This document shows positions 1 through 64,000 of a DNA stretch of 64,000 nt, piece after piece. The DNA lies in the NCBI RefSeq assembly GCF_003122365.1, contig NZ_CP029254.1, positions 2,614,501 through 2,678,500 of the forward strand, given 5' to 3'. Position 1 is the stretch's first letter, and each line of letters starts with the position of its first letter. This DNA comes from Streptomyces spongiicola. GTDB taxonomy: Bacteria > Actinomycetota > Actinomycetes > Streptomycetales > Streptomycetaceae. Position numbers and translations under genes: made by a program. The notes under the pieces were generated by a model. It was not told where the DNA came from, made no database searches, and worked only from the letters and a program-made list of their open reading frames with translations.

Positions 1-2
1 AG

Positions 3-659
3 TGGTCGGCGATCCTGGTGGCGCTGCCCGTCGTCATCGCCCTCGTCGCGGAGAACGCCGGCCATGTGAAGGCCGTGGGCGAGATGATCGGGGAACCGGT
101 CGACGACAGGCTGGGCACCGCCATCGCCGCCGACGGCGCCGCGTCGATGCTCTCCAGCGCGGTGGGCGGGCCGCCGAACACCACGTACTCGGAGAACATC
201 GGCGTCATGGCCGCCACCCGGGTGTACTCGACGGCCGCCTACTGGGCGGCCGCGCTCTTCGCCCTGCTCTTCGGCCTCTGCCCGAAGTTCGGCGCGGTCG
301 TCGCCGCCATCCCGGGGGGCGTGCTCGGCGGCATCACGGTCATCCTGTACGGGATGATCGGTCTGCTCGGCGCGCAGATCTGGATCAACGCGAAGGTGGA
401 CCTGCGCAATCCGCTGAACCTCGTCCCGGCGGCCGCGGGCATCATCATCGGCGTCGGCGGCGTCAGCCTGGAGTTCACCGACGACTTCGAACTCGGCGGT
501 ATCGCCCTCGGCACCATCGTCGTCATCACCGGCTACCACGTGCTGCGCGCCTTCGCCCCCGCCCATATGAAGCAGCGGCAGCCGCTGCTGGACGCGGGCA
601 CTTCCGCGTACGACGAGGACGGAGCCGGCGGTCAGCCGGTCGCCAACTCGAAGGCGTAG
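3..659 (+). CDS. Uracil/xanthine permease, NCS2 family (5' end outside window)
   Basis: This is the last 218 codons of a nucleobase:cation symporter of the NCS2 (UraA/xanthine-uracil) family; the frame is open from base 3, so the start lies before the window. NCS2 proteins carry uracil or xanthine across the cytoplasmic membrane with protons. The visible part has the NCS2-like NTTYSENIGVMAATRV stretch, several hydrophobic segments (for example GGVLGGITVILYGMIGLLG) and a hydrophilic C-terminal tail. Substrate cannot be fixed from the C-terminal part; uracil fits the pyrimidine genes further on, but that is inference. Its last 28 bases overlap the 3' end of the convergent glucanase gene. Confidence 0.85.
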   Translation, partial: WSAILVALPVVIALVAENAGHVKAVGEMIGEPVDDRLGTAIAADGAASMLSSAVGGPPNTTYSENIGVMAATRVYSTAAYWAAALFALLFGLCPKFGAVVAAIPGGVLGGITVILYGMIGLLGAQIWINAKVDLRNPLNLVPAAAGIIIGVGGVSLEFTDDFELGGIALGTIVVITGYHVLRAFAPAHMKQRQPLLDAGTSAYDEDGAGGQPVANSKA

Positions 660-1834
660 TCCGGTGTGAAGGTGCCGGCGGCGCCCCTGCACCCGTCCGA
701 CTCCCCCGGCAGCTTGACCCACAGATAGGCGTCGATCCGGGACTCCCCCGTCTCGGTGGTCGGGGTCCGGCCGAGTGCGCGACCGGAGGGATCGCACCAG
801 GCGCCCTGCTCCGGCGCGCCGTTGCCGTTGCGGCTGGTGTCGATGACGGCGCCCAGCCCCGGGGGCCCGCCGAGGGCCTCCAGCACCCGGCGTGCGTACC
901 GGGTCTCGTCGCCGGTGCGGTGGAAGTTGGAGACGTTGGTGAAGATGCCGTCGCCGCTCGCGGCGGCGCCCGCGGCGCGCAGTTCGGCCGCCTGCCTCGC
1001 CGCCGGGTGCCATCCCGAGTGGCCGGCGTCGAAGTACACCCTCGCCTGCGGGTTGGCCGCCTTCATGGCGCGCGCCGCCCGGGCCAGCGAGGCGTAGCGG
1101 GCCGCCCGGAGGCCGTCGGACAGACAGCCCGAGAGCGCGATCGAGTCGGGTTCGAGGACCACGATGACCGGTTCGCGGCCGAGGCCTGCGGCGAACTCCG
1201 CCGTCCAGGCGTCGTACGCGGCCAGATCCGGCGCGCCGCCCTGGGAGGCTCCACCGCAGTCCCGGTCGGGGATCGCGTACGGCACCAGCACCGGCACCCG
1301 GCCCGCCGCGGCCGCGCCTGCGGTCACCGCCCGTACCTCGCCCCTGATCCGGCCGGGGTCGTGCTCCGGGAACCAGACCGCGGCGGGGTGCGCGGCGATC
1401 CGTGACTCGATCAGCGGCCTTCGGGGATCGTCAAGGTGCTCGCGCACCCAGTCCAGGACCTGGGAGCGCGGATGCCGGTGGAGCAGGCCGGGGGCGTCCG
1501 GCGGCCCGGTGCGCGGTGCCGGGCGGCTCGCCGGCGAAGCGGGCGCGGGAGCCGCCGACCGCTCGGGCGGAGGTGGCGGCAACGGTGATCCCGACGGTTG
1601 CGCGGGCGCGGACGGCGGGCGGCTCGGGCGCGCGGGCAGCGGGACGGTCACGGGCGAACTCCTCACCTCGGGACGTGCCGTGTCGTCCTGGCCGCCGCGT
1701 CCGGCGGCCGACATCAGTCCGGCTACGGCTCCCAGTGCCACCACCGCCGAGGCCGCCGTGGTCATGACGCCGCGGCCGGCCGCGAGACGCCGCCCGTTCC
1801 GTTCCGCCCGGCGCCGATCGCGTGCGACTGGCAT
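632..1834 (-). CDS. Glycoside hydrolase family 6 (endoglucanase/cellobiohydrolase type), exported
   Basis: Predicted beta-1,4-glucanase of 400 residues. An N-terminal Arg-rich stretch is followed by a hydrophobic export or anchor segment (about residues 24-44), a Pro/Ala/Ser linker (about 52-112) and a GH6 catalytic domain (about 118-400). GH6 motifs seen: IPDRDCG (188-194), VVLEPDSIA (225-233, Asp230 the likely acid), DTSRNGNG (332-339), CDPSGRALG (347-355) and WVKLPGESDG (372-381). The ATG at 1834 is chosen because a purine-rich GGGGAGGGGAG lies just upstream; a longer frame to 1894 is unlikely. No carbohydrate-binding module is visible. GH6 enzymes are inverting cellulases; the actual substrate is not shown by the sequence. 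Confidence 0.9.
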   Translation of the reverse strand: MPVARDRRRAERNGRRLAAGRGVMTTAASAVVALGAVAGLMSAAGRGGQDDTARPEVRSSPVTVPLPARPSRPPSAPAQPSGSPLPPPPPERSAAPAPASPASRPAPRTGPPDAPGLLHRHPRSQVLDWVREHLDDPRRPLIESRIAAHPAAVWFPEHDPGRIRGEVRAVTAGAAAAGRVPVLVPYAIPDRDCGGASQGGAPDLAAYDAWTAEFAAGLGREPVIVVLEPDSIALSGCLSDGLRAARYASLARAARAMKAANPQARVYFDAGHSGWHPAARQAAELRAAGAAASGDGIFTNVSNFHRTGDETRYARRVLEALGGPPGLGAVIDTSRNGNGAPEQGAWCDPSGRALGRTPTTETGESRIDAYLWVKLPGESDGCRGAAGTFTPDYAFELATG

Positions 1835-1943
1835 GCGCTGTGCTCCCCTCCCCCTGGCCGCCGCGGCCGTGGCGTTCCCCCGTTCCGGGGACACCTGCCG
1901 CCGTGCGGCGCGTGTCCGAGCCTATGCCTGGGACGCTGCCCCC

Positions 1944-2648
1944 ATGGCGAAGATCGCACAGTACCCGGCGGACGGCGGGGCGCACGGCGCGCCGCCCGGC
2001 ACGGTCCCGGCCCGGATGCGGGCGTTCCGCTCCGGCTGGCCGGTGGACGACGGGATCGCGGTGTTCAACGACGCGTATCTGGCCGTCACGGAGGAACTGG
2101 GCCGGCGCATCGACCGGGGCGAGTTCCCCGACCGCGGATCGGCCGCCACCCTGCGGGTTCTCCTCGCCGAGCGCTATCTGGCGGCAGTTGACACGGTGAC
2201 CGCGGGCGGGCGCGCGCCGGCCTGCTGGCGTCCGCTGTTCCAGCTGCGCCGTCATCGAGGCGTACGCCCGCTGCAGTTCGCGCTCGCCGGGATCAATGCG
2301 CACATCGGGCACGACCTCGGGCTGGCGGTCGTGGACACCTGCCGTACGCTCGACTGCCGGCCGACGGACCTCGAAGGGGACTTCGACCGCGTGGGTGAGA
2401 TCCTCACGATGCTGGAGGAGCGCATCCGCGAGGATCTGATGCACGGTCCCGAACTGCTGGAGATCACCGATCCGCTCGCCCATCTGCTCGGCTCGTGGAG
2501 CCTGGAGCGGGCCCGCGACGGCGCCTGGTCGGCGGCGCGGCTGCTCTGGGGGCTGCGCGGACTCCCGGCGCTCGCGGCGGAGTTCACGGAACGGCTGGAC
2601 GCCGGGGCGGGCCTGGTCGGACGCTGCCTGCTCACTCCGCTGCGCTGA
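1944..2648 (+). CDS. DUF5995 family protein
   Basis: A 234-residue soluble protein of the actinobacterial DUF5995 family, whose function is unknown. The sequence is alpha-helical in character, with recognisable family stretches such as AVFNDAYLAVTEEL near residue 38 and FALAGINAHIGHDLGLAVV near residue 112 (the latter rich in His/Asn, possibly a metal or ligand site, inference). No signal peptide or membrane segment is seen. The ATG at 1944 begins MAKIAQYPADGG; it is divergent from the glucanase gene, 109 bases away. Its stop codon lies inside the first copy of an exact 56-bp tandem duplication. Confidence 0.8.
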   Translation: MAKIAQYPADGGAHGAPPGTVPARMRAFRSGWPVDDGIAVFNDAYLAVTEELGRRIDRGEFPDRGSAATLRVLLAERYLAAVDTVTAGGRAPACWRPLFQLRRHRGVRPLQFALAGINAHIGHDLGLAVVDTCRTLDCRPTDLEGDFDRVGEILTMLEERIREDLMHGPELLEITDPLAHLLGSWSLERARDGAWSAARLLWGLRGLPALAAEFTERLDAGAGLVGRCLLTPLR

Positions 2649-2756
2649 CCGAAGACCCCGCGGCGGGCCCGGTCACCCACTGCCCGCTCACACCACCGCG
2701 CTGACCGAAGACCCCGCGGCGGGCCCGGTCACCCACTGCCCGCTCACACCACCGCG
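2645..2756. repeat. Exact 56-bp tandem duplication at the DUF5995 stop codon
   Basis: Bases 2645-2700 and 2701-2756 are identical. The first copy contains the TGA of the DUF5995 gene, so the second is a noncoding copy of the gene's last codon, stop and 3' flank. The perfect identity implies a recent slippage or unequal exchange event. Confidence 0.95.
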
Positions 2757-2814
2757 CCTCACTCCGCCGCGCTGGGGAGACGCGACCGGAATCCGGCCGC
2801 GGCGTGCGGACGGG

Positions 2815-2850
2815 GCCGCCGCCGGCCGGGGGTTCCCGGCCGGCGGCGGC
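2815..2850. terminator. Perfect 16-bp inverted repeat between convergent genes
   Basis: Arms 2815-2830 and 2835-2850 pair perfectly around a GGTT loop. It lies between the DUF5995 gene and the convergent flavin oxidase gene, as expected for a bidirectional Streptomyces terminator (stem-loop without a U tract). Confidence 0.8.
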
Positions 2851-3029
2851 TGAGGTGACCTCCCGGGGCCGGCCGGATCGCGGTCGGCGGCGGGGGTTCG
2901 TTCACGGAGGACCCGCGGGTGCGGGTCCCGGACCGGGGCGAGCCGGAGCCGTCGCGGAAGCCGGGGCGCATTCCTCGCCCCGGCCGTCGGGGAGTCGGGC
3001 TTCCCCGCGGGCGGTCCCGCCGGTTGCCC

Positions 3030-4724
3030 TCAGTCCTCGGGAAGCTCCACCGGGGCGATCTCCTCGAAGACGTCGCCCGGTCCCGGGTTGGTGGCGTCGG
3101 TGGCGCCGCCGAGGTGGTGCATCACGCCCCACACGGCGTTGAGCGCCGTCTGCACCGCGCCCTCGGCCCAGCCGGCCGTCCACGAGATGTCGTCGCCGGC
3201 GAGGAAGATGCCGCGCTTGTCGTCGGGCAGCCGGTCCTGCACGAAGTGGGTGAACAACCGCCGCTGGTAGCGGTAGTGGCCCGGCAGGTTGGCCTTGAAC
3301 GCGCCCATGAAGTAGGGCTCGTCCTCCCAGGACACGGTCACCGGGTTGCCGATGATGTGCTTGCGGATGTCGACCTTCGGATAGATCTCGCCGAGCGACT
3401 TCAGCATGACCTCCATGCGCTCGCTCGCCGACAGCGGGAGCCACTTCAGGCTGTCGTCGCACCAGGTGTAGGAGAGGCAGATGACGGCGGGCCTGTCCGG
3501 GCCGTCGTCCAGCAGGTAGGTGCCGCGCGTCATCCGGTCGGTGAGCGTCATCGACATGACGTCGCGGCCGGTCTGCTCGTCCTTGTCCAGCCAGAACGGC
3601 CGGTCCACCGGCACGAACAGCTTGGACGACTCCATGTAGTGGGTCCGCTCCATCGCCGTCCAGTGGTCGATGGGGAACAGCGAGTCGTCGCAGGCGATCT
3701 TGGAGAGCAGCATCCAGGACTGTGCGGTGAAGATCGCCGCCTGGTAGGTGCGGATGTCGCCGGAGGAGTCCGTGACGGTGATGCGGTTGCCCGCGGTGCG
3801 GTGCAGCCGGGTCACGGCGGGCCGGGGCTCCCCGCCCGCGTGCAGCGTGGCGAGCGAGGTGCCGTACGTCCAGTGCGTGATCTTCTCCGGCGTGCGCTCC
3901 CAGAGGCGCAGCGGCAGCTGCTGGGAGCCGCCGACGATGCCGCGGTGGTGGTCGTCGGCCTCGGTGTAGACGACGCGGAGGATCTCCAGGATGGAGTTGG
4001 GGAAGTCGGTGTCCCAGCCGCCGGTACCGAAGCCGACCTGGCCGAAGATCTCGCGGTGCCGGAAGGACCTGAAGGCCTCGGACTCGCAGAGGAAGCCGTA
4101 GAAGGTCTGGTTGTCGAGCTTCTCGACGAGCTTCGCCCAGATCTCGCGGATCCGCGGCACGTCGCGCTCGCGCATGGCGCGGTTCATGTCGGAGAAGTCC
4201 GCGCCCTCCTCCAGGCAGTCGTTCCAGGCCTTCGCGACGTCGCGGTACACCTGCGGGAGGTCGTCGATGGTCTGCGCGTAGTGCGACTCGCCCTTGAGGT
4301 CGACGACGGTCGAGGGGGTGGCCTCGGCCAGCGGGTTGGGGAAGGGCCGCGTCTCCAGCCCCACCAGGTCGATGTAGTGCGCCAGCGCCGTCGAGGAGGG
4401 CGGGAAGCGCATGGCGCCCATCTCCGCGGTGAGCGAAGGGTCGCAGCCCTCGAAGCCCACCGTGCGCAGCCGGCCGCCGATCCGGTCCGCCTCGTAGACG
4501 ACCGGCTTGAGCCCCATCTTCATCAGCTCGTAGGCGGCGACGATGCCGGAGAGGCCGCCGCCGATGACCGCGACCTCGGTGCCGTGCTCGGTCGCGGGTA
4601 TCTGGCCCAGGCCCGCCGGGTGTGCGAGGAAGTCGTCGTAGGCGTAGGGGAAGTCAGGCCCGAACATGGTGATGGGCGGCTGCGCGCCGGTGTGCGGGAC
4701 GGAGGTGGGCACCGTGGACGTCAT
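3030..4724 (-). CDS. davB: Flavin-dependent amino-acid 2-monooxygenase, DavB (lysine 2-monooxygenase)-like
   Basis: A 564-residue FAD enzyme of the flavin amine oxidase superfamily. The dinucleotide-binding motif VAVIGGGLSG is at about residues 51-60, and the C-terminal FAD-contact segment GIFLAGDDISWTAGW is near 505-520. Stretches such as FGPDFPYAYDDFLAHPAGLG and FGQVGFGTGGWDTDFPNS match the DavB lysine 2-monooxygenase family as I know it (Pseudomonas DavB is about 560 residues). That enzyme turns L-lysine, O2 into 5-aminovaleramide and CO2. No signal peptide is seen, so it should be cytoplasmic. AGGAG sits 8 bases before the ATG. The amidase gene ends 39 bases upstream, giving a two-gene unit that mirrors davAB. 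Tryptophan or another amino acid as substrate remains possible. Confidence 0.8.
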   Translation of the reverse strand: MTSTVPTSVPHTGAQPPITMFGPDFPYAYDDFLAHPAGLGQIPATEHGTEVAVIGGGLSGIVAAYELMKMGLKPVVYEADRIGGRLRTVGFEGCDPSLTAEMGAMRFPPSSTALAHYIDLVGLETRPFPNPLAEATPSTVVDLKGESHYAQTIDDLPQVYRDVAKAWNDCLEEGADFSDMNRAMRERDVPRIREIWAKLVEKLDNQTFYGFLCESEAFRSFRHREIFGQVGFGTGGWDTDFPNSILEILRVVYTEADDHHRGIVGGSQQLPLRLWERTPEKITHWTYGTSLATLHAGGEPRPAVTRLHRTAGNRITVTDSSGDIRTYQAAIFTAQSWMLLSKIACDDSLFPIDHWTAMERTHYMESSKLFVPVDRPFWLDKDEQTGRDVMSMTLTDRMTRGTYLLDDGPDRPAVICLSYTWCDDSLKWLPLSASERMEVMLKSLGEIYPKVDIRKHIIGNPVTVSWEDEPYFMGAFKANLPGHYRYQRRLFTHFVQDRLPDDKRGIFLAGDDISWTAGWAEGAVQTALNAVWGVMHHLGGATDATNPGPGDVFEEIAPVELPED

Positions 4725-4763
4725 GGGTGTTGCTCCTGGTGTGGCGGGGCGGGGCGGGAGGTC

Positions 4764-5576
4764 TCAGCGGGCGAGCGGCCCGTACAGGCCGGGGCGGCGG
4801 TCGCGCAGATAGGGGTTGCCGGCGCGGGAGGCCGCCAGCAGATCCGGGTCGGCGTCGCCGGCCACCAGGTCCTCTCCCAGGCCGGCGCGGGCCCGGACGA
4901 TGCCGTCGGGGCCGGCGAGGCAGCTCAGCCCGGCGAAGTCGAACTCCCCCTCGGGGCCGGTGCGGTTGGCGTACGCCACGTACATCTGGCTCTCGAAGGC
5001 GCGCACCGGGAGGAGCTTCTCGGCGACGAACCGGAACGGGTTCATCAGCGCGGTCGGCACCACCAGCAGGTCCGTGCCCGCCAGGGCGTGGGCGCGCACG
5101 TTCTCCGGGAACTCCACGTCGTAGCAGATCAGCAGCCCGACCCGGAGGCCGCCGAGCTCGGCCTGGACGACCGGCTCGTCGCCGGGGGTGAACCACTCCT
5201 GCTCGAAGCGGCCGAAGAGGTGGGTCTTGCGGTAGTTCGCGAGGCGCTCGCCCCCGGGACCGACCAGCTGCGCCGCGTTGTACACGGCTCCCGGGTCGCC
5301 GCCGGCGCCGCGCTCCGGGTAGCCGTAGACGACGGCGATCCCGTGGCGGGCGGCGATCGCGGCGACGGCCCGGGCAGCGGCGCCGTCGGCGGTCTCGGCG
5401 AGGCGGTGCACGTCGGCGCCGATGGCGTACCCGGTGAGGAACATCTCCGGCGCGACGAGGAGGCCGGCTCCCCCGGCGGCGGCCCGGGACGCGTGGGCGT
5501 CGAGGATCTCGAGGTTCTTCGCGATGTCGCCGGGGGTCCCGGAGCTCTGGAGCAGGGCTGTGCGCAGCGGAGGCAT
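4764..5576 (-). CDS. davA: Carbon-nitrogen hydrolase, DavA (5-aminovaleramidase)-like
   Basis: A 270-residue nitrilase-superfamily amidase with a complete Glu-Lys-Cys triad: Glu44 in APEMFLTGY, Lys117 in NYRKTHLFG and Cys151 in LLICYDVEFPEN. These stretches closely resemble Pseudomonas DavA, which hydrolyses 5-aminovaleramide to 5-aminovalerate and ammonia. The gene lies just upstream of the DavB-like oxidase, so together they would convert an amino acid to its shortened amide and then acid. The ATG at 5576 is chosen because homology begins at MPPLRTALLQ; the frame runs on upstream through repeats that are not coding-like. Other amidase substrates are possible, but the pairing favours the DavA role. 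Confidence 0.8.
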   Translation of the reverse strand: MPPLRTALLQSSGTPGDIAKNLEILDAHASRAAAGGAGLLVAPEMFLTGYAIGADVHRLAETADGAAARAVAAIAARHGIAVVYGYPERGAGGDPGAVYNAAQLVGPGGERLANYRKTHLFGRFEQEWFTPGDEPVVQAELGGLRVGLLICYDVEFPENVRAHALAGTDLLVVPTALMNPFRFVAEKLLPVRAFESQMYVAYANRTGPEGEFDFAGLSCLAGPDGIVRARAGLGEDLVAGDADPDLLAASRAGNPYLRDRRPGLYGPLAR

Positions 5577-5661
5577 GGGCCTACCTCGGAAGGAGTGGGT
5601 GAGGTGTCGGGGAGACGTCAGAAACCGTACGTTCCGGCCAACCGCAGGGACAAGGCGGGAC

Positions 5662-5722
5662 CGTTGCGTTCGGAGACTCGATCCGTTGCGTGAATCCGGG
5701 GTGCACCGGTGATTCGTTGCAC
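5662..5722. promoter_or_regulatory. Triple TTGC motif upstream of davAB-like genes (candidate Lrp operator)
   Basis: Three CGTTGC elements (TTGCG at 5664, TTGCG at 5686, TTGCA at 5717; spacings 22 and 31) lie 88-145 bases upstream of the amidase start. The same order (TTGCG, TTGCG, TTGCA), with spacings 21 and 30, occurs upstream of the amino acid permease at 8041-8096. The third element is also part of a GTGCA...TGCAC palindrome (5701-5722). The neighbouring Lrp/AsnC gene is the obvious candidate binder; this is inference. Confidence 0.5.
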
Positions 5723-5756
5723 GGGGCGCCCGGCAACCCCTGCGCGTCCCGGCGGC

Positions 5757-5846
5757 GTCCGGCACCGGCGGGGCGTCCGGCACCCGGCGCCAGTCCGGCA
5801 CCGGCGGGGCGTCCGGCACCCGGGGCGGGTCCGGCACCGGCGGGGC
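5757..5846. repeat. Five 18-bp tandem repeats
   Basis: Units begin at 5757, 5775, 5793, 5811 and 5829, each starting GTCCGGCACC and alternating between two endings (CGGCGGGGC and CGGCGCCA or CGGGGCGG types). They fill most of the gap between the Lrp gene's 3' end and the davAB-like promoter region and do not look like part of a gene. Confidence 0.9.
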
Positions 5847-5902
5847 GTACCTCCCGGCGGGCCGGGACGGTCCCCGCCGGGCCGGGGCGACCCCGGCGGG
5901 GA

Positions 5903-6358
5903 TCAGGCGGGTGCCCCCGAGGAGAACCGCCTGAGCAGGGGCGACAGCACCAGCACCGACTTGGTCCGCTCCACGAAGGGCTCGCCGGCGATCCGCTCCA
6001 GGACACGCTCGAAGTGGCGCATGTCCGAGGCGAAGACCTGGACGATCGCGTCCGCCTCACCGGTGACGGTGGAGGCGGACGCGACTTCCGGGTACCGCGC
6101 GAGGCCGCGCTTGATCGTCTCGGGTGAGGTGTTGCTGCGTGCGTGGATCTCGATGAAGCCCTCGGTCTCCCAACCCATCGCGCCCGGGTCGACGCGGACC
6201 GTGAAGCCGGTGATGACCCCCTCCGCCCGGAGCCTGTCCACACGCCGTTTGACGGCGGGCGCGGACAGGCCGACGAGCGAACCGATGTCGGCGTAGGAAC
6301 GGCGGGCGTCCTCGGCGAGGGCGTGGACGATGCGTTCGTCGAGATCGTTCAGTCGCAC
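5903..6358 (-). CDS. Lrp/AsnC family transcriptional regulator
   Basis: A 151-residue regulator with an N-terminal winged helix-turn-helix (LNDLDERIVHALAEDARRS to about residue 60) and a C-terminal RAM/AsnC ligand domain (about 68-140). Lrp proteins are octameric or dimeric DNA binders that sense amino acids. The GTG at 6358 is chosen because the family begins at LNDLDERIV; a longer frame upstream reads into the permease 3' end. The gene starts 10 bases after the permease stop, so both are likely cotranscribed. It sits between the permease and the DavAB-like enzymes, making it the probable regulator of both. Confidence 0.9.
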   Translation of the reverse strand: MRLNDLDERIVHALAEDARRSYADIGSLVGLSAPAVKRRVDRLRAEGVITGFTVRVDPGAMGWETEGFIEIHARSNTSPETIKRGLARYPEVASASTVTGEADAIVQVFASDMRHFERVLERIAGEPFVERTKSVLVLSPLLRRFSSGAPA

Positions 6359-6368
6359 GGGCGGTGGA

Positions 6369-7841
6369 TCACTTCTCTGCTGTTGCCATCCGGGAGCGGC
6401 GAATGCCGTAGAGGAAGTAGAACACGAGCCCGGCCGCCATCCAGCCGGCGAACCACACCCAGGTGACACCGGGGAGGCTGAGCATCATGTAGGCGCAGAA
6501 GAGGAAGCCCAGGATCGGGGTGACCGGGAAGAGCATCACCTTGAAGGTGCGGTCCATGTCCGGGCGCTTCCAGCGCAGGATGACCACGGCGACGTTGACC
6601 AGGGCGAAGGCGAAGAGGGTGCCGATACTCGTGGCGTTCGCCAGTTCGCCGAGCGGGATGAAGGCCGCCAGGACACCGCAGAACAGCGAGACGATCACGG
6701 TGTTGGCCCGCGGGGCGCCGGTCTTCTCGTTGACCCTGGCGAAGACCTTGGGGACCAGGCCGTCGCGGGACATCGCGAACAGGATGCGGGTCTGCCCGTA
6801 CAGCACGGCGAAGACGACGCTGGCGATCGCGACGACGGCGCCGGCGGCCAGCACCACGCCCCAGAAGCTCTGGCCCGTGACGTCCTTCATGATCTGGGCG
6901 AGCGCCGCCTCGGTGCCCTCGAAGTCCTGCCACGGCATGGCGCCGACGGCGACCAGGGCGACGAGGCAGTAGAGCACCGTGACGATCAGCAGCGACAGCA
7001 TGATCGCCCGCGGGAGGTCCCTCTTCGGGTTCTTCGCCTCCTCGCCGGCGGTGGAGGCGGCGTCGAAGCCGATGTACGAGAAGAAGAGCGTGGCCGCGGC
7101 GGCGCTGATGCCGGTGACGCCGAGCGGGGCGAGCGGGGCGTAGTTGCCGGCCCTGATGCCCATGAAGCCGATGCCGATGAACAGCAGCAGCGTCACGATC
7201 TTGACGGCGACCATGACCGTGTTGACCCGTGCGCTCTCCTTGGCGCCTCCCATCAGGAAGACCATGGCGAGCAGCACGACGACGAGCGCGGGAAGGTTGA
7301 TCAACCCGCCCTCGCCGACCGGAGCGGAGACGGCGTCCGGGATCGTCACTCCGATCGTGCCGTCGAGCAGTTCGTTGAGGTACTCGCCCCAGCCGACGGC
7401 GACGGCCGCGACGGAGACGCCGTACTCCAGCACCAGGCACCAGCCGCAGACCCAGGCGACCAGTTCGCCCATCGTGGCGTACGAGTAGGAGTACGACGAG
7501 CCGGACACCGGTACGGAGCCGGCGAGTTCGGCGTACGACAGGGCCGAGAACAGGGCGGTCAGCCCGGCGATGACGAAGGAGATCGCGACGGCCGGGCCGG
7601 CCAGCGGGGTGGCCTCCCCGAGCACGACGAAGATGCCGGTACCGAGGGTGGCACCGATGCTGATCATGGTCAGCTGCCACATGGTGAGCGAGCGGCGGAG
7701 CGTGCCGCCCTCGCCCCGGCCCCCCTCGGCGACGAGCTGCTCGACGGGCTTGCGCCGCATCAGACGGCTACCGAGGCCCTGGGCGGGCCCCCCGGGGTCC
7801 CTCTGGGGAGTGACGGGGGGCGCTGCGCCGTGATCCAACAC
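6369..7841 (-). CDS. APC superfamily amino acid permease (cationic amino acid transporter-like)
   Basis: A 490-residue membrane transporter of the amino acid-polyamine-organocation superfamily. After a soluble N-terminus the first membrane segment carries the family signature MISIGATLGTGIFVVLG (about residues 59-75); about 12 membrane spans follow. The long N-terminal tail and sequence style match the YfnA/CAT subfamily, which often moves basic amino acids. That would fit lysine uptake for the DavBA-like enzymes (inference). It is cotranscribed with the Lrp gene 10 bases downstream. An upstream gap of 272 bases carries the triple TTGC motif. Confidence 0.88.
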   Translation of the reverse strand: MLDHGAAPPVTPQRDPGGPAQGLGSRLMRRKPVEQLVAEGGRGEGGTLRRSLTMWQLTMISIGATLGTGIFVVLGEATPLAGPAVAISFVIAGLTALFSALSYAELAGSVPVSGSSYSYSYATMGELVAWVCGWCLVLEYGVSVAAVAVGWGEYLNELLDGTIGVTIPDAVSAPVGEGGLINLPALVVVLLAMVFLMGGAKESARVNTVMVAVKIVTLLLFIGIGFMGIRAGNYAPLAPLGVTGISAAAATLFFSYIGFDAASTAGEEAKNPKRDLPRAIMLSLLIVTVLYCLVALVAVGAMPWQDFEGTEAALAQIMKDVTGQSFWGVVLAAGAVVAIASVVFAVLYGQTRILFAMSRDGLVPKVFARVNEKTGAPRANTVIVSLFCGVLAAFIPLGELANATSIGTLFAFALVNVAVVILRWKRPDMDRTFKVMLFPVTPILGFLFCAYMMLSLPGVTWVWFAGWMAAGLVFYFLYGIRRSRMATAEK

Positions 7842-8038
7842 TGGGGAGGCTCCTTATCGCTGCCTGTCGCTGCAATCGCTGCAATCGCTGCTGGCGGTGA
7901 GGCGGCGACCACGGCGGCCCGGCGCGGGCGCGGCTGAGGGCAGCCCGGAGCGCGGGGAATCGCCGAGCAGACGATCCCCGCCACTCCACGTACAGGCAGG
8001 ACCCTACGAGGTCGACGTTCCCGACCGTAATGCATGAG

Positions 8039-8097
8039 CTTTGCGCACCCGCGGGTGATCGTTGCGCGCTGGGGGCGACCGCGGAGGAACGTTGCAC
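8039..8097. promoter_or_regulatory. Triple TTGC motif upstream of the amino acid permease (second candidate Lrp site)
   Basis: TTGCG at 8041, TTGCG at 8062 and TTGCA at 8092 repeat the pattern and nearly the spacing (21 and 30 versus 22 and 31) seen upstream of the amidase gene. A fourth element, GCGCAAA (TTTGCGC on the other strand), follows at 8102. The rest of the 272-base gap (7842-8113) holds a short TCGCTGCAA tandem repeat near 7867-7891 and no gene. Confidence 0.5.
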
Positions 8098-8113
8098 CGG
8101 CGCGCAAAGGCGT

Positions 8114-8497
8114 TCAGATGTCACGCAGCCGGTCGGCTATCTCCCTCAGCAGGGACGGGTCGTGCGCGCCGCGGGGCGCGGGCGGCCCGGAGAGGCGGAC
8201 CAGACCCGACTCGGCGAGGTCGGCGAGGAGGACCCGGACGACCGCGAGGGGCATGTCGGCGTCCGCCGCGACCTCGGCGACCGGCCGGGGCTCCCGGCGC
8301 ACCAGCTCCAGCAGCGCGGTGCGGGCGTGGTCGAGCCGAGGGTCCGGCCTGTCCCGTTCGACGGCATCGACCTGCGACATCGGGTCGATGTCGTGCTCTG
8401 CTGCGGGACGGGTCCGGCCACGGGTGACGGTGTACGGCCGCACCATCGGCCCGGTCTCGTCCTCGTACCAGTGATCGTCGTACCAGTGATCGTTCAC
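8114..8497 (-). CDS. cvnC: DUF742 protein, conservon component CvnC
   Basis: A 127-residue DUF742 protein with the family pattern GPMVRPYTVTRGRTRP near residue 16 and a winged-helix-like C-terminal half (LDHARTALLELV to the LRDI terminus). CvnC is the third member of Streptomyces conservons, membrane-associated complexes likened to G-protein-coupled receptor systems. The GTG at 8497 follows the cvnB stop by 4 bases. The N-terminus encodes a repeated DHWYDDHWY from a 15-bp direct repeat. The expected cvnD GTPase gene does not follow: the next gene is a permease after a 272-base gap. Confidence 0.88.
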   Translation of the reverse strand: MNDHWYDDHWYEDETGPMVRPYTVTRGRTRPAAEHDIDPMSQVDAVERDRPDPRLDHARTALLELVRREPRPVAEVAADADMPLAVVRVLLADLAESGLVRLSGPPAPRGAHDPSLLREIADRLRDI

Positions 8498-8501
8498 GGG
8501 A

Positions 8502-8942
8502 CTACGCGTCGGGTGCCTCGTCCGCCGACCTCTCGGGAACCGTCATGTGCCGGCCGACACGCTTCACGAGCAGCGCCATCTCGTGGGCGAGCTGCCCGAC
8601 GTCGGTCTCGGCGCCGCTGAGCACCGCGAGACGGCTCCCGCCGCCGGCCGGGGTGATGAAGAGATAGGCACCGTCCAGCATGACCATCGTCTGGCGGATC
8701 TTCCCGGCCGCGAATCGGGAACCGGTCTCGCCGGCCAGGCTGTGGAAGCCCGCGCACACGGCGGCGAGATGCTCCACGTCCCGCTGCGGCATACCCCGGG
8801 AGGCGCAGGTGACCAGGCCGTCCGCGGTGAGCAGGACGGCCTGGCGGACGTGGTCGGTCCGCTCCAGCAGGTCGTCGAGCAGCCAGCCGAGTCCGCTCGC
8901 GGCGGTACGCCCGGCCTCCCTGTCGTACGGCTCAGCCGTCAT
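8502..8942 (-). CDS. cvnB: Roadblock/LC7 domain protein, conservon component CvnB
   Basis: A 146-residue roadblock/LC7 (dynein light chain-like) protein: SGLGWLLDDLLERTDHVRQAVLLTADGLVTCAS opens the domain and the MVMLDGAYLFITPAG strand lies near residue 90. Roadblock proteins regulate small GTPases and pair with CvnD in conservons. The ATG at 8942 overlaps the end of cvnA by 11 bases, so translation is probably coupled. C-terminal tail is acidic. With no CvnD next to it, its GTPase partner would have to be encoded elsewhere. Confidence 0.9.
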   Translation of the reverse strand: MTAEPYDREAGRTAASGLGWLLDDLLERTDHVRQAVLLTADGLVTCASRGMPQRDVEHLAAVCAGFHSLAGETGSRFAAGKIRQTMVMLDGAYLFITPAGGGSRLAVLSGAETDVGQLAHEMALLVKRVGRHMTVPERSADEAPDA

Positions 8943-11709
8943 CGCGTGTCCCTTCGTCGTTCGTGGTCCCCGGCCGGTCCCCCGGCACGCTCCCGGGCGG
9001 CTGGTCCCCGGGCCGTCCGTGCTCGCTCCGGCCGTGCTCGCTCCGGCCGCCCTCAGGCCGACCGCTGCCGCCCGGCTCGCCGCTCCGTCCGTGCCCACCC
9101 GGGCCGCCGCTCCGCCCCCGTTCGAGTCCTCGTTGGAAGGCCCCGAACACGGCCCGCATCTCCTCCGCACCGATCTCCCGGTCCACCGGTCCGGATCCGT
9201 CCCGGCCCGGTCCTGGAGGTGGCTCACCCAGCGGCGCGGCGACGAGGGGCGCCCGACGGATCCGGGTGGGCAGGGGCCGAGGCGCCCCGGTGTGCGCGGA
9301 CGGCTCTGCGCCGACGGGCCGGGGTGAGGGGACCGCCTCGGTCCCCGGCTGCGCGGATCCCTCCCGCGGCGGCGGGCCGGAGGGCGGTGCGGGGCCCGCC
9401 GGGGTCCCTTCCACTGCGGAGCCGGTTGCGCGGACGGTCCTCGGCTCCTCCGCCGCGGGGAGCGACGACCCGCCCGCCGCGGCCGCCTCGTGCTCCCCGT
9501 CCGGGGCGGAGGACGGGACCGGTATCCGGGCCGGTTCGGGGTCCTCCTCCCCGTCCGCGTCCGCGTCCGCGTCCGCATCCACTTCCGGGTCCACTCCCGC
9601 GCCCGCGCCCACACCCGCTTCCGGATACGGCGGCTTCGGATGCCGCCTCGGATGCGGATCCGGCTCCGGCTCCGGGTCCTGGCCCTGGCCCTGGCCCTGG
9701 CCTCGGTTCTGGTTCTGGTCCTGGTCCTGGCCTCGGTTCTGGTCCTGGTCCTGACCCCGGTCCCGGTCCCGGTCCCGGTCCCGGTCCGCCGGCGTGATGA
9801 TCGCGTTCGGCAGCAGCACGACCGCGGTGGTCCCCCCGTAGGGGGAGCGGGTGAGGGTGACGGTGATGCCGTGCCGGGCGGCGAGACGGCCCACGATGTA
9901 CAGGCCGAGGCGCTCGTCCTGGACCGGGTCGAAGTCACCCGGCCTGGACAGGGTGCGTTGCGCCTGGGCGAGTTCGTCGCCGTCCAGGCCGAGGCCGCGG
10001 TCGTCGATCTCCAGCACGAAGCCGTTACGGGCCTCGCTCGTACGCATCGTCACCTGGGTGTGCGGCGGGGAGAAGGCGGCGGCGTTCTCGACCAGCTCGG
10101 CGACGAGATGCACCACGTCCGCCACGGCGTCCGCGCCGACGCGTACCGGTGGCATCGGGGGCACCACGATCCGCGTGTAGTCCTCGATCTCGCCGACCGC
10201 TGCCGCCACCACGTCCACGAGCGGTACCGGATCGCGCCACCGCCGTCCGGGCGCCGCGCCGGAGAGGATGATCAGGCCCTCGGCATGGCGCCGCATCCGG
10301 GTCGTCAGATGATCGATCCGGAAGAGTTCCCCGAGCGTGTCGGGGTCCGTCGTCCGCCGCTCCAGGGTGTCGACGAGCTTCGCCTGCCGGTGTACCAGCG
10401 CCTGGTTCCGCCGTGCGATGTTCAGCAGCACGGCGAAGACGCCGCGCCGCAGGGTCGCCTGCTTGACCGCCGCCTCGACCGCCGCCCGGCGCGCCGCGTT
10501 GAGGGCCGTTCCCACCTGGGCGATCTCGTCGGGTGCGCCGTCCCCGTCGGCGAAGTCGAGCGGCGGCGCGGCGGCGGCCGGGTCGACGTCCTCGCCCGCG
10601 CCGAGTCGTTCCATCACCTCGGGCAGCCGCCGGGTGGCGAGGACGTCCGCCGCGTCCCGCAGCTCCTCGAGCCGTCCCGCGATCCGCCGGCCGGCGCTCA
10701 CCGAGAGCCACACGGAGAGACCGGCCGCGGCGAGACCGGCGAGTCCGACGGCGGCCGCCTCGGCCATCTCGCGGTAGGCGAAGGCGCGTCCGCGCTCGGC
10801 CGCGTTCAGGGCCGACTCGGTGCACAGCAGCATGTACCGCCGCACCGCGCGGTCCGTGGTGGTCCGCCACGACGCGTCCGCAACGGCCCGGCCCGCCTTC
10901 TCCGCGCCGGCCCGCAGCAGCGCGTCCTCTCCCGCGGTCAGCGCCCGGTACTCGGCGCCCCGCTGGAAGTCGGTGAAGAGCTTCCGGGAGTCGGGCGGCA
11001 GTGCGGGGACGTAGGTGCGGTGGAAGACGCGCCGGTCCTCGATGGCCGCGGTGAGCGCGTCGTACTGGGCGTCGGTGACGACCCCGGCGGCCCGTGCCCC
11101 GGCGACGAGGGCGTCCTCACGGGAGACGAACTCCCGCACGCGTACCAGCTCCACCACGACCTGCGCCTCGCGAGCGAGCTGTCCGGCCTGCAACGCGGTG
11201 AGCTGGGACTGGACGTCGAAGGTCGGCTCGACGATCACCGTGTAGGCCTCCACGGCCTCGGCCCAGGACAGCCGGCGCTCGACCACCCCGTCCCGCAGTT
11301 CCTCGAGCCCCGCTACGGCCCGGACCATCGCGTCCAGGGACTCCCGCTGCCGGTCGGTGAGGTCCTCTCGCCGGTCCCGGTCGCCGACGGCGTCGAGCAT
11401 GGCCTGCACGGCCCCGTCGGTCGCACGCTGCTGGGCCTGCAGCGCGGCGGCGTCGGCCGCCCCGGCGTCGCGCTCGCCCGCCCCCAGATAGGCGGCCGCG
11501 AGCCGGCGTTCGACCTGGATCTGCCCGACGGCCGTGTCGACGGGGGTACCGAACGTCTCGTACACGCTCTGGAGCCGGATCAGCGCCCGCAGGTCGCCCG
11601 TCACGGACACCATGGCGAAGCTCCACAGCGCCAGCAGCGCCGCGGCGGGCACCAGGGTGAGGGCCACGATCCTGCCGCGGATCGTGGGAGGGCGCAGTCG
11701 CCGGCGCAT
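8932..11709 (-). CDS. cvnA: Sensor histidine kinase-like protein, conservon component CvnA
   Basis: A 925-residue membrane sensor. An N-terminal membrane segment (about 13-33) is followed by an extracytoplasmic nitrate/nitrite-sensor-like (NIT) helical domain, a second membrane segment (about 310-335), a HAMP linker and a histidine-kinase-type ATPase domain (about 490-635; DVVHLVAELVENAAAFSPP is the N box, DDRGLGLD a G box). The last 290 residues are low-complexity: DRDRDR, QDQDQN, acidic Asp-Ala runs and Pro-rich segments. GGGGGGAG precedes the ATG. It heads the cvnABC unit. In-frame microsatellites make the tail likely to vary in length between strains. Confidence 0.9.
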   Translation of the reverse strand: MRRRLRPPTIRGRIVALTLVPAAALLALWSFAMVSVTGDLRALIRLQSVYETFGTPVDTAVGQIQVERRLAAAYLGAGERDAGAADAAALQAQQRATDGAVQAMLDAVGDRDRREDLTDRQRESLDAMVRAVAGLEELRDGVVERRLSWAEAVEAYTVIVEPTFDVQSQLTALQAGQLAREAQVVVELVRVREFVSREDALVAGARAAGVVTDAQYDALTAAIEDRRVFHRTYVPALPPDSRKLFTDFQRGAEYRALTAGEDALLRAGAEKAGRAVADASWRTTTDRAVRRYMLLCTESALNAAERGRAFAYREMAEAAAVGLAGLAAAGLSVWLSVSAGRRIAGRLEELRDAADVLATRRLPEVMERLGAGEDVDPAAAAPPLDFADGDGAPDEIAQVGTALNAARRAAVEAAVKQATLRRGVFAVLLNIARRNQALVHRQAKLVDTLERRTTDPDTLGELFRIDHLTTRMRRHAEGLIILSGAAPGRRWRDPVPLVDVVAAAVGEIEDYTRIVVPPMPPVRVGADAVADVVHLVAELVENAAAFSPPHTQVTMRTSEARNGFVLEIDDRGLGLDGDELAQAQRTLSRPGDFDPVQDERLGLYIVGRLAARHGITVTLTRSPYGGTTAVVLLPNAIITPADRDRDRDRDRGQDQDQNRGQDQDQNQNRGQGQGQGQDPEPEPDPHPRRHPKPPYPEAGVGAGAGVDPEVDADADADADGEEDPEPARIPVPSSAPDGEHEAAAAGGSSLPAAEEPRTVRATGSAVEGTPAGPAPPSGPPPREGSAQPGTEAVPSPRPVGAEPSAHTGAPRPLPTRIRRAPLVAAPLGEPPPGPGRDGSGPVDREIGAEEMRAVFGAFQRGLERGRSGGPGGHGRSGEPGGSGRPEGGRSEHGRSEHGRPGDQPPGSVPGDRPGTTNDEGTRDDG
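9557..9790. repeat. In-frame microsatellites in the cvnA tail
   Basis: Within cvnA, hexamer runs of GTCCGC (about 9557-9585), CTGGCC (about 9681-9703) and CCGGTC-type units (about 9755-9790) encode Asp-Ala, Gly-Gln and Asp-Arg dipeptide runs. Unit lengths are multiples of three, so slippage would change length but not frame. Confidence 0.8.
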
Positions 11710-11949
11710 GGGCTCCCCCCCCTGGACGTGCGGGACGTACGGCCAGCGGGGGTACTACCGCCGGGTAGGGGCAGAAGCTACGCGATCCGCAACCGGCCGC
11801 GCAATGCTGCCGCCGGTAACGGCGCGACCGGCCGCCGGCCGCCGACCGCCGGCCCGGGGCGGCCGACGGCCGGCGGCAACGGGCACGGGCCACGGGCCGG
11901 AGGGGCAGCGGCGAGGCGGCGGTCACCGTCAGCCGGCACCCGACACGCG

Positions 11950-11992
11950 CCCGACGGGCGCACCCGGCCGGTACCCGACGGGCGCACCCGGC
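11950..11992. repeat. Two 19-bp direct repeats in the cvnA-SGNH divergent gap
   Basis: CCCGACGGGCGCACCCGGC occurs at 11950-11968 and 11974-11992. The whole 388-base gap (11710-12097) separates the divergent cvnA and SGNH genes. It is made of GC-rich repeats and hairpin-forming CCGGCCG blocks near 11826-11880; I see no gene or clear promoter in it. Confidence 0.7.
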
Positions 11993-12097
11993 GGGCACCG
12001 ACCGCACCGGCAGCGACCGGACGGCGCGCACCCTCCGCCCCGCGCGGGTAGGAGTCGGGTCCCGCAGACGATCCCGCACCCCACGGACGGAGGGCCC

Positions 12098-13228
12098 ATG
12101 GCACCGGACCCGAACTGGCTCGATCCCGGACCGTTCCTGCGCGGGGTGGCCTGGCTCGACGGCGGGCGGCCGGTGCGGGCCGATCCCGGCGATCTGGCCC
12201 GGCTGCCGTGGGACACCAGGGAACGCGCCGCGCTCCCCATCGGCGTACGGCTGGAGTTCACGGCCCCCCACGGCGCCCGGGCGGTGGAACTGCGCTACCG
12301 GGCCAGGGTGCCCCGCCCCACCGACGCGCTGCGCGACCTGGCGCACTGCTTCGCGCTGTGGCACGGCGGTCGCTGTGCGTCCGAGTCGTTCACCGAACCG
12401 GCGGAGGAGGCGGTGGTCACCATCCCCCTGCCACCCGGACCGGGGCCGTTCACCGTCCATCCTCCGGAGTCCCAGGCGCCCATGGTCCTCGGGGTGCGCG
12501 GGGTGGGCGGCCGGGTGGTCCCCGCGCCGCGACGGCCGCGCTGGCTGGTCCACGGCGACTCGATCGCCGAGGGCTGGTGGTCCACCCGGCCCGCGCACGC
12601 CTGGCCTTCGGCCGCCGGCCGGACACTCGGCCTGGACTGCGTCAACCTCGGCTACGCCGGCTCGGCCCGCGGCGACCTCGCGACCGCGCAGCAGCTCGCC
12701 TCGCTCCCCGCCGACCTGCTGACCCTGGCCTTCGGCACCAACTGCTGGTCGGGCGTACCCTGCTCCGCCCCCCTGCTGTACGAGACGACCCGTGCCTTCG
12801 TCTCCCTCGTCCGGCAGGGGCATCCGGATGTGCCGCTGCTGGTGGTCTCGCCCGTCCTGCGCCCGGACGCCGAGACGACGCGCAACGCGCTGGGCGCGAC
12901 GCTGGGGGACCTCCGCACGGCGATGGAGGAGGCGACCCGGGACCTCGCCGCCGCCGGTGACACCCGGCTGGCCCTGCTGCCCGGTGCGGGTCTGCTCGCG
13001 GCGGACGACCTGGCGGACGGCCTGCATCCGAACGACAGGGGCCACGCCCGGATCGCCGCGGCGGTGGCCGGGGCCGTGGACGGGTGCGGCTTCGCCGCCA
13101 CGCGGGCAGCCGCCGGCGCGGCGGGGACACCGGGCGCAGCGGTTACGCCGGGCGCAGCGGTTACGCCGGGCGCAGCGGGCGTCCACGCGGACGCAGCGCA
13201 CCGGGCCTTTCCGCCCCCGGCTCCGTGA
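12098..13228 (+). CDS. SGNH/GDSL-family hydrolase
   Basis: A 376-residue protein with an N-terminal beta-rich domain (about 1-150) and an SGNH esterase domain (about 155-330). Catalytic blocks: VHGDSIAEG (Gly-Asp-Ser nucleophile, near 157), YAGSARGD (block II Gly), FGTNCWSG (block III Asn) and DGLHPNDRGH (block V Asp-x-x-His). This two-domain layout resembles carbohydrate esterases of the SGNH clan; the substrate is unknown. No signal peptide is seen. GGAGGG lies close before the ATG. The C-terminal tail holds an in-frame 16-bp repeat that encodes GAAVTPGAAVTPGAA. Confidence 0.82.
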   Translation: MAPDPNWLDPGPFLRGVAWLDGGRPVRADPGDLARLPWDTRERAALPIGVRLEFTAPHGARAVELRYRARVPRPTDALRDLAHCFALWHGGRCASESFTEPAEEAVVTIPLPPGPGPFTVHPPESQAPMVLGVRGVGGRVVPAPRRPRWLVHGDSIAEGWWSTRPAHAWPSAAGRTLGLDCVNLGYAGSARGDLATAQQLASLPADLLTLAFGTNCWSGVPCSAPLLYETTRAFVSLVRQGHPDVPLLVVSPVLRPDAETTRNALGATLGDLRTAMEEATRDLAAAGDTRLALLPGAGLLAADDLADGLHPNDRGHARIAAAVAGAVDGCGFAATRAAAGAAGTPGAAVTPGAAVTPGAAGVHADAAHRAFPPPAP

Positions 13229-13260
13229 GCGGCGCGCGGCCGCACCCGGGCCGAACGCCC

Positions 13261-13428
13261 GCCACCGGGAGCCGACCCGCCTCCCCGCCTCCCCGCCTGC
13301 CCGCCTGCCCTCAGAGAAGACCGGTCGCCGCCCCGGGGACGCTCCCCGGAACCGGTCCGCCTGCCTGCCCGCCTGCCTGCGTACCTGCCTGCCGTCAGCC
13401 TTCAGCCTTCAGCCTTCAGCCTTCAGCA
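13261..13428. repeat. Low-complexity repeats downstream of the SGNH gene
   Basis: CCTGCC/CCCGCC runs (13275-13390) are followed by CAGCCTT repeated four times plus CAGC (13396-13427). A weaker copy of the nearby terminator core lies at about 13328-13350. No coding signal is seen in this gap. Confidence 0.8.
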
Positions 13429-13433
13429 GAGAA

Positions 13434-13473
13434 CGGCCGCGGCCCCGGGGGACGCTCCCCGGGGCCGCGGCCG
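13434..13473. terminator. Perfect 17-bp inverted repeat between convergent genes
   Basis: Arms 13434-13450 and 13457-13473 pair perfectly around a 6-base loop. It lies 45 bases beyond the guaB1 stop and serves as a likely bidirectional terminator for guaB1 and the SGNH gene. Confidence 0.85.
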
Positions 13474-13518
13474 TTGGCGTGCGGTGCTCGACCGGCTGGG
13501 CCGGTCGGACCGCGGCCG

Positions 13519-15066
<1,548 letters not shown>

Positions 15067-15429
15067 TCATCCAGCACCGCCGGACACCCTCTCGTCGGAT
15101 CCTCCGAGATCGAGCAGTACGGCGAGCCGTCCGGGCATGGCGTCGACCGCGTGGCCGAAGACGTCCTGGACCAGCTGCCACTCCCCGGGCTGCGCGGCGG
15201 CGTACTCCTGCCACCGGCGGACGAGGACGAGGGTGCCCTCCTCACCGGGGAGGTCGGTGAGGCAGTCGGCGAGGGCGTCCCAGTTCCGGCCGAACCAGGC
15301 CGGGAGCCCGAGGCTCGCGGCGCAGCGCTCCATGAAGGTCCGCTTGTCGGTGACGCCGTGGAGGTCGAGCACGGTGATGTTCCGCCCCGGGGTGGCGCCG
15401 AACAGTGCGGCGAGGGGACCGTTTCTCAT
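15067..15429 (-). CDS. Barstar-family ribonuclease inhibitor
   Basis: A 120-residue cytoplasmic barstar-like protein. The signature WFGRNWDALADCLTDL (about 45-60) corresponds to the barnase-binding helix of barstar, with the Asp and Trp side chains that plug the RNase active site. It overlaps the upstream ribonuclease gene by 4 bases (ATGA), so synthesis of toxin and inhibitor is coupled. The role is to neutralise the RNase before export. The N-terminal half (NITVLDLHGVTDKRTFMERC) fits barstar strand 1 and helix 1. Confidence 0.92.
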   Translation of the reverse strand: MRNGPLAALFGATPGRNITVLDLHGVTDKRTFMERCAASLGLPAWFGRNWDALADCLTDLPGEEGTLVLVRRWQEYAAAQPGEWQLVQDVFGHAVDAMPGRLAVLLDLGGSDERVSGGAG

Positions 15430-15827
15430 CGGAGTACCACCCTGAACGTCTGGTAGTGGTCGTCGGTGTAGTAGACCTCCCCCTCCCGGCCCGTGACGAT
15501 GCGGCGTGCGCCGCGGTCGCGCTCGCCCGGCGTGGGCACGGTGTACTCCCGGTAGTAGCCCCGCTCCCGCTCGGGCAGCATCCCCTCGAGGTTGCCGAAG
15601 GTGCTGCCGTCCCTGCGGTACGGGAAGGGGCCGCCGTCGTCGATCAGCCGCAGGGTTTCGCGTGCCTCCCGCGGCAGGTCGAAGGTGCGGACGGTGGCGA
15701 GGGCGGCGGGCGCCGAGGCTGCGGGGCTGTGCCCGGTACCGGCGCCGCCGCCCGGGCAGCCGGTCAGCAGCAGGGCGGTGAGGGCCGAGAGCAGCACGAG
15801 CAGGAGCCGCGAGGACCGGTTCAGCAT
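15426..15827 (-). CDS. Secreted guanyl-specific ribonuclease (RNase Sa/T1 family), predicted lipoprotein
   Basis: A 133-residue exported RNase. The N-terminus is a lipoprotein signal (hydrophobic 8-22, lipobox LTGC with Cys24). The mature domain (about 42-133) tracks RNase Sa closely: DGGPFPY, YYREYTVPTPGERDRGARRIV and DDHYQTF supply the catalytic Glu94, the Arg residues and His124. It cleaves RNA 3' to guanosine. Unlike RNase Sa, the mature domain has no Cys pair. The ATG at 15827 is used because the signal peptide starts there; the longer frame is Arg-rich nonsense. The barstar gene follows with a 4-base overlap. Confidence 0.9.
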   Translation of the reverse strand: MLNRSSRLLLVLLSALTALLLTGCPGGGAGTGHSPAASAPAALATVRTFDLPREARETLRLIDDGGPFPYRRDGSTFGNLEGMLPERERGYYREYTVPTPGERDRGARRIVTGREGEVYYTDDHYQTFRVVLR

Positions 15828-16353
15828 GCCGCCGATGCTGTCACGCACGGGCGGCGAAGCCGGTGAGGAGCGCCCGGCGTGGGAAGGGAACGCCCGCGAA
15901 GCGCGGTCACGAGGGCGGGCGCGGTCATCTGCGCGGGCGCGGTCGCGTGGAGGCCGCAGACGCATGGGGGCCCGCGGGTCACGAGGAGAGCCGCGGTCAC
16001 GCGGGGCCGCCTCGGGATCCCCGAGCCGCCTCGGGATTCCGGGGCGGACCGGGCTCGTCGCGGAGGCGTGCGATGGCGGGGCCGGCCGGCCCCTGCATCG
16101 GCGTCACGGGCGACCGGCCTCCGGCGCCCACCGGACGGGTCCGTCCGCTCGGGCCCAGGCCCGGCGCCGTCGCCGACCGGGCCGACGCGGCGGGCGGCCG
16201 ACGCCGACCACGGCCGCCCGGCCCTCAGTGCGGTTCCGCAGACCGCCGGTGCCGGCGCAACCCGGCGCCCGGCCCGGGCCCCGACCCGGAACCTGACCGC
16301 GTTCCCGGCCCCGGCCGTGGTCACACGGGGGGCGAGCCCCGATCCGCGCCGGC
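15828..16353. other. 526-base gap without a recognisable gene
   Basis: Very GC-rich sequence with short irregular repeats (GGGCGCGGTC-type units at 15905-15950; CCTCGGGAT pairs at 16010-16040). No frame in it resembles a protein, and no RNA gene was recognised. It contains the promoter region of the RNase-barstar unit on its left side. Confidence 0.6.
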
Positions 16354-16452
16354 GCTCAGTGGTCCGCCCCGCTCAGTTGCTCCGGGTCTTCGCTCACTGG
16401 TCCGCCCCGGCACTGAGTTGCTCCGGGGGTCTGCGCTCAGTGGTCCGGGTCG
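16354..16452. repeat. Direct repeats of about 38-42 bp reaching into the SorC gene end
   Basis: Copies starting GCTCAGTGGTCCG or GCTCACTGGTCCG occur at about 16354, 16392 and 16434. The third contains the reverse-strand stop codon of the SorC regulator (16437-16439), so the other two are noncoding duplicates of that gene's last codons and flank, with small differences. Confidence 0.85.
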
Positions 16453-17459
16453 GCCCGCTCACGCGCCGGGCGCGGGGCGGGGCGGGACTCCGTGAGGAGG
16501 TAGTCCGCCGCCGCCGTGTCCGTCACCAGGCTGGTCACCAGACCGGACCGCAGCACCGCCCCGATCGCCGCCGCCTTGCGCTGGCCCCCGGCGATGGCGA
16601 CCACCTCGGGAATGCGGCGCAGCCGGTCGGCCTCGACGGTGATGCAGCGCTCGCCGAGGTCACGGCCGACGCGTCTGCCGTCGGCGTCGAACAGGTGGGC
16701 GGACATCTCGGCCGCGACGCCGAGCGAGGCGTAGTGCGCCCGCTCCTCGTCGCTGAGCATGTCGTGCACCGTCGAGATGCCGGGCTCCCACGAGCCGATC
16801 GAGACGCAGGCGACCGTGACCTTGTCGAAGTACTCGAAGGCCCGGGCGATACCCGTCTGGTTCCGCAGCGCGGCGGCCGTGGCCGGGTCCGGCAGCAGCA
16901 TCGGCGCGTAGATCGGGTGCGCCTCTCCGCCGGAAACCTGAGCGGCGCGCCGCACCGCCTCCACCGAGCCGCGCTCCGCGGTCCCGGCGTCGTACACACC
17001 CGTGAGCTGGACGACCGTGCAGGGCGGCAGCCGGTCGAGCGCGGCCGCCATGTGGATCGTGGAACGGCCCCAGGCCAGCCCCAGCACGTCCCCCTCGGCG
17101 ACCAGTTCGCCGAGGAGATCCGCCGCGACCTCCCCGAGGTTCTCCGGGTCGGGCGACTCTTCCACACCCTCGGACGGGGATTCCACGACGACCGCGTGCC
17201 GCAGGCCGTAGCGGGCGCGGAGCGCGTCGGAGCGCTCCGCGTCCAGTTCGGCGGGGACACGGATCTCGATCCGCACGAGGTCGCGCTCGAGCGCGGTCTC
17301 CAGGACCCGGGCCACCTTGAAGCGGCTGACGCCGAACTCCTCCGCGATCTGGATCTTGGACTTGCCCTCGAGATAGAAGCGCCGGGCCATCGCCGCCGCC
17401 TGCACCAGCTCCGCGGGTCCCATCCGCAGGGCCGACCGTCCCGCCGACATAGCAGACAC
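16437..17459 (-). CDS. SorC/DeoR-type sugar-binding transcriptional regulator
   Basis: A 340-residue regulator. The N-terminal HTH (MARRFYLEGKSKIQIAEEFGVSRFKVARVL, read in two parts around residues 24-53) is followed by a SorC effector domain that binds phosphorylated sugars (about 60-315; motifs VLGLAWGRST and VVAIAGGQRKAAAI). SorC proteins control pentose and polyol catabolism. The GTG at 17459 is chosen because GAGGAG lies 6 bases before it; the first GTG at 17483 has poor spacing. It lies 99 bases downstream of rpe on the same strand, so a role in pentose-phosphate control is plausible but unproven. Confidence 0.88.
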   Translation of the reverse strand: MSAMSAGRSALRMGPAELVQAAAMARRFYLEGKSKIQIAEEFGVSRFKVARVLETALERDLVRIEIRVPAELDAERSDALRARYGLRHAVVVESPSEGVEESPDPENLGEVAADLLGELVAEGDVLGLAWGRSTIHMAAALDRLPPCTVVQLTGVYDAGTAERGSVEAVRRAAQVSGGEAHPIYAPMLLPDPATAAALRNQTGIARAFEYFDKVTVACVSIGSWEPGISTVHDMLSDEERAHYASLGVAAEMSAHLFDADGRRVGRDLGERCITVEADRLRRIPEVVAIAGGQRKAAAIGAVLRSGLVTSLVTDTAAADYLLTESRPAPRPARERADPDH

Positions 17460-17558
17460 CGCGTTCTCCTCACTGCTGTTCACACTCCGGAACCGCCATC
17501 CTGACAGATCCGGGTGTTGTCGATCAGCCCGGTAGGGCCCCGTTCACCGAGCCGTGGC

Positions 17559-18242
17559 TCAGTGGTTGCACGCCCAGGGCGCCGACGCGATCGTCCGGTC
17601 GGCCTGCCGGCGCAGGGTCCGGACGGCCTGCGCCGGGTCCTCGGCCCCGTAGACCGCGGATCCGGCCACGAACACGTCGGCGCCCGCCTCGGCGCACCGC
17701 TCGATCGTGGACTCGGAGACGCCGCCGTCGACCTGGAGCCACAGTTCCAGGCCGTGCTTGTTGATGAGTTCCCTGGTACGGCGGATCTTGGGGAGCATGA
17801 TGTCGAGGAACGCCTGGCCGCCGAAGCCCGGCTCCACGGTCATGACCAGCAGCATGTCGAGTTCGGGGAGCAGGTCCTCGTACGGCTCGACGGGGGTGGC
17901 GGGCTTGAGCGCCATGGCGGCGCGCGCGCCCTTGGCCCGGATCTCCCGCGCGAGCCGCACCGGTGCCGCGGCGGCCTCCGCGTGGAAGGTGACGGACCCG
18001 GCGCCGGCCTCCACGTACTGCGGGGCCCAGCGGTCCGGGTCCTCGATCATGAGATGGCAGTCCAGCGGGGTGCCCGTCGCCCGGCTCAGCGACTCGACGA
18101 CCGGAACGCCCAGCGTCAGGTTGGGCACGAAGTGGTTGTCCATGACATCGACGTGGAGCCAGTCGGCGCCTTCGACGGCCTTCGCCTCCTCGGCGAGCCG
18201 GGCGAAGTCGGCGGACAGGATGCTGGGGTTGATCTGGGCCAT
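17559..18242 (-). CDS. rpe: Ribulose-phosphate 3-epimerase
   Basis: A 227-residue TIM-barrel enzyme that interconverts ribulose-5-phosphate and xylulose-5-phosphate in the pentose phosphate pathway. Family motifs: [13 protein letters not shown] at the N-terminus, [13 protein letters not shown] with metal-binding His and Asp residues (near 29-41), [24 protein letters not shown] and QVDGGV (catalytic Asp), then [13 protein letters not shown]. Length is typical. The ATG at 18242 begins MAQINPS. The neighbouring SorC gene follows on the same strand. Confidence 0.96.
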
Positions 18243-18929
<687 letters not shown>

Positions 18930-19040
18930 TGTGTTGAGGGGAGTCGAACCCCCGCGTTGCTCTTCACGCTGCCACAGGTGGGTCGGAAAACCGCCGGCCC
19001 TCGGTGTGTGCACGCTTCCGAAGCTGCTACCCGCTCCACA
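18930..19040 (-). ncRNA. Possible tRNA-like RNA downstream of the DIP1984 gene
   Basis: On the minus strand, 23 bases after the DIP1984 stop, a D-arm-like hairpin (GGAGC, loop GGGTAGCA, GCTTC; about 19020-19037) is followed about 65 bases later by a tRNA-type T arm: GGGGG, loop TTCGACT, CCCCT (18937-18953). TGTG near 19040 can pair with CACA near 18930, giving a weak closing stem with mismatches inside. The middle is too long for a standard anticodon arm. The T loop is canonical; the rest is an incomplete match. It could be a tRNA-like ncRNA, a tRNA remnant or chance. Confidence 0.3.
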
Positions 19041-19063
19041 TCGTTCCGGCCCTGCCGGACCAG

Positions 19064-19534
19064 TCAGTCCAGCAAGTCGACCTCCCAGTTCGTACGCTGG
19101 ATCCGCACATCGACCTCGCGGATCTCCCGGGCCAGCGCATCCGCCTGACCGCGTAGTTCCGCGACCGGAAGCGCGGAGAGCATCATCAGCTCGGACCGAA
19201 GCTGCCGGCCGTACCCCCGATCGCCGGTACCCGCTGCCGCGTCCGCCGCCGCGGTGACCACCGAGTGACGCAACCGCAGGACATCCCGGCGTGCGAGGGC
19301 GTCGGTGAGCGTGCCCTCCGGGCCCATCTCCACGGAGGCGTTGGTGCGGTTGATCCGCCGGATCAACGTTTCCAGCGCGTCCAGCACCTCACCGGTCTCG
19401 GCCAACAGCCGGGCCGCGTCCTCGGAGGGCGTCTCGCCTTCCTGGTACCGCGCACTGCCGACGACGCGCGCGCGCAGTTGTTCCACGCGGCGCACCGCTT
19501 CCGCACGTTCTGCCAATGCCTCGGCAAGCTTCAC
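19064..19534 (-). CDS. DIP1984 family protein (septicolysin-like)
   Basis: A 156-residue, mostly helical coiled-coil protein of the DIP1984 family. Features typical of it: KLAEALAERAEAVRRVEQL at the start, EGETPSEDAARLL, LETLIRRINRTNAS (about 62-75), TLTDALARRDVLRLRHSV and a C-terminal DVRIQRTNWEVDLLD. Members are often annotated septicolysin, but no pore-forming activity can be inferred. No signal peptide or membrane segment is present. The GTG at 19534 has GGAGG-type purines about 8-14 bases upstream. A possible tRNA-like RNA follows on the same strand; function is unknown, and an RNA-related role is only a hypothesis. Confidence 0.85.
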   Translation of the reverse strand: MKLAEALAERAEAVRRVEQLRARVVGSARYQEGETPSEDAARLLAETGEVLDALETLIRRINRTNASVEMGPEGTLTDALARRDVLRLRHSVVTAAADAAAGTGDRGYGRQLRSELMMLSALPVAELRGQADALAREIREVDVRIQRTNWEVDLLD

Positions 19535-19563
19535 GACTCCGCCTCCCCCTCCGTGAGGTCGCA

Positions 19564-19577
19564 CGAGTATACGAGTG
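19564..19577 (-). promoter_or_regulatory. Possible -10 region within an ACGAGT direct repeat
   Basis: TATACT (reverse complement of 19566-19571) lies about 32 bases upstream of the DIP1984 GTG start and inside an ACGAGT-AT-ACGAGT direct repeat. AT-rich hexamers are rare in this GC context. No good -35 was found. Confidence 0.35.
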
Positions 19578-19620
19578 GGCACCGGCGGAAACGCATCCGG
19601 ATTTCGACCCGCCGGGGGCC

Positions 19621-19658
19621 GCCGGAGGCCGCCCTCACCCGCCGGGGCGGCCTCCGGC
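19621..19658. terminator. Perfect 13-bp inverted repeat downstream of rsmB
   Basis: Arms 19621-19633 and 19646-19658 pair perfectly around a 12-base loop, between the rsmB stop and the DIP1984 promoter region. It would end rsmB transcripts before the DIP1984 gene. Confidence 0.7.
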
Positions 19659-19815
19659 GGGTGAACACGGACAGCCGCTCGGGGCCAGAGAGCGCATGGG
19701 GACCCGACACGCCCCGCAGGACCGAACGAACGCCTCCGATCTGCGCGGTCTCGACCGTGGCCACGGTCGGTGAGACGCGGCCGCGAGAGGGGGAACCCAC
19801 CGCGGCGCCGCGCCG

Positions 19816-21243
19816 TCAGGCCGTGCGGCGCAGCAGTGCCAGATACATGGCGTCCGTGCCGTGGAGATGCGGCCACAGCTGGACGTCCGGGCCGTCGCCC
19901 AGGGCCGGTACGCCCGGCATCAGAGGGCGGGCGTCGATCCACTCGGCCCGGACCGGCCCGTGCTCCCCGAGCACGTCGTCGACGACCGCGCGGGTCTCGG
20001 CGGGATGCGGCGAGCAGGTGGCGTAGCCGACCACTCCGCCGACCCGGACCGACTCCAGCGCCTCACGGAGCAGGGCCCGCTGGAGCGGGGCGAATCCGTC
20101 CAGGTCCTCGGGGCGCCGCCGCCAGCGTGCCTCGGGCCGGCGGCGGAGCGCGCCCAGGCCGGTGCAGGGCACGTCGACGAGGACGCGGTCGAAGGCGCCC
20201 GGTCGCCAGGCCGGGCGGGTACCGTCCGCGGTCACCACCTGGTACGGGCCGGGATTGCCCGCCAGCGCCCGCTCGACGAGACGGGCCCGGTGCGGCTGCT
20301 TCTCGGCGGCGACCAGGGCGGCACCGCGCTCGGCGGCCAGCGCGCCCAGCAGGGCCGCCTTGCCGCCGGGCCCCGCGCACCCGTCCAGCCAGCGCTCGTC
20401 CGGGCCGTCCAGCGGCGCTGCCGCGAGGGCGAGCGCCACGAGCTGGCTGCCCTCGTCCTGCACTCCCGCGCGCCCCTCCCGTACAGGGCCGAGGGCGCCC
20501 GGCTCACCGCCCTCGGCGAGCCTCACGGCGTACGGCGACCAGCGTCCGGGCAGCCCGCCGTCCGCACCGAGCAGCGAGAGCAGCTCGCCCGCGGTCGACC
20601 GGCCCGGCCTGGCGACCAGCGTCACCTCGGGCCGTTCGTTGTCGGCCTCCAGCAGGTCCTCGATCCCGGCCCGCCCGCCGCCCAGCGCGTCCCACAGGGC
20701 AGAGACGACCCAGCGGGGGTGCGAGTGGACGACGGCGAGGTGGTCCTCGGGGTCCTCGTCGTAGGGCGGCGCGACCCGTTCCAGCCAGCCGTCGAGGTCG
20801 TTCCGCGAGATCCGGCGCAGCACGGCGTTCACGAACTTCGCGCGGCCGTCGCCGAGGACGACCCGGGCCAGCTCGACGCTCGCGGACACCGCGGCGTGGG
20901 TCGGGATGCGCGTGCCGAGCAGTTGGTGCGTGCCCAGCGACAGTACGTCGAGGACCGGCGGGTCGACCTCGCGCAGCGGCCGGTCGACGCACTCGGCGAT
21001 GATCGCGTCGTAGGTGCCCTGCCGACGCAGCGTGCCGTACACCAGCTCCGTGGCGAGCGCCGCGTCCCGGCTGTCGAAGTCGCCCTGTTCACGGGCCCTG
21101 CGCAGCAGCGGGGGCAGGACGAGGTTGGCGTAGGCGTCGCGCTCGTCCACCGCCCGCAGTGCGTCGAAGGCGAGGATCCGCACGGGATCCTTCTTCGGGG
21201 GCCGGTAGGACTGGGAGGGACGGCGACGGCTCTGCTGGCTCAA
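19816..21243 (-). CDS. rsmB: 16S rRNA (cytosine-967-C5)-methyltransferase RsmB
   Basis: A 475-residue RsmB/NOP-family RNA m5C methyltransferase. The N-terminal NusB-like RNA-binding domain (about 20-150) contains RILAFDALRAVDERDAYANL, and the C-terminal SAM-dependent domain has DGCAGPGGKAALLG (SAM loop). The two catalytic cysteines lie in VDVPCTGLGALRR and YATCSPHPAET. It methylates C967 of 16S rRNA. The start appears to be TTG at 21243 with GGAG a few bases upstream. It follows fmt on the same strand after an unusual 476-base gap filled with CRISPR-like repeats. Confidence 0.93.
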   Translation of the reverse strand: MSQQSRRRPSQSYRPPKKDPVRILAFDALRAVDERDAYANLVLPPLLRRAREQGDFDSRDAALATELVYGTLRRQGTYDAIIAECVDRPLREVDPPVLDVLSLGTHQLLGTRIPTHAAVSASVELARVVLGDGRAKFVNAVLRRISRNDLDGWLERVAPPYDEDPEDHLAVVHSHPRWVVSALWDALGGGRAGIEDLLEADNERPEVTLVARPGRSTAGELLSLLGADGGLPGRWSPYAVRLAEGGEPGALGPVREGRAGVQDEGSQLVALALAAAPLDGPDERWLDGCAGPGGKAALLGALAAERGAALVAAEKQPHRARLVERALAGNPGPYQVVTADGTRPAWRPGAFDRVLVDVPCTGLGALRRRPEARWRRRPEDLDGFAPLQRALLREALESVRVGGVVGYATCSPHPAETRAVVDDVLGEHGPVRAEWIDARPLMPGVPALGDGPDVQLWPHLHGTDAMYLALLRRTA

Positions 21244-21315
21244 AGGTGCTCCGCGTTCCGGAAAGGTCGAACCCCCTCAGCCTACGACGCCCGGCCGGGC
21301 ACCCCGACCCGTCCC

Positions 21316-21715
21316 CGCCGCGCCCGGGTCCGCGGGGGCCCCCGGCCGAAGCAGGCCGCGTTGACTTCGCCGCGCCCGCGCCCTGCGCGCGGGTACGGCC
21401 CCTTGCTCGCCAGCTCGCGAGCCTCGGCGAGCTGCCGCGCCGCGCGCGCGGGGACGGACCGTGCAGGCCACGCAGGCTCGTCGCTGGACGTGTCGAAGAC
21501 GATGCCGCGCCCCGCGCACGGGGACGGCCCGGCTGCCCCGGGGCCCCGCCCGTCCCGACGGCCCCGCCGCGCCCGCCCGCGGGGACGGCCCACACGATGA
21601 GCGCCACGACGGCCGCCTCAGCGACCGCCGCGACCGCCCGCGGGGACGGCGCCTGGGCCGCTTCTCCGCGCCCTTGGAGGGCGGCCCCGCCGCGCCCCGC
21701 CCGCGGGGAGGGTGC
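21316..21715. CRISPR. Degenerate CRISPR-like array (type I-E-like), no cas genes
   Basis: Between rsmB and fmt, six GC-rich elements of about 29 bp recur at 21373, 21432, 21502, 21563, 21624 and 21687, with a weaker one at 21316. Spacings are 57, 59, 70, 61, 61 and 63. Each has the core GCGGGGACGG (or one to two changes) preceded by a dyad like CCCCGCnnGCGGGG, as in type I-E repeats, whose period is about 61. The sequences between them differ. Repeat identity is well below that of a live array, so this is a relic or a look-alike. No cas gene lies in the window. Confidence 0.45.
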
Positions 21716-21719
21716 GCGC

Positions 21720-22652
21720 TCAGGAGCCGAGCGTCTCCCCGGGGGCGATCCGCACACCGCGCGCCCAGTCGGCGGCCCGCATCGGCTTCCTGCCCTGCGG
21801 CTGGACCCAGTGGAGTTCGACTGCGTGCGAACCGGTCCCGGCGTGCACGTGGTTCTTGCCCACCGAGAGCTCCCCGGGTGCCAGCTCCGCGCGGTCCGGC
21901 AGCGGCTGGACGCCGACCAGCTTGAGGCGCTCGCCGCGGAACAGCGTCCACGCACCGGGCGCGGGAGTGCAGCCGCGGACGAGGCGGTCGATGTGGAGGG
22001 CCGGGGTGTGCCAGTCCACGTGCGCGTCCTCGACCGTGATCTTCGGTGCCAGGCTGACCCCGTCGGGGGGCTGCGGCACGGCCTCGAGGGAGCCCTCCTC
22101 GATCCCGTCCATGGTCGCGGACAGCAGCCCGGCTCCCGCGAAGGCGAGCCGGGTGAGCAGGTCGCCGCTGGTGTCCGTCGGCCGCACCCGCTCGGTGATC
22201 ACACCGTAGACCGGGCCGGAGTCCAGCCCCTCCTCGATCCGGAACGTGGAGGCTCCGGTCGTCTCGTCGCCCGCGAGGATCGCGTGCTGTACCGGGGCGG
22301 CGCCGCGCCAGGCGGGCAGCAGCGAGAAGTGCAGATTGACCCAGCCGCGGGACGGGATGTCCAGTGCCCGCTTGGGGAGCAGCGCGCCGTAGGCGACCAC
22401 GGGGCAGCAGTCCGGTGCGATCTCGCGCAGCCGGGCGAGGAACTCCTCGTCCCGCGGCCGCGCGGGCTTCAGGACCTCGATCCCCGCCTCCTGCGCCCGC
22501 TGGGCGACCGGGCTGGCCACCAGGCGGCGGCCGCGGCCGGCGGGGGCGTCGGGGCGGGTGACGACCGCCGCCACCTCGTGCCGGCCGGAGGCGATCAGGG
22601 CGTCCAGGGCGGGGACGGCGACCTCGGGGGTGCCCGCGAAGACAAGTTTCAA
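21720..22652 (-). CDS. fmt: Methionyl-tRNA formyltransferase
   Basis: A 310-residue enzyme that formylates initiator Met-tRNA using 10-formyl-tetrahydrofolate. The N-terminal Rossmann domain starts [15 protein letters not shown]; the active-site signature is [16 protein letters not shown] (about 104-119) with the catalytic Asp in [10 protein letters not shown]-terminal OB-like domain follows. The start is taken as TTG at 22652: homology begins at KLVFAGT, and GAGG lies 8 bases upstream; ATG starts farther up add residues foreign to the family. Length matches the family norm of about 310. Confidence 0.95.
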
Positions 22653-22776
22653 TGGTAATACCTCGCTCTGTGTACCGGGGCGATCGCGCGACGCACCAGT
22701 GTATGGGGCGGGCCGACGGGGGGCGCGCGGACTGCCGCGCGCCCCGCGCATGTGCGCACGCACCTGCGGAGCGTGA

Positions 22777-23394
<618 letters not shown>

Positions 23395-23395
23395 C

Positions 23396-23470
23396 CCCTC
23401 CCCCGACCGCCCCGGCAGAACCCTCCCCCGACCGCCCCGGCAGAACCCTCCCCCGACCGCCCCGGCAGAA
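23396..23470. repeat. Three exact 25-bp tandem repeats
   Basis: Units at 23396-23420, 23421-23445 and 23446-23470 are identical (each begins CCCTCCCCCGACC). They start two bases after the stop codon of the upstream gene and precede the patchwork of gene fragments. Confidence 0.95.
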
Positions 23471-23515
23471 CCCCACCCACGGTGCGCCGGGGAGGTGGCG
23501 CGGGGGGCCGGGCCC

Positions 23516-23576
23516 CGGCCGCGTTCCGCGGTGGCTGCACCGCGGCGGCGCCGGGCCGCGCCTGCCAGGCGGCCTG
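23516..23576. repeat. 61-bp direct repeat, copy 1
   Basis: This matches 23915-23975 with one mismatch. Its right end abuts the point where the rseP fragment loses family resemblance. It is in the same orientation as copy 2. Confidence 0.9.
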
Positions 23577-23769
23577 TCGCCTTGATCCCGTACTCGGTCT
23601 CGCCCTTGTGACGCGACCAGATCGTGGGGCCGAATCCGACCATGTACTGGGGCACGCGGATGCCGAAGAGCTTGGCGGTGGAGAGATGTCCGAGCTCGTG
23701 CCAGGCAATGGAGAAGAGCAGCCCGACGGCGAAGAGCACTATGCCGAGGACCGTCAACAGAATCGTCAT
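23577..23769 (-). pseudogene. rseP: 5' fragment of rseP (site-2 metalloprotease, M50)
   Basis: The first 60 or so codons of an M50 membrane protease: an N-terminal membrane helix ([18 protein letters not shown]), the zinc-binding motif HELGH and [19 protein letters not shown], then KGETEYGIK. Homology stops abruptly near 23582 at the edge of a 61-bp repeat, so the second catalytic motif and the PDZ domain are missing. It cannot encode an active protease. Intact rseP, normally next to dxr, is presumably elsewhere in the genome. Confidence 0.85.
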
Positions 23770-23837
23770 GCGCGAGCCTCCGCTGTCGCCTTCTCCGCCG
23801 GTGCGGCCAGTTCCCGGGCGCGGGCGCGCGCCCAGGT
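23766..23837 (-). pseudogene. dxr: 3' fragment of dxr (DXP reductoisomerase)
   Basis: About 23 codons ([20 protein letters not shown] and the last three) end in a TGA that overlaps the rseP ATG by 4 bases. This is the layout of the dxr-rseP junction in Streptomyces. The piece therefore looks like a copied fragment of that operon junction rather than an independent gene. The dxr identification rests on a short C-terminus and on the rseP neighbour. Confidence 0.55.
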
Positions 23838-23914
23838 CTCCGGGTGCTCGTCGCGCACAACGCCGTCTTCGACTGGTCCATGATCGCCAGGGAGTACGCA
23901 CGGGCCGAGCACCT
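23838..23914 (+). pseudogene. Fragment of a DEDDh 3'-5' exonuclease (DnaQ-like)
   Basis: About 25 codons encode [19 protein letters not shown] and a few more residues, which is the Exo II motif (AHNAxFD) of DnaQ-type exonucleases. Exo I and Exo III are absent. The fragment runs on the strand opposite the rseP/dxr piece and ends where the second 61-bp repeat begins. Confidence 0.65.
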
Positions 23915-23975
23915 CGGCCGCGGTCCGCGGTGGCTGCACCGCGGCGGCGCCGGGCCGCGCCTGCCAGGCGGCCTG
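23915..23975. repeat. 61-bp direct repeat, copy 2
   Basis: Near-identical to 23516-23576. Together the copies flank a 338-bp segment made of pieces of at least two unrelated loci. Confidence 0.9.
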
Positions 23976-24370
23976 GCCCGGCGGCGGTGCGCCCCATGCG
24001 GAACCGGGCGGCTGGGGCAGCGCCGCGAAACGCCGCCGGTCACTCCCGCTCCGGGCCGCGCGGGCGGTGTCTGATGGCGTCCCGCCGGGTGGTGCAGGGG
24101 ATCGAGGCGACGGAAACCCGCAGTTCGCCGGCGGTGAATCGGCCGGATCGGACGTTCAGCCCGCTTCAGCGGGACGCTTCGCGGGCTGCCGCCTCCACGG
24201 AGATCGCCATGGGCCCGGAACCGGAACGCGGAGCACTCGCTCACCTACTCCACTTCGCGGGGCAACCTGCCGCGCCGTCCCGCACGGGCCGGGCGGCGCC
24301 GTCCCGAACCATCCCGGCCCGTCCCGCCCCTGTGCCCAGTGCCGTCCCCATGTCAGCCGGCGTCACGGCG
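23976..24370. other. Gap of about 395 bases before priA's 3' end
   Basis: GC-rich sequence with no recognised gene. The strand-minus frames here carry only low-complexity Arg/Gly/Ala text. The region separates the fragment patchwork from the priA stop codon. Confidence 0.55.
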
Positions 24371-26542
24371 TCAGCCGATGTCCGGCGGGTCCACCCGAAT
24401 GCGTACCGGATCGCCGCCCCCGCCCCGTGCCAGCCTCGCGGCCTGGGCCGACTTCAGCGCGGCGGCGAGTGCGGCGCCGCTCCCGGGCGGTACGCGCAGC
24501 AGGGCGCGCTCCCACGGCTCTCCCGGTGCCCGTCCCACCCGAGAAGCCGATGGAGGGTCACCCGGCCGTCGCGGTCGCCCCGGAGGAGGCGGCGGAAGGG
24601 GTACCGGCCCGAGCACCTCGGCGTCGTCGGGCAGGGACGCCGAGGCCAGGAAGTCCGCCACCGACTCCGCGCGCCCGGTCACCGAGGCCATCCGCGATAC
24701 CGGCGGGAACCCCAGCTCGGCGCGCTCCGCCAGCTCGCGCCGGGCATGGCCGGCCGGATCCCATCGCACCAGCGCCTGAACCGGGCGCAGCGTGGGTTCG
24801 GCGACCACGACGACCGTGCCGCCGTCCGCCTGGCTCCGCACCAGCGAGGCGGCCCCCGTCCAGCGCCGCAGCGCCTCCTCCCCCGCCCGCAGGTCGGGGC
24901 GCCCGAGCATGGCCCAGCCGTCGAGCAGCAGCGCCGCCGCGTAGCCGCCCTCGGCCACCGGTTCGGCGCCCGGTGTGCTGACCACCAGCGCGGGACGGGC
25001 GGGTACGGAGTCCAGCACATGGTCCCGCCCGGACGTCCGCACGGGGACGGCGGGAAACGCCCGCCCCAGCTCCTCCGCCGTGCGGCGGGCCCCCACGATC
25101 CGGGCGCGCAGCCGCGATCCGCCGCACTCGGCGCAGTGCCAGCCGGCGGCGTCCCGCCCGCACCAGCCGCATCCGAGGGCCTGCTCCCGCGGGGCCTCCA
25201 GCGGACCCGCGCAGTGGCCGCAGCGCGCGGGCGCCCGGCAGCGCTCGCAGGCCAGCCTCGGTACGTAGCCGCGACGGGGCACCTGCACCAGCACCGGCCC
25301 CGTCCGGAGGCCGTCACGTACCGTCCGCCATGCGAGCGTCGGCAGCCGGGCGGCCCGTGCCGCCTCGTCGCGGGCGAGATCGCCGTCGCCGACCGTGCGG
25401 ATCAGCGGCGCGGCACGGCGCACCTGCTCCCGGTCCGCGGCCAGCGGCCGTGCCCAGCCGGTCTCGACGAGCTGGGCGGCCTCCACCGTGCAGCTCACGC
25501 CGCCCAGCAGGAATCCGCAGTGCTCGTGCGCCGCGCGCAGCAGCAGCACTTCCCGCGCGTGCGGCAGCGGCGCGTGCTGCTCGCTGTGGCTGGAGTCCCC
25601 GTCGTCCCATATCGCGACCAGTCCCAGGTCACGGACCGGCGCGAACATCGCCGCGCGCGTCCCGACCACCGCTCGGACCGAGCCGCGCCGCACGGAGAGC
25701 CACTGCCCGTACCGCTTCTCGGGGCCGGCCTCCGCGGTGAGGACGGCGTGGCGGCCCGCGCCGAGGAGTCCGGTCAATGCCGCGTCCACCCGGGCCACGG
25801 CTCGCCCGTCCGGGACGACGGCCAGGGCGCCCCTCCCGGAGGCGAGGGTCGCGGCGACGGCCCCCGCGAGTTCGTCTGCCCACCGCGGTCCCGGCAGCGC
25901 CGTCCATACGGCTCTCGGCACGCCCCCGCCCGCCAGGGCGTTCAGAAAGGCCGGGCCCTGCTCGTACCGGGTCCAGGTGCGTGGCTCCGGCGGCGCCGGG
26001 GACGGCAGCGGAGCGGGCGACGGCCGGGACTCCGCTCGTGCGCTCCTGGGCGGCACGGCGAGCTGGAGCACGTCGGCGAGGCTGCCCGCGTACCGGTCCG
26101 CGACCGCCCTGGCCAGACCGAGCAGTCCGGGGCTGAGCACGGGCTCGGGTGAGACCACGCCCGCGAGGGCGGCGAGCGGGCCGGCGTAGTCGGAGTCGGC
26201 CCGTCGCTCGACGATGAACCCGTCGATCAGCCGGCCGCCTTCCCGGCGGCCCTCCCGGACCCGGTGGGACCCGGCGCCGAAGCGCACACGGACCCGCACC
26301 CCGGGCTGTGCGTCCTCGTCCAGTTCCTCGGGCACCGCGTAGTCGAAGTACTGGTCGAGGTGGAGTACGCCCTTGTTCACCACGACCCGGGCGACCGGCC
26401 GCTCCCCGGCGAGGGCGGCCCCTCGCCAGGTGCGCGGCCTGGCCCGCGGCCTGGCGGCCTTGCGTACGGTCTCCCGGATGAGCGCAAGCTGCTCCGGCGA
26501 ACCGTCCCCGGATCGCTCGGAGGCTTCGTCGGCGCTGCTCAC
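24371..26542 (-). CDS. priA: Primosomal protein N' (PriA), ATPase-deficient actinobacterial type
   Basis: A 723-residue PriA homologue involved in replication restart. The N-terminal DNA-binding domain includes VARVVVNKGVLHLDQYFDYAVPEEL; the zinc region carries paired cysteines (CERCRAPARCGHC, then CGWC and CAEC). The helicase core lacks the usual GxGKT Walker A, and the DEEH box is replaced by WDDGD, so it is probably not an active helicase, as is known for actinobacterial PriA. The GTG at 26542 is chosen because AGGA lies 8 bases upstream; another GTG at 26548 is possible. It follows metK on the same strand after a repeat-rich gap. Confidence 0.9.
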   Translation of the reverse strand: MSSADEASERSGDGSPEQLALIRETVRKAARPRARPRTWRGAALAGERPVARVVVNKGVLHLDQYFDYAVPEELDEDAQPGVRVRVRFGAGSHRVREGRREGGRLIDGFIVERRADSDYAGPLAALAGVVSPEPVLSPGLLGLARAVADRYAGSLADVLQLAVPPRSARAESRPSPAPLPSPAPPEPRTWTRYEQGPAFLNALAGGGVPRAVWTALPGPRWADELAGAVAATLASGRGALAVVPDGRAVARVDAALTGLLGAGRHAVLTAEAGPEKRYGQWLSVRRGSVRAVVGTRAAMFAPVRDLGLVAIWDDGDSSHSEQHAPLPHAREVLLLRAAHEHCGFLLGGVSCTVEAAQLVETGWARPLAADREQVRRAAPLIRTVGDGDLARDEAARAARLPTLAWRTVRDGLRTGPVLVQVPRRGYVPRLACERCRAPARCGHCAGPLEAPREQALGCGWCGRDAAGWHCAECGGSRLRARIVGARRTAEELGRAFPAVPVRTSGRDHVLDSVPARPALVVSTPGAEPVAEGGYAAALLLDGWAMLGRPDLRAGEEALRRWTGAASLVRSQADGGTVVVVAEPTLRPVQALVRWDPAGHARRELAERAELGFPPVSRMASVTGRAESVADFLASASLPDDAEVLGPVPLPPPPPGRPRRPGDPPSASRVGRAPGEPWERALLRVPPGSGAALAAALKSAQAARLARGGGGDPVRIRVDPPDIG

Positions 26543-26954
26543 AGCCACATTCCTACCAGACGGCACCGACAGTGCCCGGGCCCGCGGAACACCGTCCCGG
26601 TCAGCTGCGGCCGGCGGACGCGGAAGGGCACCGGACGCGAACGGCGAGCGGCGCGGCGACCCGGGCCGTGCACGCGGAACGGCCCGGCCCGCGAACGCCG
26701 AACAGCCCACGCGGGACGCCGAACGCCGAACAGCCGGCAGCCAACGCGGGACACCGAACGGCCCACGCGGGGCGGCGGGGGACCACGGCGCAGGGCGAGG
26801 GCGGGTGGGCCGGTCTCGCGCTCTCCGCCCTCGTCATGCGCCGGACGGCCGCGGGGAGCCGCGGCCGGCGCACGCGGGGCGGCGCACGGCCGGCGGGCAG
26901 GGGCCCGGACCTCTCGCGGCCCGGGACGACCTCCCGGCCCCATGGCCGGTCACA
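26543..26954. other. Repeat-rich gap between metK and priA
   Basis: This gap holds degenerate GAACGCCGAACAG and CACGCGGGAC units (about 26690-26780) and no gene. The right edge is a strong hairpin that ends metK transcription. Any priA promoter would lie here; none was clear. Confidence 0.6.
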
Positions 26955-26991
26955 CGGAACGCCCGGCCGGGAAACCCGGCCGGGCGTTCCG
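26955..26991. terminator. Perfect 17-bp inverted repeat downstream of metK
   Basis: Arms 26955-26971 and 26975-26991 pair perfectly around an AAA loop, about 100 bases beyond the metK stop. It is one of the strongest hairpins in the window and a likely terminator. Confidence 0.85.
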
Positions 26992-27088
26992 CACGAATGC
27001 CCACGGCCCGATCAGCACGACCTCGTGTCACGACGACCCCTGGAAACCGCTCCCGGGCGGCCTTGGTCCTCGCGTCGGGCGGTCGCCG

Positions 27089-28297
<1,209 letters not shown>

Positions 28298-28694
28298 AAC
28301 GCTCCCTGTGGTTGCAGCGGCTGCTGGCTGATCATTGGCGGACCGGCCGGGGGCTGCGCCCCACGTCGTTCCGCGGCACAGTTTATCGGGCACCGCCCTC
28401 GACCGGACCAGCGTCTCGCTCCCCGGTCGGCCAACCGTGGGCCGAATCACCCGCCACCCTGCCGCGGACGACGGCGAAGCACAGCCGAAAGGTCGGGTTT
28501 CGACGGATTTGACGGGCCTTTGCGCGGTGGGGGAAATTCATCCCGGACTCCCCGGGTCCCGGCGTGTCCGCCGGGACCCGACCGCGGGAAGCAGTGCCGC
28601 CTCCCATCCCGCCCGGGGCCGCGGATGCCGGGCCGCGGGAAAGGGCGGCGGGAACGGCCGCGGGAAAGGGCGGCGGGCGGCCCCACCGGAGATC
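28298..28694. other. Gap of about 400 bases between coaBC and metK
   Basis: This holds the metK upstream region and a 22-bp direct repeat (28631-28652 and 28656-28677, identical). No gene, riboswitch or clear promoter hexamers were recognised. Confidence 0.6.
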
Positions 28695-29897
28695 TCAGCC
28701 CAGCCGGGCCGCGACCAGGTCCCAGACCGTGTCCGCCAGTCCTTCCTTGGGGCCGTGCGGAACCGGCGTCTCACCCCCGTCCGCCGCCAGGACCACGGCC
28801 TCGTTCTCCTCGGAGCCGAACGTCCGGTGCTCCCCCACCTCGTTGACGACCAGCAGGTCGCAGCCCTTGCGACGGAGCTTCTCGCGGCCGTTGGCGAGCA
28901 CGTCGTCGGTCTCGGCGGCGAAACCCACCACCAGCCGGCCGGGGCGGGGCCGCGCCGCGGAGATCTCGGCGAGGATGTCCGGGTTGCGGACCAGGGCGAT
29001 CGGCGCCTGCTCCTGCCCGTCCTTCTTCTTGATCTTCCCCTCGGCATACACCGCGGGGCGGAAGTCGGCCACCGCGGCGGCCATCACGACCGCGTCGGCG
29101 CCGGGGGCGGCCTTCAGCACGGCCTCGCGCAGTTGCAGCGCGGTGCCGACGTGGACGACGTCGACACCGGCCGGGTCGGTCATGCCGGTGTTGGCCTCGA
29201 TCAGCGTCACCCGGGCCCCGCGGGCCGCGGCGGTGCGGGCCAGCGCGTAGCCCTGTTTGCCGGAGGAGCGGTTCCCCAGGTACCGGACGGGGTCGAGGGG
29301 CTCACGGGTGCCGCCGGCGCTGACCACGACATGGCGTCCGGCCAGGTCGGGGGCCACCGCGCCGCGGGCCAGCACCCGGCGGCAGACCTCGAAGATCTCG
29401 CCGGGATCGGGCAGCCGGCCCTTGCCCGTGTCTGCGCCGGTGAGCCGGCCGACGGCCGGCTCGATGACCACGGCACCGCGGCGGCGCAGCACCGCCGCGT
29501 TCTCCCGGGTCGCGGGGTGCTCCCACATCTCGGTGTGCATCGCGGGCGCGAAGACGACCGGGCAGCGGGCGGTGAGCAGGGTGTTGGTCAGCAGGTCGTC
29601 GGCGAGTCCGTGGGCCGCCCTGGCCAGGGTGTCGGCGGTGGCGGGGGCGACGACGACGAGGTCGGCGTCCTGCCCGATCCGCACGTGCGGGACCTCGTGG
29701 ACGTCGGTCCAGACCTCGGCCGAGACCGGGTGCCCCGAAAGGGCGGACCAGGTCGCGGCGCCGACGAACCTGAGCGCGGAGGCGGTGGGCACGACCCGGA
29801 CGTCGTGCCCGGACTCGGTCAGCCTGCGCAGCAGCTCGCACGCCTTGTAGGCGGCGATACCGCCGCTGACACCCAGAACGACCCTCGGCTTGTCCAC
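28695..29897 (-). CDS. coaBC: Bifunctional phosphopantothenoylcysteine decarboxylase/phosphopantothenate-cysteine ligase
   Basis: A 400-residue two-domain enzyme of coenzyme A synthesis. The N-terminal FMN-dependent CoaC domain (about 1-190) has VVLGVSGGIAAYKACELLRRL and the PAMHTEMW motif; the C-terminal CoaB ligase (about 195-400) has VVVSAGGTREPLDPVRYLGN and KIKKKDG. It couples cysteine to 4'-phosphopantothenate and then decarboxylates the product. The GTG at 29897 is preferred over the upstream codon at 29924 because GGGAGAGG sits close before it and homology begins at VDKPRVVLG. It follows rpoZ, with a terminator hairpin between them. Confidence 0.96.
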   Translation of the reverse strand: MDKPRVVLGVSGGIAAYKACELLRRLTESGHDVRVVPTASALRFVGAATWSALSGHPVSAEVWTDVHEVPHVRIGQDADLVVVAPATADTLARAAHGLADDLLTNTLLTARCPVVFAPAMHTEMWEHPATRENAAVLRRRGAVVIEPAVGRLTGADTGKGRLPDPGEIFEVCRRVLARGAVAPDLAGRHVVVSAGGTREPLDPVRYLGNRSSGKQGYALARTAAARGARVTLIEANTGMTDPAGVDVVHVGTALQLREAVLKAAPGADAVVMAAAVADFRPAVYAEGKIKKKDGQEQAPIALVRNPDILAEISAARPRPGRLVVGFAAETDDVLANGREKLRRKGCDLLVVNEVGEHRTFGSEENEAVVLAADGGETPVPHGPKEGLADTVWDLVAARLG

Positions 29898-29946
29898 TGC
29901 CTCTCCCGCCACCCCGCCGATCACGACACGTATCGCCTCTATGACA

Positions 29947-29985
29947 CACCACAGGCCCGGCGGGTGCTCCGCCGGGCCTGTGGTG
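29947..29985. terminator. Perfect 17-bp inverted repeat between rpoZ and coaBC
   Basis: Arms 29947-29963 and 29969-29985 pair perfectly around a 5-base loop, between the rpoZ stop and the coaBC start. It should end or attenuate gmk-rpoZ transcripts before coaBC. Confidence 0.85.
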
Positions 29986-30035
29986 ACAGTGCCGCGTGCT
30001 GCCCGGGACCGCTCGCGGAGCGCCCCGGGACGGTA

Positions 30036-30308
30036 CTACTGGGCCGGGCCCTCGACGGCCTCGGAGGTCAGCAGACCCGCGTTGATCTCGCGCAGGGCGA
30101 TCGACAGCGGCTTCTCGTGCACGTGGGTGTCCACCAGCGGACCGACGTACTCGAGGAGCCCTTCACCGAGCTGCGAGTAGTACGCGTTGATCTGACGCGC
30201 GCGCTTGGCGGCGTAGATCACCAGGCTGTACTTCGAGTCGGTCGCCTCGAGCAGCTCGTCGATCGGCGGGTTGATGATGCCCTCGGGCGCGGTGATGGAA
30301 GAGGACAC
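30036..30308 (-). CDS. rpoZ: RNA polymerase omega subunit
   Basis: The 90-residue omega subunit, which helps assemble RNA polymerase and is needed for morphological development and antibiotic production in Streptomyces. Typical features: [30 protein letters not shown] read from residue 12, and the C-terminal LREINAGLL segment. It starts with GTG at 30308, 40 bases after gmk ends. The gmk-rpoZ order is widely conserved. Confidence 0.97.
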
Positions 30309-30348
30309 GCTCTAGCCTTCCGAAGAAACTACGGGGAGATCAGAAAGA

Positions 30349-30912
30349 TCAGACAACTTCCATCAAGGCTAGCAGCTCACGGGCGACGTCCTCGACGGAG
30401 GTGTTCACCAGGGTGGTGTCGAACTCCGGCTCCGCCGCCAGCTCGACCTTCGCGGCCGCCAGCCGCCGCTCGATGACGTCGGGGGCCTCGGTGCCGCGGC
30501 CGGTGAGGCGGCGGACCAGTTCGTCCCAGCTCGGCGGGGCCAGGAAGACCAGCTGGGAGGCCGGCATGGACTCCTTGACCTGGCGCGCGCCCTGGAGGTC
30601 GATCTCCAGGAGCACCGGTTCCCCGGCCTCCAGGCGCTCCTGGACCGCCCGGCGCGGAGTGCCGTAGCGGTTTCCCGCGAACTCTGCCCATTCCAGGAGT
30701 TCGCCGTTGGCGACCAGTTTGTCGAACTCGTCGTCGCCGACGAAGAAGTACTGGACACCGTGGCGCTCTCCGGGGCGCGGCTTGCGGGTGGTGGCCGACA
30801 CCGAGAGCCAGACCTCGGGGTGGACCTTGCGCATATGGGCGACGACCGTGCTCTTGCCGACCCCGGAGGGGCCGGAGAGCACGGTCAGCCGCGGACGTAC
30901 CTCTGCTGCCAT
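30349..30912 (-). CDS. gmk: Guanylate kinase
   Basis: A 187-residue kinase that phosphorylates GMP to GDP with ATP. The P-loop GPSGVGKST is at residues 14-22, the GMP-binding region includes [19 protein letters not shown], and [10 protein letters not shown] carries the Mg-site region. Length and motifs are standard. ATG at 30912. It is 38 bases downstream of the sIHF gene and likely cotranscribed with it and rpoZ. Confidence 0.97.
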
Positions 30913-30950
30913 GCAGCGATTATCCAGCTTCCCGGGAGTGCCCGGGAACG

Positions 30951-31274
30951 TCAGGCGGGGCCGCCGCCGAACTCGCGCTCGAGCGACGCGATCTGGTTCG
31001 AGCCGAGACCCCGCACACGGCGGCTCTCGGAGATGCCCAGTCGCTCCATGATCTGCTTGGCACGGACCTTGCCGACGCCGGGGAGCGACTCGAGCAGGGC
31101 GGAGACCTTCATCTTGCCGATGACGTTGTTCTCCTGGCCCTGCTTGATGACCTCGTGGAGGGAGGCGCCGGAGTGCTTGAGTCGATTCTTGACCTCGGCC
31201 CGCTCCCGGCGAGCCGCGGCGGCCTTTTCGAGCGCGGCTGCGCGCTGTTCAGGGGTAAGGGGCGGAAGAGCCAC
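30951..31274 (-). CDS. mihF: Actinobacterial integration host factor (sIHF)
   Basis: A 107-residue nucleoid-associated protein that binds duplex DNA without strong sequence preference and affects topology, sporulation and antibiotic output. A long N-terminal helix ([20 protein letters not shown]) precedes the helix-two-turn-helix domain [18 protein letters not shown] (about 66-83). The GTG at 31274 gives exactly the length known for S. coelicolor sIHF (107). A candidate promoter lies about 50 bases upstream. It is unrelated to the HU/IHF fold of enterobacteria despite the name. Confidence 0.95.
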
Positions 31275-31321
31275 GCCTACGTCACCTCGGATGTCGAACT
31301 GTCGGATACGGACCGGTGAGG

Positions 31322-31350
31322 AACCTAGTCGGCCCACACCAGGCGAGCAA
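31322..31350 (-). promoter_or_regulatory. Candidate vegetative promoter for the sIHF-gmk-rpoZ unit
   Basis: On the minus strand TTGCTC (31345-31350) and TAGGTT (31322-31327) are separated by exactly 17 bases, matching Streptomyces HrdB-type promoters. The predicted transcript start would be about 40 bases before the GTG of the sIHF gene. Confidence 0.55.
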
Positions 31351-31607
31351 CGAACAACGCAGTGGCCGTTGCATCGCTGACTCTCGACGGAGACTAGCGG
31401 CCTGGACCGCTCCAGTCAGCGAGAACAGCGGAAAAGTCCTGGTCAGCATCGGCCGACTTGGATATTCCAGACATATGGACCCTCCATCTGTCAAGAAAGC
31501 GTCGGTCGAAGGCGCAGATGAGCGCCCTGCCGAGCGACCCGGCAGGCGCTCGAAGGCGGGCTCCCCGCTGCGGCCCCCCGGAGCGCCCGCGGACACCAGC
31601 GGACCGG

Positions 31608-31660
31608 GACGGACCCGCGAACGGACCGGGCGACTCAGGACGGACCCGCGAACGGACCGG
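31608..31660. repeat. Two 23-bp direct repeats between pyrF and the sIHF promoter
   Basis: A 23-bp unit beginning GGACGGACCCGCGAACGG occurs at 31608-31630 and 31638-31660. The gap from 31351 to 31774 otherwise shows no gene; it takes the end of the long pyrimidine transcript. Confidence 0.8.
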
Positions 31661-31774
31661 AACGGGCCGCAGGGATCTCGCGGCGGAACGCGAAGACCGG
31701 AGGAACCCGCGGCAGACCCGCGGCGACCCGGACGGAACCGCGAAGACCCGGGAGCGGCGGCGCCGCCCGCGGGG

Positions 31775-32614
31775 CTACGCTCCGCCGACCGCCACGCGAT
31801 CTCCGGCGAAGCGCTCGGCGCCGCACGCAGGGGCGGCCCTGTCCGGGCCGTGCCGCAGGACGCCGCGGCTCACGCTCGGCACGACGTTGCGCACGGCGCC
31901 GCCGAAGACGCCCGGCAGGTCCGCCGGCGTCGCGCCCTGGGCTCCGATGCCCGGCGCGAGGAGCGGGCCGTTGATGTCCAGGTCCACTCCCGCGGCGCCG
32001 AGCGTGGCGCCGACCACGGCGCCGACCGGGCCCATCGGGTCCGCCCCGGCGTTCTCGTCGGCCATGTGGTCGAGCATGAGCTGGGCGAGCGAGCCCCCGC
32101 CCGAGGCCGTGGCGCGCTGGACCTCGGCGCCCTCCGGGTTGGAGGTGAGGGCGAGGACGAAGACCCCGCAGCCGCTGAGGACGGCCTGGTCGAGCGCCGG
32201 GCGCAGCGACCCGAAGCCGAGGTACGGCGAGACCGTCACGGCGTCGGAGAACAGCGGCGAGCGCCGGTCGAGGAAGGCCTCCGCGTAGGCGCCCATGGTG
32301 GAGCCGATGTCGCCGCGTTTGGCGTCCATCAGGACCAGCGCTCCGGCGGCCCGGGCCTCGGCCACGGCCTGCTCCAGCACCGCGAGGCCCCGCGAGCCGA
32401 AGCGCTCGAAGAACGCGGACTGCGGCTTGAGGACGGCGACCCGGTCGGCGAGCGCCTCGACCACGGTGCGGGTGAACCGCTCCAGGCCGTTGACGTCGTC
32501 GGCCAGCCCCCAGGCGGTCAGCAGCGAGGCGTGCGGGTCGATGCCGACGCATAGCGGGCCGCGGGCGTCCATGGCCCGGCGCAGTCGGGTGCCGAACGGT
32601 TCCGGTGTACTCAT
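31775..32614 (-). CDS. pyrF: Orotidine-5'-phosphate decarboxylase (type 2)
   Basis: A 279-residue enzyme that decarboxylates OMP to UMP, the last step of de novo pyrimidine synthesis. [11 protein letters not shown] (about 22-32) binds phosphate and the catalytic Lys is in [12 protein letters not shown] (about 95-106), the signature of the longer actinobacterial type 2 subfamily. The ATG at 32614 overlaps the pyrD stop by 4 bases, so translation is coupled. It is the last gene of the pyr operon. Confidence 0.96.
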
Positions 32615-33723
32615 GCGGTGGCCGCCTTTCGGGTCTCGGCGCCGACGGCCTCGGCGAGGGTTGCGTGGGGGCTCGCCGCGAGCCGTGCGGCCAGGCCCTT
32701 GTGGACGGACCTGGCGTAGAACGGGCCCTCGTAGACGAAGGCGCTGTAGCCCTGGACGAGGGTGGCGCCGGCCAGGATGCGCCGCCAGGCGTCCTCGGCG
32801 TTCTCGATGCCGCCGACGCCGACGAGCGTGATGCGGTCCCCGACGCGGGCGTACAGGCGGCGCAGCACCTCCAGGGAGCGCTCCTTGACGGGTGCGCCGG
32901 ACAGTCCGCCGGTCTCCCCCACCAGCTCCGGGTCGGATCTCAGGCCGAGGCCGTCGCGGGCGACGGTGGTGTTGGTGGCGATGATGCCGTCGAGGCCCAG
33001 CTCGACGGCGAGGTCGGCGACGGCGTCCACGTCCGCGTCGGCGAGGTCCGGGGCGATCTTGACCAGGAGCGGGACGCGGCGCCCGGTGACCGTGCGGTCG
33101 GCGGCCTCGCGCACCGCCCGGAGCAGGGGGCGCAGTGCCTGCGTGGCCTGGAGGTTCCGCAGGCCCGGGGTGTTGGGCGAGCTGACGTTGACCACGAGGT
33201 AGTCCGCGTGGGCGGCGAGCCGCTCGGTGGAGGTCACGTAGTCGGCGACGGCCTCCTCCTCGGGGACGGCCTTGGTCTTGCCGATGTTGACGCCGACGAC
33301 CGTGCGGAAGACCTCCCGGCGGGCGGCGAGCCGGGCGGCGACGGCGGCCGAACCGTCGTTGTTGAATCCCATGCGGTTGATCAGCGCCCGGTCCGGTACC
33401 AGGCGGAAGAGCCTGGTGCGGGGGTTGCCCGGCTGGGGCTGCGCCGTGACGGTGCCGATCTCGACATGGTCGAAGCCGAGCATGGACATGCCGTCGATGG
33501 CGGCGGCGTTCTTGTCGAAGCCGGCGGCGAGACCGAAGGGGCCGTGCATCCGCAGGCCGAGGGCCTCGGTGCGCAGTTCCCCGTAGCGGGGCGCGAGCAC
33601 GGCGGCGGCGAGCGTGCGCAGCACCGGCAGGCGGGCGGCGAGCCGGATCCACCGGAAGGCGAGGTGGTGGGCCTTCTCCGGGTCCATCCGCCGGAAGATC
33701 AGGTTGAAGAAGAGCTTGTACAT
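32611..33723 (-). CDS. pyrD: Dihydroorotate dehydrogenase (quinone), class 2
   Basis: A 370-residue membrane-associated flavoenzyme that oxidises dihydroorotate to orotate with quinone. The N-terminal amphipathic helices ([20 protein letters not shown]) anchor it to the membrane; [19 protein letters not shown] binds [17 protein letters not shown] carries the catalytic Ser typical of class 2. ATG at 33723. It lies 84 bases after carB, with a strong hairpin in the gap, and overlaps pyrF by 4 bases. Confidence 0.96.
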
Positions 33724-33770
33724 CCCAGTGGTGTCCTGTGTCTCCTCACGAGGACGGGTGTCCTCACGAA

Positions 33771-33799
33771 GAGGGGGACACCGGTTCGGTGTCCCCCTC
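33771..33799. terminator. 13-bp perfect hairpin between carB and pyrD
   Basis: Arms 33771-33783 and 33787-33799 pair perfectly around a GTT loop, starting 9 bases beyond the carB stop. It sits inside the otherwise tightly packed pyr operon and could lower or uncouple pyrDF expression, or protect the upstream mRNA. Confidence 0.7.
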
Positions 33800-33807
33800 G
33801 TGGGCTG

Positions 33808-37108
<3,301 letters not shown>

Positions 37109-37116
<8 letters not shown>

Positions 37117-38275
37117 GCTGGCCCTCCATCAGGGAGACGAAGCGGTCGAACAGGTACGCGGCGTCGTGCGGACCCGCGGCCGCCTCGGGGTGGTACTGGA
37201 CGCTGAAGGCCGGCCGGTCGAGCAGCCGGAGGCCCTCCACCACGTCGTCGTTCAGGCAGACGTGGGAGACCTCGGCGCGGCCGTAGGGGGTGTCGGAGAC
37301 CCGGTCGAGCGGGGCGTCCACGGCGAAGCCGTGGTTGTGCGCGGTGACCTCGACCCTGCCGGTCGTACGGTCCTGCACGGGCTGGTTGATGCCCCGGTGG
37401 CCGTACTTGAGCTTGTAGGTGCCGAAGCCCAGCGCCCGGCCCAGGATCTGGTTGCCGAAGCAGATCCCGAACAGCGGCGTCCCGCGCTCCAGCACGCCCC
37501 GCATCACCGAGACGGCGTGGTCGGCGGTGGCCGGGTCACCGGGGCCGTTGGAGAAGAACACGCCGTCGGGGCCGACCGCGTACACCTCCTCCACCGTCGC
37601 GGTGGCGGGCAGGACGTGCACCTCGATGCCCCGCTCGGCCATCCGGTGCGGGGTCATGCCCTTGATGCCGAGGTCGACCGCGGCGACGGTGAACCTCGCC
37701 GTGCCGACCGGTACGGCCTCGCCGTCGGGGCCGATCGCGGGGACGACGTACGCCTCCCCGGTGGTCACCTCCGCCGCCAGGTCGGCGCCCTTCATCTCGG
37801 GCGCCTGGCGGACCTCGGCGAGCATCGTGCCCTCGTCGGGCAGCGCGTTGCCGGAGAAGATCCCGACGCGCATCGCTCCCCGCTCGCGCAGATGGCGGGT
37901 GAGGGCTCGGGTGTCGACACCGCTGATGCCGACGACGCCCTGGGCCGCGAGCTCCTCGTCGAGGGAGCGGCGGGAGCGCCAGTTGGAGGGGACCCGGGCG
38001 GGGTCGCGCACGACATAGCCGGACACCCAGACGCGCCGCGACTCGGGGTCCTCGTCGTTGACGCCGGTGTTGCCGACGTGCGGGGCGGTCATCACCACGA
38101 CCTGCCGGTGGTACGAGGGGTCGGTGAGGGTCTCCTGGTAGCCGGTCATCCCGGTGGAGAACACGGCCTCGCCGAAGGTCGTCCCCACCGCCCCGTAGGC
38201 ACGGCCGCGAAAGGTCCGGCCGTCCTCCAGGACGAGTACGGCGGGAACCCGGGTTCCCCTGGTGGAGGTCGTCAT
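37109..38275 (-). CDS. carA: Carbamoyl-phosphate synthase small (glutaminase) subunit
   Basis: A 388-residue glutamine amidotransferase that feeds ammonia to CarB. The N-terminal CPSase domain ([19 protein letters not shown]) precedes a class I GATase domain with the nucleophile in [16 protein letters not shown] and the catalytic His-x-Glu in [11 protein letters not shown]. The ATG at 38275 overlaps the upstream membrane-protein gene by 4 bases (ATGA), and the end overlaps carB by 8. A longer frame to 38593 belongs to the neighbouring gene's other frame. Confidence 0.97.
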
Positions 38276-38853
38276 CGTGCGGCGCCTTCCGTGGTGTCGT
38301 TCTTGGTGATGGAGTCGACGGCCCCGACCCAGGCGGTGTGGTCGGCCGCCCGGTCGGAGCGGAAACCGGAGTCGATCAGCCGGTCGCCGTGCTCCCAGGT
38401 GACGATCAGCAGACCGCCCTCGGTGAGCACCTTCCCGGCGATGCCCTTGTCGAGGCGGGCGCCGCGCAGGGCCCCGGCCGGGATGAAGAAGTCGGCGGCC
38501 CCGGGGCGTACGACGTCGATTCCGGCGCCGGTGAGCGTCAGCTCGGCGCGGCTGCGGTTGCCCAGGCCCCGGGCGACGATCCGGTCGAGCCACTGCCCGG
38601 CGGTCGTGGAGCCGTGGTAGCGGCCGCTGAGCCGGAGCCTCGCCTCACCGGCGTCCTCGGGGGTCACCGGAAGCTCGGGCAGCCCGGACTGGAGTTCGCC
38701 CCGCCACTTCCAGCCCTGGCGCATCAGCCAGTAGACGAGGGCGATGAAGAGCAGGAGCCCGGCGACCCAGCCGAGCCGGGCGGCCCAGTCGGTCACCTCC
38801 GCCGACTTCCGCTCGGCCTCTTCGGCCGCCTGAATGACCAGTGGTGTCCTCAC
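38272..38853 (-). CDS. Single-span membrane protein embedded in the pyr operon (PH-like domain possible)
   Basis: A 193-residue protein with an N-terminal soluble helix, one membrane segment (about 28-46, [16 protein letters not shown]) and a cytoplasmic C-terminal part of beta-rich character (about 75-190, including [25 protein letters not shown] split by Arg/Asp). This looks like the small bacterial PH-like domains, but I am not certain. It is locked into the operon by 4-base overlaps on both sides (pyrC stop/GTG start, stop/carA ATG), so it is made with the pyrimidine enzymes. It has no known catalytic motif; a membrane-anchoring or regulatory role is inference. Confidence 0.8.
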
Positions 38854-40145
38854 GCCAGCTTCCCGTCCATGAGCGTCGCGCGGCCCCGCAGGAACGTGTG
38901 GGTGACGCGCCCCGGCAGCTCGCGGCCCTCGTAGGGGGTGTTGCGGCTGCGGGAGGCGAAGCCCGCGGGGTCCACGGTTCCACGGTATGCCGGATCGAGC
39001 AGGGTGAGGTTGGCGGGCTCACCTGCCGAGACGGGCCGCCCGTGGCCCTCGGCGCGGCCGATCCGGGCCGGCGCGAAGGACATCCGGTCGGCGACGCCCT
39101 CCCAGGTCAGCAGCCCGGTGTCGACCATCGTGTGCTGGACGACGGACAGCGCGGTCTCCAGGCCGACCATGCCCATCGCGGCCGCGGCCCACTCGCAGTC
39201 CTTGTCCTCGTGCGGGTGCGGCGCGTGGTCGGTGGCGACGATGTCGATCGTGCCGTCGGCCAGGGCCTCGCGCAGCGCCGTCACGTCGCGCTCGGTGCGC
39301 AGCGGCGGGTTGACCTTGTAGACGGGGTCGTAGGTGCGGACCAGTTCGTCGGTGAGGAGCAGATGGTGCGGGGTGACCTCGGCGGTGACGTCGATGCCGC
39401 GGGACTTGGCCCAGCGGACGATCGCGACGGAGCCGGCGGTCGACAGATGGCAGATGTGGACGCGCGAGCCGACGTGCTCGGCCAGCAGCACGTCACGGGC
39501 GATGATCGACTCCTCGGCGACGGCGGGCCAGCCGCCGAGGCCCAGTTCGGCGGAGACGACGCCCTCGTTCATCTGGGCGCCCTCGGTGAGCCGGGGCTCC
39601 TGCGCGTGCTGCGCGACGACGCCGCCGAACGCCTTCACGTACTCCAGCGCCCGGCGCATGATGACGGCGTCGTCGACGCACCTGCCGTCGTCGGAGAAGA
39701 CGGTGACGGCCGCCGCGGAGTCGTGCATGGCGCCGAGTTCGGCGAGCTTCCTGCCCTCCAGGCCGACGGTGACGGCGCCGATCGGCCGGACGTCGCAGTA
39801 GCCGTGCTCCCTGCCGAGCCGCCACACCTGCTCGACGACGCCGGCGGTGTCGGCCACCGGGAAGGTGTTGGCCATGGCGAACACGGCGGTGTAGCCGCCG
39901 CTCGCGGCCGCGCGGGTGCCGGTGAGGACGGTCTCGGAGTCCTCGCGGCCGGGCTCCCGCAGGTGGGTGTGCAGGTCGACCAGGCCGGGCAGCAGGATCC
40001 TGCCCGCGGCCTCGACGACGCTGGCACCGCCGGCCTCGATCCCGGTACCGACCTCGACGACGGTCTCACCGTCGATCAGTACGTCACGCACCTCGCCGCC
40101 CAGCACCTTCGCGCCGCGGATCAGTGTCTTGTTCGGCTCGCTCAT
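38850..40145 (-). CDS. pyrC: Dihydroorotase
   Basis: A 431-residue zinc amidohydrolase that cyclises carbamoyl aspartate to dihydroorotate. Metal-site motifs: DLHTHLREPG (about 57-66), HICHLSTAGS, and TDHAPHPHEDKD near 305. It is the longer class I (actinobacterial) form. The ATG at 40145 begins MSEPNKTLIRGAKVLGG, with a GAGGAG-type site spanning the pyrB end. The pyrB stop is 2 bases upstream; the next gene's GTG overlaps its stop. Confidence 0.97.
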   Translation of the reverse strand: MSEPNKTLIRGAKVLGGEVRDVLIDGETVVEVGTGIEAGGASVVEAAGRILLPGLVDLHTHLREPGREDSETVLTGTRAAASGGYTAVFAMANTFPVADTAGVVEQVWRLGREHGYCDVRPIGAVTVGLEGRKLAELGAMHDSAAAVTVFSDDGRCVDDAVIMRRALEYVKAFGGVVAQHAQEPRLTEGAQMNEGVVSAELGLGGWPAVAEESIIARDVLLAEHVGSRVHICHLSTAGSVAIVRWAKSRGIDVTAEVTPHHLLLTDELVRTYDPVYKVNPPLRTERDVTALREALADGTIDIVATDHAPHPHEDKDCEWAAAAMGMVGLETALSVVQHTMVDTGLLTWEGVADRMSFAPARIGRAEGHGRPVSAGEPANLTLLDPAYRGTVDPAGFASRSRNTPYEGRELPGRVTHTFLRGRATLMDGKLA

Positions 40146-40147
40146 GG

Positions 40148-41128
40148 TTACTTCGTCTCCTCGGTACGAGCGTGGGTGACGGCGGGCTCGTTGCCGCCGA
40201 GAAGCAGATAGAGGACCGCCATACGCGTGTGCACGCCGCCTGCGACCTGTTCGACGGCGGTGCAGCGGTCGGAGTCGGCGACCTCGGCGGTGATCTCCAT
40301 GCCGCGGACCATGGGGCCGGGGTGCATCACGATGGCGTGTTCGGGCATCTTCGCCATGCGGTCGCCGTCGAGGCCGTAGCGCCGCGAGTACTCGCGCTCG
40401 GTGGGGAAGAAGGCCGCGTTCATCCGCTCGCGCTGCACCCGCAGCATCATCACCGCGTCGCTCTTCGGCAGCACGGCGTCGAGGTCGTACGAGACCGCGC
40501 AGGGCCAGTGCCCGACACCCACGGGCAGCAGGGTGGGCGGCGCGACCAGGGTGACTTCGGCGCCGAGGGTGTGCAGCAGCTGCACGTTCGAGCGGGCGAC
40601 GCGGCTGTGCAGGATGTCCCCGACGATCGTGATCCGCCGGCCCGCCAGGTCCCGCCCGAGTCCGGCGTCCCGCCCGACCAGGCGGCGGCGCATGGTGAAG
40701 GCGTCGAGCAGCGACTGGGTCGGGTGCTGGTGGGTGCCGTCTCCGGCGTTGACGACCGCGGCGTCGATCCAGCCGGAGGTGGCGAGCCGGTAGGGAGCGC
40801 CGGAGGCGCCGTGCCGGATGACGACGGCGTCGACGCCCATCGCCTCCAGGGTCTGCGCGGTGTCCTTGAGCGACTCGCCCTTGGAGACGGACGAGCCCTT
40901 CGCGGCGAAGTTGATGACGTCCGCGGACAGCCGCTTCTCGGCGGCCTCGAAGGAGATGCGGGTCCTGGTCGAGTCCTCGAAGAAGAGGTTGACGACGGTC
41001 CGGCCGCGCAGGGTGGGCAGCTTCTTGATCGGCCGGTCGGCGACCCTGGCCATCTCCTCGGCGGTGTCGAGGATCAGGACGGCGTCGTCGCGGGTGAGGT
41101 CGGCGGCCGAGATGAGGTGGCGCTTCAT
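40148..41128 (-). CDS. pyrB: Aspartate carbamoyltransferase catalytic subunit
   Basis: A 326-residue catalytic subunit that condenses carbamoyl phosphate and aspartate. Carbamoyl-phosphate motif [13 protein letters not shown] (about 49-61) and aspartate-site [16 protein letters not shown] (about 129-144) are intact. No pyrI regulatory gene is present, as usual in actinobacteria. The ATG at 41128 is chosen because GGAG lies 9 bases upstream and homology begins at MKRHLIS; an ATG at 41164 would add 12 residues and has a weak site. Confidence 0.96.
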
Positions 41129-41214
41129 CTGGGTGTGCTCCGGGGTGTGGAGATGTGCGGGCATGCGGGCGCGCGAGAGCCGCCCGTAGGGCGGGGCGGG
41201 GCCGTACGGGGCTG

Positions 41215-41838
41215 CTATCGCCCGCCGGACCGGGCGGTCTCGTCCGGGCGGCCCTCGGCCGCGGGAACGCCCGTCTCCCGCCGCTCGCCGAGCAGCACGG
41301 CGTCGCGGCCGTCCTCCTCGTCGAGCTGGACACTGACCGTCTCCCGCAGCGACGTCGGGAGGTTCTTGCCGACGTAGTCGGCGCGGATGGGCAGCTCGCG
41401 GTGGCCGCGGTCGACCAGGACCGCGAGTTGGACGGCGCGGGGCCGGCCGATGTCGTTCAGCGCGTCCAGGGCGGCGCGGATGGTGCGCCCGGAGAAGAGC
41501 ACGTCGTCGACGAGGACGACCAGGCGGCCGTCGATCCCGTCGGGCGGGATGTCCGTGCGCGCGAGGGCGCGGGCGGGGCGGAGCCGCAGGTCGTCGCGGT
41601 ACATGGTGATGTCGAGCGAGCCGACGGGGATGGTGCGGCCGGTGATCCCGGCGAGCTTGGCGGCGAGCCGGCCGGCCAGGAAGACACCGCGGGTGGGGAT
41701 GCCGAGGAGCACCACGTCGTCGGCGCCCTTGGCGCGCTCGACGATCTCATGGGCGATGCGGGTCAGTACCCGCGCGATGTCGGGGCCCTCGAGAACGGGG
41801 CGCGCGGCATCGGAAACTTCTGCGACTTCTGCGTCCAT
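41215..41838 (-). CDS. pyrR: PyrR, pyrimidine operon regulator and uracil phosphoribosyltransferase
   Basis: A 207-residue PRTase-fold RNA-binding regulator that binds pyr mRNA when UMP is high. The PRPP loop [21 protein letters not shown] (about 100-120, given here across the Asp-Asp pair) and the [10 protein letters not shown] region are typical. The C-terminal extension ([13 protein letters not shown]) is longer than in Bacillus. The first gene of the operon; ATG at 41838 with AGGAGG 10 bases upstream. The leader holds its own PyrR-type site overlapping this ribosome site, pointing to autogenous translational control. Confidence 0.96.
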
Positions 41839-41847
41839 ACGAAACGG

Positions 41848-41886
41848 ACCTCCTTCTCCGCCTCACGGGACGGACCTTAAAGGACG
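41848..41886 (-). promoter_or_regulatory. PyrR-binding RNA element overlapping the pyrR ribosome binding site
   Basis: In the pyrR leader a lower stem (CCTTTAA with GAGAAGG), an upper stem (TCCG with CGGA) and a loop containing CCGTGAGG match the known PyrR-binding loop (consensus AGUCCnGnGAGGCU near AAGG). The 3' side runs straight into AGGAGG, the pyrR Shine-Dalgarno site. PyrR-UMP binding would hide the ribosome site, as described for mycobacterial PyrR. The leader has no terminator hairpin, which argues against Bacillus-style attenuation. Confidence 0.75.
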
Positions 41887-41969
41887 TCGGATCTTGCGCC
41901 GTCCACCGTACCAGGACCGGCGGGAGCCTCCGTACCGCCCCTGGCGGGAGGGCGTACGGACCATTCGGC

Positions 41970-41999
41970 TTGACGCACCCAAGTAACGCTGCGTAACCT
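41970..41999 (+). promoter_or_regulatory. bldD promoter with BldD operator
   Basis: TTGACG (41970-41975) and TAACCT (41994-41999) form a -35/-10 pair with an 18-base spacer. GTAACGCTGCGTAAC at 41983-41997 matches the published BldD box (nTnACnC[A/T]GnGTnAn) at every fixed position. The box covers the spacer and -10, so BldD would repress its own promoter, as known for S. coelicolor. Confidence 0.85.
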
Positions 42000-42058
42000 T
42001 CACAGTGAGTGACCAACCTCGCGGCCGAGCCGCACGTGATCAGCGTCCGGGGAGCTAT

Positions 42059-42559
42059 ATGTCCAGCGAATACGCAAAACAGCTCGGGGCCAAGCTCCGC
42101 GCCATCCGTACCCAGCAGGGGCTCTCGCTCCACGGGGTGGAGGAGAAGTCCCAGGGCCGCTGGAAGGCCGTCGTCGTCGGGTCGTACGAGCGCGGAGACC
42201 GCGCCGTGACCGTGCAGCGCCTCGCCGAGCTGGCGGACTTCTACGGTGTACCGGTGCAGGAACTCCTTCCCGGCACCACGCCGGGCGGTGCCGCCGAGCC
42301 GCCGCCGAAGCTCGTGCTCGACCTCGAGCGCCTCGCCCATGTCCCCGCCGAGAAGGCCGGGCCGCTGCAGCGCTACGCGGCGACCATCCAGAGCCAGCGC
42401 GGCGACTACAACGGCAAGGTGCTCTCGATCCGGCAGGACGATCTGCGCACCCTCGCCGTGATCTACGACCAGTCGCCGTCGGTGCTGACCGAGCAGCTGA
42501 TCAGCTGGGGCGTACTGGACGCGGACGCGCGCCGGGCCGTCGCCCACGAAGAGGGCTGA
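42059..42559 (+). CDS. bldD: Developmental master regulator BldD
   Basis: A 166-residue c-di-GMP-dependent repressor of sporulation genes. The N-terminal Xre-type HTH (about 8-68: GAKLRAIRTQQGLSLHGVEE) binds DNA; the C-terminal domain has the c-di-GMP signature RGD (114-116) and RQDD (125-128) in RGDYNGKVLSIRQDD. Sequence is almost unchanged from S. coelicolor BldD. The ATG at 42059 gives the known length; an upstream in-frame GTG at 42005 lies within the 5' leader. GGGGAG precedes the ATG. It is divergent from pyrR. Confidence 0.98.
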   Translation: MSSEYAKQLGAKLRAIRTQQGLSLHGVEEKSQGRWKAVVVGSYERGDRAVTVQRLAELADFYGVPVQELLPGTTPGGAAEPPPKLVLDLERLAHVPAEKAGPLQRYAATIQSQRGDYNGKVLSIRQDDLRTLAVIYDQSPSVLTEQLISWGVLDADARRAVAHEEG

Positions 42560-42585
42560 GCCGACACCACCAGCAGAAACGTTGC

Positions 42586-42624
42586 CGCCGGGCCGTGGGA
42601 GGGGCTGCCTCCGACGGCCCGGCG
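42586..42624 (+). terminator. bldD terminator hairpin
   Basis: An 11-bp perfect outer stem (42586-42596 with 42614-42624) continues, after one mismatch, into a 5-bp inner stem with a 5-base loop, 27 bases after the bldD stop. Confidence 0.75.
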
Positions 42625-42855
42625 CCGCGCTGCCACCTGCCCGCCGCCGGCGCTTCCGCCATCCCCTCACGGCCGGGCCGGCCGCCGCCTGGCTCCCGGG
42701 GCCTTCCGCGCCGGGCTCGTCCCGAACCGCCGCGTCCGCGCGGCGGCCCCCTCCTCGGTGTCTTCCCCCGGGGGTGGGTGCGCACGAGGCGCCGTGCCCG
42801 GACGCGCGGACCCGGTCTCCACGGCGGCTGCGCCCGCGCGTCCGGCCACGGCGAA

Positions 42856-42887
42856 GGCCCGCAGCACCGGGGCGGGTACTGCGGGCC
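42856..42887 (-). terminator. nusB terminator hairpin
   Basis: A 9-bp perfect stem (42856-42864 with 42879-42887) lies 45 bases beyond the nusB stop. The rest of the 42625-42931 gap shows no gene. Confidence 0.65.
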
Positions 42888-42931
42888 CACCGGGCTCACG
42901 CCCGGCTCAGGCTCGGCCTATGCGGCTCGGC

Positions 42932-43360
42932 CTACGCGTCGCGCAGGGTCGGCTTGAGGTCCTTGAAACGTCCCAGCAGGCCGTTCACGAAGGACGGCGA
43001 GTCGTCGGTGGAGAACTCCTTGGCGAGTCGCACCGCCTCGTCGATCACCACGGCGTCCGGGGTGCCGTCCACCCAGACGAGTTCGTAGGCGGCGAGCCGC
43101 ACGATGTTGCGGTCCACCACGGGCATCCGGTCGAGCGTCCAGCCGACCGCGTGGGTGCCGATCAGTGCGTCGATCCGGTCCGAGTGCTCCGCGTAGCCCT
43201 CGACCAGCTCCATCGTGTACTCGCTGACCGGCGGCTGGCGGTCGTCGGACCGCGAGTGCCGGATCCAGTCCGCGAGGACCTCCTGCACGGACGCCCCGCG
43301 CTGGTCGGCCTCGAAGAGGATCTGGAAAGCGCGCTTGCGGGCCTTGTTGCGGGCGGCCAC
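42932..43360 (-). CDS. nusB: Transcription antitermination factor NusB
   Basis: A 142-residue all-helical RNA-binding protein that, with NusE (S10), assembles on boxA of rRNA leader RNA. Family stretches: RNKARKRAFQILFEADQRG at the N-terminus, IDALIGTHAVGWTLDRMPVVDRNIVRLAAYEL (read around 75-105) and VDGTPDAVVIDEAVRLAKEFSTD. GTG start at 43360, 2 bases after the efp stop, so the two are translationally coupled. Confidence 0.96.
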   Translation of the reverse strand: MAARNKARKRAFQILFEADQRGASVQEVLADWIRHSRSDDRQPPVSEYTMELVEGYAEHSDRIDALIGTHAVGWTLDRMPVVDRNIVRLAAYELVWVDGTPDAVVIDEAVRLAKEFSTDDSPSFVNGLLGRFKDLKPTLRDA

Positions 43361-43362
43361 GG

Positions 43363-43929
43363 TTAGCTGTTCACCCGGCCGAGGTAGTCGCCGGAACGGG
43401 TGTCGACCTTGATCTTCTCACCCGTGGTGATGAAGAGCGGGACCTGGATGGTGTAGCCGGTCTCCAGGGTGGCGGGCTTGTTGCCGCCCGTGGAGCGGTC
43501 GCCCTGCACACCCGGCTCCGTCTCCTGGATGACGAGCTCGACGGCCGCCGGAAGCTCGACGTAGAGCACCTCGCCCTCGTGCTGGGCGACGGTGGCGGTG
43601 AAGCCCTCGACGAGGAAGTTCGCGGCGTCGCCGACCGCGTTGCGGCCGACGTGCAGCTGGTCGTACGTCTGCATGTCCATGAAGACGAAGTACTCGCCGT
43701 CCATGTACGAGAACTGCATGTCGCGGCGGTCGACGGTGGCCGTCTCGACCTTCACGCCGGCGTTGAAGGTCTTGTCGACGATCTTGCCGGAGAGCACGTT
43801 CTTGAGCTTGGTGCGCACGAAGGCCGGGCCCTTGCCGGGCTTGACGTGCTGGAACTCGACGACGGACCAGAGCTGGTCGTTGTCGAGCTTGAGCACCATG
43901 CCGTTCTTGAGGTCGTTCGTGGTGGCCAC
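43363..43929 (-). CDS. efp: Translation elongation factor P
   Basis: A 188-residue factor that relieves ribosome stalling at polyproline stretches. Three beta-barrel domains are visible; the tip loop is [10 protein letters not shown] (31-40), the palindromic PGKGP type that works without lysine modification in actinobacteria (established for Corynebacterium). The C-terminal signature is [23 protein letters not shown] start at 43929 with AGGAG 11 bases upstream. Useful here because many window proteins (GH6, deaminase-SUKH4) have long Pro runs. Confidence 0.97.
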
Positions 43930-44000
43930 GGTTGCGGAATCTCCTGGACTGACGCTGGTGGACGACCGGGGAGAAGCGAAGGTGCGCGCTGCGAGCGGAG

Positions 44001-45116
44001 CTAGAGCGCGAGCAGCTCCTTGGTCGTGATGGTGAGTAGCTCGGGTCCGCCGTCCGCCTCCTGGCGCACGACGAGCGTGTCATCGATCCGGACCCCGCCC
44101 CGGCCCGGGAGGTGGACCCCCGGTTCGACGGTGACCGGCACACAAGCGTCCAGTTTACCCATGGCGGCAGGTGCCAGCTGCGGGTCCTCGTCGATTTCCA
44201 GTCCCACACCGTGACCGGTGAGCGGCGCGAGTCCCTCGCCGTACCCCGCCGAGTCGAGGGGGTGACGGGCCGCGCGGTCCACGTCCCGGTACCCGGCGCC
44301 GGGCAGCAGGGCCTCGCGGCCGGCCCGCTGAGCGGCGAAGACGAGGTCGTACAGCTCGATCTGCCAGTCGGCGGGAGTGGTGCCGATGACGAAGGTGCGG
44401 CCGATCTCGCAGCGGTAGCCCCGGTAGTTGGCGCCGAGGCAGACGGAGAGGAAGTCCCCTTCCTCGACGCGCCGGTCCGAGGGCCGGTGGCGGCGGCGCC
44501 CGGAATTCGGGCCGGTGGCCACGGAGGTGGGGAAGGCCGGGCCGTCGGCACCGTGGTCGACGAGCCGGCGTTCCAGCTCGAGGGCGAGATGGCGCTCGGT
44601 GCGGCCGACGAGGATGGACTCCAGCAGTTCGCCGAGGGCCTGGTCGGTGATCTCGGCCGCGATCCGCAGGCAGGCGATCTCGTCCTCGTCCTTCACCATC
44701 CGCTGCTGCTCGACGGCGCCGTCCAGATCGCTCAGCCGCAGGCCGGGGGCGACGGTGCGCAGCGCGCGGTGGCGGGCGACGGTGAGGTGGTTCTCCTCGA
44801 CGGCGAGCGCTTCGGCGCCGGATCCCGCCGCGCTCTCCGCGGCGGCGACGGCGGGGTCGTCACCGTGGACCGGCATGACGGTGAGCCGCAGCTGCTCGTC
44901 GAGACGCCCGTCGACGGGGTCACCGGTGGGCGCGGTGGGGCACAGCAGTTCGTCGGCGGAGTCACCCGCCGGGCCCAGGAGCAGTACGGCACCCGGTGGG
45001 GCGCCGCCCGCGAGGTATCGGACGTTGGCAGGCCGGGAGATCAGGGCCGCGGCGCTCCCGGCCGCGACACAACGGTCGCGCAGCCGGCTGCGGCGGACGG
45101 CGAACACCTCGGACAT
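44001..45116 (-). CDS. M24 (Xaa-Pro aminopeptidase-type) family protein with altered metal ligands
   Basis: A 371-residue protein with the creatinase N-terminal domain (about 1-130) and an M24 pita-bread C-terminal domain (about 140-360). In active M24 enzymes five residues (Asp, Asp, His, Glu, Glu) bind two metals. Here the first Asp region reads [19 protein letters not shown] (Asp to Cys, second Asp to Glu), the [11 protein letters not shown] block keeps the metal His but has Asp for the usual second His, and the last Glu is Asp in [10 protein letters not shown]. Activity may be altered or lost. It precedes efp on the same strand. Confidence 0.85.
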
Positions 45117-45254
45117 GGGACGAGCCTAAGAGGGCGGAGCCGATCCGGCCGGTTGAGAGCGTCCGTGCGGGGGGCCTTCCGGGGTGCGCCACCCCGGGGG
45201 AAGCCGCCTCGGCCCGCTCCGTGTGCTCCGCGCCCCGGGGCGCCGCCGGGCCGC

Positions 45255-45560
45255 CGGGGCCGGTGCACCCACGATCTCGACGCCACCGTCCGCTTCTGCA
45301 CCGAAGCGCTCGGCTTCCGGTTCGACGCGAGTGGAGCGCGCCTCGGGCAGGAGTCCACCGCTGCGTCTTCCTGGACACGGGCGACGAACGGGTGCTCGAA
45401 CTCTTCGACGCGGGTTCCACCCCGCCCGGCCGGTTCGGGCCGGCCCTTCGACACGCCTCCCCTCCCGACCGACGAGGAGCGGGCCCGCGCCGCCGCCCTC
45501 GTGCACTTCGCCCTCCGCACGGAAGACCCGGACACCCTCTGCCGGGGCCGCGGGGGCCGC
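45255..45560 (+). pseudogene. Decayed VOC (glyoxalase/bleomycin-resistance) superfamily gene
   Basis: Pieces of one VOC protein appear in alternating frames: DLDATVRFCTEALGFRFDAS (from about 45270), then VFLDTGDERVLELFDAGS in another frame (about 45364-45420), then ERARAAALVHFALRTEDPDT back in the first (about 45478-45537). At least two frameshifts and probable deletions break it; no intact product is possible. It stops where the fragment on the other strand begins. Confidence 0.75.
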
Positions 45561-45683
45561 CGGCGCGGACGCGGGCGGCTGCGGCGGCGGAGTCGCCGGG
45601 GCGGCCCCCACGGCAGTGGCGGGGACCGTGACCAGCGCGCCCGCCACCAGACCGATGACGGCCGGAACATGCTGACGAGGCAT
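45540..45683 (-). pseudogene. 5' fragment of a secreted-protein gene
   Basis: The ATG at 45683 with GAGGAG upstream opens a textbook signal peptide (PAVIGLVAGALVTVPATAVGA) followed by a Pro/Ala stretch. The frame then enters the antisense of the VOC remnant, so the mature domain is missing. The identity of the parent gene is unknown. Confidence 0.6.
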
Positions 45684-46285
45684 CAGGGGCTCCTCACTGC
45701 TAAGGCGGTACGGCCGGCGCCATGGGCGAAGCCCTGGCGAGCCAAGCCGAACACGTCCCGCTCCCGCCGTCGCCCCGGCCTGGTCCGTCCGGACGAGCCG
45801 TGCCCCGTACGGACCACGACGCCGGCCCCACGGGGGTCCCGCCGATCCGGCCCGCTCGCCGCCGCACCCCGAAGGCCGTTCCCGAGAGCAGTTCTGACGG
45901 CACGTCGCTCCGACGGCATATCGCTCCGACGGTCCGGAGGGCGTCTCCGGAGGGCCTCTCCGGAGGGGCCTCTCCGGGCTCACCTCGAGGGGCGCATCCC
46001 GGCCGCGGGGCCACCACGCCCCGCGCCCCGCGCCCCGGAGCGCGGCCCCGGGCCCGCACACAGCACCGCGACGGCACGGCGCCGGCACCGCTCCGGCACG
46101 GCTCCGGCACGGCCATCAGGACGTCGCGGCGACATCAGGACGCCACGACACCACGACGCACCCGTACGCCGCCCGGTGAGGGCCGCCGACGCCACCGCCG
46201 ACGCCACCGCCCGCGAGGCCCCGCTCCCGGAAGGCCCGGCGGCGCCGCGGCCGCGGCCCCCGCGGGGCTCCCCGCACGAGCCGCG
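45684..46285. other. Repeat-rich gap upstream of the mfd stop
   Basis: No gene recognised. Tandem-like CTCCGGAGGGC units (about 45930-45975), GCTCCGGCACGG units (about 46085-46112) and CATCAGGACG pairs (46114-46142) dominate. Together with the two fragments it forms an almost 1.2-kb stretch of decayed DNA between the M24 gene and mfd. Confidence 0.7.
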
Positions 46286-49200
46286 CTACGACCCGAGGAC
46301 CGACGTCAGCAACTCGCCCGTCCACGCCAGCAGTTCACGCCCGACCACCGGCTTGCCGCCGATCCTCCCCGCCGTCGGCCGGGGCACCAGTACCTGCTGC
46401 ACCGCCGGCTTGATCACCGTCCGCGGGTACAGCCGCTTCAGCCGCAGCTCCTGCGACTCGCGCAGCTCCACCGGCGCGAAGCGGATGTTCGGGCCCTGGA
46501 GGACGATCTCGCCGACCCCGCAGGCGCGGGCGAGCATCCGCAGCCCGGCGACCAGGAGCAGGTTCTCCACCGGCTCTGGCAGCTTGCCGTAGCGGTCGAC
46601 GAGTTCCTCGCGCACCGCCTTGACGTCCTCCTCCGAGTTCGCGGCGGCGATGGCCCGGTACGCCTGGAGGCGCAGCCGCTCGCCCGGCGCGTAGTCGTGC
46701 GGGACGTGCGCGTCGACCGGCAGTTCGATCTTGACCTCCAGCGGCGGCTCCTCCTCCGCGCCGCCCTCCAGCGAGGCCCGGTAGTCGGCGACCGCCTCGC
46801 CCACCATGCGGACGTACAGGTCGAAGCCGACGCCCGCGATATGGCCGGACTGCTCGCCGCCGAGGAGGTTGCCGGCGCCGCGGATCTCCAGGTCCTTCAT
46901 CGCCACGTACATGCCCGCGCCCATCTCGGTGTGCTGGGCGATCGTCGCCAGCCGCTCGTGCGCGGTCTCGGTCAGCGGCTTCTCCGGCGGGTACAGGAAG
47001 TACGCGTAGCCGCGCTCCCGGCCGCGGCCGACCCGGCCGCGCAGCTGGTGCAGCTGGGACAGGCCGAAGTTGTCGCCGCGCTCGACGATGAGGGTGTTGG
47101 CGTTGGAGATGTCGATGCCGGACTCGACGATCGTCGTGGAGACGAGCACGTCGAACTTCTTCTCCCAGAAGTCGACGACGACCTGCTCCAGCGCGCTCTC
47201 GCCCATCTGGCCGTGAGCGGTCGCGATCCGCGCCTCCGGAACGATCTCCCGCAGCCGCGCCGCCGCCCGGTCGATCGACTCGACCCGGTTGTGGATGTAG
47301 AACACCTGTCCCTCGCGGAGCAGTTCACGGCGGACGGCCGCACCGATCTGCTTCTCCTCGTAGGGGCCGACGAAGGTCAGCACCGGATGGCGCTCCTCCG
47401 GCGGGGTGGTGATCGTCGACATCTCGCGGATGCCGGTGACCGCCATCTCCAGCGTCCGGGGGATCGGCGTCGCGGACATCGTCAGCACGTCGACGTTGGC
47501 GCGGAGCTTCTTCAGCTGCTCCTTGTGCTCGACGCCGAACCGCTGCTCCTCGTCCACGATGACCAGGCCCAGGTCCTTGAACCTGGTCTCGGACGAGAAC
47601 AGCCGGTGCGTGCCGATGACGATGTCGACGGAGCCGTCCCGCAGCCCCTCCAGGGTCGCCTTCGCCTCGGCGTCGGACTGGAAGCGGGACAGGGCCCGGG
47701 TGACGACCGGGAACTGGGAGTACCGCTCGGAGAACGTCCCGAAGTGCTGCTGCACCAGCAGCGTCGTCGGGACGAGCACCGCCACCTGCTTGCCGTCCTG
47801 GACGGCCTTGAAGGCGGCCCGTACCGCGATCTCCGTCTTGCCGTAGCCGACGTCACCGCAGATCAGCCGGTCCATCGGAACCGACTTCTCCATGTCCTCC
47901 TTGACCTCGGCGATGGTGGTCAGCTGGTCGGGTGTCTCGGCGTAGGGGAAGGCGTCCTCCAGCTCCCGCTGCCAGGGCGTGTCCGGGCCGAAGGTGTGTC
48001 CGGGCGCCGCCATCCGGGCGCTGTAGAGCTTGATCAGGTCGGCGGCGATCTCCTTGACCGCCTTCTTCGCGCGCGCCTTCGTCTTCGTCCAGTCCGCCCC
48101 GCCGAGCCGGTGCAGCGTGGGCGCCTCGCCGCCGACGTACTTGGTGACCTGCTCCAGCTGGTCGGTGGGGATGTAGAGGCGGTCACCGGGCTGGCCGCGC
48201 TTGGCGGGGGCGTACTCGACGAGCAGGTACTCGCGGGTGGCGCCCTGGACGGTGCGTTGCACCATCTCCAGATAGCGGCCGACGCCGTGCTGCTCGTGGA
48301 CGATGTAGTCGCCCGCCTCCAGGGTGAGCGGGTCGACCTGCTTGCGGCGGCGCGTCGGCATCCGCGCGCCGTCCCTGCCCGCGGCCTTCTGACCGGACAG
48401 GTCGGTCTCCGTCAGCACCGCGAGCTTCAGACCCCGGTCGACCAGCCCGTGGTCGATCGAGCCGCAGGCGACATGGACGACGGACGGGGAGATCTCGCCG
48501 AGGTCCGCGTCCAGGCGGGCCGCGATGCCCTCGCCGCCGAGCACCTCGACGGTGCGGGACGCCGTGCCGTGGCCCTCGGTCACGAACACCGTGCGCCAGC
48601 CGTCGGCGAGCCACCCCTTGGTGTCGGCGAGAGCACGGGCGGTGTCCCCCCGGTACGCCTCCGGGGCGTGCATCCCGAGCGTCAGGGTGTCGCCGGTCAG
48701 CTCCTCGTCCGCCGCGAACGGCGACACGGACCACCACATCATGCCCAGCTCGCGCGCCCGGTCCCGCACGTCGGCGATCCCCCGCAGGGAGGCCGCGCCG
48801 AGGTCGATCGGCGCCTGCCCGCCGCCGGCCGAAGCGGCCCACGACGCGTGCAGGAACTCCTGCGAGGTGGCCACCAGGTCGGCGGCCCGGGTACGGACCC
48901 GCTCGGGGTCGCACACCACGGCCATCGAGCCAGCCGGCATGACGTCGAGCAGCAGCTCCATGTCGTCCACCAGGACGGGGGCGAGGGACTCCATGCCCTC
49001 GACGGCGATCCCCTCGGCGATCCTCCCCAGCAGTTCGCCCAGCTCGGGATGCTCCTCGGCGAGGGCCGCGGCCCGCTGACGCACCTCGTCGGTGAGCAGC
49101 AGCTCACGGCACGGCGGCGCCCACAGCCCGTGCTCGGCGACCTCCAGCGAACGCTGGTCGGCGACCTTGAAGTAGCGGATCTCCTCGACCTCGTCGCCCC

Positions 49201-49816
49201 AGAACTCGACCCGGAGGGGATGCTCCTCGGTCGGCGGGAAGACGTCGAGGATGCCGCCGCGCACGGCGAACTCGCCGCGCTTCTCGACCAGCTCCACCCG
49301 CGAGTAGGCCGCGGCCGCGAGCCCTGCGACGACGTCCTCCAGATCGGCGGTCCGCCCGGTGCGCAGGGCCACCGGCTCCAGGTCCCCGAGGCCCTTGACC
49401 TGGGGCTGGAGCACCGAGCGTACGGGGGCGACGACGACCCGGACCGGCCCGGCGGCCGGGTCGTCCGCGCTGGGGTGCGCGAGCCGGCGCAGCACCGCGA
49501 GCCGCCGGCCGACGGTGTCGGAGCGGGGGGACAGCCGCTCGTGCGGCAGGGTCTCCCAGGAGGGGTAGTCGACGACCGTGTCCGGGTCGAGCAGCGACCG
49601 CAGCGCGGCGGCCAGGTCCTCGGCCTCGCGGCCGGTCGCGGTCACGGCCAGCACGGGCCGGTGGGCCTCGCGGGCCAGGCCCGCCACGACGAAGGGCCGG
49701 GCGGCCGGCGGTCCGACCAGATCGACATGCGGCCGGTGACCGTCGCCCGCGGCTTTCACCGCTTCGACGAGGGCGGGGTCCTTGACGACGGCGTCGAGCA
49801 GACCGTGCAGGCTCAT
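46286..49816 (-). CDS. mfd: Transcription-repair coupling factor
   Basis: A 1176-residue ATP-dependent translocase that removes stalled RNA polymerase and recruits UvrA. Domains in order: UvrB-like N-terminal part (about 1-350), CarD-like RNA polymerase interaction domain (about 480-580: GDYIVHEQHGVGRYLEM), RecG-like helicase (about 610-960) with Walker A ICGDVGYGKTEIA and Walker B VIVDEEQRFGV, and the C-terminal TRCF domain (about 1000-1150) with LLGGEQSGHIAGVGFD before it. ATG at 49816. Length is standard. No operon partner adjoins it. Confidence 0.98.
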   Translation of the reverse strand: MSLHGLLDAVVKDPALVEAVKAAGDGHRPHVDLVGPPAARPFVVAGLAREAHRPVLAVTATGREAEDLAAALRSLLDPDTVVDYPSWETLPHERLSPRSDTVGRRLAVLRRLAHPSADDPAAGPVRVVVAPVRSVLQPQVKGLGDLEPVALRTGRTADLEDVVAGLAAAAYSRVELVEKRGEFAVRGGILDVFPPTEEHPLRVEFWGDEVEEIRYFKVADQRSLEVAEHGLWAPPCRELLLTDEVRQRAAALAEEHPELGELLGRIAEGIAVEGMESLAPVLVDDMELLLDVMPAGSMAVVCDPERVRTRAADLVATSQEFLHASWAASAGGGQAPIDLGAASLRGIADVRDRARELGMMWWSVSPFAADEELTGDTLTLGMHAPEAYRGDTARALADTKGWLADGWRTVFVTEGHGTASRTVEVLGGEGIAARLDADLGEISPSVVHVACGSIDHGLVDRGLKLAVLTETDLSGQKAAGRDGARMPTRRRKQVDPLTLEAGDYIVHEQHGVGRYLEMVQRTVQGATREYLLVEYAPAKRGQPGDRLYIPTDQLEQVTKYVGGEAPTLHRLGGADWTKTKARAKKAVKEIAADLIKLYSARMAAPGHTFGPDTPWQRELEDAFPYAETPDQLTTIAEVKEDMEKSVPMDRLICGDVGYGKTEIAVRAAFKAVQDGKQVAVLVPTTLLVQQHFGTFSERYSQFPVVTRALSRFQSDAEAKATLEGLRDGSVDIVIGTHRLFSSETRFKDLGLVIVDEEQRFGVEHKEQLKKLRANVDVLTMSATPIPRTLEMAVTGIREMSTITTPPEERHPVLTFVGPYEEKQIGAAVRRELLREGQVFYIHNRVESIDRAAARLREIVPEARIATAHGQMGESALEQVVVDFWEKKFDVLVSTTIVESGIDISNANTLIVERGDNFGLSQLHQLRGRVGRGRERGYAYFLYPPEKPLTETAHERLATIAQHTEMGAGMYVAMKDLEIRGAGNLLGGEQSGHIAGVGFDLYVRMVGEAVADYRASLEGGAEEEPPLEVKIELPVDAHVPHDYAPGERLRLQAYRAIAAANSEEDVKAVREELVDRYGKLPEPVENLLLVAGLRMLARACGVGEIVLQGPNIRFAPVELRESQELRLKRLYPRTVIKPAVQQVLVPRPTAGRIGGKPVVGRELLAWTGELLTSVLGS

Positions 49817-50151
49817 GAAGGGTTATCCGTCCGGGTCCGTAAGAAGGTGGGCAACGCGAGCCGCCCGGCACGTATGGGTTCCCTGTGATCCAGGGCCGGC
49901 CGGGGCTCTCCAGGGTACGCCCGCCGGAAATCCGGAGGGGCGGCTTGACCGGGGCCCGCCTCCGGTGCGGGTACGTCGCGGGATCTCGCCACCCGGCCGG
50001 CGGCGACAGAGCCGTATGCGGCCGTCGACGGGCAGACGCGGGCAGGCGGGGGGGCAGACACGGGCAGGTGAGGGCGGACGAGGGCAGGCGCGGGCAGGCG
50101 ACTGGAGGCGAGGGCAGGCGCCGGGCGACGACAGGCAGCAGGCAGTTCAGG

Positions 50152-50323
50152 CGGCTCAGACGGCTCAGACGGCTCAGGCGGCTCAGGCACCGCAGGCAGT
50201 CACCACGGCGGCGGGCCCAGACGCCGGGACGACCACCGGCAGACACGGCAGACACGGCAGACAGGGCAGACACGACAGGCAGCCGGCAGGCGGCAGCCGG
50301 CAGGCGGCAGCCGGCAGGCGGCA
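50152..50323. repeat. Tandem repeat block upstream of mfd
   Basis: CGGCTCAGA/G repeated four times (50152-50187), GGCAGACAC-type units (about 50238-50278) and the 14-bp AGCCGGCAGGCGGC three times (50281-50322). The gap from 49817 to 50339 holds the mfd upstream region and these repeats, with no gene. Confidence 0.9.
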
Positions 50324-50339
50324 GGGAGCGGTGACGGCT

Positions 50340-50376
50340 CCGGCCCGGCGAGCGGGAAGGACGCTCGCCGGGCCGG
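50340..50376. terminator. 15-bp perfect hairpin downstream of the ABC permease
   Basis: Arms 50340-50354 and 50362-50376 pair perfectly around a 7-base loop, about 25 bases beyond the ABC permease stop. It likely ends the ABC transporter transcript. Confidence 0.8.
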
Positions 50377-50401
50377 TCCCTCGTGCCGTGGACCGCCGCG
50401 G

Positions 50402-52975
50402 CTACTCGGCGGCGATGGCGTTCAGGACGTTCATCCGGCCGGCGCGGAAGGCCGGCACCAGCGCGGCGACCAGTCCCACGAACGCCGACCCGACGAAGAC
50501 GTACAGGATCGTCGGCCACGGGATGTCGAGGACGCCCAGGCCCTCCAGAGCGAGCAGCTTCTGCGCCGCGGTGCCCCAGCCCATGCCCAGGCCGAGGCCG
50601 AGCAGGGCCCCGAAGAGCGCGATCACGACCGACTCCAGGCGGATCATCCGGCGCAGCTGGCGGCGGGACAGGCCGATCGCCCGCATCAGGCCTATCTCCC
50701 GGGTCCGCTCCACCACCGACAGGGCGAGGGTGTTGACGACGCCCAGGACGGCGACGATGACGGCGAGCGCGAGCAGGCCGTACACGATGTTCAGCAACTG
50801 GCCGACCTGGTCCTTCAGGACCTGCTTGAAGTCGGTCTGGTCCAGCACCCGGTACTGCGGGTAGGCGGCGAGGGCGTCCTTGAGGGCCTGGTAGGCCTCC
50901 TGCTCCTTGCCCTGCTCTGCGTCGGCGAACATCATCGTGTTCATCGGCATCCGCTCGGGCGTGAGGTACTGCCCGGCGGTGCTGATGGCCATGTACATCG
51001 AGCCCTTGTCGACGTTGGTGTCGTCGGAGGTGACGGCCGCGACCCTCAGTTTCGCGGTCTCACCGCCCCGGAACGCCACCGTCATCGTGTCGCCGACCTT
51101 CACCCCGTGCTGCTCGGCGTAGTCCTCGCCGACGGACATGGCGTCCTTGCCGTACGCGGCGGCGAGATCCCCGGCGACGATCTCGCGGCGCAGGACCTGG
51201 GCGTACGTCGGGTCCGCGGCGACCAGCCACTCGTCGTCGCTGGACGTCCCGTCGGGAGCGGTGACGGTCGCGCCCACCCTCCGGTACTCGGTGACGTCGG
51301 CGACGCCGGGCACCTGCTCCAAAGCCTTCTGCGCCTGCGGCACGATCATGCCGTTGGCGGACTGGACGACGAAGTCGGCGCCGACGGACCTGTCGAGTTC
51401 CTCCGTGGCCGAGGCGACCATGGACGAGCCGACGACGGACAGGCAGGCGACGAGCGCGAGGCCGATCATCAGGGCGGCGCCGGTGGCCCCGGTGCGGCGC
51501 GGGTTGCGCAGGGCGTTGCGTTCGGCCATCCTCCCCACCGGCCCGAAGACCCGGAGGAGGACCGCGCCGAGGACCCGCACGACGCCGCCCGCCAGCAGCG
51601 GGCCGACGACGATGAAGCCGACGAGGCTGAGGACGACGCCGGCGCCGAGCCAGATCGAGCCGCCGGCGGCCTCGTCGGCTCGTGTCGCCGCCCAGAGCGC
51701 GGCGCCGCCGACCCCGGTGAGGACCAGGCCGATGACACCCCGGACGAGTCCGGCCCGCCCGTCGGCGGGGGTGCCGGCGTCGCGGAGGGCGGCCATCGGG
51801 GAGACCTTCCCGGCGCGTCTGGCCGGGATGTAGGCGGCGACGAGCGTGACGACGACGCCGAGCACGAGGCCGACCGCGGGTGTCGTCCACTTCACGGTCA
51901 GATCCGCCGTCGAGAGGTTCATGCCCACCGCGGACATGAGCCCCATCAGGCCGACGGCGAGCCCCACCCCGGCGCCGACCCCGACGACCGAGCCGACGAC
52001 GCCGAGGAGCAGCGCCTCGACGAGCACCGACCGGTTGACCTGGCGGCGGCTCGCCCCGACGGCACGCATCAGGCCGATCTCGCGGGTGCGCTGGGCGACC
52101 AGCATGGAGAAGGTGTTGACGATGAGGAAGACGCCGACCAGGACGGCGACCCCGGCGAAGCCGAGCATCGCGTACTTCATGACGTCGAGGAAGCCGCTGA
52201 CTCCCTGCCGTCCCTCGTCCGCCGCCTCGGCCTGCGTCTGGAGCGTGTACGGGCCGTCGACGGCGGCGGCGACGTTCCTCTTCAGCCGCTCGTGGCTCAC
52301 CCCGGGCGCGGCATCGACCATGATATGGGTGAACTGCCCGGTTCCACCCAGTAGTTCCCGCTGGGCGGTGGCGGTGTCGAAGTAGACGATGGCGGCGCCG
52401 GGGTTGGTGACCTTGAAGGACGCGATACCGGAGACCGTCGCCGTGAAGTCGCCGGTGACGGTGATGGTGCGCAGCCTGTCGCCGACCTTCAGGCCGTGTT
52501 TTCCGGCGGTGTCGGCGTCGACCATGACGTCGGTGGGGCCGCGGGGGGCGCGGCCGGAGGTGATCTCCATGGAACGCAGATCGCCCCGGCCCCAGTTGGC
52601 GGCGATCGTCGGAGCGCCGGTGCTCGAACCCATGTTCTCGTTGTGGGCGTCGACGACGGTGACGCCCGTGGAGACGACGGCACCCGCGGCGGACTTCACG
52701 CCCTCGGCCTTCTCCACGGCCGGCAGCAGCGAGGCGGGCAGGGTCTCCGGACGGCCGCTCCCCGGCGCCTGGTCGTCGGCCCCGGACTTCGCGGGGCTGA
52801 CGGTGACATCGGCGGTGGTGACCGCGAAGAGCTTGTCGAAGGTGGTGTTCATCGTGTCGCTGAACACGAGGGTCCCGGACACGAACGCCACGGACAGCAG
52901 GACGGCGACGGCGGACAGGGCCATACGCCCCTTGTGCGCGAGGAAGTTCCGCAGCGAGGTCCTCAGCACGGTCAC
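50402..52975 (-). CDS. ABC transporter permease, MacB/FtsX type
   Basis: An 857-residue permease of the FtsX/MacB (lipoprotein and peptide export) class. An N-terminal membrane helix (ALSAVAVLLSVAFVSGTLVF, about 19-38) precedes an extracytoplasmic MacB-PCD domain; the first FtsX three-span block lies near 265-395, a second membrane and extracytoplasmic half follows, and the final FtsX block is near 735-850. VERTREIGLMRAIGLSRRQL and QRTREIGLMRAVGASRRQV are the conserved cytoplasmic loops. Substrate unknown; such systems expel antibiotics, peptides or lipoproteins. Its start overlaps the ATPase stop by 4 bases. Confidence 0.93.
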   Translation of the reverse strand: MTVLRTSLRNFLAHKGRMALSAVAVLLSVAFVSGTLVFSDTMNTTFDKLFAVTTADVTVSPAKSGADDQAPGSGRPETLPASLLPAVEKAEGVKSAAGAVVSTGVTVVDAHNENMGSSTGAPTIAANWGRGDLRSMEITSGRAPRGPTDVMVDADTAGKHGLKVGDRLRTITVTGDFTATVSGIASFKVTNPGAAIVYFDTATAQRELLGGTGQFTHIMVDAAPGVSHERLKRNVAAAVDGPYTLQTQAEAADEGRQGVSGFLDVMKYAMLGFAGVAVLVGVFLIVNTFSMLVAQRTREIGLMRAVGASRRQVNRSVLVEALLLGVVGSVVGVGAGVGLAVGLMGLMSAVGMNLSTADLTVKWTTPAVGLVLGVVVTLVAAYIPARRAGKVSPMAALRDAGTPADGRAGLVRGVIGLVLTGVGGAALWAATRADEAAGGSIWLGAGVVLSLVGFIVVGPLLAGGVVRVLGAVLLRVFGPVGRMAERNALRNPRRTGATGAALMIGLALVACLSVVGSSMVASATEELDRSVGADFVVQSANGMIVPQAQKALEQVPGVADVTEYRRVGATVTAPDGTSSDDEWLVAADPTYAQVLRREIVAGDLAAAYGKDAMSVGEDYAEQHGVKVGDTMTVAFRGGETAKLRVAAVTSDDTNVDKGSMYMAISTAGQYLTPERMPMNTMMFADAEQGKEQEAYQALKDALAAYPQYRVLDQTDFKQVLKDQVGQLLNIVYGLLALAVIVAVLGVVNTLALSVVERTREIGLMRAIGLSRRQLRRMIRLESVVIALFGALLGLGLGMGWGTAAQKLLALEGLGVLDIPWPTILYVFVGSAFVGLVAALVPAFRAGRMNVLNAIAAE

Positions 52976-53760
52976 GAGGTCCGCCCCCGGGCGTCGAAGT
53001 CCTTCATGCGGTCGAGGACCTGCTCGGCCGTGGGGTCGAGCATCTCGTCCACGATCCGGCCGTCGGCGAGGTACAGGACGCGGTCGGCGTAGGAGGCGGC
53101 GACCGGGTCGTGGGTGACCATGACGATGGTCTGGGCGAGTTCGTCGACGGACCGGCGCAGGAAGCCCAGGATCTCGGCGCCGGAGCGGGAGTCGAGGTTG
53201 CCGGTCGGCTCGTCGCCGAAGATGATGTCGGGCCGGGAGGCGAGGGCGCGGGCCACGGCGACGCGCTGCTGCTGGCCGCCCGACAGCTGGCTGGGGCGGT
53301 GCTTCAGCCGGTCGGCGAGCCCGACGGTCTCCACCACCCGGTTCAGCCAGGCGGTGTCGGGCGCCCGGCCCGCTATGTCCATGGGGAGGGTGATGTTCTC
53401 CAGGGCGTTCAGCGTGGGCAGCAGGTTGAACGCCTGGAAGATGAAGCCGACCCGGTCGCGGCGGAGCCGGGTGAGCTTGGCGTCCTTCAGCCGGGTGATC
53501 TCGGTCTCGTCGAGGTGGATCTCGCCCGAGGTGACGGTGTCGAGTCCGGCGAGGCAGTGCATCAGCGTGGACTTTCCGGAGCCCGACGGGCCCATGATCG
53601 CGGTGAACCGGCCCCGCATGATGTCCACGTCGACGTGGTCGAGTGCGACGACCCGCGTCTCACCGGATCCGTACGCCTTCACCACCTGTCGCGCCCGGGC
53701 CGCGACGGCCGAACTCCCTCCGGTACCCCCGTGCTTGGGAGTGGTCACAGCCGTTGCCAC
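52972..53760 (-). CDS. ABC transporter ATP-binding protein, MacB/LolD type
   Basis: A 262-residue ATPase partner of the downstream permease. Walker A is GPSGSGKST (about 57-65), the Q-loop is in FIFQAFNLLPTLNALEN, the signature is LSGGQQQRVAVARAL (about 158-172), Walker B is IIFGDEPTGNLDSRSG and the H-loop is VMVTHD. The LLPTLNALEN and GNLDS text is typical of LolD/MacB ATPases. ATG at 53760. A 358-base gap separates it from the divergent MFS gene; a shared regulator is not seen in the window. Confidence 0.96.
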   Translation of the reverse strand: MATAVTTPKHGGTGGSSAVAARARQVVKAYGSGETRVVALDHVDVDIMRGRFTAIMGPSGSGKSTLMHCLAGLDTVTSGEIHLDETEITRLKDAKLTRLRRDRVGFIFQAFNLLPTLNALENITLPMDIAGRAPDTAWLNRVVETVGLADRLKHRPSQLSGGQQQRVAVARALASRPDIIFGDEPTGNLDSRSGAEILGFLRRSVDELAQTIVMVTHDPVAASYADRVLYLADGRIVDEMLDPTAEQVLDRMKDFDARGRTS

Positions 53761-54118
53761 GGTAAGTCTCCTAAGTCAGTGAACGGTCGGCCGGACTTGA
53801 GCGCGCCGCTCGCGGTACGGATGTGCGGGAGGAGCGACCCCCCTCGCTGGTACGCAGCAGGGTTCCCGCCGGGGGCTCTCCCCACCCCGCGGCGTGCCCG
53901 GGGCCGTGCCGCCGATACGAGTCCACGGTACGGATGGCCTCGCGGTCCGCTCGTCCTCCCGGGGGACGAACGCTACCTGGACGAAAGTAGGGAGATCCCC
54001 CTAGGGGCCCCATTGGCCCGGCACCGGCACTCGCCTCCGGACGCAAGCCCCTCCCCCGGCGGGGCGCGGGGTGAGAGGCTGTGCCCGGCGGAGATACGTG
54101 CATAGGGAAGGAATCTCG
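53761..54118. other. Divergent promoter region between ABC and MFS genes
   Basis: This 358-base gap must hold promoters for both the ABC operon (minus) and the MFS gene (plus). I could not identify convincing -35/-10 pairs or an operator. No gene is seen. Confidence 0.55.
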
Positions 54119-55771
54119 ATGGGTGGGGGCGGGGAGAGGGGCCGGAGCGGGGACGCCGGCCGGAGCGGGGAAAGGGGCCGAAGCGGAGACACGGGCCGGA
54201 GCGGAGACACGGGCGCCGACGGCGCAGGCATGGACGCGGGCGGCCCACCCGCCGGACAGCCGTTACGCGGAGGAACCGGACCGGGCGAGGACGGGCAGCC
54301 CACCGTCACCACCACGGGTCGGCGCGGGCCGGTGGTCGCCGCGCTGATGCTCGGGATGGCACTCGCCGCCCTCGACGGGACGGTCGTGTCGACCGCGGTC
54401 CCCCAGATCGTCGGCGATCTTGGCGGCTTCTCCGTCTTCTCCTGGCTGTTCTCCGGCTATCTGCTCGCCGTCACCGTCACCCTCCCCGTCTACGGCAAGC
54501 TCTCCGACACCTTCGGCCGCAAGCCCGTGCTGATCGCGGGCATCGTGCTGTTCCTGGCCGGTTCGCTGCTGTGCGCGGCGGCGTGGAGCATGGCCTCGCT
54601 CATCGCCTTCCGCGTCGTCCAGGGACTCGGCGGAGGAGCGTTGCAGGGCACGATCCAGACCATCGCCGCCGACCTGTACCCGCTGAAGGAGCGGCCCCGG
54701 ATCGTGGCGAGGCTGTCCACGGTGTGGGCGGTCTCGTCGGTCGCCGGCCCCGCGGTGGGCGGCCTGCTGGCCGCCTACGCCGACTGGCGCTGGATCTTCC
54801 TGATCAACCTCCCCGTCGGCGGGGTCGCACTCTGGCTGATCGCCCGTCACCTCGTGGAGCCGGTACGGGAGCGGGGGCCGCGGCCCCGGGTCGACTGGCA
54901 GGGCGCGCTCGCCGTCTTCGTCACCGCGACGCTGCTGCTGACCGCACTCGTCCAGGGCGGAGTCGCCTGGCCCTGGATCTCCGCCCCCTCGCTCGGGCTC
55001 CTCGGCGCGAGCGCGGTCTGCGCCGCCGTGACCGTACTCGTCGAACGGCGGGCCGCGGAGCCCGTCATCCCCGGCTGGGTGTGGCGGCGGCGCACCATCG
55101 CCTCCGTGAACCTGGCCATGGGTGCGCTGGGGCTGCTGATGGTCGCGCCGACGGTGTTCCTGCCGACGTACGCCCAGTCGGTGCTCGGGCTCGGGCCGAT
55201 AGCGGCCGGGTTCGTGCTGTCCGCGATGACGCTGAGCTGGCCGGTCACGGCGGCGTACGCCAACCGCGTCTACAACCGCATCGGGTTCCGCGACACGGCC
55301 CTCACCGGGATGGGAGCCGCGCTGCTCGTCCTGCTGGCCTTCCCGCTGCTGCCGTACCCGGGTGAGCCGTGGCAGCCGGCCCTGATCATGCTGCTGCTGG
55401 GCGCGGCCCTCGGCTTCTTCCAGCTCCCGCTGCTGGTCGGCGTGCAGTCGACCGTGCCCTGGGCCGAGCGCGGGACGACGACGGCGTCCGTGCTGTTCAG
55501 CCGTCAGGTCGGTCAGAGCGTCGGTGCCGCGCTCTTCGGGGCGCTGGCCAACGCGGTGCTGGCCGCCCGCCTCGGCGGTGCGGGCGATCTGGACTCGGTC
55601 TCCCGCGCGCTGGCGGACGGGTCCTCGCAGGAACCGCTGCGGCGCGCGGTGGCGGCGGCGGTCGATCTCGTCTTCGCCGGCGCAGCGGCCGCCGCCGCGC
55701 TCGGGCTGCTGGCACTGCTGTTCGCACCGCGCAGGTTCGCGGTCCTCAAGGAGCGCCGGCCGGACGTCTGA
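54119..55771 (+). CDS. MFS drug:H+ antiporter, DHA2 (14-span, EmrB/QacA) family
   Basis: A 550-residue efflux pump with 14 predicted spans. A 70-residue low-complexity N-terminus precedes span 1; DGTVVSTAVPQIVGDLGG is the DHA2 motif D1 (about 84-101), LSDTFGRKPVLI is motif A, and RVVQGLGGGALQ lies in span 4. The ATG at 54119 has GGAAGGA upstream. The N-terminal GRSGDTG repeats arise from four in-frame 18-bp DNA repeats (54140-54211). The exported compound is unknown; being divergent from an ABC exporter suggests a detoxification locus. Confidence 0.92.
   Translation: MGGGGERGRSGDAGRSGERGRSGDTGRSGDTGADGAGMDAGGPPAGQPLRGGTGPGEDGQPTVTTTGRRGPVVAALMLGMALAALDGTVVSTAVPQIVGDLGGFSVFSWLFSGYLLAVTVTLPVYGKLSDTFGRKPVLIAGIVLFLAGSLLCAAAWSMASLIAFRVVQGLGGGALQGTIQTIAADLYPLKERPRIVARLSTVWAVSSVAGPAVGGLLAAYADWRWIFLINLPVGGVALWLIARHLVEPVRERGPRPRVDWQGALAVFVTATLLLTALVQGGVAWPWISAPSLGLLGASAVCAAVTVLVERRAAEPVIPGWVWRRRTIASVNLAMGALGLLMVAPTVFLPTYAQSVLGLGPIAAGFVLSAMTLSWPVTAAYANRVYNRIGFRDTALTGMGAALLVLLAFPLLPYPGEPWQPALIMLLLGAALGFFQLPLLVGVQSTVPWAERGTTTASVLFSRQVGQSVGAALFGALANAVLAARLGGAGDLDSVSRALADGSSQEPLRRAVAAAVDLVFAGAAAAAALGLLALLFAPRRFAVLKERRPDV
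54140..54211. repeat. Four 18-bp tandem repeats in the MFS N-terminus
   Basis: Units start at 54140, 54158, 54176 and 54194, each beginning GGCCGGAGCGG or GGCCGAAGCGG. They are in frame and encode a flexible Gly/Arg/Ser tail before the first membrane span. Confidence 0.9.
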
Positions 55772-55992
55772 CCCGGAGGGCCTGCGCGGGGCACGTGCGG
55801 GGTGTTGTGCGGGGGCGCCCGTGCGGGGCCCGTGCGGGGCCTGCCTCTTGCGGCAGGAGGACCGGCGTCGCCGCACCTCGCGCGCATGGTGCCCCGGCGG
55901 GCGGACACGGGCGCAACACCGGCTGACTTCGCCGGCCCGGCGACAGCGGCCGCGGTCCGGCCCGGCCCGGCCCGGCCCGGCCCGGCGAAAGC

Positions 55993-56034
55993 GAAACAGA
56001 AACAGAAACAGAAACAGAAACAGAAACAGAAACA
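55993..56034. repeat. GAAACA hexanucleotide microsatellite, 7 exact copies
   Basis: Seven perfect GAAACA units, preceded by a CCCGG pentamer run (about 55957-55985). It lies between the convergent MFS and DivIVA-like genes, outside both coding regions, and is the most AT-rich stretch in the window. Confidence 0.95.
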
Positions 56035-56051
56035 GCGTCCGCGAGTACGAA

Positions 56052-56939
56052 TCAGTCCGGGGGCTGCGGGCGCTCCGTGAGACCGGCCAGAACCTCCCGG
56101 ACGTGGTCCAGCTGCGCATGGATCTCCTCGGCCCGCCGCACATGCTCACGCAGCACCCGGTCCGTCTCCCGGGAGACACGCACCGCCCGTACGCCGGCCT
56201 CGTCCACCATGCGCGCGGCCAGCGCCTGAGCCTCCTCCCGGCCGCGGCGGGCCGACTCCTCGGCCTCGGCGAACGCGGACAGCGCCTCCGAAAGCCGCGC
56301 ACGCGCCCGCGCGGTGAGGGCCCCGTAGCGCTCCGCCGCCTCCGCGTCACGGGCCGACAGCTCCCGCTCCGCCTCGTAGCGGCGGGACACCCGCATCCGG
56401 TCGAGTTCCCTGAGCATGCCGGCCGCCCGGCACCTGGCCGTCTCCAGTACGGCCATCGCCTCACCGCGGTCGGCCGCGGCCTCCACCCGTGCCGCGTCGC
56501 GGAGTTCCTCCGCCGTGGCCCGCGCCGACAGGAGCATCCGCCGCGCCCGCGCGTCCGCCTCCTCGCAGGTCTGCCCCGCCCCCACCCGCGCCAGCTCCCG
56601 CAGCCGGCGCGCCTCCGACTCCGCCGCCTCGCACACGGCCCGCGCCTCGTCCCGCGCGGTGGACAGCACCAGGGCCGCCTCCTTCTCCGCCAGGTCGAGG
56701 ACCTCCCGGGCGCGCGGGCCGAGCGGCTCGTACGTCGGTGGCCCCAGCGCCTCGGCGAACTGCCGCAACGACACCGCCTCCGCCGCCAGCTGCTCCACCA
56801 CCCGCGCCAGGCGCGCCGCCCGCCGCCGCGCCTCGTCCCGCTCCCGCGCGAGCGCGGAGACATACCGGTCGACCTGATCCAGCCGGTAGCCGCGGCCGCG
56901 TACGGTGACGAACCCTCCCTGAGCCGATCCCGCATTCAT
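56052..56939 (-). CDS. DivIVA-like coiled-coil protein
   Basis: A 295-residue protein. The N-terminus (FVTVRGRGYRLDQVDRYVSAL, about 10-30) matches the DivIVA lipid-binding/crossed-loop domain, and the rest is one long Ala/Glu/Arg-rich coiled coil with a stutter near 205. Such proteins build polar or cytoskeletal scaffolds in Streptomyces hyphae (DivIVA, Scy, FilP class), but it is shorter than Scy and distinct from DivIVA. ATG at 56939 with GAGAGGAG upstream. The C-terminus is short and Pro-containing. Its exact cell role is unknown. Confidence 0.82.
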   Translation of the reverse strand: MNAGSAQGGFVTVRGRGYRLDQVDRYVSALARERDEARRRAARLARVVEQLAAEAVSLRQFAEALGPPTYEPLGPRAREVLDLAEKEAALVLSTARDEARAVCEAAESEARRLRELARVGAGQTCEEADARARRMLLSARATAEELRDAARVEAAADRGEAMAVLETARCRAAGMLRELDRMRVSRRYEAERELSARDAEAAERYGALTARARARLSEALSAFAEAEESARRGREEAQALAARMVDEAGVRAVRVSRETDRVLREHVRRAEEIHAQLDHVREVLAGLTERPQPPD

Positions 56940-57455
56940 CACTGGACTCCTCTCGGAGCGGTCGACGCGGGAACATCGTGCTCGATCGGGGCGAGGCAGC
57001 TGTACCGCGACACTCCGCCGCACAGTAGTGCGCACCGGACCTGAGGGATGGATCGGACGCCCGGGGGCGCACGCTCCGGCGCACGGACGTGCCGCACCAC
57101 CGGCTCGGCGACCGGCCACACGCGGGAGGCACCGCCGGCCGACCGTCCGCCGACTACCGGCAGCGGGACCGGCGACGCCCGGCGGGAGCCTGCCACCACC
57201 GCCCTCAGCGAAGACCGCTACGCCCCGGCAGCCGCCCGTGACCAACCGCGGCGGGCACCTCGGCTCCGCCGTCAGCAGACGTCAGCAGACGTCAGCGCCG
57301 TCTCGGTCGAACGCCCGATGGCCGTTCCGGGCGCTGTTCCGGGCGCCGCGCTCGGCGCCACCCGACGCCGCACCCCGCGCCACATCCCGCGCCGCATCCC
57401 GTGTCGTCAGCGGCGAAACGGTTCCGCTGCTCGCGACCGCCGCGCCGTCATCGCA
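56940..57455. other. 516-base gap between the deaminase-SUKH4 gene and the DivIVA-like gene
   Basis: No gene is seen. It includes the upstream region of the DivIVA-like gene and GTCAGCAGAC repeated twice plus GTCAGC (57271-57296), then CGCC-rich imperfect repeats to 57410. Confidence 0.6.
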
Positions 57456-60044
57456 TCAGAGCAGTCCGTCCCACATCTGCTCCAGCAGCACCGACCACCA
57501 GCTGTCCGGTGAGGACAGAGCCGCCGGATCCAGCGTGGCGAGCTGCGCCTGGAAGTCGATGGTCCACCGGCCCGCCTGCTCCGGGCTGAGCCCGAACCGC
57601 AGCCGCCACATCCGGCCGAGCAGCGCCAGGGAGCGGGTGAACTCCGGCAGGCCGCTGTTGACGAACTGGGGCACCATCGGCTGCCCGCCCGGACCACCCT
57701 CCACGGGCACCGCCACGATGTGCGCGGTGCCGTACTGGACACAGATCGCCCGGCCGAAGTCGCTGCCCAGGACCAGGTACGAATTCGCGTCCGACGGTGG
57801 CCGCACCTGCCGCTGCGCGGCCAGCTCGCCGAGTGTCGGCACCACCGGGTGCGGCGGCTGCGCCCAGAAGAACGGTCCGAAGTCCGCCGGGAGACCCGCC
57901 CACACCAGCGTCCGCGCCACGATCTCCGGCACCCCCTGACGGGACACGGCCCGCTGCTCGAACCGGCAGACGCCCTGCGGCCCGAACGACCCCACCAGCT
58001 CGTGCGCCACCGCCTCCGGCGGAAGGGGCGGGGCAGGCTGCACCCGGGGCAGCGGAGCGCGGACCGGCGCGGGACGCGCCGGGCCGTCGGCGACCTGGTG
58101 CAGCTCGCCCTGGTGGGTCAGCAGCTGCCGCATGCCGCCCTGCCTGCCGGCGTGGTCCCTGCCGTAGGGGGCGATGCTCGTGATCCGGGCCTGCGGCCAC
58201 GTCTCCCGTATCATCCGGGCGCAGTAACCCCCGGGCAGCTCGCAGGACTCCAGCTCGGTATGCAGCTCGAGCACCTGGTCACTGGGGACGTTCATCGCGC
58301 GCAGCTCGTGGAAGATCTGCCACTCCGGGTGCGGTGTGCCCGGCGCCGAACGGCGGATGAGCTGCTGCTCGGAACCGTCGGGCGCACGGTAGCGCAGCAC
58401 GGCCTGGTAGCCGGGGCCGACGGTCGGCACAGCGGCGGGCTGCTGCTGTTGCCGCGGCGGCTGCGGTGGCTGCGGTGGCTGTTGCGGATAGCCGTACGCG
58501 GTCTGCGGACCGGGCTGGGGCGCGTACGGTACCGGCCCCGGAGGGCCCGGAGGCCGCGGCACCCCCGGACCGGCCGGAGCCCCACCCGGGCCGGCCTGAC
58601 CCGGGTTCGCCAGCACCGTCGCCGCATGGTGGACCCCACCCGGCGGAGTACCCGGAACCCCCGGCGGGCCAGGGGGCCGCGGCGGGCCAGGCTGTGGCGC
58701 GTCCGGCGGCTGCGGTCCCCCGGGGCCGGGCCGGGAGACCATCTGCGTCGGTACGTACCCGCCCGTCGGCCCACCCGAGGCACCCGGTCCACCCGACTCG
58801 GGCGGCACGGCGCCAGGCCGGGCACCCGGAACGCCTGGCGGCCGGCCCGGTGGCGGAGGAGCAGCCGGGCCGGTGCCGCGCGGTCCGCGCGGTGGCACCG
58901 TGGCCCTGCCGGTCGAGGCGTCCGCCAGGTCCTCCGCGGAACGCGGCGCGGCAGTGCCGGGAGGCGGTGCCGCGCCGGGACCGCCGCTGCCACTACCGCT
59001 GCCACCGCCAGCCGCACCCGCGCCCGCACCCTGGCTCTGGGGGTCGAAGGCGGGCGACACCGCCGTGCGCGGCAGTCGGCTCCCGCCGGACATCAGCGCC
59101 GTCGGCGCCTCCGCGCCCGCCGGAGGCGGCTGGTCGTCCTCGCCGTCGGCACCCGCGAGCGGCGGCGCGAGCACCGTCGCAGGCAGCGGTACGGAACCGT
59201 CGTCCGAGCCGGCGTTCGTGTCCGTCCCCGCCCACGGCGTCGCCCCCGCCGGCGCGGCCGGCACCCCCACCGGCGCGGCCGGCTCGTGCTCGCCGCCGCC
59301 GCGCCCGCCGGCGGCCGGCGCGGCCGCGGCCGCCACTCCCTCGGGGTGCGTCCCCGGCGCCCCGACTGCCGAGGCCGCCGCCGTACCCGGCCACGCGGCC
59401 CCGCCCACATGCGAACCACGGCCGCTCGTCACACCGCCACCGGTCGTGTCCCGGGGGCCGCCCGTGTCCTGCGCCGACCGCGCCGAGCGGGAGCCCTGCC
59501 CGGGGCCGGCGGACGCGTCCGCCACCGGCACACCAGCCACCGGCACACCGGTCGCCGACGCTCCCGCCGTAGAAGCACCGGCCGTGGAAGCACCGGCCGT
59601 GGAAGCACCGGCCGTGGAAGCACCGGCCGCCGAGGCACCCGTGCCACCGCGTGCACCCCTCCGGTCCGAGATGCCGAGCTTGTCCGCCGCGTCCTGCAAC
59701 CACTCCGGCGGACTCAGCAGGAACGACGTCTGGTTCAGATCGACCCGCTCAGGCGGTGCGGCCGAAGACGCAACCGTCCCGGGAGGAGCGCCGTACTCCT
59801 CCTCGTAGCGGCGGATCACCTCACCCACCGGCAGGCCCGGCCACAACGTGGCCTCCCCGCTGTCCCGGGCGATCACCATCCGCTGCCGGCCGCCGTCCGA
59901 CGTCGGCCCCTCCGGACGGTCCTCCGCCCACACCACGAAGCCCGACCCGAACTCCCGCACCCGGACCTCGCGGTGCTGGTAGGCGGGCAGCTCGCCGTTG
60001 ACCCACTCCTCCGCGCGCTCCTGCGCCTGCGCGAACGTCACCAT
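57456..60044 (-). CDS. Multi-domain protein: Imm35-like, predicted nucleic-acid deaminase, SUKH-4
   Basis: An 862-residue protein. Residues 1-90 resemble Imm35/YrhB-type domains (RMVIARDSGEATLWPGLP). A Pro/Gly/Ala linker (about 130-535) includes five GASTA-type repeats. Residues 540-650 look like a zinc-dependent nucleic acid/nucleotide deaminase: His595-x-Glu597 in LELHTELESC, with Cys601 and Cys608. Residues 677-862 fit SUKH-4 (FGPFFWAQPP, ending WWSVLLEQMWDGLL). Toxin-like and immunity-like modules are thus in one chain, without a secretion leader. The ATG at 60044 lies 8 bases after the SUKH-1 stop, with GGGG upstream. Confidence 0.75.
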   Translation of the reverse strand: MVTFAQAQERAEEWVNGELPAYQHREVRVREFGSGFVVWAEDRPEGPTSDGGRQRMVIARDSGEATLWPGLPVGEVIRRYEEEYGAPPGTVASSAAPPERVDLNQTSFLLSPPEWLQDAADKLGISDRRGARGGTGASAAGASTAGASTAGASTAGASTAGASATGVPVAGVPVADASAGPGQGSRSARSAQDTGGPRDTTGGGVTSGRGSHVGGAAWPGTAAASAVGAPGTHPEGVAAAAAPAAGGRGGGEHEPAAPVGVPAAPAGATPWAGTDTNAGSDDGSVPLPATVLAPPLAGADGEDDQPPPAGAEAPTALMSGGSRLPRTAVSPAFDPQSQGAGAGAAGGGSGSGSGGPGAAPPPGTAAPRSAEDLADASTGRATVPPRGPRGTGPAAPPPPGRPPGVPGARPGAVPPESGGPGASGGPTGGYVPTQMVSRPGPGGPQPPDAPQPGPPRPPGPPGVPGTPPGGVHHAATVLANPGQAGPGGAPAGPGVPRPPGPPGPVPYAPQPGPQTAYGYPQQPPQPPQPPRQQQQPAAVPTVGPGYQAVLRYRAPDGSEQQLIRRSAPGTPHPEWQIFHELRAMNVPSDQVLELHTELESCELPGGYCARMIRETWPQARITSIAPYGRDHAGRQGGMRQLLTHQGELHQVADGPARPAPVRAPLPRVQPAPPLPPEAVAHELVGSFGPQGVCRFEQRAVSRQGVPEIVARTLVWAGLPADFGPFFWAQPPHPVVPTLGELAAQRQVRPPSDANSYLVLGSDFGRAICVQYGTAHIVAVPVEGGPGGQPMVPQFVNSGLPEFTRSLALLGRMWRLRFGLSPEQAGRWTIDFQAQLATLDPAALSSPDSWWSVLLEQMWDGLL
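59571..59640. repeat. 15-bp in-frame repeats in the deaminase-SUKH4 linker
   Basis: GGAAGCACCGGCCGT-type units recur four to five times and encode GASTA pentapeptides in the disordered linker. Confidence 0.9.
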
Positions 60045-60052
60045 CGAGAAGT

Positions 60053-61060
60053 TCAACCCCCCACCGGGACGGCATGCGCGAAGCCGCCGTCCACCATCAG
60101 GTTCGCGACGGTCTCCAGCTCCGGCGGGTTCCCCACCAGCCGGTCCAGGAACGCGTCGAAGTCCTCGCCGCACGGCAGCAACAGGCTCTCCACCCGCTCC
60201 GCCACCGTCCGGCCGTCCCGGTCCCGGGCGTCGTCGTACGCGCAGAACCACACCGAACCCACCGCCGCACCGCGGACCTTGACCGCCAGCAGTCCGCCCT
60301 GGACGAAACCGACCCCCAGATAGTCCTTCGTCAGATGGTCGCGCAGGCACTTGTTCGCGTACACCAGGTCATTGACCGCCGCCTCCTCCCGCACCGTGAG
60401 GAACGGCTGGTCCACCAGCAGCCCCAGCGCCGCGTCGAGCGCCACGCCCACCGGTGCGCACCCTCCGGCCGCCTTCAGGAAGGAACGGTACGCACCCGGC
60501 AGCCGGTAGCCCAGGTCCTCCTCCACACCCAGCAGTTGCCGCTCGGACACCGAGACCGCGCCCTTCGGCAGACCGAAGTGCGCGGGCCGCGTCTCCTGCA
60601 ACGGACGGGTCCCGCGCTTCCCCTGGTCCACCAGCGCCGTCGCCACACCGCCGTGATGCCGCAGCAGCGCCTTCACCTCGACCGGCACCAGCTCCAGTCG
60701 GCGGCTCCCCGCCACGTGATGCCACGTCCAGCCGTGCGGCGTCGCCACCGGGGGAATGGTGTCCCACAGCTCGTGACCTGCCGCGGCCAGCGCCGCGTTC
60801 GCCGACACGTAGTCCGTCAGCCGCAGTTCGTCGACGCCGAAGCCCTCCGGCGGTGCCGCGATCTCCGCCGCCGCCCGCGCATACGGTGAGAAATCCGGAA
60901 AACCGCGCTCGTCCACCCGCACACCCTCAGGATGCCGAGCGGCCCTCACCGGGTCCGGGAAGCGAACGACCTGTCCGGCGTAGGCGGCGTTCGGCGGCGC
61001 TGCGTTCCCCGGGCCCCGGGAGCCGGGAGGTGTGCCCAGCCCCATCCGACCTGTCGTCAT
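60053..61060 (-). CDS. SMI1/KNR4 (SUKH-1) family protein
   Basis: A 335-residue protein whose C-terminal half (about 150-300) is a SUKH-1 domain: VSVSERQLLGVEEDLGYRLP followed by YRSFLKAAGG is the typical SUKH start, and SVWFCAYDDARDRDG the loop before the last strand. SUKH-1 proteins are often immunity factors against nuclease or deaminase toxins. The N-terminal 140 residues (FPDPVRAARHPEGVRV) are a separate conserved part of unknown role. ATG at 61060. The large deaminase-SUKH4 gene starts 8 bases downstream, so they are coupled. Confidence 0.82.
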   Translation of the reverse strand: MTTGRMGLGTPPGSRGPGNAAPPNAAYAGQVVRFPDPVRAARHPEGVRVDERGFPDFSPYARAAAEIAAPPEGFGVDELRLTDYVSANAALAAAGHELWDTIPPVATPHGWTWHHVAGSRRLELVPVEVKALLRHHGGVATALVDQGKRGTRPLQETRPAHFGLPKGAVSVSERQLLGVEEDLGYRLPGAYRSFLKAAGGCAPVGVALDAALGLLVDQPFLTVREEAAVNDLVYANKCLRDHLTKDYLGVGFVQGGLLAVKVRGAAVGSVWFCAYDDARDRDGRTVAERVESLLLPCGEDFDAFLDRLVGNPPELETVANLMVDGGFAHAVPVGG

Positions 61061-61287
61061 GGCGGTATGCCCCCTGCTGCGTCCTGCTGGTTCACCACAG
61101 CCTATGCGGTGGGGCGGAAGGGCCACCGCCCCTCCGTTCCGGTGACGAGCCATCATCTCCGAGTGATCCCCAGACCGGGACAGGACGACACAGTCACACC
61201 TTTCAGCCACCCCGCTTCCGCGCCGCCCGCCCCGTTTGGCAGGCTGTCCCAGCAACTCGGGGGATTGCACGGAGGGACAACAGCACG

Positions 61288-61809
61288 ATGCACACGGCAC
61301 CGCAACCGTCGCCGACAGCCACCACGGGTGACCCCAGGCTCAGCTGGAGCAGCGCGGAGTCCGCGGCACGCCCGCCCGCACTCCGCTTCCGCCGCGACGG
61401 GATCCTGCCCACCGTCGCCGCCGCACTCTCCGTCCGCGGTACGACCCTCACCTGCACCGCGGCCAGAGGAGACCGGACGCCCACCCTCCACCCGCTCGTC
61501 CAGGACTTCCTCGACACCCTCACCAGCGGCCAGCGCGAACGCTTCACCGGCAGATGCCCCGAAGCCATCCTGCTCTCCCGCCACATCGGCGCCACCGACA
61601 CCGCGCGATCCAAGCGCGCCCGGCGCAAACCCCTCAGCCCCGGCGAGGCCCGCCGCTCCCTCAAGCACGCCAAACTCACCACCCGGCGCATCCGGGAGGA
61701 CGGCGACCCCCTGCACGGCAGTTACGCCGCCCCCTGCCGCTCCTGCGCGGCGATGCTCGCCCACTTCGGCGTACGCGTCGTCGAACCCGCCCAGACCGAG
61801 AACGGCTGA
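61288..61809 (+). CDS. YwqJ-like predicted deaminase
   Basis: A 173-residue protein of the YwqJ-related deaminase family. The zinc/catalytic motifs are CPEAI (Cys90, Glu92 as proton shuttle) and APCRSCAAML (Cys150 and Cys153 as ligands), the pattern of cytidine deaminase-fold toxins. There is no signal peptide or WXG/LXG leader, so an intracellular role or an unusual export route is implied. ATG at 61288 with GGAGGG upstream. The SUKH-3 gene follows 10 bases later, a toxin-immunity style pair. It diverges from the SUKH-1 gene. Confidence 0.82.
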   Translation: MHTAPQPSPTATTGDPRLSWSSAESAARPPALRFRRDGILPTVAAALSVRGTTLTCTAARGDRTPTLHPLVQDFLDTLTSGQRERFTGRCPEAILLSRHIGATDTARSKRARRKPLSPGEARRSLKHAKLTTRRIREDGDPLHGSYAAPCRSCAAMLAHFGVRVVEPAQTENG

Positions 61810-61819
61810 ACGCACGCAC

Positions 61820-62314
61820 ATGCCCGACCACCCCCTCAGCACCACCCGGTTTCCCGTCGCCGTCGACGCGGCCCTGCGCGACGCGGGCTGGCAACCGGGC
61901 CGCTGGGACATCAAACTCGCCGAGCACTGGGCCGACACGCTCCGCGCCCACATCTCCCCCGGAGGCCACCGGCACAACGTCTTCCCCGCCGCCGTCGAGG
62001 CCTGGGCCGAGTTCGGCGCCCTGCACATCACCCCACCCGGACCCGGCCGACAGACCGCGCCCGCGGCACTGCGCCTCGACCCCCTCGCCGGGCTCCACCT
62101 CGCCCGCACCCTCGGCGATCTCGGCCGCGCCCTCGACACCGAGATCGCGCCGCTGGGAGAGGAGGGCGACGCCCAGGCCGTCCTCGCCATCGACGCCGAA
62201 GGCCGCGTCTACAGCGTCGACCACACCGGCGACTGGTACCTCGGACCCGACCTCGACCGGGCCCTCATCGCCCTCGTCAACGGCAACCAGCCCGCACGTC
62301 TCACCACACCCTGA
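61820..62314 (+). CDS. SUKH-3 domain immunity-like protein
   Basis: A 164-residue SUKH-3 family protein: DAGWQPGRWD (about 22-31), HRHNVFPAAVEAWAEFGALHITPPGPG (read around 50-77) and the C-terminal AIDAEGRVYSVDHTGDWYLGPDLDRAL are typical. SUKH-3 proteins are predicted immunity factors and here would pair with the YwqJ-like deaminase directly upstream. ATG at 61820. Whether it truly neutralises that protein is untested. Confidence 0.85.
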   Translation: MPDHPLSTTRFPVAVDAALRDAGWQPGRWDIKLAEHWADTLRAHISPGGHRHNVFPAAVEAWAEFGALHITPPGPGRQTAPAALRLDPLAGLHLARTLGDLGRALDTEIAPLGEEGDAQAVLAIDAEGRVYSVDHTGDWYLGPDLDRALIALVNGNQPARLTTP

Positions 62315-62373
62315 GCGGACGGCACCGGGGACACCGCGGACGGCGGGGCACCCGGGACACCACGGGAGCGTGG

Positions 62374-62424
62374 CACCACGGACAGCGGGACGCCGCGGGC
62401 GCGGGACACCACGGACAGCGGGAC
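62374..62424. repeat. Two 18-bp direct repeats after the SUKH-3 gene
   Basis: CACCACGGACAGCGGGAC occurs at 62374-62391 and 62407-62424, within a stretch of related GGGACACC units (62320-62430). Confidence 0.8.
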
Positions 62425-62481
62425 ACCACGAGGGGGAGGCCGTATGCGCGACACCCATGGCGGCGGGCCCCGGGGCCGCAG

Positions 62482-62544
62482 GAGCCGTGGCGGTGTGGGT
62501 CCCTGCGGTGTGGGTCCCCGCCGGGACCCACACCGCCACGGCTC
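62482..62544. terminator. 22-bp perfect inverted repeat with a competing inner arm
   Basis: Arms 62482-62503 and 62523-62544 are perfectly complementary. A second, shorter copy of the left arm (CGGTGTGGGTCCC at about 62506-62518) can pair with the same right arm, so two alternative hairpins exist. It lies between the convergent SUKH-3 and sensor kinase genes and is the longest perfect stem found here. Confidence 0.85.
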
Positions 62545-62556
62545 GGCCCCCGGGAC

Positions 62557-64000
62557 TCACCCCGCCGGGGACTCCGCCTGCGACCCCGCCTGCGACCCCG
62601 CCGGGGACTCCGTCGGCAGCACCGCCGGGGACTCCGTCGGCGACCCCGTCGGCAGCACCGCCGACATCCGGAAGCCGCCCCCGTCCGTCGGCCCCGAAAC
62701 GAACACCCCGCCCAGCGCGGACACCCGCTCCCGCATGCCGACCAGACCGTTCCCCCCGCTCGGCAGACCCGCGTCCGCCGCGCCGCGCAGCGAGGGCCCG
62801 TTCTCCACCTGCATCGCGACCTCCGCCGCACGGTGGGCGACCCGTACCCACGCCCTCGCACCCGGCGCGTGCTTGTGGACGTTCGTCAAGGCCTCCTGCA
62901 CCACCCGGAACGCCGTCTGCTCCACGTCCGGCCGGTACGCACGCGGCTCGCCCTGTACCGAGAGTTCCACGGCCATCCCCGCCAACCGCGACTGCTCCAC
63001 CAGCGAACCGAGATCCGCCAGCGACGGCCCCTCCCCCGCAACCGCCGCACCCGCAACCGCACCCTCGACGACCTCGACGACCTCGGCCGCCTCCGCCGCC
63101 TCAGCGGCCTCAGCCGCAGCAGCAGCCGCGGCCCCCACCGCGGCCAGCGGCACCGGCTCGGCCGTCGCCCGCGCCACCACCTCCTCACCCGACCTGAGCA
63201 CCCCGAGCATCTCCCGCAGCTCCGTCAGCGCCTGCCGGCCCATGTCCCCCACCAGCGCCGCGTTCCTCGCCGCCTTCTGCGGATCCTTCAGCGCCACCGC
63301 CTGCAAGGCCGCCGCGTGCACCACCATTAGACTCACCCGGTGCGCCACCACGTCGTGCATCTCCCGCGCGATCCGCGTCCGTTCCTCCGTACGCGCCCAC
63401 TGCGCCCGCTGCTCCGCGCGGTCCGCCAGCAGTGACAGCTCCTGCTCGAGACTGATCGCCCGCTCCCGCAGGCTCTCCATCAGCCGCCGCCGCGCCCCCA
63501 CGTAGAGTCCCAGCAGCAGCGGCGGGGCGGTCAGCCCGATCGACATCACGACCGACACCACCGGCACGTACCAGGACCCCGGATCGAAGTCGGCCGTCGC
63601 CACGTCCTGCCTGGTCCTCACGAACGTGACGATCAGGGTCCCCAGCAGCGACATCCCCGCCAGCGCCGCGATCACCCGCCGCGACGCCTCCGAGGCGGCG
63701 AGCGTGTACAGCCCGACGATCCCCATCAGGAAGCCCATCCCGGCCGGCGTGATCGCGATCGACACCAGTACCACGGCCACCGGCCGGCGCCGGCGCAGCA
63801 CCAGCGCCGATCCGGCGAGCAGGCCGAAGGCCACCCCCACGAGCGCGGGCAGCGAGGCCCTCTCCGCGAACCGGGCACCCTCCAACGCGCACTCGGCGGC
63901 GGACAGGAGAGCGAGTCCCCCGTCCAGCACCGCGCTCCGCCGGCGCCCCCACCACAGCGATCCCCACAGCGCTCCTCCCGGCGACGACCCGCTCCACAGG
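62557..64000 (-). CDS. Two-component sensor histidine kinase, NarL/HisKA_3 type (5' end possibly outside window)
   Basis: At least 457 residues from a GTG at 63930; the frame stays open to the window edge, so the true start may lie beyond. Several N-terminal membrane segments precede a HisKA_3 dimerisation region with the phospho-acceptor His in IAREMHDVVAHRVSLM, then an HATPase domain (QEALTNVHKHAPG N box, GGNGLVGMRERV G box). Between them is an Ala/Glu/Val low-complexity insert (about 260-295). The C-terminus has SPTESPA-type repeats. No response regulator is within the window; it would be expected just downstream or upstream. Confidence 0.87.
   Translation of the reverse strand, partial: LWSGSSPGGALWGSLWWGRRRSAVLDGGLALLSAAECALEGARFAERASLPALVGVAFGLLAGSALVLRRRRPVAVVLVSIAITPAGMGFLMGIVGLYTLAASEASRRVIAALAGMSLLGTLIVTFVRTRQDVATADFDPGSWYVPVVSVVMSIGLTAPPLLLGLYVGARRRLMESLRERAISLEQELSLLADRAEQRAQWARTEERTRIAREMHDVVAHRVSLMVVHAAALQAVALKDPQKAARNAALVGDMGRQALTELREMLGVLRSGEEVVARATAEPVPLAAVGAAAAAAAEAAEAAEAAEVVEVVEGAVAGAAVAGEGPSLADLGSLVEQSRLAGMAVELSVQGEPRAYRPDVEQTAFRVVQEALTNVHKHAPGARAWVRVAHRAAEVAMQVENGPSLRGAADAGLPSGGNGLVGMRERVSALGGVFVSGPTDGGGFRMSAVLPTGSPTESPAVLPTESPAGSQAGSQAESPAG

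Follow-up and report, generated by a model that had tools for sequence, protein, structure and literature searches.

The gene for an Lrp/AsnC-type regulator in the window (the whole 64-kb stretch of Streptomyces DNA analysed here) is flanked by two promoter gaps which, in all likelihood, carry copies of one three-site operator for the regulator encoded between them. Judged from the sequences compared, this Lrp is predicted to bind as an oligomer and to activate transcription with the aid of a ligand, its regulon consisting of the two promoters. The element has a fixed geometry, is conserved and is associated with this particular Lrp subfamily.

Genes, operators and promoters of the locus

The enzyme operon on the minus strand begins with a carbon-nitrogen hydrolase gene (DavA-like amidase, 4764..5576; PF00795, E 1.5e-51), whose product stays below every NCBIfam equivalog cut-off, and also contains a flavin L-amino-acid oxidase/2-monooxygenase (DavB-like, 3030..4724; PF01593) with 3we0 as its best PDB match (E 1.4e-237). 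The regulator, the predicted binder of both operators, is encoded on the same strand (5903..6358) and carries the recognition helix LSAPAVKRRVDRLR. Its AsnC-type HTH (PF13404, 57.1 bits) and RAM ligand domain (PF01037, 55.0 bits) both score above cut-off, and it falls short of the LysM equivalog cut-off (NF040947, 70.8 bits against 180). The recognition helix is conserved in orthologues and outgroups while much of the remaining protein diverges. Separated from the regulator gene by a gap of 10 bp is an APC-family amino-acid permease gene (6369..7841, minus strand; TIGR00909, 557.8 bits against a cut-off of 556.8), and the two are probably co-transcribed. With amidase, oxidase and permease as neighbours, the window Lrp has neither a dimethylargininase (ddaH) nor an ornithine aminotransferase (rocD) gene beside it; the dimethylargininase of the same genome, at 955424, has no Lrp or rocD match nearby. 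No guanidinobutyrase gene is linked to the locus, the single arginase-family gene of the genome lying about 950 kb from the window. Just past a plus-strand ORF (1164-2648), a stretch of about 55-60 bp occurs in two tandem copies (2640-2760).

The earlier note had pointed to TTGC words at 5664, 5686 and 5717 (spacings 22 and 31) and at 8041, 8062 and 8092 (spacings 21 and 30). These are indeed the sole TTGC words of the gaps 5577-5902 and 7842-8113, respectively. As the target genes are both on the minus strand, the motif in gene orientation is GCAA and, correcting that note, the distal sites are those at 5717 and 8092 and the proximal ones those at 5664 and 8041. Operator A, upstream of the amidase, is predicted from sequence pattern and alignment to comprise 15-bp sites at 5654..5668 (proximal, CGCAACGGTCCCGCC), 5676..5690 (middle) and 5707..5721 (distal, genus consensus CGCAACGAATCGCCG), all on the minus strand. 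The corresponding minus-strand sites of operator B, upstream of the permease, are predicted at 8031..8045 (proximal), 8052..8066 (middle, genus consensus CGCAATGATCnTnCG, a near-palindrome) and 8082..8096 (distal). Downstream of lrp and ahead of operator A lie GC-rich tandem-like repeats of the GTCCGGCACCGGCGGGGC type (5760-5860), and the permease leader has four copies of GCAGCGA, as read on the gene strand, immediately upstream of the ribosome-binding site (7855-7892).

The view that such a pair of triples is unlikely to arise by chance is borne out within the window, where no further triple is found on either strand and where a Markov null (300 first-order sequences of 64 kb each, searched with the triple spacings) yields 0.003 per 64 kb on average and never two. 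Across the 7.18-Mb genome a loose spacing pattern gives three matches, namely the two window operators and one unrelated, as compared to seven for the reversed control pattern; the strict pattern finds the two window operators only, with no reversed-control match.

Both operators adjoin predicted promoters. At the amidase the proximal site abuts a -35 box TTGTCC (5648..5653, minus strand), with the -10 box TACGGT (5624..5629, minus strand) 18 bp away; TTGT is present in 64 of 64 aligned elements, the -10 box is conserved as TACCGT or TACCTT, and the spacer to the TAC-like box measures 18 bp in 62 and 17 bp in two of the 64. At the permease the proximal site likewise abuts the -35 box TTACGG (8025..8030, minus strand; TTAC in 55/60, TTTC in 5/60), followed after 18 bp by TAGGGT (8001..8006, minus strand). 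The latter is conserved as TAGGCT or TAGGGT, with an 18-bp spacer in 53/60 elements and a 17-bp spacer in four, while the box is not recognised in three. That the proximal site directly adjoins a promoter whose -35 and -10 boxes are 18 bp apart suggests activation. The opposite mode of action, in which the same regulator on the same operator would repress until its ligand releases it, is unlikely: an oligomer bound next to the -35 box could block the polymerase, and Lrp proteins act both ways in the account of PMC2995911, but all three sites of each operator lie upstream of the -35 box and none overlaps the -10 box, and the roc cluster of M. tuberculosis is described as rising with arginine (PMC4569260).

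A single site spans about 15 bp and resembles CGCAA-N5-TTGCG, often with just the CGCAA arm well kept. The two sets of spacings (31/22 and 30/21 bp) agree with the Lrp-type clustering of imperfect inverted repeats of 13-17 bp in helical phase. When the five outer base pairs are scored, the middle site of the paralogue operator described below forms a 15-bp inverted repeat, with 4.67 of 5 pairs matched as against 1.71 after arm permutation, the permease sites reach 3.28 (middle) and 3.10 (proximal), and the amidase sites remain at 1.2-2.0, near the controls. The inverted repeat is thus clear at the middle and proximal permease sites and at the distal and middle paralogue sites, and weak at the amidase sites. 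A perfect 15-bp palindrome at every site was rejected, as the amidase sites score near controls; from these scores it follows that Lrp-like 15-bp sites are clear at some positions and one-armed at others.

In the mechanism we propose, the Lrp dimers of one oligomer would bind the three sites and wrap the DNA; the sites occupy the same helix face at intervals of about three and two turns, and the proximal site directly adjoins the -35 box. Once the oligomer has bound a basic amino acid (arginine, a compound related to it, or lysine), its proximal dimer would aid RNA polymerase, and the amidase-oxidase operon, the permease and lrp itself would be switched on; in this genome the amidase-oxidase and permease-lrp promoters would make up the regulon. 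Comparable arrangements are known from archaea. Three dimers of Ss-LrpB from Sulfolobus interact at this protein's own promoter and wrap about 100 bp of DNA, and as at the window operators its sites lie on one helix face, two or three turns apart; it differs in being archaeal, in binding DNA without an amino-acid effect, and in its targets and promoter type. BarR of Acidianus and Sulfolobus is described as having three 15-bp semipalindromic sites per region, with DNA around an octamer, and as targeting the gene of an amino-acid enzyme (PMC10201364), but has an AT-rich site centre, beta-alanine as ligand and a divergent promoter.

Footprint across Streptomyces

An Lrp match at E<=1e-35 is present in 147 of 150 Streptomyces genomes, and 100 Lrp neighbourhoods were taken for the footprint, which had been proposed as a check of the motif and bears it out. 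Three of the 147 have a match at the 53-54% paralogue level only, judged by identity for G120 and G121 and by E-value for G028. Of the 100 neighbourhoods, 74 contain the oxidase, 72 the amidase and 66 the permease; DUF742 turns up in just two, which places the upstream conservon outside the module. Exact GCAA triples precede 67 of the 72 amidases and all 60 permease starts that could be used; none of the 100 loci has one upstream of the start of lrp itself. The five amidase regions missed by the exact pattern, read by eye, keep the element with one GCAA substituted in each. With scoring neutral towards A or G at the fifth base and a threshold of 13 of 15, the triple is found in 71/72 amidase and 60/60 permease regions; 69 of those 71 amidase regions have a spacing of 31/22 bp and every one of the 60 permease regions has 30/21 bp, so that each promoter keeps its own, slightly different spacing genus-wide. 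Under the same scoring the fifth bases read AAA in 71/71 amidase regions at or above threshold and in 60/60 permease regions.

The strict pattern occurs in 134 of the 150 genomes, with at most three and mostly one or two matches each, against two reversed-control matches in total. Closeness of strict matches to lrp was read among the matches listed, where G127:C37 is a clear stray. Some of the 16 genomes without the strict pattern are near misses (L300 of G005, for example, carries a triple), and in G091 and G133 no element is found in the 16-kb stretches examined. An accident of chance or base composition, conceivable in that a single motif has only four bases, deserves practically no credence: the spacing is fixed in 131 of 132 regions, the Markov and reversed controls lie as low as given above, and the footprint rules it out.

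The oxidase is present in 144/150 genomes. Five genomes (G037, G050, G079, G120, G121) lack both the oxidase and the Lrp orthologue, and among these only G120 has the element, at its ddaH-linked paralogue; in the discordant genomes G028 and G073 the sequence runs out at a contig edge. In 34/100 loci no permease was found next to lrp; such genomes mostly have one element, and the permease arm is therefore regarded as optional. A 10-base row (L274, G028:C1:1-10) was dropped, as were the second copies of L287 and L263. In G021 (L275:1034-2967) the operator stands immediately upstream of the oxidase, with no amidase found in the stretch examined, and L302 and L303 are similar oxidase-only loci. 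An aldehyde-dehydrogenase-like gene precedes lrp in at least one genome that lacks the adjacent permease (L301:2961-5038).

Other actinobacterial families and the ddaH-linked paralogue

In a class-wide survey of 246 genomes, 80 have an Lrp match at E<=1e-40 and 49 the strict pattern, 19 of the latter being Streptomyces. The element lies within 0.6 kb of an Lrp homologue in 24 of the 30 non-Streptomyces genomes with a strict match, and none of the remaining six (G180, G256, G288, G327, G351, G359) is among the genomes with an Lrp match. In 24 of the 34 outgroup Lrp loci, a position weight matrix (PWM) built exclusively on Streptomyces scores higher than each of the 306 null maxima. Downstream of the outgroup element there is mostly ddaH, then usually rocD; all three dimethylargininases tested score above the NF045659 cut-off. 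Among the 31 outgroup ddaH loci 23 score at least 13, a count that includes L291, whose GGG triple (spacing 29/20) is spurious and whose element the PWM places elsewhere. No full triple was scored in the other eight: L266, L268, L286 and L289 have the middle and proximal sites only, and L272, L281, L282 and L283 likewise lack a full triple. Exceptions at the fifth base among the outgroup loci scoring at least 13 are G at the distal site of L269 and at the proximal site of L287. In two loci of family f17 permease, amidase and oxidase lie beside this Lrp, with a significant PWM element upstream of the amidase in L267 and none in L285. The outgroup loci L270 and L271 have a layout like the M. tuberculosis roc cluster, with the operator present.

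A second Lrp is found in 72/150 Streptomyces genomes, beside ddaH in the loci counted. Its operator scores at least 13 of 15 in 51 of 53 distinct loci and is nearly always of the CGCAG type with 31/21 bp spacing. The fifth base of its middle site is G (44 cases) or C (2) where the recognition helix has Thr, G (3) with Ser and A (2) with Pro. Window-type orthologues have Pro in 100/100 and elements reading A; the outgroup elements, chosen by the PWM, have A alongside Pro in 18 cases and Ser in four, with one Lrp unread. The A-only fifth base of the aligned Streptomyces set is partly selected by the GCAA pattern, and the A/G-neutral rescoring repeated it. On the tree a single branch sets off each Streptomyces Lrp group from the rest (SH-aLRT 97% and 99%), and the window type is nearest to ddaH-linked Lrps of families f19 and f15 (92%). 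For the origin of the oxidase-linked Lrp this tree shows two changes, and a single clade is not rejected (p-AU 0.32). The covariation of operator and helix comprises few evolutionary events, with a small number of independent switches.

The joint change from CGCAA to CGCAG in the operator and from Pro to Thr in the helix ties the operator to this Lrp subfamily. Together with the element beside Lrp homologues in other families and its matched absence, it lends support to the assignment of this Lrp as regulator of the two promoters, predicted earlier from the sequence. A different, unlinked transcription factor binding the triple, with Lrp a mere neighbour, is very improbable; in 26/100 loci the oxidase was not found in the lrp neighbourhood examined, but the element accompanies lrp across families though the target genes change, and it covaries with the recognition helix. 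A plausible if tentative proposal is that an ancient regulon contains a natural switch of specificity: a single position of the recognition helix (x in LSA-x-AVKRRVDRLR, occupied by Pro, Ser or Thr) would determine which base comes fifth in CGCA-A/G and so insulate two paralogous Streptomyces circuits of the same operator geometry, one serving ddaH-rocD and the other an oxidase-amidase-permease pathway to which it was recruited.

Substrate, ligand and significance

The enzyme pair probably degrades a basic amino acid. Flavin 2-monooxygenase and amidase are paired, as in the window, in both the DavBA lysine pathway and the arginine monooxygenase-guanidinobutyramide hydrolase pathway; no control of either by this Lrp was found in the open-licence literature searched. 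The labels "DavBA-like" and "lysine" of the earlier note are provisional, since the same operator stands in front of arginine genes in outgroups, and arginine is at least as likely as lysine to be substrate or effector.

A true DavBA pair with lysine as substrate and signal is possible, if somewhat doubtful. The window oxidase aligns to 3we0, the L-lysine oxidase/monooxygenase of Pseudomonas AIU 813 and closest solved enzyme, with 793 bits over 548 residues. The latter is reported to prefer L-Lys, with relative oxidase activities of 31% for Orn and 6% for Arg (PMC5832979), and its Asp238 is kept in the window oxidase; the surrounding GGWDTD occurs in 77/77 oxidases with the motif read, out of 86 entries, some of them partial. 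Furthermore, S. lividans is reportedly without arginine monooxygenase, azalomycin having needed fed 4-guanidinobutyramide (PMC5082578), and the window-type oxidase is near-universal in the genus, as counted above. Against lysine stand the dimethylargininase-ornithine aminotransferase operons served by the same Lrp subfamily and operator in outgroups, as well as two replacements relative to 3we0: Cys254, involved in the oxidase/monooxygenase balance, is Ala at the aligned position, and Ala515 is Gly, a change described also for related enzymes with wider pockets (PMC5832979). The reported doubling of S. coelicolor gabT on arginine (PMC3293853) is compatible with an arginine-to-GABA route, without being proof. 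Some Streptomyces have a second oxidase, 62-64% identical (L308-L313), near large regulator-like and CoA-ligase-like ORFs, which may be a dedicated arginine monooxygenase of polyketide clusters. It was dropped as an arbiter of the substrate; since a first-look ORF reading puts these genes in apparent secondary-metabolite clusters, they just hint at a separate arginine monooxygenase.

A close parallel is the M. tuberculosis roc cluster, in which the AsnC-type Rv2324 is described as adjoining a dimethylargininase-like gene, rocD and rocE; arginine induces the cluster more than 20-fold and Rv2324 6-fold (PMC4569260). By this published description, in which no operator was found, ddaH-rocD take the place of the amidase-oxidase pair at the Streptomyces Lrp. 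Because arginine induces this cluster of the outgroup type, ligand-dependent activation is the favoured, analogy-based reading for the window regulator.

No description of the operator, the Streptomyces regulon or the Pro/Thr covariation was found in the open-licence PMC literature by titles and abstract openings, subscription papers lying outside this search. The regulator-operator pair is a new one of a kind already known, in which Lrp sites of 15 bp are clustered in phase. A regulator, an operator of fixed architecture and a two-promoter regulon are hereby assigned to a catabolic pathway of nearly all Streptomyces, and the same regulator-operator pair serves different enzymes in different actinobacterial families. 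The correspondence of Pro or Thr with CGCAA or CGCAG offers a concrete and cheap handle on DNA recognition by Lrp proteins, and the operator hints at what an arginine regulator of the M. tuberculosis type may bind.

Follow-up and report, generated by a model that had tools for sequence, protein, structure and literature searches.

A putative ectopic CRISPR-like array between rsmB and fmt, and further spacer-sized repeat-insert units, in the Streptomyces spongiicola chromosome

Introduction

When type I-E Cas1-Cas2 acts at its own array, a 33-bp insert ends up flanked by duplicated 28-bp repeats. For integration away from arrays, Nivala, Shipman and Church reportedly pointed to a small number of natural candidates, found in Yersinia pestis and Sulfolobus islandicus. 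Off-target spacer integration has been described in vivo when Cas1-Cas2 was overexpressed in Escherichia coli (Nivala, Shipman & Church 2018, Nat Microbiol 3:310, as summarised in PMC11788318), and off-target Cas1-Cas2 integration also occurs in vitro (PMC10011333). The type I-E system of Streptomyces avermitilis inserts fragments of 33 bp (PMC4762764).

Here we analysed a 64,000-nucleotide stretch of the S. spongiicola chromosome, G000:C1:2614501-2678500 (the window), for which a preliminary description had proposed an eroded type I-E-like CRISPR array between the genes rsmB and fmt. Like the Streptomyces type I-E arrays of the host itself and of S. avermitilis, this locus has GC-rich repeats of about 28 nt, a 61-nt period in part of its length and mutually unrelated, coding-like spacers; unlike them, its repeats are degenerate with base differences in common, its spacers are irregular and its neighbours are fmt and rsmB, with no cas genes beside it. 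Two hallmarks of a canonical type I-E array, near-identical repeats and either adjacent cas genes or spacers with a convincing match in mobile elements, are absent. With neo-CRISPR loci, the window array and further sites in the same chromosome share spacer-sized inserts outside arrays, unrelated repeats that would stem from target duplication and a host with a type I-E adaptation module. In contrast to the E. coli overexpression loci, a single Streptomyces chromosome here holds several natural sites, and seven repeats, apparently decayed, make up the window array.

Results

The gap between rsmB and fmt (window positions 21244 to 21719) holds seven elements of about 28 nt that span positions 21316 to 21715 (Table 1), with the start region of rsmB on one side and the stop of fmt on the other, and both flanking genes are those named in the preliminary description. 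The elements all share only a core, GCCGCGCCC..CGCGGGGACGGCCC, and we recovered the same distances between their CGCGGGG cores as first described (57, 59 and 70 in one half of the array; 61, 61 and 63 in the other). The period is uneven, and two neighbouring spacings equal exactly the 61-nt period of the host type I-E arrays. Pairwise identity is low, as had been noted, running from about two thirds up to 96%, with z from 2.2 to 6.9 for element-against-element alignments; elements 3 and 4 are 90% identical across 29 nt. A chain search of the gap (K=26, spacing 55-72) found four copies, whereas 300 dinucleotide shuffles of the gap gave at most three, a number reached in 4 of the 300, and at K=24 a six-copy chain was found. 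The pattern thus withstands comparison with composition-matched shuffles.

Every element had also been credited with a CCCCGC..GCGGGG dyad. This dyad is perfect in element 7 and approximate in the others, and hairpins are no stronger than in the elements' own shuffles, element 2 excepted. Folding the whole gap as RNA revealed no surplus stability (z 0.19), and an Rfam search of the gap returned zero matches. A dispersed palindromic repeat of the REP/BIME kind can be set aside because element matches at one mismatch or fewer are confined to the gap, and a minisatellite or tandem repeat because the stretches between the elements are not repeated (spacer pair z near 0).

Table 1. Features of the rsmB-fmt region (window coordinates) and repeat-insert units elsewhere in the chromosome (G000:C1 coordinates; repeat + insert lengths in nt)
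Feature	Position	Strand	Remarks
rsmB	19816..21243	-	16S rRNA m5C967 methyltransferase; left neighbour
Element 1	21316..21342	+	most degenerate
S1	21343..21367		25 nt, codon-structured (z 1.9)
Element 2	21368..21401	+	6-7 nt longer; sole element with a significant hairpin
S2	21402..21432		31 nt (z 1.6)
Element 3	21433..21460	+	tied second-best window match to host I-E repeat, score 14
S3	21461..21502		42 nt (z 1.7)
Element 4	21503..21530	+	
S4	21531..21564		34 nt, 91% GC, no codon structure (z 0.0)
Element 5	21565..21591	+	matches element 6 at 25 of 26 nt; spacing exactly 61
S5	21592..21625		34 nt, strong codon structure (z 3.2)
Element 6	21626..21652	+	
S6	21653..21687		35 nt (z 1.25)
Element 7	21688..21715	+	top match to host I-E repeat in the 64-kb window, score 15.5
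fmt	21720..22640	-	methionyl-tRNA formyltransferase; right neighbour; start codon not fixed
Array, 28+33	G000:C1:4807679-4807828 (L291:7679-7828)		repeat GGGGCTCCCGCGTACGCGCGGGGATCCC; three repeats, two inserts; last repeat minus one base
Unit, 28+33+28	G000:C1:4948495-4948583 (L298:8495-8583)		single; repeat GGTGCGTCCGGGCGGGTGTGCGCGGACC
Exact 28+33	G000:C1:5080232		repeat AACGACCACGCGCGGCCGCGGGATCCGC
Row	G000:C1:5080107-5080320 (L266:107-320)		four repeats, three inserts, exact 61-nt spacing
Unit, 30+31	G000:C1:5080107		
Unit, 27+33	G000:C1:1076705		
Unit, 27+33	G000:C1:6028577		
Unit, 24+33	G000:C1:3517572		
Unit, 25+36	G000:C1:4870818		spacing 61
Repeat-insert-repeat unit	G000:C1:6029658		
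Repeat-insert-repeat unit	G000:C1:6091448		

The gap is also longer than usual, as had been suspected: with the first 54 nt of rsmB included it measures 530 nt against a median of 173.5 across 110 loci (range 87 to >1400 nt), and the 3 loci of the 110 with a longer gap owe this to other causes. Long gaps have several unrelated origins, among them apparent small genes and one transposase-like insertion. In S. dioscori (L086) and S. aurantiacus (L101) the gap carries tandem units of about 75 nt that bear the hairpin GGGGCGCGGGGAACTGCGCG. These are, like the window elements, GC-rich hairpin blocks repeated between fmt and rsmB, but they have a period of about 75 and the DNA between the blocks is duplicated too, which indicates tandem duplication there and not insertion.

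Such rapid turnover in the genus, with unrelated hairpin repeats in the same gap of two other species, would be in keeping with a GC-rich look-alike at the window locus, in which slippage or gene conversion multiplied hairpin-like GC-rich blocks, with no relation to CRISPR, in a gap that evolves fast. The 84% GC of the gap, the low repeat identity and the failure of the elements to fold better than shuffles fit this account as well. Shuffles do not reproduce the chain, however, and the stretches that separate the blocks in S. dioscori show evident homology, unlike those of the window array.

The six stretches between the elements (S1 to S6) provide a further point. They are mutually unrelated, as the preliminary description had it (15 pairwise alignments, z -1.5 to +2.0). 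When scored for codon usage, with a correction by shuffling every piece, they have a mean codon z of 1.60, compared with 1.53 for 129 true host spacers and 2.12 for coding 33-mers; the 169 noncoding 33-mers drawn from the corresponding gap of relatives average 0.18, and none of 5000 six-piece noncoding draws had a mean of at least 1.60. S4 is the exception among them. Along the array the signal is high in the stretches and low in the elements, and it switches strand and frame; the stretches thus resemble captured coding DNA, not a broken gene or intergenic filler, and a single decayed gene running through the array is rejected. Neither slippage nor filler DNA predicts unrelated, codon-structured stretches, and we consider a look-alike rather unlikely. 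Searches of phages and plasmids, proposed as a check in the preliminary description, and of viral contigs gave no convincing protospacer for S1 to S6, and the host genome's own CRISPR spacers gave zero matches to them.

A full set of type I-E effector and adaptation genes lies at 4.60-4.62 Mb of the 7.18-Mb host chromosome, 2 Mb from the window, with Cas1e and Cas2e (TIGR03638, TIGR01873), Cas5e, Cas6e, Cas7e and Cse1 all above family cut-offs. Its two big arrays contain 79 and 53 exact repeats of CTGCTCCCCGCACCCGCGGGGATGGTCC. Of the 129 inserts between these 28-nt repeats, 122 are 33 nt long, hence the 61-nt period, and 121 begin with C. When the 64-kb window was scanned with the host repeat on both strands, element 7 was the best match and element 3 tied for second; the element matches lie on the + strand, in the same orientation, with z up to 4.4. 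Scores as high were found in 2 of 1999 434-bp segments of the host genome and in none of the 159 GC-rich ones among them.

The resemblance to type I-E repeats is nevertheless partial. It lies mostly in the 3' half of the elements (CGCGGGGAYGGYCC), whereas the 5' half diverges, and an alignment without gaps leaves 8-10 of the 28 positions mismatched. Nearly all elements have ACGG where the host repeat has ATGG, and GCCGCGCCC stands against host CTGCTCCCC; the common ACGG-for-ATGG difference makes the elements unlike decayed copies of the present host repeat. In L226, from another Streptomyces, a true I-E array (repeat CTGCTCCCCGCGCACGCGGGGACGGACCC) has an ACGGACC variant, and the 3' half of its repeat is identical to that of element 3 (CGCGGGGACGGACC). 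Together with the I-E-like spacing and spacers, this identity would suit the decay of an ordinary I-E array whose repeat was a slight variant (like CCGCGCCCCGCGCGCGGGGACGGCCC) and which derived from an older or transferred system. Against such an origin, the element 5' halves do not fit I-E repeats, the locus is without cas genes, and an intact array with the window's repeat was found in none of 393 Streptomyces genomes. Two genomes with high element-match counts (G411 and G205) hold scattered chance matches, not arrays.

The preliminary description had proposed to look for intact arrays in the same gap of related genomes; the three closest, the sister species G384, G254 and G034 (rsmB-side flank identity 95, 93 and 92%), all lack an array there. 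Their gaps contain different GC-rich DNA that is unalignable with the array and so provide no clean empty site. Separately, two distinct Cse1 genes (G384:C4:274120 and G384:C5:107443) occur in G384, the closest relative, which thus probably has two I-E systems.

Segments of the host genome, sampled as a null for the chain search, returned the canonical arrays and also the row at 5080107-5080320, and direct repeats then proved to be in excess at spacing 60-61 and at insert length 33. The sample was afterwards enlarged by 0.8 Mb to 1.66 Mb in total. With a tighter screen to remove minisatellites (24-32-nt exact direct repeats, inserts of 20-60 nt), 6 of the 14 inserts across the 1.66 Mb measured exactly 33 nt (binomial p ~5e-7 under a uniform null, a significance somewhat inflated because the filters were chosen after a first look at the data). 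The 33-nt excess was already apparent before the second half of the sample, which contains the sites at 4807679 and 4948495, was added, and these two sites therefore represent a partial replication. No such 33-nt-insert units were found in 0.8 Mb of G254, a close relative without a Cse1 match, or in 0.75 Mb of a multi-species set. Host against both controls (1.55 Mb) gives 6 versus 0, about 0.02 from the base ratio and of nominal significance only, so that the within-genome peak in insert length is the main evidence.

The three exact 28+33 sites have repeats unrelated to one another. The array at 4807679 lies 190 kb from the canonical arrays, and its repeat is similar to the host I-E repeat. 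The row at 5080107-5080320 occupies an intergenic gap upstream of an ispH-like gene; it has an unrelated repeat, with repeats 1 and 2 identical, repeats 3 and 4 identical, and a short indel separating the two pairs. A further six units (1076705, 6028577, 6029658, 3517572, 4870818 and 6091448) have spacings of 57-61 and unrelated repeats, and in some of them the exact repeats are longer or shorter than 28 nt. At the window array there is no exact 28+33 repeat pair, the inserts being 25-42 nt and the repeats differing by up to about one third; its nearest approach is the pair of elements 5 and 6, with 1 of 26 nt mismatched at a spacing of 61.

The unit at 4948495 is flanked by a gene beginning MSLYAAYAGNLD and an NAD(P)H-oxidoreductase-like gene. 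Translated, its insert gives PGSEEYLDSE, which is part of the maltosyltransferase GlgE (glgE), and it has Streptomyces plasmid homologues at 94% over 32 nt (E 4e-5); searches of phages, plasmids and viral contigs with the other ectopic inserts yielded no source, glgE being the sole match. The G384 genome covers this region in one continuous alignment, with 1401 query bases against 1341, i.e. 60 fewer, and judging from this alignment it apparently carries the empty site. Ectopic inserts have a mean codon z of 1.85 and ectopic repeats one of 0.49. Two features of the ectopic sites fit integration poorly: the inserts show no PAM-base signature, with no preference for an initial C, unlike canonical inserts, and the dyad excess of the repeats over GC-matched DNA is marginal (p 0.045 and 0.12).

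Chain hits in four other segments (L252, L256, L265 and L280) were tandem or higher-order repeats and not simple insertions. In L280, at G000:C1:1512427-1513000 (L280:12427-13000), 24-nt blocks CCGCCACCGCACACCCGCGAGAGG stand 61-69 nt apart with three different intervening stretches, and this set of 194 nt is triplicated as a whole. Within the window, positions 2597-2720 contain three copies of a 56-nt tandem repeat, CCGCGGCGGGCCCGGTCACCCACTGC.

Discussion

In summary, we favour the reading that the window array is an old ectopic mini-CRISPR, produced by off-target integration by host Cas1-Cas2 and then decayed, and put its probability slightly above one half; a CRISPR-like origin of some kind, all versions taken together, is probable. 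We suggest that the host I-E Cas1-Cas2, which normally adds 33-bp fragments beside 28-bp repeats at 4.60-4.62 Mb, would have acted off-target and placed pieces of coding DNA in a GC-rich site that separates fmt from rsmB. Every insertion would duplicate about 28 bp of the target, giving a repeat-insert-repeat structure, and retargeting of the new repeat copy would let the row grow to six inserts. Repeats that may once have been identical would later have decayed through substitutions and small indels. The array is probably non-functional, because its repeats are too divergent for uniform processing.

Much of the preliminary description stands, in that the array is I-E-like in size, spacing and spacers, the host has a type I-E system, and the elements are the best likeness to its repeat in 64 kb. 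A plain eroded canonical array is the part that we would give up. The common differences from the host repeat, the absence of the array in three sister species, the lack of an intact array in 393 genomes and the presence of other 28+33 arrays with unrelated repeats in the host genome favour ectopic integration, and make erosion of an ordinary array improbable. Leaky integration by the host's own module would be the simplest account, with the window array as an older, repeatedly targeted case beside fresh 28+33 sites.

The genome-wide 28+33 signal is a stronger and more interesting result than the window array. About 9-10 candidate ectopic mini-arrays are counted in 1.7 Mb, which would mean perhaps 40 genome-wide. 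We see an even chance that leaky I-E Cas1-Cas2 deposits pieces of coding DNA, both self and foreign, in GC-rich intergenic sites, so that new intergenic DNA and nascent CRISPR loci would repeatedly arise from it in nature, the fmt-rsmB array being an advanced multi-spacer case.

This kind of event is known from E. coli, and many natural cases in one Streptomyces appear to be new. If the proposal is true, off-target Cas1-Cas2 integration happens in nature at an appreciable rate, and the target preference of a native integrase would be readable from genomes. How new CRISPR loci originate, and what adaptation costs in mutations, could then be tested directly.
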